The notes under the pieces were generated by a model, which saw only the letters and a program-made list of their open reading frames with translations, was not told the origin of the DNA and did no database searches. From Bacteroidales bacterium (lineage in GTDB: Bacteria; Bacteroidota; Bacteroidia; Bacteroidales; WCHB1-69), in the NCBI GenBank assembly GCA_031272025.1, contig JAISUP010000081.1:1-34018 (forward strand): a stretch of DNA of 34,018 nucleotides, written 5' to 3'. How positions within the stretch are numbered: position 1 is the stretch's first letter; each line of letters begins with the position of its first letter. The position numbers were made by a program, and so were the translations under genes. Positions 1 through 34,018 of this stretch are shown here, piece by piece.

Positions 1-49
1 GTGCAAGCGAGAGCAGAGGCAAAACTTGTTTTGACTATGCCGAGCGCAG
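1..49. repeat. Intergenic hairpin repeat, copy 1 (hairpin about 13-40)
   Basis: GTGCAAGCGAGAGCAGAGGCAAAACTTGTTTTGACTATGCCGAGCGCAG; matches 194-241 imperfectly; inner dyad CAAAAC-TT-GTTTTG flanked by GCAGAG/CTATGC. Confidence 0.6.
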
Positions 50-187
50 TCGAAAATCTTGTAAAAAAAACAACGCAGGTAAATAGGTATTCGTCAATCG
101 CTTCCTTTGTTCCACAAAAGCATACTTGCAAGGGTATAACAAGCGGCTTAAAAAAAATCTCCACACCTGCGCTTCGCTTCGGGTAGA

Positions 188-249
188 ATTGTTGTGCAAA
201 CGAGAGCAATGCCAAACTTGTTTGAGCATTGCCGAGTGCAACCAACAAT
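188..249. repeat. Intergenic hairpin repeat, copy 2 (extended dyad)
   Basis: GCAATGC-CAAAC-TT-GTTTG-A-GCATTGC core, with outer ATTGTTG/CAACAAT and TGCA/TGCA arms. Confidence 0.6.
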
Positions 250-357
250 CACGGAGTAATTTTTTTTGCCGCCCTTGCCAAGTAACGCCGCCACACTCCG
301 ATACAAAATATTTTTCAGTTACACAAAATTTTAGAGCAAAAATTCAAAATAAAATCG

Positions 358-365
358 TAAATTTG
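358..365 (+). promoter_or_regulatory. Bacteroidetes -7 element (TAAATTTG) upstream of the RhuM gene
   Basis: Matches TAnnTTTG about 24 bp before ATG 389. Confidence 0.5.
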
Positions 366-388
366 CAGTCGAATTCTAAATCATCAAA

Positions 389-1264
389 ATGACAGCCGAA
401 GTTGCCAAAATAAAGAACGAGATAATTCTCTATCAACCTGACAGTTCCATTCAAGTGGAAGTGATGATAGACGAAGACACAGTGTGGCTCTCGCAGGCAC
501 AGATGACTGTTTTGTTTGAAACGACCAAATAAAATATCAGTCTGCACGTCAATAATATTATCAAAGAGGGTGAATTACAGCGAGATTCAACTGTCAAGGA
601 TTTCTTGACAGTTCAGAAAGAGGGCAATCGAGAAGTACAGAGATTGGTTTCTTACTACAATCTTGATATGATTATTTCTGTCGGTTACCGCGTTAAATCT
701 CGCAAAGGTATTGATTTTCGCATTTGGGCGACAAAAACGCTGAAAGAATATTTATTGCGCGGATATGCTGTAAATTACCGTTTTCAACAGGTTGATGAAA
801 AATTGATGCGGCACGAACAGATTTTGTTGGAACATCAAAAGCAGATTGACTTTATTGTCCGCACCGAAATTCCGCCCAAAGAAGGCATTTTTTATAATGG
901 ACAAATTTTCGATGCTTTTGTCTTTGTTGCCGACCTTATAAAAGGGGCGCAAAAAGAAATTATTTTGATTGATAACTATTTGGATGAAAGCGTTTTAATG
1001 CTGTTGGCAAAAAGGAATGCAAAAGTCAAAGCAACGATTTACACAAAAGCCATCACGCCAGAAATCCAAACTGATTTGGCAAAACACAACGCCCAATATC
1101 CCGAAATTTTTATCGAAGAAAAGCCGGATATTCACGATAGGTTTTTGTTGATAGACAGCGATGTATATCATATTGGCGCGTCATTCAAAGATTTAGGGAA
1201 GAAATTATTTGCCTTTTCAAAAATGGAAATGAAAAGCAGCGAATTATTGAAAAATATAGAATAA
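389..1264 (+). pseudogene. RhuM-family protein with PLD-like C-terminal region, interrupted by one in-frame TAA (530-532)
   Basis: Frame from ATG 389 to stop 1264 is continuous except TAA at 530; N-terminal WLSQAQMTVLFETTK*NISLHVNNI and downstream VGYRVKSRKGIDFRIWATKTLKEYLLRGYAVN are RhuM hallmarks; C-terminus HDRFLLIDSDVYHIGASFKDLGKK is PLD-like. Confidence 0.8.
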
Positions 1265-1365
1265 TATAAAAACGGAAAAAATATGATATAAGAAATTGAT
1301 ATATAGTTAAATACATAAATTATTAGCATTTGCTATATTTTGGCTCACTAAATTACCACTTATAA

Positions 1366-1417
1366 GCCTCAAAAATATTGTAACGCCTGCAGTAATGCGG
1401 GCTTACATCTTTGAGGC
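1366..1417. other. Long imperfect hairpin (8+5+7 bp helices, GTAA loop)
   Basis: GCCTCAAA-AATAT-TGTAA-C-GCCTGCA-GTAA-TGCGGGC-TTACA-TC-TTTGAGGC. Confidence 0.7.
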
Positions 1418-1764
1418 GAGGTTGTGGTAAACCCTGCGAGCGGATTTGAAAGTCCGCTATTTTTATGTTCAAACCTAAAAATAATACGACGGCTTTGACC
1501 GCCACAATATATAAGACAGAGTTGCAACTGTTCCCCAAAAAATGCAGAGTGAAACAACAAAAACACTCAAATAATACTGCTGGGTTGAGTAGAAACAACC
1601 ATAAAAACAGGCAAGCCCTGCAAAGCCTATCAGAGCAGGAATTTTTTTATAACTTAAAGGTCTGCAAAAAGGTGCGGACGTTAAACTAAAAGTAAGAGAT
1701 GGTAATGATGATGGTGTTGAAGGTTCTTTTACAAAACAGTGAAATAACCCCAATTTTACAGGCG

Positions 1765-1806
1765 AAAGTGTTGTATTTCAATAGATAATACAACACTTTT
1801 GTTTTA
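1765..1806. terminator. Perfect 13-bp hairpin followed by a T-rich run
   Basis: AAAGTGTTGTATT-TCAATAGAT-AATACAACACTTT then TTGTTTT. Confidence 0.55.
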
Positions 1807-1834
1807 TGCAATTATATTATAATTCTGTTCTGCT

Positions 1835-1959
1835 GAAGCTGTCGCAAAACCCACCCCAGCCTCTTTTTTGATTTATGCCGCGAGTTTCAAATTTTCGGCG
1901 TAAAAATTTTCTTGCCGGCGATGAAGTTCGTTACCCGGTTGTACTGCTTGTTGCTTTGG
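1835..1959 (-). pseudogene. Probable decayed insertion-sequence remnant (transposase C-terminus plus one IS end)
   Basis: Minus-strand 1959-1873 reads PKQQAVQPGNELHRRQENFYAENLKLAA*; followed by IS-end-like TTTTGCGACAGCTTC (complement of 1835-1849). Confidence 0.35.
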
Positions 1960-2076
1960 CTAACGGATAAAAATTTTTTTTATTAAATCAAAAATTATGA
2001 TTACCTTTGCCGCGTGAAGTAGTTTTATGTGTGGTAAGGATTTTTAATTTTTGTTATTTATTAAAAAAACAAATAT

Positions 2077-2730
2077 ATGATGAAAAAGTTTGCCGTATTT
2101 TTGTGTGGTTGTGGTTCTATGGATGGGTCAGAAATTCACGAGGCAGTGATGACTTTGCTCGCGATATCTCGTCACGGGTGTAGTTACACTATTTTCGCGT
2201 TAGACCACGATCAGTATCACGTGATCAATCATTTAACCCAAGAAGAAATGAGCGAGGTCCGGAATATGAAAATAGAATCGGCACGAATTGCTCGTGGCGA
2301 TGTGCTTTCACTCACCGACTATCGTCCGGAAGATTTCGACGGGCTTCTTTTACCCGGTGGTTTTGGGGCAGCAAAAAATTGGTTTACCTACGCTTTCGAC
2401 GGGGTTAAAGCCAAAGTCAACCCTATCGTGGCACAATCTATTCGTGAAACACACGCCCTGCGACACCCCATCGGGGCACTCTGTATCGCCCCCGTATTAT
2501 TAGCCAAAGTGCTCAAAAATATCACGATCACGGTCGGATCAGACCCTAATACTATCGCGAATGTGGAAAAAATGGGTGCCCATCATGTCAATACCATGGA
2601 AACCGAAGTCGTGGTAGATAAAGAAAATATGATATTTACAACTCCTTGCTATATGCTACCCGCGACAATCGCAGACATCGCAGACAGCGCGAATAATCTT
2701 ATAGAAAGTATGTTAGACCATATTCAATAA
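2077..2730 (+). CDS. elbB: ElbB-like isoprenoid biosynthesis / glyoxalase III-type DJ-1 superfamily protein
   Basis: CGCGSMDGSEIHEAVMTLLAI, LLLPGGFGAAKNW and IGALCIAP motifs. Confidence 0.85.
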   Translation: MMKKFAVFLCGCGSMDGSEIHEAVMTLLAISRHGCSYTIFALDHDQYHVINHLTQEEMSEVRNMKIESARIARGDVLSLTDYRPEDFDGLLLPGGFGAAKNWFTYAFDGVKAKVNPIVAQSIRETHALRHPIGALCIAPVLLAKVLKNITITVGSDPNTIANVEKMGAHHVNTMETEVVVDKENMIFTTPCYMLPATIADIADSANNLIESMLDHIQ

Positions 2731-2736
2731 AATAAA

Positions 2737-3303
2737 ATGCAGGAAGATATTGCTCCTTTTTTCCCAAAAATTGTATTGATAGGAATGTCGGGGGCAGGAA
2801 AAAGTACGGTCGGGAAAATGCTGGCAAAACGACTACAAATGCCATTCCTCGATCTCGATAAAATAATAGAAGAACAATATAAAGTGGGCATTCCGCGATT
2901 CTTGCAAAAATATGGCGAGAAAATCTTCAGACAATGTGAATATCAAATGCTTTTGCAAACATTGGAAAAAGATTGCTTTGTTCTTGCCACCGGCGGCGGA
3001 AGCCCTTGCTTTTTTAACGCCATGCAACACATCAAGCAAAAAACGCTATCTATTTATATTTACATGCCCGTGTCGGCACTTTTTCACCGTATCACGAAAA
3101 GCAACAGACCCCGCCCCCTCGTCTTTGACCCTCTTCCTGAAAAAACACGACAAAATATAAAACACCTGTTACAAGTTCGCGACCCCATCTATTGTCAAGC
3201 TCATGAAATAGTTAATGGCGAAAATGGACAGGGCGAACAAGTTGTCAGTAGAATTATAACATTATTAACCAATAAGATAGAAATTATAAAACAAAATAAT
3301 TAG
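2737..3303 (+). CDS. aroK: Shikimate kinase
   Basis: P-loop GMSGAGKSTVGKMLAKRL, FLDLDKIIEE, FRQCEYQML, ATGGGSP. Confidence 0.9.
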   Translation: MQEDIAPFFPKIVLIGMSGAGKSTVGKMLAKRLQMPFLDLDKIIEEQYKVGIPRFLQKYGEKIFRQCEYQMLLQTLEKDCFVLATGGGSPCFFNAMQHIKQKTLSIYIYMPVSALFHRITKSNRPRPLVFDPLPEKTRQNIKHLLQVRDPIYCQAHEIVNGENGQGEQVVSRIITLLTNKIEIIKQNN

Positions 3304-3304
3304 A

Positions 3305-3347
3305 TTTTGATAATCAAAATTTGATTATCAAAATTTGATTATCAAAA
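3305..3347. repeat. Three 13-bp palindromes at 14-bp period (3306, 3320, 3334)
   Basis: TTTGATAATCAAA, TTTGATTATCAAA, TTTGATTATCAAA; copy 1 is the reverse complement of copies 2 and 3. Confidence 0.9.
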
Positions 3348-3364
3348 TTTAATTTGTATCTTTG
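3334..3364 (+). promoter_or_regulatory. Bacteroidetes-type promoter of the ATPase gene (TTTG -33 within the third palindrome, 19 bp, TATCTTTG -7)
   Basis: TTTG 3334-3337 and TATCTTTG 3357-3364, spacing 19 bp; ATG at 3382. Confidence 0.65.
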
Positions 3365-3381
3365 CAAAATTTTTTTCGCGT

Positions 3382-4521
3382 ATGAAAAATCCATTTTTAA
3401 TCAAAGGTTATATTTCGGCAGACTATTTTTGTGACAGGGAAAAAGAGACCGCGGATCTTACCCGGTTCGTTACCAACGAAAACAATGTTATACTCGTGTC
3501 CCCGCGGCGGATGGGAAAAACGGGCTTAATAGAGCATTGTTTTCGGCAAAAAGAGATAGCAAAGCATTATTATACGTTTTTTGTAGACATTTACGCTACG
3601 CGAAACATGCAAGAATTGGTATATAAAATGGGTAAAGAGATTTTTGAACGACTAAAACCGCGAGGTAAAAAATTCGTGGAGAATTTTTTTTCGGTTATAT
3701 CTTCGCTACGTCCTGCCTTCAAACTTGATGAAATGACCGGTGCTCCCGTTTTTGACATAGGCATTGGCGAGATTCATTCGGCAGAAATCACGTTAGAAGA
3801 GATATTTAAGTACTTAAATGCCTCCGATAAGCCATGTATCGTGGCAATTGACGAGTTTCAGCAAATCGCGAAATATCCTGAAAAAAATATAGAGGCAATT
3901 CTTCGCACTCATGTCCAAAAAACCACGAAAACAACTTTTATTTTTTCAGGAAGCCAACGACATATTTTACATAATATGTTTTTTTCTGCTTCGCGCCCGT
4001 TTTATCAAAGTGCTGTACTTCAATCGTTAGACGCTATTGACCGGAAAAAATATATTCAATTTGCCGACCGTCATTTTCGCCGTGCCGGTAAAAAAGTGGA
4101 TAAATCATTTATTGAACGGGCTTACGATTTGTTTGAAGGACACACTTTTTACGTACAAGCCATTATGAATCAATTGTTTTCAGAACTTGATGAATATGAA
4201 GATTGTACGGGTAAGAAATTTGAAAACGCGCTCAAAAATCGCGTTTTTTCTTACGAGACTTTGTTTTCCGAAATATTGAATATTCTCCCCGAAAGACAAA
4301 GGGAGGTATTGTATGCCGTGGCAAAAGAAGGGAAGGCTGTCAACATTTCTTCGGGCGAATTTGTAAAAAAACATTCGCTTCTCTCTCCTTCATCTACCCA
4401 AACCGCAGCACGTCAATTAGTTGAAAAAGAGATTTTTACTCGAAACGAACACACGTATTCCGTGTATGACCGTTTTTTTGGATTGTGGTTGCAAACCTAT
4501 TACGGCACGTTGTTCCATTAA
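3382..4521 (+). CDS. AAA/archaeal-type (STAND-like) ATPase with probable C-terminal winged helix
   Basis: Walker A VSPRRMGKTGL, Walker B CIVAIDEFQQI, FSGSQRH sensor, C-terminal LPERQREVLYAVAKEGKAV...STQTAARQLVEKEIFTR. Confidence 0.85.
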   Translation: MKNPFLIKGYISADYFCDREKETADLTRFVTNENNVILVSPRRMGKTGLIEHCFRQKEIAKHYYTFFVDIYATRNMQELVYKMGKEIFERLKPRGKKFVENFFSVISSLRPAFKLDEMTGAPVFDIGIGEIHSAEITLEEIFKYLNASDKPCIVAIDEFQQIAKYPEKNIEAILRTHVQKTTKTTFIFSGSQRHILHNMFFSASRPFYQSAVLQSLDAIDRKKYIQFADRHFRRAGKKVDKSFIERAYDLFEGHTFYVQAIMNQLFSELDEYEDCTGKKFENALKNRVFSYETLFSEILNILPERQREVLYAVAKEGKAVNISSGEFVKKHSLLSPSSTQTAARQLVEKEIFTRNEHTYSVYDRFFGLWLQTYYGTLFH

Positions 4522-4540
4522 AGGTCTCGGAAAATTTATG

Positions 4541-4548
4541 TACCTTTG
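4541..4548 (+). promoter_or_regulatory. -7 element TACCTTTG upstream of ispG
   Basis: TAnnTTTG match; the ORF-track TTG start at 4546 lies inside it. Confidence 0.5.
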
Positions 4549-4569
4549 CATGTTTATTTATTCTTTTCA

Positions 4570-5913
4570 GTGAAAAAAAAGGATTTCATTTCTCGAGAAA
4601 TAACCATTGGCAGGCAAAAAATAGGAGGGCTTCATCCTGTATTATTGCAATCCATGACCAACACGAGTACTTGTGATGTAGCCGCTACCGTGGAACAAAT
4701 CATAAGATTGTCAAACGTGGGGTGCGAAATGGTGCGTTTTTCCGTACCGGCGATGCGTGATGTTCGGGCGGTAATTGAAATCAAGAACCTTGTTCGACAA
4801 AAAGGGATAGACATGCCATTGGTTGCCGATGTGCATTTTCAACCCGCGGTAGCCGAAGCCTTAGTAGGTATTGTAGATAAAATACGGGTAAACCCCGGCA
4901 ACTATTCTACCGACAACCATGAAAAAAACGGCAAACGTACTTTTAACGATTCTTTTGAAACGATGAAAGAAAAGGCACGTTCGTTATTACAGTTATGTGA
5001 TAGAGACGGTACGGCTTTGAGAATTGGCGTGAATCACGGCTCTCTTAGTCATCGTATCGTGGAACGCTATGGCAACGGGGCGGAAGCCTTATGTGCCTCG
5101 GCAATGGAATGGGTTAAAATATGTCAAGATTTTAATTTTCAAAATGTTGTGTTTTCCATGAAAGCCAGTAACGTGCTCGTGATGATTCAGGCTACATGGT
5201 TGTTGGCAGAGCAGATGCGTGCTACCGGGCAGTGCTATCCTTTGCATCTTGGGGTTACCGAAGCAGGCTCCGGGTTGGACGGGAGAGTAAAATCCGCGGC
5301 AGGAATAGGTGCACTATTATTGCGAGGGCTTGGCGATACCCTTCGGGTTTCTTTAACAGAAAAACCTGAAAATGAAATTCTTTTCGCGAAAAAAATGCTA
5401 CAAGCCATAGAAACGATAGATGTGGAAAAATACCCGTTAGATACTCAGGGCAGGTTAGTGTACGAGAGCGAAGAACAAGATCGCGAGCAATGGATCGCGG
5501 CGGCGGCGGCATTGTCGGGATACTATCATTCCACCATAGGCATACGCGACATTTGGATATCTAATCCATTTTTCTCGCTAAAAGAATGCAAATTATTAGC
5601 CAACGCTATTTTGCAAGCATGCCGAGTCAAAATGAGTTATACCGAAATTATTTCTTGCCCCACCTGCGCGCGTACAATTTACGACTTGGAAAACGCCGTT
5701 GAAAAAGTAAAACGCCGTTTCATAAACTATCCCGGCTTAAAAATCGCGGTTATGGGTTGCGTGGTTAATGGTCCGGGTGAAATGGCAGATGCCGACTATG
5801 GTATCGTGGGAAGTAGCAAAAATAAAGTGGTAGTATACAAAGGAAAAGAACGAATTTCTTCAAATGTATCGTTAGAGGAGGCTTTAACCATATTAGAAAC
5901 ATTGATTCATTAA
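4570..5913 (+). CDS. ispG: 4-hydroxy-3-methylbut-2-enyl diphosphate synthase, Bacteroidetes type with shortened central domain (GTG start preferred)
   Basis: LLQSMTNTSTCD, VADVHFQP, IRVNPGNY, IGVNHGSLS, LHLGVTEAG, LGDTLRVSLTEKPE, ISCPTCARTIYDLE, MGCVVNGPGE; start moved to GTG 4570 because the 4546 TTG is in the promoter. Confidence 0.92.
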   Translation: MKKKDFISREITIGRQKIGGLHPVLLQSMTNTSTCDVAATVEQIIRLSNVGCEMVRFSVPAMRDVRAVIEIKNLVRQKGIDMPLVADVHFQPAVAEALVGIVDKIRVNPGNYSTDNHEKNGKRTFNDSFETMKEKARSLLQLCDRDGTALRIGVNHGSLSHRIVERYGNGAEALCASAMEWVKICQDFNFQNVVFSMKASNVLVMIQATWLLAEQMRATGQCYPLHLGVTEAGSGLDGRVKSAAGIGALLLRGLGDTLRVSLTEKPENEILFAKKMLQAIETIDVEKYPLDTQGRLVYESEEQDREQWIAAAAALSGYYHSTIGIRDIWISNPFFSLKECKLLANAILQACRVKMSYTEIISCPTCARTIYDLENAVEKVKRRFINYPGLKIAVMGCVVNGPGEMADADYGIVGSSKNKVVVYKGKERISSNVSLEEALTILETLIH

Positions 5914-5922
5914 ATTAAGGTC

Positions 5923-7200
5923 ATGAAACAATATAATGAACATAAATTCAATCAATTAAGAAAAAAATACCCGTTGTTTGAGTATTTTAGTTATCAAATA
6001 GAAGTAGATGCGCGTACCATCACGATGTTTTTTGATTTTCGAGTAGGAGAAAGTCTGAAATTTCAGCCTCAAATGGTATTGCATTTGGGAAATCACGCGA
6101 GGGCTTCGCTTGCTTACGAAGATTTGGACGGCTTGGTTTGGCATATTGGGCTTATTGAATTACTAAGTTATTGGAAGTCAACATGCTCCGCGGACATTCA
6201 GGTTCGCGGAGGTTTTTTGACTCCCGAACAAGAAAAATGGTGGAAAAAGTTGTATTATCATGGTTTGGGTGAGTTTTTTTATCAAAATGGCATATCGGTT
6301 GAAGAAGATAATTTTGTCAAGTTCGTGCAAGACTTATCGTCCGCGCGGTACTTGTCTTCTCAATTCAAGTACAAGAAACAACCCCAAAGTACTCGTGTAA
6401 TTGTTCCAATAGGCGGGGGCAAAGATTCTGTGGTTACTTTGGAAATGTTGAAAACAAGTCGCGAAGTGATTCCCTTTATCATTAACCCGCGACAAGCTTC
6501 GTGGGATTGCCTCGAAATTGCCGGTTTTTCTCGGGAAGATGCAGTGGTTTTAGAGCGTGTCATAGATCCAAAACTATTAGAACTCAATCGCGATGGATTT
6601 CTCAATGGACACACTCCCTTTTCCGCGATGTTGGCATTTTATTCTTTATTAGTTAGTTATGCTACAGAAACACGAGATATTGCCCTTTCTAACGAAGCCA
6701 GTGCCAACGAAGCAACTATCCCCGGCACGCGTATCAATCATCAATACTCTAAATCCATAGAATTTGAGCAGGATTTTGCCGCTTACGTGAAAACATACAT
6801 GGGAGATTGCGCTCATTATTACAGTTATTTACGAAAATACAACGAACTATGGATTGCCGAGAAGTTTGCCCAATACCCTGATTATTTTCCCGTGTTTAGA
6901 AGTTGTAACGCGGGCAGTTTTCAAAACCGGTGGTGTGGAAAATGTGCCAAATGCCTTTTCACGGCAATTATTCTATCCCCATTTTTGAGCGAAAATACGC
7001 TTTTCCGGATTTTTGGAAAAGATATGTTAGACGATGCCGATTTATTACCTCTCTTTGAAGAATTAACCGGTATGGCTAAGGAAAAACCTTTTGAATGTGT
7101 AGGAACCATTGCCGAAGTCAATGATGCCGTGAAACGGGTGATTGAAAAATACAAAGGAAAATATCTGATTGAAGAATATTGTAAGAGAGTGAATTTATGA
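5923..7200 (+). CDS. murL: MurL-like UDP-MurNAc-L-Ala-L-Glu epimerase (PP-loop type)
   Basis: LYYHGLGEFFYQNG, VPIGGGKDSVVTLEML, LSNEASANEATIPGTRINHQYSKSIEFEQDFAAYV, NRWCGKCAKCLF, RIFGKDMLDD, KPFECVG; the arrangement agrees with Xanthomonas MurL as recalled. Confidence 0.75.
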   Translation: MKQYNEHKFNQLRKKYPLFEYFSYQIEVDARTITMFFDFRVGESLKFQPQMVLHLGNHARASLAYEDLDGLVWHIGLIELLSYWKSTCSADIQVRGGFLTPEQEKWWKKLYYHGLGEFFYQNGISVEEDNFVKFVQDLSSARYLSSQFKYKKQPQSTRVIVPIGGGKDSVVTLEMLKTSREVIPFIINPRQASWDCLEIAGFSREDAVVLERVIDPKLLELNRDGFLNGHTPFSAMLAFYSLLVSYATETRDIALSNEASANEATIPGTRINHQYSKSIEFEQDFAAYVKTYMGDCAHYYSYLRKYNELWIAEKFAQYPDYFPVFRSCNAGSFQNRWCGKCAKCLFTAIILSPFLSENTLFRIFGKDMLDDADLLPLFEELTGMAKEKPFECVGTIAEVNDAVKRVIEKYKGKYLIEEYCKRVNL

Positions 7201-7946
7201 GATATTTCGTTAAATTAGCCTATAATGGGATTCCTTTTTTCGGTTGGCAAATACAGCCCAACAGGATAACTGTACAGGCAATATTACAAGACGTATTCTC
7301 GCGGTTGCTCAAACAGCCTATCATCTTTACCGGCTGCGGACGAACCGATACAGGGGTACATGCAAAGTGCTTTTATGCTCATTTTGATTGTAATATAGTT
7401 TTAAATGTATCAGAAAAAAACATCTTTTTGCGAAAAGTCAACTCGTTTTTGCCCAAAGAAATTGTCGTTTACAACATGTATGCTGTTCCCCCTGATGCTC
7501 ACGCACGTTACGATGCGATTGAACGAACTTATCGCTATTATATTGCTATGCAAAAAGATCCATTTAATTTTCATTTTGCCTATCGTTTTTTCATGTCTTT
7601 AAATGTAGAGAAAATGAACGCGGCGGCAGAAATATTATTACAAACAAACGACTTTACCAGTTTTTGCAAATTACATTCACAAACAAGCAACAACACGTGT
7701 CAAGTTAGTTGCGCGAAGTGGTACGCGAAAAACGGGTTGCTCGTTTTTGAAATCACGGCAAATCGGTTTTTACGAAACATGGTGCGTGCCATCGTGGGCA
7801 CCTTGCTAAAAGTAGGTAAAGAAAAAATGAGTATAACTTGTTTTCAACGGGTTATAGAAGATAAAAACCGGTGCTCTGCCGGAGAATCTGTTCCCGCGCA
7901 CGCCTTATTTCTCGAAAACGTTACGTATAATTATAAATTTGAATAA
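7197..7946 (+). CDS. truA: tRNA pseudouridine(38-40) synthase TruA
   Basis: YNGIPFFGWQIQPN, GCGRTDTGVHAKCF, ANRFLRNMVRAIVGTLLKVG; ATGA overlap with the upstream gene. Confidence 0.93.
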   Translation: MRYFVKLAYNGIPFFGWQIQPNRITVQAILQDVFSRLLKQPIIFTGCGRTDTGVHAKCFYAHFDCNIVLNVSEKNIFLRKVNSFLPKEIVVYNMYAVPPDAHARYDAIERTYRYYIAMQKDPFNFHFAYRFFMSLNVEKMNAAAEILLQTNDFTSFCKLHSQTSNNTCQVSCAKWYAKNGLLVFEITANRFLRNMVRAIVGTLLKVGKEKMSITCFQRVIEDKNRCSAGESVPAHALFLENVTYNYKFE

Positions 7947-8902
7947 TGAAAATTGTTTTTATGGGTACCCCCGATTTCGCGGTACCTTCGTTGGAAGCCA
8001 TTGTCAATGCCGGACATGAAATTGTATCGGTAGTTACCGTCCCCGACAAGCCGTCAGGGCGCGGGTTGTGTTTGCAATATTCTGAGGTAAAGAATTTTGC
8101 CCTTTCTCGTGATTTGCCGGTTTTGCAGCCGGAAAAGATGCGGGATACTCACTTTATCGACACCCTTCGACATTTGGAAGCCGATTTATTCGTGGTGGTG
8201 GCATTTCGCATGTTACCCGAAGAGGTGTTTGCTCTTCCCCCGCGAGGGACATTTAACGTACATGCTTCGCTTTTGCCCCGTTATAGAGGTGCTGCTCCTA
8301 TTCAACGGGCTATCATGAACGGGGAAACTACCACCGGGGTAACGTCCTTCTTTTTAAACAAGGAGATGGACAAGGGAAATATCATCGCGCAAATGACAAC
8401 ACCCATATTAGAGCACGAAACCGGTGGAGAACTGTACGACAGGTTGAAACAACTTGCCGCAACACTTACCCTAAAAACGATTCAAGAGATAGAAACAGAA
8501 ACCGTGACCCTCGTGGCACAAGAGAATTTGGTTACAGGAGACGAGCCGCTTGCACCCAAAATTTTTAAAGAAGATACGTTGATAGATTGGCATCAACCGG
8601 CACAAAAGATATATAATCAGATACGTGCATTGTCTCCCTACCCGGGTGCCTATACTCGCGTAAAAACGCGCAATGGGGACATTTTTTTGCTAAAATGTTT
8701 CAAAGCAGAAATTTCAGAGCACCGCCCAATCTTTCCCCAACCGGGACGATTTGAATGCGATGGAAAAGATTTTTTATCGGTACAAACATCTGATTATAAT
8801 ATATATATGTCTAATGTACAGTTGCAGGGGAAGGCAAGAATGGAGATAAAGCAATTTTTACCGGGTTTTAGAATAAATAATTACATTGACACGATGTTTT
8901 AA
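7946..8902 (+). CDS. fmt: Methionyl-tRNA formyltransferase
   Basis: MKIVFMGTPDFAVPSLEAI, FNVHASLLPRYRGAAPIQRAI, RALSPYPGAYT. Confidence 0.95.
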   Translation: MKIVFMGTPDFAVPSLEAIVNAGHEIVSVVTVPDKPSGRGLCLQYSEVKNFALSRDLPVLQPEKMRDTHFIDTLRHLEADLFVVVAFRMLPEEVFALPPRGTFNVHASLLPRYRGAAPIQRAIMNGETTTGVTSFFLNKEMDKGNIIAQMTTPILEHETGGELYDRLKQLAATLTLKTIQEIETETVTLVAQENLVTGDEPLAPKIFKEDTLIDWHQPAQKIYNQIRALSPYPGAYTRVKTRNGDIFLLKCFKAEISEHRPIFPQPGRFECDGKDFLSVQTSDYNIYMSNVQLQGKARMEIKQFLPGFRINNYIDTMF

Positions 8903-8910
8903 TGTAATTA
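8878..8910. terminator. Hairpin spanning the fmt stop codon
   Basis: TAATTACATT (8878-8887) / AATGTAATTA (8901-8910), followed by AATCAGTTTTTTTT. Confidence 0.5.
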
Positions 8911-9059
8911 AATCAGTTTTTTTTATTTAGTTATTAACATTTTTATTTTTTTATCAACATTTTTATTTTTTTGGAAAAAAAAAGATTTTTTATAAAAAAA
9001 ATATGTTAAATTTGCTTGCGTTAAAATTTTTAATTATTCACCAAAAAACAAATTAAAAA

Positions 9060-9323
9060 ATGAGTAAACTTGATCTTATCAATGCCATGGCAGAAAAGAC
9101 CGGTAGCACGAAAGCAGAAGCAAAAAAAGCATTAGAGGCTTTTCTTGAAATCGCGACCGAGACCTTAAAAAAGGGAGAAAACGTATCGCTGATTGGTTTT
9201 GGGACTTTTTCGGTGCAAAAACGTGCTGCACGTAAAGGTCATAACCCACAAACTAAAAAAGAGATACTAATTCCGACAAAGAAGGTAGTAAAATTCAAAC
9301 CGGGGCAGGGATTGGCTCTGTAA
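9060..9323 (+). CDS. HU family DNA-binding protein
   Basis: MSKLDLINAMAEKTGSTKAEAKKALEAF...LIGFGTFSVQKRAARKGHNPQTKKEI. Confidence 0.95.
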   Translation: MSKLDLINAMAEKTGSTKAEAKKALEAFLEIATETLKKGENVSLIGFGTFSVQKRAARKGHNPQTKKEILIPTKKVVKFKPGQGLAL

Positions 9324-9352
9324 TGTTTTGTCTCTTAAGATTTCTTTTCACG

Positions 9353-9376
9353 AAGCCCTTTTCAAGGGCTTTTTTA
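9353..9376 (+). terminator. Rho-independent terminator after HU
   Basis: AGCCCTT-TTC-AAGGGCT followed by TTTTT. Confidence 0.8.
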
Positions 9377-9386
9377 ATGATGATAT

Positions 9387-10118
9387 ATGTTTATTTTACC
9401 GGATATTTTTAAACATCAGATAGAGGAAGATGCAAAGGTTCGCGAAGATCTTATTCGCTACCTGTCAAGTTTTTTGGAATTGGCACGCTGGCAACGATTG
9501 CAACAAGTCGCGGCGGCACGAACCCGACACGTAACCGTGTTGGTGGAAGATTTATACCAAATGCAAAATTGCAGCGCGGTATTGCGCACCTGCGAATGCT
9601 ATGGATTGCAAAACATTCACGTGGTCGCGCGAAAAAATGAGTTTCAAGTTCATAAAGCCATCTCTATGGGGGCAGACAAATGGCTGTCTATAAATTATTA
9701 TCATTCTGATGAAGATGTGCGCGAGGGTATTTTATTGTTAAAAAAGCAAGGCTATCGCGTCGTTGCTACCTTACCGGGCGAACACCATGTTTGCTTGGAC
9801 GATTTGCCTGTAGAACAGCCTTCTGTTTTCCTTTTTGGCACCGAATTGCACGGACTTTCTCCCGACTTAATTCATATCGCGGATACTCCCATGAAAATAC
9901 CCATGTACGGGTTCACCGAAAGTTTTAATATCTCGAACTCGGTGGCTATAGTACTGTCTACTTTTGTCGAAAAATTGCGAAAATCATCATATTCATGGCA
10001 ACTCTCACCCAAAGAACAGGAATTTTTATTGATAGAATGGCTACAAAAATCAGTAAAACATGCTGATTTTTTAATAAATAAATTTTTTCAAGAAAACATT
10101 GCCCAATTCAAAAAATAA
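9387..10118 (+). CDS. trmH: TrmH/SpoU family RNA 2'-O-methyltransferase
   Basis: NCSAVLRTCECYGLQNIHVV, LFGTELHGLSPDLI, IPMYGFTESFNISNSVAIVL. Confidence 0.85.
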   Translation: MFILPDIFKHQIEEDAKVREDLIRYLSSFLELARWQRLQQVAAARTRHVTVLVEDLYQMQNCSAVLRTCECYGLQNIHVVARKNEFQVHKAISMGADKWLSINYYHSDEDVREGILLLKKQGYRVVATLPGEHHVCLDDLPVEQPSVFLFGTELHGLSPDLIHIADTPMKIPMYGFTESFNISNSVAIVLSTFVEKLRKSSYSWQLSPKEQEFLLIEWLQKSVKHADFLINKFFQENIAQFKK

Positions 10119-10121
10119 TTG

Positions 10122-10129
10122 TATCTTTG
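10122..10129 (+). promoter_or_regulatory. -7 element TATCTTTG upstream of rpmH
   Basis: Exact TAnnTTTG match about 50 bp before rpmH. Confidence 0.55.
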
Positions 10130-10178
10130 CAGTCCGATTTTTTGATATTTAATATAATAAAATTAAAACATATAAAAA

Positions 10179-10337
10179 ATGAAACGGACATATCAACCAT
10201 CCAATAGAAGGCGTAAAAACAAACATGGTTTCAGAGAGCGGATGTCTACGGCTAATGGTCGTAATGTTTTAGCAGCACGACGTGCTAAAGGTCGCTACAA
10301 ATTGACAGTTTCGGACGAGGCTCTGGGACGCAAATAA
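10179..10337 (+). CDS. rpmH: 50S ribosomal protein L34 (52 aa; absent from ORF track)
   Basis: [52 protein letters not shown]. Confidence 0.97.
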
Positions 10338-10364
10338 ATATGATGGTATAAGCAGTGCGAAACA

Positions 10365-10397
10365 AACAGCAATCATGGCAACATGGTTGCTGTTTTT
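10365..10397 (+). terminator. Rho-independent terminator after rpmH
   Basis: AACAGCAATCATG-GCAA-CATGGTTGCTGTT followed by TTT. Confidence 0.8.
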
Positions 10398-10425
10398 AGT
10401 AATAAAAAAGCGTTTTTTTTTGAAA

Positions 10426-10866
10426 ATGAATACACGAGATGATATTTACATGCGGATGGCGTTAGAAGAGGCTCACGAAGCTTTTTTGAACGATGAAGTA
10501 CCTGTTGGGGCGGTTGTTGTGTGTGGCGACAGGGTCATTGCTCGTGCTCACAATCTTACACGCACGTTGCACGATATTACGGCTCACGCCGAGATGCAAG
10601 CCATTACCGCCGCCTCTGATTTTTTAGGTGCCCAATATCTTAAAGACTGTACTTTATACGTAACGTTAGAGCCGTGTTTGATGTGCGCGGGGGCTATGGC
10701 ATGGGCACAAATCCACACGTTGGTATACGCTGTCCGCGATACCAAGCGCGGGTACTCGCTTATATCTCATTACCCAATTTTGCACCCACGAACTCAAATC
10801 AGGCACGGGATATTCGCGGACGAAGCCTCCCGACTGTTGGTCTCTTTTTTCGAGAAAAAAAGGTAA
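10426..10866 (+). CDS. tadA: tRNA-specific adenosine deaminase (start moved from 10375)
   Basis: HAEMQAI zinc/catalytic motif, PCLMCAGAM; the 17 extra N-terminal residues of the ORF overlap the rpmH terminator. Confidence 0.9.
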   Translation: MNTRDDIYMRMALEEAHEAFLNDEVPVGAVVVCGDRVIARAHNLTRTLHDITAHAEMQAITAASDFLGAQYLKDCTLYVTLEPCLMCAGAMAWAQIHTLVYAVRDTKRGYSLISHYPILHPRTQIRHGIFADEASRLLVSFFEKKR

Positions 10867-10882
10867 TCTTATATTGATCAGG

Positions 10883-13507
10883 TTAATCCGTACTCGTTCC
10901 CATATTTTCTTCCTCCGCGTTGCTATCGGGGTGTTTGTCAATACGTCTTTTGAAATTGTTAATCTTGTAACTTACTGACAGGTTGACTTGGAACTGTGAA
11001 TTTTGTCGGGTACTGTTGGCATCGTAGCCGTTAGGAGTATTGTAGGCGTAAGTGTGTATTTTTGTATCTCGGCGATAAATGAGGTCTCTGATATTTAGGT
11101 TAAGAGTTAGCGTGTTGTTTAAGAACCCTTTTTTCGCGCCAAGACCGACAGAATAGTTTGCAGAGCGTTTTCCTTGTCCCACGCCGCCCGTGCCCCAACC
11201 CATGCTACCCGTGGTTAGAGAAGCAGAGCGGTAGCGAAAATTGAGTTGCGCGCTCCAATCTTTGGGAAAATTAAAGGAATTATTAACTCTAAAACCCCAA
11301 GACCAATCGTTAGAAAGGTTTTCATCGATTAAATCGTTACTATTAATCATTACTCTATAAAAGTCCCCGTTCAGGTTCAAACGCCACCATTTGAAAATTC
11401 GCTGTCCAAAGATGGCTTCAATCCCCACGTTTTGGCTGTGTCGAAGATTGGCATAAGAAGTTAGCGTGTAGGGATAGGCAGTGCCTGTTTCGTCTATGTC
11501 CTCAAGAAGTTCGGTGTAACGAGAAATAATGTCGTTTCTTTGTCTATAAAAAGTCGTGAGAGAAAGGGAGGTATTCTTAACAAACATGAGATAGCCCAAT
11601 TCAATATTGTGGGCAAATTCCGGTTTCAGATCCGGGTTTCCTTGACTGATATTGAGCCGGTCGGAGATGTCTTTAAAGGGGTTTAACTGATTCACTCTTG
11701 GTCTTGTAACTCTCATGGAATAACTGATTTGCAAAGAATGCTGCTCGTTAAATTCATACACGACATGCGCGGATGGAAAAATATTGGGATAGGAGTGCGG
11801 GATAATGGTGTCGGCAGATTTGAGATTGGAGACCGTATTAGCCCATTCGCCTCTTACCCCTACCTGTACTTTTAATTTTTTCCAAAACACGTTGGAATAG
11901 ATGAAATACAGCGAGTTGATATATTCGCTGTATAAGAAGTCATTGATTTGTGAGGAGTCGAGTACGCGGGTGTCGAAACTGATACCATCATAGAGTTTGT
12001 AATCCTGTTCTATGGAGCGATACGCGAATTTATAGCCGGTTTCAATTCGTCCTCCATTACCTGCCGGAGTAACAAAGTCTATTTGTGCCGAAGCATTTTG
12101 ATTTTGGCTAATGCTTCGGGTTTGCTGAAAATAATCGTTAGCCTCCTCAGGGACACTAAATGTTTGTAAATAACGGTTGTCGGCATCTCTATTCATGCGG
12201 GTATAGTAGATGTCGGCGGTCAATTCGCGACCTTTGGTTTCAAAAGTTTTCTTATAACTGATATTGCCACTATAATTATTTCCTGCATTGGTATTCGTAC
12301 CGGTTTGTGTATAATTCCAATAGGGTAACTTTTCCCCGTAGAGCAGGTGAGCATTGTTAGATAGTAATTGATTGTCGCCTTCAAATGAGTTAAAATTATA
12401 GCCAAACGTGAAACTAAGTGTATTTTGTTTATTCACGTACCAATCAAGTCCGGTACGTAAATTATGCGAATTTCCGAAGTTTTTCTGGGTACTGTTTTGG
12501 TCGAGAAAAGAGGAATCACCTTGTTCTGTCCATGATGTACGGGTTAAAATTCCTTCACCGCGTCTCCCAAAACGACGATAACTATAATTGAGAAACACGT
12601 TGATTTTGTCATAAGAGTAATTTAAGTTGATATTTCCGTTATAGTTGTCGAAGTATGGTTTTTTTTGAAAGACAGTAGTTGCACCGCCAAGAGTAATCAT
12701 ACCGTTTAGTCCTGCTTCTTTTTTCTTTTTAAGTATCACGTTAAGAATTCCTGACATACCGTCAGGGTCAAGTCGGGCTGAGGGATTGGTAATGACTTCA
12801 ATGGATTCTATTTGAGAAGATGGAATCTGGTCGAGGGTAAGATTCGTGGGACGTCCGTCTACGAGAATAGTAACATTGCTATTGCCTCTTAACGAGACAT
12901 TTCCTTCAATATCCACTTCTACCGAAGGGATATCTTGTAATACTTCTATCGCCGTAGCACCTTCTGCCATGACATTTCCTTCAACTTGATATACTTTTTT
13001 GTCGAGGTTGGACTGTAGCATTTCTTTTTGAGCGGCAACCTCAAACGTTGCTAATGTTTTGGCTTGTTGTGTTATTTTACATTTATTGACTCTAAATGTA
13101 TTATTTTTCTCGTCTAAAGTAAAACGGTTAGAGAAATGTCGAGCATATCCCATACATTGTATCTCAAGGTAATAGTTTCCGTATGGGATGTCTCGAATAG
13201 CAAAACGACCGTTTTCTCCGGTAATATTCATGGTTATTGTGGTGGAATCGGGCAGTTGATGCAAAAACACCGACGCGTAAGGCAATGGGGCACCGTTTTC
13301 GTCAATCAAAGAGCCAAACACCCCCCCCGTACCGGAGACAAGTGTGGAAAAATTGCCACTATCGGCACTTTCGTTTCCACGTGTTTTCGTGCTTTCTTTT
13401 GTTTCCGTTTGTGAGAATAATCCATGACCCATGAAAATAAAAAAAATAAAAAAAATGACCCGTATTCCCCCGTGTCTCTTTTCTCGTCCTTTCACCATAT
13501 CCTGCAT
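10883..13507 (-). CDS. Outer membrane beta-barrel / TonB-dependent receptor-like protein with N-terminal carboxypeptidase-regulatory-like domain
   Basis: Signal sequence, GSLIDENGAPLPYASVFL, plug VLQDIPSVEVDIEGNVSLRGNSNVTILVDGRPTNL, long barrel domain. Confidence 0.85.
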   Translation of the reverse strand: MQDMVKGREKRHGGIRVIFFIFFIFMGHGLFSQTETKESTKTRGNESADSGNFSTLVSGTGGVFGSLIDENGAPLPYASVFLHQLPDSTTITMNITGENGRFAIRDIPYGNYYLEIQCMGYARHFSNRFTLDEKNNTFRVNKCKITQQAKTLATFEVAAQKEMLQSNLDKKVYQVEGNVMAEGATAIEVLQDIPSVEVDIEGNVSLRGNSNVTILVDGRPTNLTLDQIPSSQIESIEVITNPSARLDPDGMSGILNVILKKKKEAGLNGMITLGGATTVFQKKPYFDNYNGNINLNYSYDKINVFLNYSYRRFGRRGEGILTRTSWTEQGDSSFLDQNSTQKNFGNSHNLRTGLDWYVNKQNTLSFTFGYNFNSFEGDNQLLSNNAHLLYGEKLPYWNYTQTGTNTNAGNNYSGNISYKKTFETKGRELTADIYYTRMNRDADNRYLQTFSVPEEANDYFQQTRSISQNQNASAQIDFVTPAGNGGRIETGYKFAYRSIEQDYKLYDGISFDTRVLDSSQINDFLYSEYINSLYFIYSNVFWKKLKVQVGVRGEWANTVSNLKSADTIIPHSYPNIFPSAHVVYEFNEQHSLQISYSMRVTRPRVNQLNPFKDISDRLNISQGNPDLKPEFAHNIELGYLMFVKNTSLSLTTFYRQRNDIISRYTELLEDIDETGTAYPYTLTSYANLRHSQNVGIEAIFGQRIFKWWRLNLNGDFYRVMINSNDLIDENLSNDWSWGFRVNNSFNFPKDWSAQLNFRYRSASLTTGSMGWGTGGVGQGKRSANYSVGLGAKKGFLNNTLTLNLNIRDLIYRRDTKIHTYAYNTPNGYDANSTRQNSQFQVNLSVSYKINNFKRRIDKHPDSNAEEENMGTSTD

Positions 13508-13571
13508 AAGTTTCCTGCTTTTATATATTTTTCACCATATTAAATTTAAGACAAAAAACATTTAAAAAAGT

Positions 13572-14591
13572 TTAAGAGCAACGTCGTTTAAGAAGAAGAT
13601 ACAGAAAATAAGGGGTACCGGCGAGGGCGGTGATGCTGCCTACCGGCAATTCGGAGGGTAACGCGAGAGTGCGGGCAATCGTGTCGGCAGTGAGCATGAA
13701 AAATGCACCGAAAAAAAAGGAATAAAGAAAAAGGTCTTTGTTGTGATTGCCAAAATATAGCCTGACCATGTGTGGAATAATAAGTCCTATAAAACCAATA
13801 ACCCCACAGATGGATACTATGGTGGCGATAAGCAAGGAGGCAAACAAGAGCGTGAGTAACATGCAGCGCCCGGTATTTACGCCAAGTGTTTGGGCAATAT
13901 CTGTCCCCATTTGCATAATGTCGAGTTCTTTGGCATGATAAAAAAGTACCCCTATCGCGAGCACGACCACGGGTAAAAGGAATCCGATGTCGTGCCAATT
14001 AACAGAAGCAAAACTTCCCATAGTCCAGAAAATTATTTTACTCATTTCTTGCTGGTTAGCGACTATAAGTAGGGTAATGATTGCCGAGATAAGAAAATTG
14101 AGCGCGATGCCTGTGAGCAATACGCGGGTGCTATCTCTACGGTAGCCGATGCGTGAGACTCCCAGTACGAGCAATAGCGTCAGCAGAGCTGTTGCCAGCG
14201 CGGGCAAAGCAACTCCTACCCATAACAAATGCCAGCCCATGACGAACGCGAGGGCGGCACCTAACGAAGCCCCCGATGAAACCCCAAGCATATAAGGGTC
14301 GCATAATGGATTTCGAAAAATAGACTGAAACAATGCCCCACAAACCGCTAAACCGCCACCGGCAAGCAAACTCATCACGATGCGGGGCAGTCGTAATTCC
14401 GTGATCGCGAGTATGAGATTGTCCGGTATCGGAATTGCCGTCTTCCCCATGATTTTTAGAATGAGTATTTGCCACACTTCTCCCCATGATACAGGAACTA
14501 CCCCTATCGTTGATGCGATAAATGCACTCAATAACAATATGATACAAAATAAAAAAGGTAAGAGGCGAGAAATGAAAACCGGTAAACGCAT
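13572..14591 (-). CDS. FecCD-family ABC transporter permease (iron siderophore/heme/cobalamin type)
   Basis: LRLPRIVMSLLAGGGLAVCGALFQSIFRNPLCDPYMLGVSSGASLGAALAF, GVIGFIGLIIPHMVRL; start set at 14591 because TAA-C-ATG couples it to the upstream HAD gene. Confidence 0.9.
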   Translation of the reverse strand: MRLPVFISRLLPFLFCIILLLSAFIASTIGVVPVSWGEVWQILILKIMGKTAIPIPDNLILAITELRLPRIVMSLLAGGGLAVCGALFQSIFRNPLCDPYMLGVSSGASLGAALAFVMGWHLLWVGVALPALATALLTLLLVLGVSRIGYRRDSTRVLLTGIALNFLISAIITLLIVANQQEMSKIIFWTMGSFASVNWHDIGFLLPVVVLAIGVLFYHAKELDIMQMGTDIAQTLGVNTGRCMLLTLLFASLLIATIVSICGVIGFIGLIIPHMVRLYFGNHNKDLFLYSFFFGAFFMLTADTIARTLALPSELPVGSITALAGTPYFLYLLLKRRCS

Positions 14592-14592
14592 G

Positions 14593-15474
14593 TTAGCATC
14601 GGGATTGACCAAAGACATCGAGTTGTATTTGCAACAAATTTTGTTTTGCTGCTATCAGGTCAATCATATTCATGAGCAGGCGGTCAAGTGGTGCCCCCGC
14701 GTGATAATCAGCAGGAACAATGTAGTTAGCGCGGTCGTTTTGCAGGATTTCGGTAAATTTGCTTGACAAGATAAGAGGCTCGCTACAATCGGAAGAAGTA
14801 GGAGGATAAACCGCGATAGAGTATCCCCCTTGCATGTTGACCATCTTCATCGCGGGGATGTCGGTTTCCCCGTCCCCAATATATATCATGTTGGAAAAAG
14901 GAACCGGTTTTTCTGACTCCGGAATAATTTTGTTAATCAATGTATTGTCGTATGAATTATCTATACCCTTATTGATACGGAACAAGAATTGTGTTTTGTT
15001 GGTATAATTTACGGCTAATGCTGGCCAACAGGCTTCTCCGCGACTGTCGTATTGGTACCCTGAGGCGAAGATATTTTTAAATTCTTTCGCGATAGCCGTG
15101 CCTTTAATCATCTCTCGTAATCCCGATGAAATAATATAATGTTCTATTTTTAAATTTTTTCCTTTCGCGTAGTCGTTTATTCTTTTAAAATAATCTTCTA
15201 CCCCCGGGAAAAAGGTAATTTTTCTTCCATAATCCATGAAAGAAGATTCTTTTACCGGAATATTTTTTTCTTTTGCCTTGGATAGCATCAAATGTAAATA
15301 GGCAAGTATCTCGTCCATGTCATGATCTTTGGCAAGGGCATTTGCCTCTTGCCAAAATGCCAATGTATCCATTTCTAAGTCAGGAATAAAATTTTTATCC
15401 TGCATGTTCCCGGGTGATAAGGTCCCGTCAAAATCGTAGGCAATGGCGATGGTTCTTTTACAAGCAGTAAACAT
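14593..15474 (-). CDS. HAD-superfamily phosphoserine-phosphatase-like hydrolase
   Basis: YDFDGTLSPGN (DxDGT motif I), IISSGLREMI, IYIGDGETDIPAMK. Confidence 0.85.
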   Translation of the reverse strand: MFTACKRTIAIAYDFDGTLSPGNMQDKNFIPDLEMDTLAFWQEANALAKDHDMDEILAYLHLMLSKAKEKNIPVKESSFMDYGRKITFFPGVEDYFKRINDYAKGKNLKIEHYIISSGLREMIKGTAIAKEFKNIFASGYQYDSRGEACWPALAVNYTNKTQFLFRINKGIDNSYDNTLINKIIPESEKPVPFSNMIYIGDGETDIPAMKMVNMQGGYSIAVYPPTSSDCSEPLILSSKFTEILQNDRANYIVPADYHAGAPLDRLLMNMIDLIAAKQNLLQIQLDVFGQSRC

Positions 15475-15505
15475 AATTTTTGCTTTTACATTTATTATTC
15501 AAAAC

Positions 15506-16726
15506 TTATTTTGCTTCTAATCGGGCTATTTCTTTTTTCAAAGATAGGGGAAGGTTTTCTATTTGATGGTGACATTGCATTTCTTTGGAATACATTCTGC
15601 CGATACAATAGTTAGAGTGTTTGCAGTTGCATCGTTCCTGCCCTTCACGTATATGATTGACAAAAGCAGGATCGTGCAGGAGTGCTCTTCCCATTTGCAC
15701 GGCTTCAAAACCACTATTGAGTACGGTTTCCATTTTTTCGCGGGAGAGTAAGCCTCCTACATATATCAGAGGCATTTGTAACTGTTCTCTAAAATAAAGC
15801 GCATCTTTTAAGAAATAGGTTTCTTCAAATGGCATGGGGGGAATAATAAGCCTCCCCGCGAGGCGAATACCGGCTTTGAGCCACCAAAAGTGTTTGAAAT
15901 CCATGTAGTGTGCAAGCGTTTTATAGGGCATGCAACCGCGCATCACGGTCATTGGGGCTTTGCTCACGAACCCGGCAGTAAGCACAAGCGCGTGGGCACC
16001 TATGGATTGCAATTCTTTTGCTACAGTAAGACAATCTTCCATTTCGAGACCACCTTTGAAGCCGTCATACATGTTTGTTTTCACTACGACTCCGAGGTCG
16101 CTACCGGCGGCTTTTAACACCTCTTCCATTGCCATTTGCATGAAACGCATCCTGTTTCTTAATGTTCCCCCAAACTCGTCTGTTCGGCGGTTGGTATAAG
16201 GCGAGAGAAACTGACTAATTAAATAGCCATGTCCCGCGTGAATTTCCACACAGTCGAAACCGGCTTGCCGGGAGAGACTCACGGCTTTCCCAAAATCTTG
16301 AGACATTTGTTTGATCTCGGCTTTCGACAAAGCCCTATGAAACGTGGGCGAGTAGAGATTAAATCCCCCAGAGGCACCTACCGGCAATTGCCCACAAGTA
16401 GATCTATGGGTCATGTTTCCACAGTGTCCCAATTGGATCGAGGCTTTCGCCCCGGCAGCGTGAATAGCGGTGGTTAGTTCGCGCAAAGCCGGCACGACAT
16501 CTTCTCGCATCCAGAGTTGCCCGTCAAACGACAACCCTGACCTGTTCACAGAAGCATAAGCAAGGGTAGTCATTCCCACCCCTCCCTTTGACACACTAAC
16601 ATGATAATTAAACAATGCCGGGGACGGGTTATGGTGTGTTGCCATATTCTCGAATGCCGCCGAACGAATGGTACGATTGCGCAATGTTACCGGACCAATT
16701 TTGCATGGAGTAAAAATAACAGACAT
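15506..16726 (-). CDS. Old yellow enzyme family NADH:flavin oxidoreductase
   Basis: IFTPCKIGPVTLRNRTIRSA, QLGHCGN, GFDCVEIHAGHGYLISQFLSPYTNRRTDEFGGTLRNRMRF; start at internal Met (MSVIFTP) preferred. Confidence 0.9.
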   Translation of the reverse strand: MSVIFTPCKIGPVTLRNRTIRSAAFENMATHHNPSPALFNYHVSVSKGGVGMTTLAYASVNRSGLSFDGQLWMREDVVPALRELTTAIHAAGAKASIQLGHCGNMTHRSTCGQLPVGASGGFNLYSPTFHRALSKAEIKQMSQDFGKAVSLSRQAGFDCVEIHAGHGYLISQFLSPYTNRRTDEFGGTLRNRMRFMQMAMEEVLKAAGSDLGVVVKTNMYDGFKGGLEMEDCLTVAKELQSIGAHALVLTAGFVSKAPMTVMRGCMPYKTLAHYMDFKHFWWLKAGIRLAGRLIIPPMPFEETYFLKDALYFREQLQMPLIYVGGLLSREKMETVLNSGFEAVQMGRALLHDPAFVNHIREGQERCNCKHSNYCIGRMYSKEMQCHHQIENLPLSLKKEIARLEAK

Positions 16727-16798
16727 GTACTTTTCTTTTTTATCAAAGTGCAAAAATACATGAAAATATTCAATTGAGCAACATTTTCAATAATAAAA

Positions 16799-16810
16799 TG
16801 AGACAGCCTC
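16799..16810. mobile_element. IS-end-like motif TGAGACAGCCTC (remnant)
   Basis: Complement of GAGGCTGTCTCA, a motif frequently seen at Bacteroidetes IS termini; no transposase nearby. Confidence 0.3.
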
Positions 16811-16843
16811 AGCGACATAACACGCGAGAATTTGTTTTTCATT

Positions 16844-17200
16844 TCATACAAGATTTTTCTTATTCCCGTGGTTTCCCCGCGAAGTTAAAACTATTTCTTT
16901 ATGTTGCAATGCCCAATCGATTAATCCTTGAATGTGAGGAATTAATGATTTTCCGGTTTCGGTCAGCGAATATTCCACTCGCGGCGGGATTTCGGCATAA
17001 ATTTTACGCTGTATCAAGCCGTCCGCTTCCAAAGTGCGCAAAGTAACTGTCTGCATTTTTTGCGAGATGTCAGGAATATCGCGACCAAGTTCTCCGAAAC
17101 GCATCACGCCTTTCTCGTTCAGTGTCCAAAGCATTAGAATTGACCATTTATCGCCGAAACGGTCTAAGATATCTCGGATGGGACAAAAATTTTTTTCCAT
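16844..17200 (-). CDS. HxlR family winged-helix transcriptional regulator
   Basis: CPIRDILDRFGDKWSILMLWTLNEKGVMRFGELGRDIPDISQKMQTVTLRTLEADGLIQRKIYAEIPPRVEYSLTETGKSL. Confidence 0.93.
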   Translation of the reverse strand: MEKNFCPIRDILDRFGDKWSILMLWTLNEKGVMRFGELGRDIPDISQKMQTVTLRTLEADGLIQRKIYAEIPPRVEYSLTETGKSLIPHIQGLIDWALQHKEIVLTSRGNHGNKKNLV

Positions 17201-17246
17201 AAGTTTAAAATTTTATTTCATTGACATTTAATAATAATAACCTGAC

Positions 17247-17261
17247 AGTAAGTATCTTACT
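17247..17261. promoter_or_regulatory. Candidate HxlR operator
   Basis: AGTAAG-TAT-CTTACT inverted repeat in the divergent intergenic region. Confidence 0.5.
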
Positions 17262-17383
17262 TCTTCGTGCCTACTTGTTTTTTATTGATGAATATTATAT
17301 TTTTGCAGCGCATTATTTTCTTATGATTACCATGCAAAAGTAAGTAATTTTTATTTTATAAACCAAATTAAAAAAAAGTTATT

Positions 17384-17911
17384 ATGGCAAAAAAAGTTGC
17401 AGTTCTAGCAGTAAATCCGGTAAACGGATTAGGGTTGTTCCAATATTTGGAACCGTTTTTTGAAAGCGGCATTGCTTTCAAAGTCTTTGCTGTCGCGGAA
17501 ACCATGCGCATAAAAAGCAATTCGGGCGTTTTTCTGCAAGCAGATGATGTAATCGCCAACCTGAAAGGCAAGGAAGGTGATTTTGACGCGCTCGTGTTTG
17601 CTTGCGGCGATGCGATGCCGAAATTCTCCGAAAATGCCGCGAAACCTGAATATCAGGATTTGTTGGCAATACTGAAAGCCTTTGGCGACAAAGGGAAAAT
17701 TATTGCCGGGCATTGCGTTGGCGGTCTGCTGTTCGACATCACGGGCATCGCCTCCGGCAGGCGGTTGGCTTTGCACCCGTTTGTGAAAAACGCGGTAAAA
17801 AGCACGATGGGCACTGATGAAGCGTTTGTCGTTGATGGCAATATCTACACTGCTCAAACGGAAAAAACGCAAAATCTGTTGATTCCCGAATTATTGAAAG
17901 TACTGAAATGA
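17384..17911 (+). CDS. DJ-1/PfpI family protein
   Basis: VAVLAVNPVNGLGLFQYLEPFFE, DALVFACGDAMPKF, IAGHCVGGLLF (nucleophile-elbow Cys), TMGTDEAFVVDGNIYTAQT. Confidence 0.85.
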   Translation: MAKKVAVLAVNPVNGLGLFQYLEPFFESGIAFKVFAVAETMRIKSNSGVFLQADDVIANLKGKEGDFDALVFACGDAMPKFSENAAKPEYQDLLAILKAFGDKGKIIAGHCVGGLLFDITGIASGRRLALHPFVKNAVKSTMGTDEAFVVDGNIYTAQTEKTQNLLIPELLKVLK

Positions 17912-18060
17912 TGTGCGTGATCGTGTCATTGGCTAGTGTTGTGGCAACGATAGGGCAGATATCGAATGTCTTTATTACTTCTTGTTTTGCCGGTCGACAC
18001 GCTGCAATTACCAATTGCTGATTAAAATTAAAAAAGAAATTAAAATCAAAATTAAAAAAG

Positions 18061-18096
18061 AAACAGGCAAAAAGTTTTTATCTTTTGCCTGTTTTC
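18061..18096 (+). terminator. Rho-independent terminator
   Basis: AAACAGGCAAAA / TTTTGCCTGTTT 12-bp stem with trailing TT. Confidence 0.7.
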
Positions 18097-18107
18097 TATT
18101 ATTATCA

Positions 18108-18123
18108 GAGGCTGTATCAAAAG
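18108..18123. mobile_element. IS-end-like motif GAGGCTGTATCAAAAG (remnant)
   Basis: Matches the GAGGCTGTnTCAAAAG pattern common at Bacteroidetes IS termini; no transposase adjacent. Confidence 0.35.
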
Positions 18124-18154
18124 TAGAAAAACTGCGTCATTCAGGCGAAAGCCG

Positions 18155-18165
18155 CCCCCCCCCCC
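18155..18165. repeat. Poly-C tract (C11)
   Basis: Homopolymer read directly. Confidence 0.95.
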
Positions 18166-18209
18166 TTCTAATCGTTAATTTGTACACAACAAAAATCCGA
18201 AGAATTTTG

Positions 18210-18217
18210 TATCTTTG
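18210..18217 (+). promoter_or_regulatory. -7 element TATCTTTG upstream of coaD
   Basis: Exact match about 32 bp before the coaD ATG. Confidence 0.6.
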
Positions 18218-18248
18218 CACTAATTTTTATTGACAAACATGAATATAA

Positions 18249-18707
18249 ATGAGAACAGCCATTTTTCCCGGTAGTTTTGACCCGTTAACCCAAGGACACG
18301 TGGATATTATTTCCCGTGCATCCAATATGTTCGATAAAGTTTACGCGGCAATAGGGTGCAACAGCCAAAAAAAACCACTCTTTCCTTTGGAAAAACGGCA
18401 GGCATGGTTGCAAACCGTTTTTGCCCAAAACCCAAGCGTGGAAATTGTTACCTACGAAGGACTAACTGCCGATTTTTGTAAAAGAAACAATATTCACGTC
18501 ATTGTTAGAGGTATAAGAAATGGGAAAGACTTTGAATACGAGCAACAAATGGCAATGGCAAATCGCGTGATATGTCCAGATATAGATACCATCTTTTTAG
18601 TTGCCTCGCCCGCCTTAGCGCATGTATCTTCCGAATTGGTACGAGAAATTTACCGGTTGGGAGGCAACTATGATCTTTTCTTACCCAAAGAAATCGCGAA
18701 CTTATGA
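18249..18707 (+). CDS. coaD: Pantetheine-phosphate adenylyltransferase
   Basis: AIFPGSFDPLTQGHVDIISRA, ADFCKRNNIHVIVRGIRNGKDFEYE, VSSELVREI. Confidence 0.95.
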   Translation: MRTAIFPGSFDPLTQGHVDIISRASNMFDKVYAAIGCNSQKKPLFPLEKRQAWLQTVFAQNPSVEIVTYEGLTADFCKRNNIHVIVRGIRNGKDFEYEQQMAMANRVICPDIDTIFLVASPALAHVSSELVREIYRLGGNYDLFLPKEIANL

Positions 18708-20164
18708 TAAAAAAATGTATTCTTTTCTTTTACATGCTTTCTTGTTTGGCAGGTACTACGTTGCCCGCGTGGGGACAAAGTTCGCTCATGCCCAAAGAAA
18801 TCGTGATAGAGGGATATACTTCACTACCGCCTGGAGAAGAAGTGCGTCTTGTGGCTTTTAAAGATTTGCTCACTTACACCCCATTTGTCGCCGACAAAGA
18901 CAGGATAGATAAAAACGGACACTTTAAACTAACCTATGCCTCACCTCAAATTACCGTGATACAATTAGCCATAAGAACCTCAAAAGCAGAAATGATTGTT
19001 GCACCCGGTTGGACTTATTTTCTTGACGTTGAAATGGATAAAAACGCTTTCGACTTATTAGACCCCTCCGCGGTTGGAGCATTTCTACAAGTACGTCCCC
19101 GACAAAAAGATACGCTTGATCTCAACTATAAGATAAACCGCTTTAACTATTACCTGGAAAATGCATGCCAATATTTTATCCCGAACATGCTATATCAAAA
19201 CAATAAAGACCGGCACGATAGCCTCATGCTTCTATTGAGAAAGCACTTTCCCGTGAGAAAAGAACCTGCCAACTTTTATCAATCCTATATGTATTACGCC
19301 GCGGGCGCCATTGATTTGCCTTTTTATCATAAAAAAGCAGATACGATTTATTCCCTTTATTTTGACAACGATAACATTTTGTACAACAATCCTGCTTACA
19401 TGACCTTATTTAAAGAATTTTACGGGAATTATTTTAGTTCTACCTCTATTTCAAAAAACGCGCTAAACGAATACATTAACATTAAACCAAACTATAGAGA
19501 ACTCTTTAACGAAATTGGACGAAACCCGATATTCGTGAACGAGCGTGTGCGCGAGTTGGCAATTATTCTAAACTTATGGCAAAGTTACGGCAAAAAAGAA
19601 TTTTTTATCCCCCATATCGAAATCATACTCAACTACATCAAAGAAAATACACATTTTGAAGAACATAAAGTGATTGTTGAAGATGTATTGTCGCTGATTT
19701 TGGCAAAAAACGAACAATATGTCATGGATAGTATATTATTTACATCGCCTGACGAAGAAAAGAAAACATTGCAAGATTGTCGCGGGAAATGGATTTACGT
19801 GCAATTTTACAATTTAAATTGTACGGATTGTATTCGAGAGATGCTAATAATTAAAGAATTACAAGAAAAATATAAAGACACATTGTTATTTGTCAGTATC
19901 TCGTTAGATTTTAATTTTGAAGATTTTGCTATTTTTTACAAGACCCAATGTCATTTGTTCCCGTGGCAGTTTCTGCATTTTAATCAACAATACATGTGGC
20001 TTGACATCTTAGGCGTCAACACGTTGCCGGATGCATTACTGATATCGCCTTCGGGGAAACTCAACGACAGGTTACCTCCACCGCCATCCGAAGGACTGTC
20101 GGAATATTTGCTGCATCGTTTTTTTAAACCGGAAGATAAAAAAGGATATAAAATAAACCGATAA
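18704..20164 (+). CDS. Secreted/periplasmic thioredoxin-like protein (TlpA-like C-terminus with CTDC)
   Basis: Signal peptide MIKKCILFFYMLSCLAGTTLPAWG; C-terminal RGKWIYVQFYNLNCTDCIREM...LGVNTLPDALLISPSGKL. Confidence 0.75.
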   Translation: MIKKCILFFYMLSCLAGTTLPAWGQSSLMPKEIVIEGYTSLPPGEEVRLVAFKDLLTYTPFVADKDRIDKNGHFKLTYASPQITVIQLAIRTSKAEMIVAPGWTYFLDVEMDKNAFDLLDPSAVGAFLQVRPRQKDTLDLNYKINRFNYYLENACQYFIPNMLYQNNKDRHDSLMLLLRKHFPVRKEPANFYQSYMYYAAGAIDLPFYHKKADTIYSLYFDNDNILYNNPAYMTLFKEFYGNYFSSTSISKNALNEYINIKPNYRELFNEIGRNPIFVNERVRELAIILNLWQSYGKKEFFIPHIEIILNYIKENTHFEEHKVIVEDVLSLILAKNEQYVMDSILFTSPDEEKKTLQDCRGKWIYVQFYNLNCTDCIREMLIIKELQEKYKDTLLFVSISLDFNFEDFAIFYKTQCHLFPWQFLHFNQQYMWLDILGVNTLPDALLISPSGKLNDRLPPPPSEGLSEYLLHRFFKPEDKKGYKINR

Positions 20165-20255
20165 TCATGAAAACACAAATCAAAAAAAAATTGTATTTTC
20201 GTAGTTCCATTTTTATAACAGAAACATTTTTGTAACACCTTAATTCATAAATAAT

Positions 20256-20477
20256 ATGGCAGTAAAAGGAACGTTGGTAATCAACAAAGAAAAGTGCAAA
20301 GGTTGTGCGGTATGCACGACAGGTTGCCCGCAAAACGTGATAGCTCTCTCGAAAAACGTGAATAGCAAGGGCTATAATTATCTGGAAATGACAAACGAGG
20401 ATGCGTGCATCGGTTGTGCGAATTGTGCGATATTATGTCCCGATGGCGTGTTGGAAGTATATAGAGTGAAATTGTAA
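20256..20477 (+). CDS. 4Fe-4S ferredoxin subunit of a 2-oxoacid:ferredoxin oxidoreductase
   Basis: CKGCAVCTTGCPQ and CIGCANCAILCP clusters; directly upstream of the alpha subunit. Confidence 0.85.
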   Translation: MAVKGTLVINKEKCKGCAVCTTGCPQNVIALSKNVNSKGYNYLEMTNEDACIGCANCAILCPDGVLEVYRVKL

Positions 20478-20487
20478 AAAAGTGAAT

Positions 20488-21564
20488 ATGAAAGAGTTAA
20501 GATTAATGAAAGGCAATGAGGCGATAGCCGAAGGAGCAATTCGCTGTGGCGTGGACGGTTATTTTGGCTACCCAATTACCCCACAATCGGAAGTATTGGA
20601 ATACTTAATGGCAGAAAAGCCCCACGAGAAAACCGGTATGGTAGTGGTGCAAGCCGAAAGTGAAGTCGCCTCTATTAATATGGTATACGGGGGTGCCGCG
20701 TTAGGGAAGCGAGTAATGACCTCGTCCTCCAGTCCGGGGGTAAGTCTCATGCAAGAGGGTATCTCCTACATCGCGGGTGCCGAATTACCCGCGTTGGTCG
20801 TGAACGTGGTTCGCGGCGGTCCGGGATTAGGAACCATACAACCTTCGCAAGCCGACTATTTCCAGACCGTGAAAGGAGGTGGGCATGGGGACTACAAACT
20901 CATCACGCTCGCGCCTGCATCGGTACAAGAAATGTACGATTTTGTAGAACTTGCCTTCACCCTTGCCTTCAAATACCGCAATCCTGCCATGATCTTGTCT
21001 GACGGTATCATCGGACAAGTTATGGAAAAAGTGGAAATAGGCGACTATCAGCCCCGTTGGACTAACGAATACATCGCGGAACATTTCCCATGGGCACTTA
21101 CCGGAGCCGAAAATCGCCCGCACAATATCGTTACCTCGTTAGAATTGGATGCCGCTAAGCAAGAACAAGTAAACCTGCGTTTGCAGGCTAAATATCGCGA
21201 ATGCGAGGCAAACGAAGTTCGATACGAAGCCATCAAATGCGAAGATGCGGATTACCTCATCGTTGCTTACGGGTCCTCGGCACGCATTAGCCTCAAAGCC
21301 GTGCAACTCGCCAGAGAAAGTGGTATCAAAGTCGGGTTGTTGCGTCCCATTACTTTATGGCCATTCCCTTCTAAAATCATTAACGAACTCGGCAAAAAAG
21401 TAAAAGGTATCCTGACCGTAGAAATGAGCGCGGGACAAATGGTCGAAGACGTTAAATTATCCGTGAAATGTAGTGTCCCCGTAGAACATTACGGGCGATT
21501 TGGCGGCATTATTCCTTCACCAAATGAAATCGTTGAAATTATTAAAGAAAGATTGATAAAATAA
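20488..21564 (+). CDS. 2-oxoacid:ferredoxin oxidoreductase alpha subunit (VorB/KorA-like)
   Basis: KGNEAIAEGAIRCGVDGYFGYPITPQSEVLEYL, TSSSSPGVSLMQEGISYIAGAELPALVVNVVRGGPGLGTIQPSQADYFQ. Confidence 0.92.
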   Translation: MKELRLMKGNEAIAEGAIRCGVDGYFGYPITPQSEVLEYLMAEKPHEKTGMVVVQAESEVASINMVYGGAALGKRVMTSSSSPGVSLMQEGISYIAGAELPALVVNVVRGGPGLGTIQPSQADYFQTVKGGGHGDYKLITLAPASVQEMYDFVELAFTLAFKYRNPAMILSDGIIGQVMEKVEIGDYQPRWTNEYIAEHFPWALTGAENRPHNIVTSLELDAAKQEQVNLRLQAKYRECEANEVRYEAIKCEDADYLIVAYGSSARISLKAVQLARESGIKVGLLRPITLWPFPSKIINELGKKVKGILTVEMSAGQMVEDVKLSVKCSVPVEHYGRFGGIIPSPNEIVEIIKERLIK

Positions 21565-21580
21565 AAATCAAATTAACCCC

Positions 21581-24190
21581 TTAGTCCATCGAACCATTGA
21601 TGGATATGGAGAATTTGCCGCCTCTGGCTGTAGTTTGACCGGGGAGCGGGTCGAAGCCATAGCCCCAATCAAATCCGAGTAGCCCGAACATGGGTAAATG
21701 AATTCTAATACCTACACCTGCAGATTTGTAGAGTGAGAATGGGCTATATTTACGAATATTTGTCCACACGTTACCTGCTTCCGCGAAGGCGAGCATATAG
21801 ATGGTCGCGCTGGGGTTGAGCGTGATGGGGTAACGCAATTCGGCAGTGAACTTATTGTATATCGTGCCGCCGTCAGTCGGGGTAAAGTCGGTATCTTCGT
21901 AACCGCGCATTCCTATCACTTCACGACCGTCTAATTGATACAACGCGAGCCCATCGCCGCCAAGATAAAACCGCTCGAAAGGCGTGTTCCCTATCGCGGG
22001 GTTATAATATCCCATAAAACCACTCTTTAAGCGCAAATTGAGTACGAAATTTTCCACGATACGTGTGAACCAAGAAATATTGAATTTCCATTTATGAAAT
22101 TCTAACCATTTGTATTTTTCGGCAGCCTCTAACGTAGCATAGTCTCTATTATTCATGAGCGAAAAGGGCGGCGTAAGTTGTACCGAGAACAAGATATTAG
22201 AGCCTTCGCGCGGGTAAATGGGGGCATTGACCGAATTGCGCTCCAACGCGAAAGTATAACTAATGCTATTGGCATAACCATCGGGAAAAACAAAAGCATA
22301 ACTATAATTTACCACGTGATAGTTTTGATACATGAGCGTGTGCGACATTTGGAAATAGTCGTCAGGCCATTTTAGTTTTGACCCCAACGACAACGAAACC
22401 CCCATGATAGAAATGGCGGAATAACGTTCATCGCTTTTTTTGTAGCCGTTATAGTTTTGCGTTTGGTAATACAATACCGCCGAGAGGGAATTGGGTTTTT
22501 TGCCGCCCAGCCAAGGCTCGGTAAAAGAAATAGAATAGTTGGAGTACCATATCGCGTTGGTAGAGATACGCAAGGCTAATCGTTGCCCGTCTCCTCCGGG
22601 GATAGGCGACCACGCGTCTTTTTTAAACATTCTTTTGAACGAAAAATTGTTAAAAGAGATACCCGCGCTTAGCAATAGGCTACCGGAGCCATAACCCGCG
22701 GACAATTCAAATTGGTCGGAGGAGGTTTCTTCTACCTGATATTCTATATCTACCGTACCGTCTTCGGGGTTAGGCTTGGGTACCACGTTCATTTTTTCCT
22801 GATTAAAATAGCCTAATGCCAGCAAAACCTGTTGGGTACGAATAATATCAGCCCTGTTAAATAATTGCCCGGGTATGGTGGTTACTTCTCTCAAAATCAC
22901 GTTGTCGTTGGTCTTCGTGTTTCCCGATATCGTGATTTTGTTGTAGGTGGCTTGTTTGCCTTCGTTGATACGGATTTCCATGTCAATAGAATCCCCGTCA
23001 ATGAGAGTTTCTACCGGTATGGCACGGAAAAAAAGATAACCATCGTTCATGTAGAGCGAACTGATATCCGTACCCGCTTCGTTCATTGAAAGGTTTTTAT
23101 TGAGTTGGGTAAGGTTATACACATCGCCTTTTTCCACGCGTAGCAATTGTTTCAATAAGTCGGAGTTATATTTAGTATTGCCTATAAAACGAATATCACG
23201 AAAATAATACTTTTTTCCTTCATGAACTTTTATATTGATAATCATTTCATTACCTTCAATCCGGATGCTGTCGTCTTCTATTTTCGCATCTCTGTATCCC
23301 AACTCGTTATAACGGTTAACCAAATTTATTTTATCGGTTTCGTATTTATCTTCGATAAATTTTGAGGATTTCATGATGCGCATTTTTACTCTCTCGGAAA
23401 AATAGTCGCGGGCATGTTCCAATATATCTTTAGAGGCATAATAATCAGGGTGTTTGAACATATAAAGAGCAAAAGTATCCAATTTATAGAAAGGCATGAA
23501 CCTTGATTTTTCTTTGGTATCTTTCATCCCTTTGGTCAATTGTGCTTTTGTTACTTCTTGATTGCCAATAATGTTAATGGTAGCTATTCGTACTTTTTTG
23601 CCTTTATGAATTTCAAAGAATAGATTTACCCCGTTAGATACTTTGGTATCGGGTTCTTCTTTCACGGTAACAGAGCAATTATAGTATCCTTTTTCTATTA
23701 GATATTGTTTGATGACATTGCAGCAAGTAATTTTAAGATTGTCGTTGACAATATTGCCTTGCGAGATTTTAATTTTTTCGCGAATATCGTTCTCGTTACT
23801 TTTCGATACCCCGCTAAAAGCGAAGGACACGAGACGTGCCCGCTCTTTTAGAGAAAGTTCGAGAAAAGCCATATCGCCTCTCGTGCTAATAAGCGAGATA
23901 TTGATATCTTCGTACATCCCTGTTTCCCAGAGTTTTTTAATGGATTTTGCAATTTCGTCTCCCGGTATTTCAATCATGTCGCCTATTTTAAATAGCAACA
24001 TTCGCTGGTCAAAACGGGCGATGCCTGAAACCGTGATACCCCCGATTTCATATTTTTGTGGGTGATTATAATCTACTACCACCGCGGTATCATTTCCTGT
24101 CCCCGACCATACAACTTGTCCATAACCATTTAAACTAAAAATAGTTATAACCAAAAGAGCGAGAATATACCTGCTATTTTTTTTCGGCAT
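21581..24190 (-). CDS. bamA: Outer membrane protein assembly factor BamA
   Basis: POTRA repeats (IGGITVSGIARFDQRMLLFKIGD..., VRIATINIIGNQEVTKAQL, YFRDIRFIGNTKYNSDLLKQLL, TYNKITISGNTKTNDNVILRE) and Omp85 barrel (GMRGYEDTDFTPTDGGTIYNKFTAELRYPI). Confidence 0.93.
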   Translation of the reverse strand: MPKKNSRYILALLVITIFSLNGYGQVVWSGTGNDTAVVVDYNHPQKYEIGGITVSGIARFDQRMLLFKIGDMIEIPGDEIAKSIKKLWETGMYEDINISLISTRGDMAFLELSLKERARLVSFAFSGVSKSNENDIREKIKISQGNIVNDNLKITCCNVIKQYLIEKGYYNCSVTVKEEPDTKVSNGVNLFFEIHKGKKVRIATINIIGNQEVTKAQLTKGMKDTKEKSRFMPFYKLDTFALYMFKHPDYYASKDILEHARDYFSERVKMRIMKSSKFIEDKYETDKINLVNRYNELGYRDAKIEDDSIRIEGNEMIINIKVHEGKKYYFRDIRFIGNTKYNSDLLKQLLRVEKGDVYNLTQLNKNLSMNEAGTDISSLYMNDGYLFFRAIPVETLIDGDSIDMEIRINEGKQATYNKITISGNTKTNDNVILREVTTIPGQLFNRADIIRTQQVLLALGYFNQEKMNVVPKPNPEDGTVDIEYQVEETSSDQFELSAGYGSGSLLLSAGISFNNFSFKRMFKKDAWSPIPGGDGQRLALRISTNAIWYSNYSISFTEPWLGGKKPNSLSAVLYYQTQNYNGYKKSDERYSAISIMGVSLSLGSKLKWPDDYFQMSHTLMYQNYHVVNYSYAFVFPDGYANSISYTFALERNSVNAPIYPREGSNILFSVQLTPPFSLMNNRDYATLEAAEKYKWLEFHKWKFNISWFTRIVENFVLNLRLKSGFMGYYNPAIGNTPFERFYLGGDGLALYQLDGREVIGMRGYEDTDFTPTDGGTIYNKFTAELRYPITLNPSATIYMLAFAEAGNVWTNIRKYSPFSLYKSAGVGIRIHLPMFGLLGFDWGYGFDPLPGQTTARGGKFSISINGSMD

Positions 24191-24265
24191 TATAAAAATT
24201 TAATAATAAAACGCGAAGGTACAAAAAAAAGTAACAAGATGGCACGAAAAATGACGAAAAAAAAC

Positions 24266-25030
24266 TCATATTTCATGCTCGACCTGTTCTCCGGTTTTTC
24301 CAAAACGGCGTTGTCTTTTCGAGAAATCAAGAATGATGTTCCACAAATGTTCTTTACGGAAGTCTGGCCACATCGCGGGCACGAAGAAAAGTTCGGTATA
24401 TGCTATTTGCCAAAGGAGAAAATTGCTTATTCTATAGTCACCTCCTGTTCTAATTAAGATATCCGGGTCAGGCATGTCGCGGGTACACAGGTAGTGGGGT
24501 ATCTTTTCCTGAGATATTTGTTCGGGGCAGAGTGTCCCTTCGTTGATGTCTCTAATCATATTTTTCAGGGCATGCGCGAGTTCCCAACGCCCGCTGTAAC
24601 TTAAAGCCAAAATCACGGTCAGTCCGGTATTGTCGCGGGTGTCGCGGGTAATTTGTGACAATTGCTCTTGACAATGCGCGGGTAAAGAGGCAATGTCTCC
24701 TATCGTTTGCAAACGCACGCGGTTTTTCATCAGGTTTTCTTTTTCGAGATGAATGGTCTGTACTAACAACGCGATTAAGGCATCGATTTCAAATTTAGGA
24801 CGATTCCAATTTTCGGTAGAAAAGGCATAGAGGGTAAGGAACCGGATACCGGCTTCTCCCGCCCCTTCAATAGTGCTTCGCACAGAAAGTACTCCTTGCT
24901 GATGCCCGTGAACCCGTTCGAGACCCTGTGATTTAGCCCAACGCCCGTTCCCATCCATGATAATCGCGATGTGTTTTGGCAACTGTTTGTCGGTCAATAA
25001 TTTAATTTGCTCTATAAGCGACATGTTCAT
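24266..25030 (-). CDS. uppS: Isoprenyl transferase (undecaprenyl diphosphate synthase)
   Basis: PKHIAIIMDGNGRWAKSQGLERVHGHQQG, LTLYAFSTENWNRP, DPDILIRTGGDYRISNFLLWQIAYTELFF. Confidence 0.95.
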   Translation of the reverse strand: MNMSLIEQIKLLTDKQLPKHIAIIMDGNGRWAKSQGLERVHGHQQGVLSVRSTIEGAGEAGIRFLTLYAFSTENWNRPKFEIDALIALLVQTIHLEKENLMKNRVRLQTIGDIASLPAHCQEQLSQITRDTRDNTGLTVILALSYSGRWELAHALKNMIRDINEGTLCPEQISQEKIPHYLCTRDMPDPDILIRTGGDYRISNFLLWQIAYTELFFVPAMWPDFRKEHLWNIILDFSKRQRRFGKTGEQVEHEI

Positions 25031-25049
25031 TATTTATTGATAAAAAAAT

Positions 25050-25886
25050 TTAATGTTTTTTTCCCAACCGTTTTCGTATATTGATATGTCTGCGGATATT
25101 ACAACTTTGGTCTTCATTTCCGAATTTGAAAGTAACCGAGCCGCCGAGGAAAGAATAGAGGTCGTGGGTTGTAGAGTTCCCGCGTCCGGTACCTGCTTTA
25201 TGAAGGGTTTCGGAGCGGTCGGCAAGTGCCGCTACGACATCGCCGCGTTCCTTGGCTAATACTTGATTGTCATAGTAAGTTCCCCCCACGTCATCAAGGT
25301 AATCGGTAAACGTGTATCTCATTCCCCATTCTACGCCTAAGGAGATAAATTTCCCGATATTTACTTTTAGCCCGATCCCGAAAGGAATGGCTACTGACGT
25401 GAGCGAATAGTAGTTTTTGCCACCGGGCAGTCCCTGACCTTCTGTACCAAGATGTTGTAATGCATACGTTTGTCCGTTATATTCGGTTTGCGGGTTAAAC
25501 GAAAAGACCACAATTCCCGTGCAAATGTAAGGGGTAAAGCGGTTTTCTCCCGATTGATTGTAAATATTAAAGAAGTTGAGTTCTCCCTGCACGGCAATTT
25601 CGGTAATGGGGGAATGAAAATCTAAACCCCTTTCGTATTGTTTGTTGGTATTCGCGTCGCTGGCACTCACGTTGGCAAAAATAATCGTGGCACGTACCGC
25701 CCATCGCGGGGTAATGTTGTAACGATAAAGGATACCCCCGGCTACCGAAGGTTGCGCGAAAAGCGTGGTAGGATTAAGTTCCCCTAAATAAAAAGACGTG
25801 CCCGCGAATGCCCCTATTTCCGATTTTTGGGCTTGCATACCAAAAACAATGGCAAACAAAAAGATAAAACTGATAACTTTTTTCAT
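25050..25886 (-). CDS. DUF6089-type outer membrane protein (start at MKKVISF)
   Basis: KSEIGAFAGTSFYLGELNP, small barrel; located upstream of uppS-bamA as in many Bacteroidetes; promoter CAAAGATA (minus) at 25906-25913 supports start 25886. Confidence 0.8.
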   Translation of the reverse strand: MKKVISFIFLFAIVFGMQAQKSEIGAFAGTSFYLGELNPTTLFAQPSVAGGILYRYNITPRWAVRATIIFANVSASDANTNKQYERGLDFHSPITEIAVQGELNFFNIYNQSGENRFTPYICTGIVVFSFNPQTEYNGQTYALQHLGTEGQGLPGGKNYYSLTSVAIPFGIGLKVNIGKFISLGVEWGMRYTFTDYLDDVGGTYYDNQVLAKERGDVVAALADRSETLHKAGTGRGNSTTHDLYSFLGGSVTFKFGNEDQSCNIRRHINIRKRLGKKH

Positions 25887-26045
25887 GACATAAATAAATA
25901 CGGTGCAAAGATACAATTTATTTAAATATTGACCCCTTTTTTCGGTGGTTGATTTTTTTTTTCGTACCTTCGCGAAAATTTTTAAAGAATATATCATTCT
26001 TAAAAAAAATCAAATTTAATAATCACCAATAATTACGAAAAGAAA

Positions 26046-26795
26046 ATGTACAAATTAGTATTGGTAAGGCATGGACAAAGCGAATGGAACGAGAAGAATC
26101 TGTTCACGGGTTGGACAGATGTTGATCTTACGGAAAGAGGCATGCGAGAAGCCACGGAAGCAGGAAAAACCTTAAAAAACGAGGGTTTCCAATTCAGGTA
26201 TGCCTTCACGTCATTTTTGAAAAGAGCCATTAAAACCAATCAATTGCTATTAGAGGCAATGGATTTGCTTTGGATACCGGTGGAAAAGAGTTGGCGGTTG
26301 AATGAGAAACATTACGGGACTTTGCAAGGCATGAACAAAACCGAAATGGTAGAGCAGTATGGGGCAGAGCAAGTTCAATTGTGGAGACGCAGTTATGATG
26401 TGCGCCCGCCCGCGATACCGGATACGGATGCACGAAACCCGCGGCATGATGCTCGATACCAAGGCTATAATGACCCCGCCGCTACCCCGGGAACAGAAGC
26501 TCTCATAGATACCGTGGGGCGAATTATTCCTTATTGGACAAATAATATTCGTCCTAAATTGCACGAACATCAACAAGTTTTAGTAACCGCGCACGGGAAT
26601 AGTCTGCGCGGGATCATTAAATACCTCAAACATATATCGGACAACGATATTGTTTCACTGAATTTGCCCACGGGTATCCCGTATGTTTTTGAACTCGATG
26701 AACAAGATAACGTGCTTAAAGACTACTTCTTAGCCGATGATGAAACCCTGAAAAAACTCATGGAAGAAGTAGCAAATCAAACCCGTCAAAAATAA
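26046..26795 (+). CDS. gpmA: 2,3-bisphosphoglycerate-dependent phosphoglycerate mutase
   Basis: [53 protein letters not shown]. Confidence 0.95.
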
Positions 26796-26815
26796 AAAAA
26801 CGGAGCAAAATCGCG

Positions 26816-28258
26816 ATGGCAGACAAATATGATATTGAAAATATCCTGAATGAAGACTACGAGTACGGTTTTGTTTCAGATATAGAGGTAGAAGATTTCC
26901 CGAAAGGATTAAATGAAAATGTTATTCGTTTGATTTCTAAAAGAAAAGAAGAACCCGACTGGCTGTTAGAATTTCGACTTAAAGCCTATCGGCAATGGCT
27001 GTGTATGAAAGAACCCGATTGGGCACATTTGAAATTTAGCCGAGCTAATTATCAGGATATAAAATATTTGGCTATTCCAAAGAAAAAGAAAGATACACAA
27101 GATTTGGACGAGATTGACCCTGACCTTTTAGAAACATTCAATAAGTTAGGAGTACCGCTCGAAGAACAGAAACTATTGGCAGGCGTGGCAGTAGATGCCG
27201 TGATTGATTCTGTTTCTGTAAAAACTACTTTTTCAGAAACTCTTGAAAAACACGGGATTATATTTTGTTCTTTTGGGGAAGCGATTAAGAAACACCCTGA
27301 TTTGGTTCGGCAATATCTTGCCACGGTTGTCCCCGTGGGTGACAACTTTTACGCGGCACTCAATAGTGCTGTTTTTAGCGAAGGTTCCTTTTGTTATATC
27401 CCCAAAGGGGTACGTTGTCCCATAGAACTCTCGACTTATTTCAGGATCAACGCGGCAAATACCGGACAATTTGAGCGCACGCTTATTATTGCCGATGAAG
27501 GTTCCTACGTGAGTTACATGGAAGGTTGCACAGCACCTCGTCGCGATGAAAATCAATTACATGCCGCTGTGGTAGAAATTGTCGCGATGAAAAATGCCGA
27601 AGTAAAGTACTCGACCGTGCAAAATTGGTACCCGGGCGACAAAAACGGCAATGGGGGAATATACAATTTAGTTACCAAACGCGGACTTTGCAAAGGCGAC
27701 CATGCTAAAATTTCGTGGACACAAGTAGAAACAGGCTCTGCTATTACATGGAAATATCCCGGATGCGTTTTGCAAGGCGACTACTCTTCGGGAGAATTCT
27801 ACTCGGTAGCCGTAACAAATCACTATCAACAAGCCGATACAGGTACCAAAATGATACACTTAGGTAAAAATACCCGTAGTTTGATTGTCTCTAAAGGAAT
27901 CTCTGCCGGACATAGTCAAAATAGTTACCGAGGATTAGTACGGGTATCTAAAAAAGCGGAAAATGCCCGTAATTTTTCGCAATGCGATTCCTTGCTCATG
28001 AGCGACACCTGTGGGGCACATACTTGGCCTACCATAGACTGTAATAATCCAAACGCGATTCTCGAACACGAGGCTACAACTTCGAAAATCTCAGACGAGC
28101 AATTATTCTACGCGCAACAAAGAGGTATTGATAAAGAAAAAGCCATTAGCCTTATCGTGAACGGGTATGCCAAAGAGGTTTTGAACAAATTACCCATGGA
28201 ATTTGCCGTTGAAGCCCAAAAATTACTCAATATTAGTCTGGAAGGAAGTGTGGGATAA
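26816..28258 (+). CDS. sufB: Fe-S cluster assembly protein SufB
   Basis: [71 protein letters not shown]. Confidence 0.95.
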
Positions 28259-28349
28259 CCTCATTATGAAAAGTAATGAGCAACAAATCAATTGTTTATA
28301 CGATTTTTCTTTTTTTTCAAAAGAAGATACCTATTTCAAAAAAAAATCG

Positions 28350-28357
28350 TATCTTTG
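28350..28357 (+). promoter_or_regulatory. -7 element TATCTTTG upstream of tRNA-Lys
   Basis: Exact match 20 bp before the tRNA 5' end. Confidence 0.6.
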
Positions 28358-28377
28358 CACTCGCAAAAAACAAAGGA

Positions 28378-28450
28378 GTTTCAGTAGCTCAGCAGGTAGA
28401 GCACATCCCTTTTAAGGATGGGGTCCTGGGTTCGAATCCCAGCTGGAACA
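28378..28450 (+). tRNA. tRNA-Lys (anticodon TTT)
   Basis: GTTTCAG/CTGGAAC acceptor, AGCTC..GAGC D-arm, CATCC-CTTTTAA-GGATG anticodon arm, CTGGG-TTCGAAT-CCCAG T-arm, discriminator A; CCA not encoded. Confidence 0.95.
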
Positions 28451-28577
28451 CAACCAACCTTAATCCCACATCCTTCCTTTTATGAAAACGTCAACCAAAT
28501 GGTCGTCCTTGCTGAAAGCATCAACAAGGGAGGCATCGTGTTTTTATCCCCCTTTGGGTAGGCTACTTTTATTTGAA

Positions 28578-30482
28578 TTAGAAAGTCTTTTTAATAAATT
28601 TTTTTACAATAATTTCTTGATTGTCAACTAATTTGAGTACATAAAAACCATTAGGCAAATTGGCGACATTCATAGCATTGCTACCGGTAAAAACATCTTG
28701 TTGTAGCACGGTTTGTCCGGTAATATTGTAAATAAAAACTTTGGCATGATCATTTTTCAGGCGAAGCGAGAGATAGAGTGTTCGCGAAGCAGGATTGGGA
28801 TAGAGCGAAAGTGTGGTTGTTGAAGTTTTGACCGGTTGAATCCCTGTGGTGTTTAATGCTTTAATCACGGCTTGCCACGCGTTGATTTTTCCTTGTCCAA
28901 AGCGTTCTATACCGGCGGCGAGAGTGAAGTCATCGTTGCTCGCCGTTTCTCTTAAAATTTGCTTTATTTGCGCGGGCGACAACGCGGGGTTTGCCTGCCA
29001 CATCAAAGCCGCTACCCCCGATACCAACGGGGCTGCCATAGAAGTCCCCGACAAGGATAGAAAATAATAATTTCGCCCGTTGAAGGTAACTCTGCTTTTT
29101 CGCGTGCCACTATAAGATTGATTCGTGTAAGAAGATAACGCGGCGGTAATTTCGTAGCCGGGTGCCGACAAGTCGGGTTTTTGGGGTTGCCCCGGCACGG
29201 GACCATAACTGGAGAATGTCGCGATGTCGCCACCATAATCATAATTCCCAACTTGATAACGCGACTGATGTGCTGCAACCGTAACGGCAACTTCTACATT
29301 GGCAGGAGTTCCTATCCCGTATTGATAGTCTCCATCTTGCCATTCGGGAATGTCTTCGCTACTAAAATCGCCTCCCCAATTTCCTACTCCCGTGGGGAGT
29401 TCTATCACGTTCCAAGCGTGAAAATCGCCCCCCTTCGCGGTTACTGCCAACACGGGAAAATAATTGTTGGTTGTCATTTTCTTAACACACAATCGTGCCT
29501 GTGGACGATGATTATAAGGATTTTCGTGCTCTAAGTTCACCTTATAATACACGGTATCCCCGGAAGGCAATGATATTTCCCCTTCCGCGTAACTATTGCT
29601 GTCTTTCACGTTTTGCCAAGGACTTTGTGCAATCTGTTCTTTTTGATTATTCATGATTTGTAACGCGAAAGCAAAATCATGACCGGGGGTATTGAGCATG
29701 GATATAGATTGTCCCCATTGATTTCCTGCATTGTCGCCGGCATAGTGAATTCGAGAACGTAAAGTATCGGCATATTCGTTGAAATTACGGTGTAAATGAA
29801 AGCGATAGTAGCCACAATTGCCCGCGGCAGCCACAAACAATACCCCTTCTTTAGAAAGCGAATCCATGAGCGAGGCAATGGCTCCGGTACCATCCATGTT
29901 CCCCATGTAATACAAGCCCCAACTCATACTGATAATTAAGTGTTTTCCTTCTTCTTTGGCAACACGATGCATCCACCGGAACGCATCCATGATTGCCTTC
30001 TCATCTACTAAAATAGAGGTAAAAAGCAATTGAGCATTATAAGCCACACCCTTGTAAGCGGTGCCTGCACCCGCACCTCCCGCGATAGAAGCCACATGCG
30101 TACCGTGATAGGCAAGGTCATACACGTTATTTGTATCATGCATTGCCGTAAGCAAGGCTTCCTTGCCCACTAACTCTGTCCCATAGTTAAACCCTGTTGG
30201 TGGTTTCCCTTGTCCGCACCACTGATCCCATGCGCGCGCAACTCTGTATTCTTGCATTAAAGTATCGAAAAAAACCGGATGAGTATAATCAAAACCCCAA
30301 TCGGTAAACCCGATAATCACTCCTTCCCCATTAAAGCCGGATGGCAAATTATCCCCGTTCCACACGTGCTCTATCTTACTGTCGGGAATTGCACGGTGCA
30401 ACCATTGACCTTGTGTTCCCAACATTTGCGAAAAACCATCGGTGGCTATCGCGAAGATAAGCAAAAATAGAAGTTTTTTCAA
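28578..30482 (-). CDS. S8 subtilisin-like serine peptidase with T9SS type A sorting domain (TTG start)
   Basis: Catalytic D in IGFTDWGFDYTHPVF, H in YHGTHVASIAGG, S in LSGTSMAAPLVSG; C-terminal LSLYPNPASRTLYLSL...VFIYNITGQTV...LPNGFYVLKLVDNQEIIVKKFIKK. Confidence 0.92.
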   Translation of the reverse strand: MKKLLFLLIFAIATDGFSQMLGTQGQWLHRAIPDSKIEHVWNGDNLPSGFNGEGVIIGFTDWGFDYTHPVFFDTLMQEYRVARAWDQWCGQGKPPTGFNYGTELVGKEALLTAMHDTNNVYDLAYHGTHVASIAGGAGAGTAYKGVAYNAQLLFTSILVDEKAIMDAFRWMHRVAKEEGKHLIISMSWGLYYMGNMDGTGAIASLMDSLSKEGVLFVAAAGNCGYYRFHLHRNFNEYADTLRSRIHYAGDNAGNQWGQSISMLNTPGHDFAFALQIMNNQKEQIAQSPWQNVKDSNSYAEGEISLPSGDTVYYKVNLEHENPYNHRPQARLCVKKMTTNNYFPVLAVTAKGGDFHAWNVIELPTGVGNWGGDFSSEDIPEWQDGDYQYGIGTPANVEVAVTVAAHQSRYQVGNYDYGGDIATFSSYGPVPGQPQKPDLSAPGYEITAALSSYTNQSYSGTRKSRVTFNGRNYYFLSLSGTSMAAPLVSGVAALMWQANPALSPAQIKQILRETASNDDFTLAAGIERFGQGKINAWQAVIKALNTTGIQPVKTSTTTLSLYPNPASRTLYLSLRLKNDHAKVFIYNITGQTVLQQDVFTGSNAMNVANLPNGFYVLKLVDNQEIIVKKFIKKTF

Positions 30483-30483
30483 T

Positions 30484-31203
30484 TTATTGGATGTTGGCTT
30501 TTAGTTTTGCCTTTTCCAAGTACTTATCTATCCCCGAGGATTGATATTCGTTATAATACTCGTTTTGAATCCGAGCATAAGTAGCGTAAGCCTTATCCCA
30601 ACGGTCTGCTTTTTCGTACATTTGTCCTAATTTAAAAAGTACGATAGGGGTTGAAAAATTGTTATCGCCCTTGGCGGCTTTCTCGTAATATTTAATGGCT
30701 TTATTGTCATCACCTTGCTCATCGTATAAATCTCCGATAAGCATTTGGCAAACATACCAATACACATCTTCTTTTTTCTTAAATTTAAGAAAAAAATCCA
30801 ATGCTTCTTCCTTTTGTCCCATGTTAAGATAGCACAATCCCGCGAAATATTTGGCGGTATTTGCTACTTTGGTCATCTTGTAATCGGAGATAATAGCAAG
30901 GAATCCATCATTTTCCTCGTCTCCTTCAAGGGCGAGATTAAACTTTGCAGTGTCGTTAGATTGTATCGCTTGTCCATAATATTGTATGGGTGCCAATACA
31001 GCTGCTGCTCCTTTTTGATTTCGCGGTTGGAAATAAAAACGATTTAGTGCCATACTGCCGCCTATTATTACGAATAACGCGATAACTACCCCAAAAATAA
31101 TCTTCTCGTATTGGTTATACCAATGAACAATTTTTGTTATAAAATTTTCTTTTACAACACCTTTAACTTCTTGTTTTGTACCTATTTTCTCGCTGTTTGC
31201 CAT
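30484..31203 (-). CDS. Membrane-anchored tetratricopeptide repeat protein
   Basis: One TM segment (IIFGVVIALFVIIGGSMAL) followed by TPR-like repeats; start moved from 31242 because that ATG lies inside the promoter motif TATCTTTG. Confidence 0.8.
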   Translation of the reverse strand: MANSEKIGTKQEVKGVVKENFITKIVHWYNQYEKIIFGVVIALFVIIGGSMALNRFYFQPRNQKGAAAVLAPIQYYGQAIQSNDTAKFNLALEGDEENDGFLAIISDYKMTKVANTAKYFAGLCYLNMGQKEEALDFFLKFKKKEDVYWYVCQMLIGDLYDEQGDDNKAIKYYEKAAKGDNNFSTPIVLFKLGQMYEKADRWDKAYATYARIQNEYYNEYQSSGIDKYLEKAKLKANIQ

Positions 31204-31231
31204 ATAAAAATGATGTTTTAAAATTTGGCTG

Positions 31232-31239
31232 CAAAGATA
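31232..31239 (-). promoter_or_regulatory. -7 element TATCTTTG (minus strand) of the TPR-peptidase unit
   Basis: CAAAGATA on plus strand, 28 bp upstream of ATG 31203. Confidence 0.6.
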
Positions 31240-31299
31240 CATAAAAATATCTAATTACAGACCATACCGTTAAAAAACTCGCGGTATTAAATTTTTCCG

Positions 31300-31307
31300 T
31301 ACATTTG
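31300..31307 (+). promoter_or_regulatory. -7 element TACATTTG upstream of the U32 peptidase
   Basis: TAnnTTTG match 38 bp before ATG. Confidence 0.5.
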
Positions 31308-31345
31308 CATTATCAAACCATTGTTGTTTAAATACCATTGTTAAG

Positions 31346-32584
31346 ATGTCTTCTATAGAAATCATGTCTCCGGCGGGTTCTTTCGAATCGTTGATGTCGG
31401 CGATACAAGCCGGGGCAAATGCCGTGTATTTTGGGGTAGGTAATTTGAACATGCGCGCTCGCTCATCGGTCAATTTTTCTCTTGCAGACATGGAGGTTAT
31501 TACACGTGTTTGTCGCGCACATGGCGTTTTGTCCTACCTTACCGTGAATACCGTGGTCTTTAATCATGAAATTGAAGAGGTACACGCGATTTTAGATGCA
31601 GCAAAACAACACGGAGTATCTGCAATTATCGCATCCGATTGGGCGGTAATCAATTATTGTCGACAAATAGGTTTAGAAATTCATATCTCTACCCAGTGTA
31701 ATGTTACCAACTTCACGGCAGTGCAATTTTATGCTCAATTTGCCGATGTAATCGTATTGGCACGGGAAGTCAACTTATTGCAAGTTGCTGAAATCTCGGA
31801 GGCTATAGCACGACAGAATTTATGCGGACCCTCAGGAAAAAGAATACGTTTGGAAATGTTCGTGCACGGGGCTTTGTGCATGGCAACATCAGGAAAATGC
31901 TATCTCAGTTTAGACCATTTCAACTCCTCTGCAAACAGAGGGGGATGCTATCAATTGTGCCGAAGAGGTTACAGAGTCAAAGATATGGACAACGAAGTAG
32001 AATTAGATATTCAAAACCAATATATTATGTCTCCGAAGGACTTATGTACAATTGGATTTTTAGACCAGTTGTTGGCTGCGGGGGTGTCGGTATTGAAGAT
32101 AGAAGGACGCGGACGTTCGGCAGAATACGTGAAAACAGTTACTTCTTGTTATCAAGAAGCAGTAAATGCTATAGAAACAGGAAGTTATAATACTCAAAAA
32201 ATAGAAGCATGGACTGCCCGACTGCGAAGTGTCTATAACCGAGATTTTTGGGATGGCTATTATTTGGGACAAAAACTGGGAGAATGGTCTGATGTATATG
32301 GTTCGCGAGCCACTCGCTCAAAACAATATATTGGCAAAGTAACCAATTATTTTCATCATATCGGAGTCGCTGAAATTACCATCGAAACAGGGACACTATC
32401 CGTGGGCGACCCCTTGCTAATCACAGGAACTACAACTGGCGTTTACGAAGAGATCATCCCTGAAATCAGGGTAGATTTACAACCTGTAACTACCGCGAAA
32501 AAGGGTCTTCCCTGTTCAATCCCAACTTGTGAAATCGTGAGACGAGGTGATAAAGTGTATAAATGGATAGATGCGGAAAAATAA
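31346..32584 (+). CDS. Peptidase U32 family protein (YegQ/RlhA-like)
   Basis: EIMSPAGSFESLMSAIQAGANAVYFGVGNLNMRARS, HISTQCNVTN, FVHGALCMATSGKCYLS, NRGGCYQLCRRGY, MSPKDLCTI, LKIEGRGRSAEYV. Confidence 0.92.
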   Translation: MSSIEIMSPAGSFESLMSAIQAGANAVYFGVGNLNMRARSSVNFSLADMEVITRVCRAHGVLSYLTVNTVVFNHEIEEVHAILDAAKQHGVSAIIASDWAVINYCRQIGLEIHISTQCNVTNFTAVQFYAQFADVIVLAREVNLLQVAEISEAIARQNLCGPSGKRIRLEMFVHGALCMATSGKCYLSLDHFNSSANRGGCYQLCRRGYRVKDMDNEVELDIQNQYIMSPKDLCTIGFLDQLLAAGVSVLKIEGRGRSAEYVKTVTSCYQEAVNAIETGSYNTQKIEAWTARLRSVYNRDFWDGYYLGQKLGEWSDVYGSRATRSKQYIGKVTNYFHHIGVAEITIETGTLSVGDPLLITGTTTGVYEEIIPEIRVDLQPVTTAKKGLPCSIPTCEIVRRGDKVYKWIDAEK

Positions 32585-32587
32585 AAA

Positions 32588-33523
32588 ATGAACACGATAA
32601 AAAATAAACAAAAGGCATTGCAACGGACTTCGTGGATTAGTGTTTGGGGTAATCTTTTCTTATCCGCCTTGAAAATAGTCGTAGGTCTGTTAGCGGGGAG
32701 CCTTTCCACGTTGAGTGATGGTATGGATTCGGCAACAGATGTACTTACTTCTGTCATTATCTTAATTACCTCGTTTTTAGTGAGCCATCCTCCCAATTCC
32801 AAATACGTGTACGGGCGCGAAAAAGCCGAAAATATGGCATCTACCATCTTGTCTTTCGTGATTTTGTTCATGGGCATACAATTATTCATCACGGCAATAG
32901 GCAAACTGCTACACCCTCGCGAATTAGCCATGCCTTCCTTCTTGGCTCTATGGGCGGTTATCGTGTCTATCGTGGGCAAACTGTTATTATCGTGGTATCA
33001 ATTTCGACAGGGACGCAGGCTCGGTTCTTCCATGCTACAAGCCAACGCCGTGAACATGCGCAACGATGTTATCCTGTCGGCAGGGGTACTCGTGGGCTTA
33101 CTTTGTACTCATGTTTTTCACTTACCGGTTCTCGACCCGATAGTAGCAATGCTCGTGAGCCTTTTTATCGTCTGGTCTGCCATAGGAATATTTCGTTCTG
33201 CCAATCTCGTGCTCATGGACGGGATGAAAAATACTAAAGTTTATCACGATATTATTCGGTCGGTTGAAAAAGTACCTGGGGCAGAAAACCCGCATCGTAT
33301 TCGCACCGGTTACGTGGGAAATCGCTACAACATCGTGCTCGACATTGAAGTCGATGGGAACCTCACTCTTACCGAAGCCCATCGCGTTGCCACAGAAGTA
33401 GAAACAAGCATTAAACAACAAATAGAAAACGTGTATGATATTGTTGTTCACGTGGAACCCAAAGGCAATACCAACGATAACGAACAATTTGGCGTGAACA
33501 AACGCATTTTAACCGAAAGTTGA
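32588..33523 (+). CDS. Cation diffusion facilitator family transporter
   Basis: SDGMDSATDVLTSVIILITSFLVSHPPNSKYVYGREKAENMAS, DPIVAMLVSLFIVWSAIGIF, HRIRTGYVGNRYNIVLDIEVDGNLTLTEAHRVATEVE. Confidence 0.93.
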   Translation: MNTIKNKQKALQRTSWISVWGNLFLSALKIVVGLLAGSLSTLSDGMDSATDVLTSVIILITSFLVSHPPNSKYVYGREKAENMASTILSFVILFMGIQLFITAIGKLLHPRELAMPSFLALWAVIVSIVGKLLLSWYQFRQGRRLGSSMLQANAVNMRNDVILSAGVLVGLLCTHVFHLPVLDPIVAMLVSLFIVWSAIGIFRSANLVLMDGMKNTKVYHDIIRSVEKVPGAENPHRIRTGYVGNRYNIVLDIEVDGNLTLTEAHRVATEVETSIKQQIENVYDIVVHVEPKGNTNDNEQFGVNKRILTES

Positions 33524-33626
33524 AAAATACTTCTAACCAGAATTTAGAATTGATGAAACATTTTCGTAACACCGGCGTATCCGGTTTGTAATCCGACGTG
33601 AGTACTTTTGCAGCGGATTAACAAAT

Positions 33627-33791
33627 ATGTTTCAAATGATTAAGATTTTTATTCTCTTGATAATTTGCGTTTTAAGCGTTAATATAAATGCGCAGAAGGC
33701 GGATGTCCTGACTTTATCACCCCAATTTTTAACACTCCTGTATATCAACAAAGGTGTCCCTCATATTTTTCTACCAACATTTTGTGCCTAA
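33627..33791 (+). pseudogene. Short secreted-type ORF (54 aa), probably a truncated gene start
   Basis: MFQMIKIFILLIICVLSVNINAQKADVLTLSPQFLTLLYINKGVPHIFLPTFCA*; signal peptide plus promoter-like TACTTTTG at 33603-33610. Confidence 0.4.
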
Positions 33792-34018
33792 CGGCACAGA
33801 TATTGAATGAATAAATTTTGAAATCAAATACTGATTTTTACACCCCACCATGTGGGACAATAAAATTCAAAAAAGTCAAACCGCGTGAAAGCAGGGAAAC
33901 GCTTTTCAAAACAATGCTTCTTACCCCAAAGCTCAAGTCCATCATCCAACTCTTTGACCAAAATTTTTGGGCTAAGGCGTTGTTCATAAATAAACGAATC
34001 AATTTGTGAATTCCCTAC

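Follow-up and report, generated by a model that had tools for sequence, protein, structure and literature searches.

The window, which is the whole 34,018-nucleotide stretch of Bacteroidales DNA that we analyzed, encodes a protein (5923..7200, + strand) that is very probably the MurL of the MurD2/MurL route of peptidoglycan synthesis; we put the probability of this at about 93%. In this route, MurL would convert L-glutamate to D-glutamate after its attachment to the wall precursor, and MurE and MurF would then act as usual. We infer the catalytic activity, the substrate, and the direction of the reaction for the window's protein. The direct support is the sequence family, the motifs, a PP-loop-type structural model, the absence of murI, and a partner with MurD2-type residues. 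Further support comes from the linkage and fusion of MurL and MurD2 in sister families, from the mutual exclusion with murI, and from the grouping of the partner with the MurD2 of Xanthomonas. Against this we count a score well below the cut-off of the family model, the location of MurL and MurD2 on separate contigs, a draft genome, the retention of canonical MurD in some relatives, weak fold matches, and one MurD2 with atypical residues. The finding extends a known enzyme and pathway to a new and widespread set of bacteria; it does not represent a new kind of system.

The murL gene and its protein

The open reading frame is intact, with an ATG start and 425 amino acids plus a stop codon. It begins 9 bp after the end of ispG (gcpE; 4546..5913, +; TIGR00612, 409 bits, cut-off 280) and overlaps truA (7197..7946, +; TIGR00071, 163 bits, cut-off 143) by 4 bp (ATGA, 7197-7200); truA in turn abuts fmt at 7946 (7946..8902, +; TIGR00460, 261 bits, cut-off 201). 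The arrangement ispG-murL-truA-fmt that was described in the initial annotation, including the 4-bp overlap, is therefore real in the window, and the TIGR models give the identities. All three neighbors lie outside the pathway. In other members of the window's family, murL has different neighbors, and in three of them truA lies about 2 kb from it. Because the order is not conserved in relatives, we consider it to be local and to carry no functional information, and we dropped it as support. The linkage that is informative is the one between MurL and MurD2 in sister families, not the operon in the window. Elsewhere in the window, there is an open reading frame of 219 amino acids (605-1264) in which just the first 62 residues align to the RhuM family (PF13310), and only to its beginning; it is possibly a truncated or shifted gene.

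The sole NCBIfam match of the protein is the MurL model NF041275 (E = 1.1e-69, 235 bits, residues 75-409). This model is named for the Xanthomonadales and has an equivalog cut-off of 700 bits, which no Bacteroidales member from the window's family or from our sample of the order reaches. We read the lower score as placing the protein outside the named Xanthomonadales subgroup and still within the MurL enzyme family. The initial annotation had proposed a comparison with Xanthomonas MurL, and this gave 33.9% identity to MurL from X. sacchari in an alignment that covers 75% of the window's protein (E = 2e-43); the X. sacchari plasmid record has an annotated murL directly before murD. A Pfam search gave no match, and a sequence search of the PDB matched no solved structure.

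The claim that the protein carries the full motif series of MurL also held up. We aligned 34 MurL proteins (alignment A1; 32 from Bacteroidales, one from Xanthomonas, and one from Pseudonocardia), and the window's protein keeps all 43 of the 43 invariant columns, which include the GGG-K/R-DS PP-loop, NGH, SNExSA, NHQxSK, SCN, WCxxCxKC, and KPxxCxG. GGGKDS (residues 164-169; 6412..6429, +) is the predicted ATP pyrophosphate-binding loop and is invariant except for a change of K to R in Pseudonocardia. Within NGHTPFS (residues 228-234; 6604..6624, +), G229, H230, and P232 are invariant in A1, and the entire motif is invariant in alignment A2. NHQYSK (residues 272-277; 6736..6753, +) is invariant as NHQxSK across Bacteroidales, Xanthomonas, and Pseudonocardia, and in KPFECVG (residues 388-394; 7084..7104, +) K388, P389, C392, and G394 are invariant. 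Finally, the cluster SCN...WCxxCxKC (6904..6954, +) contains four cysteines (C328, C338, C341, and C344) that are invariant in both A1 and A2. Their conservation suggests a candidate metal site, possibly for zinc or an iron-sulfur cluster; the available portions of reviews of the MurL/MurD2 pathway do not mention such a site. MurL from X. sacchari shares GGGKDS, NGH, SNExSA, NHQxSK, SCN, WCxxCxKC, and KPFECVG with the window's protein, which differs from Xanthomonas MurL in being only about 34% identical, in lacking about 35 C-terminal residues, in scoring below the cut-off, and in being encoded apart from MurD2 in its own genome.

GGGKDS follows a strand and precedes a helix, as expected for the PP-loop superfamily. 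An AlphaFold model, which was built from 59 sequences from the window and from database contigs, is confident throughout (pLDDT 94.8, pTM 0.93). Its nearest solved folds are TtuA, the nitrile synthetase ArtA, argininosuccinate synthetase, NAD and GMP synthetases, and LarE. These matches are weak (the best has E = 6e-3, and TM is about 0.25) and most of the top ones are PP-loop enzymes, so the model suggests a relationship to the PP-loop ATP pyrophosphatases. As a rule, members of this superfamily cleave ATP to AMP via adenylation. Such chemistry fits Xanthomonas MurL, for which PMC8788868 reports that AMP release was measured and that an adenylate intermediate was proposed. An adenylation step in the window's protein would be taken from that work, where it is a hypothesis too. 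TtuA, argininosuccinate synthetase, NAD synthetase, ArtA, and LarE thus have in common with MurL a predicted PP-loop core fold and ATP-to-AMP adenylation, but they differ from it in substrate, their fold similarity is weak, and none is matched by sequence in the PDB.

The missing racemase and the MurD2 partner

The source genome is a draft of 1.88 Mb in 104 contigs and is 91% complete. The initial annotation had predicted that murI might be lacking, and a family search found none; the entire Asp/Glu racemase superfamily has zero matches in this genome even at E = 1, while 14 of 14 control genomes do have matches. Family-wide absence together with the superfamily search leads us to reject the idea that murI was missed because of gaps in the draft. 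We also rejected a D-amino-acid transaminase as the source of D-glutamate, as no match was above the cut-off in this genome or in 55 genomes. Peptidoglycan is evidently made, because MurC, MurE, MurF, and a fusion of MurF with alanine racemase (Alr) are present.

The only full-length MurD in the genome (G000:C54:11049-12377) is on a different contig from MurL. At the positions of D182, K319, and K348 of E. coli MurD it has Glu, Ile, and Arg (E/I/R), so that Glu and Arg replace Asp182 and Lys348, as in MurD2. According to PMC8788868, Glu197 and Arg358 of X. oryzae MurD2 (XOO_1320) set its specificity for L-glutamate, the enzyme comes to use D-glutamate when Asp and Lys are restored at these two positions, and a change of K319 in E. 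coli MurD allows the use of L-glutamate. The partner in the window's genome has the same Glu and Arg and, like X. oryzae MurD2, lacks the Lys equivalent to K319. By its residues, then, it appears to be the MurD accepting L-glutamate that the initial annotation called for. The genome resembles X. oryzae, whose MurL (XOO_1319; NF041275) also has a MurD2 partner and no murI alongside it, and differs from organisms with MurI and a canonical MurD in having no murI and no full-length canonical MurD.

Outside the window's family, MurD2 lies immediately 3' of MurL in 54 of 62 loci and is fused to it in 3 more (57/62 linked). These three fusions (L148, L155, and L162) have 885, 921, and 949 amino acids, and there are six more among 80 named contigs (L302, L310, L313, L330, L335, and L342), and these natural fusions have roughly 900 amino acids and more. 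Within the window's family, MurL and MurD2 are mostly separated and are adjacent in some genomes (e.g., G006 and G015). The residues at 182/319/348 are E/I/R in 46 of 46 full-length MurL-adjacent MurDs in one set, in 30 of 30 MurDs from the window's family, and in X. sacchari MurD2; they are D/K/K in all 29 MurDs from MurL-negative genomes (MurI was found in 25 of the 29). The one exception is a MurL-linked MurD2 with D/I/R (L126, genome G091). A single genus within the window's family also has a fusion of MurD2 with MurB (766 amino acids; L364:399-2696, genome G044); judging by the length of the reading frame, G009, G036, G050, and G055 have it as well.

In a maximum-likelihood tree, the MurD2 proteins of Bacteroidales form one clade (support 97/98), which joins Xanthomonas MurD2 (100/97), while native Bacteroidales MurD is apart from MurD2 (99/99). 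MurD2 from X. sacchari is thus in the same clade, with the Bacteroidales proteins as a separate branch within it; because the Xanthomonas branch is long, the exact depth of this join is unsure. The tree leads us to reject the conversion in place of a native MurD to the use of L-glutamate. Because MurD2 groups with that of Xanthomonas and apart from native MurD, we think it most likely that many Bacteroidales acquired a MurL-MurD2 unit in place of MurI and MurD. In the simplest history, the two came in together and took over from MurI.

Distribution in the order and the fate of native MurD

MurL is present in 55 of the 59 genomes of the window's family and in all 32 of the good ones, and MurI is above the cut-off in 0 of the 59. 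Given how common MurL is in the family, we reject the idea that it is a contaminant or was transferred just once, into one metagenome-assembled genome (MAG). Across a sample of 198 genomes from 120 families of the order, MurL is found in 68 genomes and 44 families (one family via a fragment at a contig edge), MurI is above the cut-off in 120 genomes, no genome has both, and 10 have neither. In other words, MurI is in 120 of 130 MurL-negative genomes and in 0 of 68 MurL-positive genomes (Fisher exact test, p = 1e-42 by genome or 5e-27 by rough counts of families; because the sampled genomes are related, these values are descriptive only). Some MurL-positive genomes do have weak matches to MurI. 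The two that we typed are like cysteate/amino-acid racemases, with TIGR00035 above its cut-off, so we rejected these as genuine MurI. The initial annotation considered this route to be unusual for the lineage, and here it needs correcting: in the window's family the route is fixed, and about one-third of the order's sampled families have it.

Three near-complete genomes of the order, G132 and G235 (family f75) and G072 (f15), have neither MurL nor MurI above the cut-off. G072 lacks an above-cut-off MurD too and may be without a normal wall. Separately, reading frames of 137-159 amino acids whose match to the MurL model is restricted to its C-terminal portion occur in six places (G057:C31:85317-85580, G047:C12:136190-136333, G013:C5:272758-272910, and three others), and the same genomes also have a full MurL.

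Among 297 genomes sampled from the phylum, no full-length MurL match was found outside of the order (the window itself was the sole full-length match). The nearest relatives in named database contigs are 53-58% identical and are mostly from uncultured Bacteroidales of the rumen and hindgut; more distant relatives include MAGs labeled Lentimicrobium, Marinifilum, and Draconibacterium. PMC8788868 and PMC5808125 list Gamma- and Alphaproteobacteria and actinobacteria as having the pathway, with low-similarity orthologs in a fungus, cyanobacteria, and an amoeba, and do not mention Bacteroidota; PMC8788868 describes the route as limited to relatively few genera. Our search of the openly accessible literature returned no report of MurL in Bacteroidota, which does not prove that there is none.

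The native murD has had a different fate, and in the window's family it is mostly reduced to a stub. At its usual place in the division and cell wall cluster of the window's genome, between what we take from their sequences to be mraY and ftsW, there is a reading frame of just 192 amino acids (L134:7002-7580, G000:C84) whose match to the MurD profile is confined to the C-terminal part (272-418). Such stubs, of about 185-212 amino acids and also between mraY and ftsW, are found in 19 further genomes of the window's family (20 in total) and in eight sampled genomes from other MurL-positive families (loci L134, L225-L233, and L346-L363). Erosion of the catalytic motifs has gone further in some stubs than in others. 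Nevertheless, the close pairs that have moderate dS give dN/dS values of about 0.09 to 0.13, which implies strong purifying selection, so the stub is a maintained protein and we reject a plain pseudogene. We lean, if only slightly, towards the idea that native MurD, once supplanted by the newly acquired MurL and MurD2, shrank to its C-terminal domain and persisted in that form, no longer as an enzyme but as a scaffold or regulator of wall synthesis or division. Other genomes retain more of the protein. One genus of the window's family (g15; G015 and G028) appears to have retained a longer, putatively canonical MurD, and 31 residue-checked order genomes that are MurL-positive and murI-negative keep a full D/K/K MurD (L194-L224). 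Overall, about half of the MurL-positive genomes in the order have an intact canonical D/K/K MurD, with no obvious source of D-glutamate.

Alternative explanations and implications

These retained MurDs are one reason to ask if MurL and MurD2 are real but secondary, with most of the D-glutamate for the wall coming from a racemase that was missed in the drafts, or from salvage, and being added by canonical MurD. The genomes are indeed incomplete, and D-glutamate could be salvaged. But 20 genomes of the window's family have just a stub where native MurD would be, which leaves them with MurD2 as their sole ligase. Also, not one of the family's 59 genomes has MurI above the cut-off, the window's own genome lacks the whole racemase superfamily, and the weak racemase matches that were typed elsewhere are of the cysteate/amino-acid kind. 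We consider a secondary role to be very unlikely.

We think it even more improbable that the protein is some other PP-loop enzyme, such as a tRNA-modifying sulfurtransferase or an amide ligase, whose likeness to MurL is only at the level of the superfamily. Its fold neighbors are generic PP-loop ATP pyrophosphatases, its score is under the equivalog cut-off, and it is encoded beside truA, a tRNA-modification gene. However, the truA neighborhood is not conserved, no alternative family model in Pfam or NCBIfam matches the protein, and it shares motifs beyond the PP-loop with Xanthomonas MurL. The linkage and fusion with MurD2 and the exclusion of murI are specific to a role in peptidoglycan synthesis. 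So we found neither a better match to another PP-loop family nor an intact murI with a canonical MurD, and we retain the identification of the protein as MurL.

Because general family models label MurD2 as a D-glutamate ligase and give no above-cut-off name to MurL of the window's type, wall biosynthesis is likely to be misannotated in these bacteria. The dozens of MurD2 proteins, together with the natural fusions and the canonical MurDs that some genomes keep, also make the switch of the ligase from D-glutamate to L-glutamate directly testable. The order includes many rumen and hindgut species, and the breadth of MurL across its families, with clean exclusion of murI, indicates that a substantial part of this abundant gut and sediment order uses MurL, not the textbook glutamate racemase. 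We would expect these bacteria to escape inhibitors of MurI but to be hit by inhibitors of MurL.
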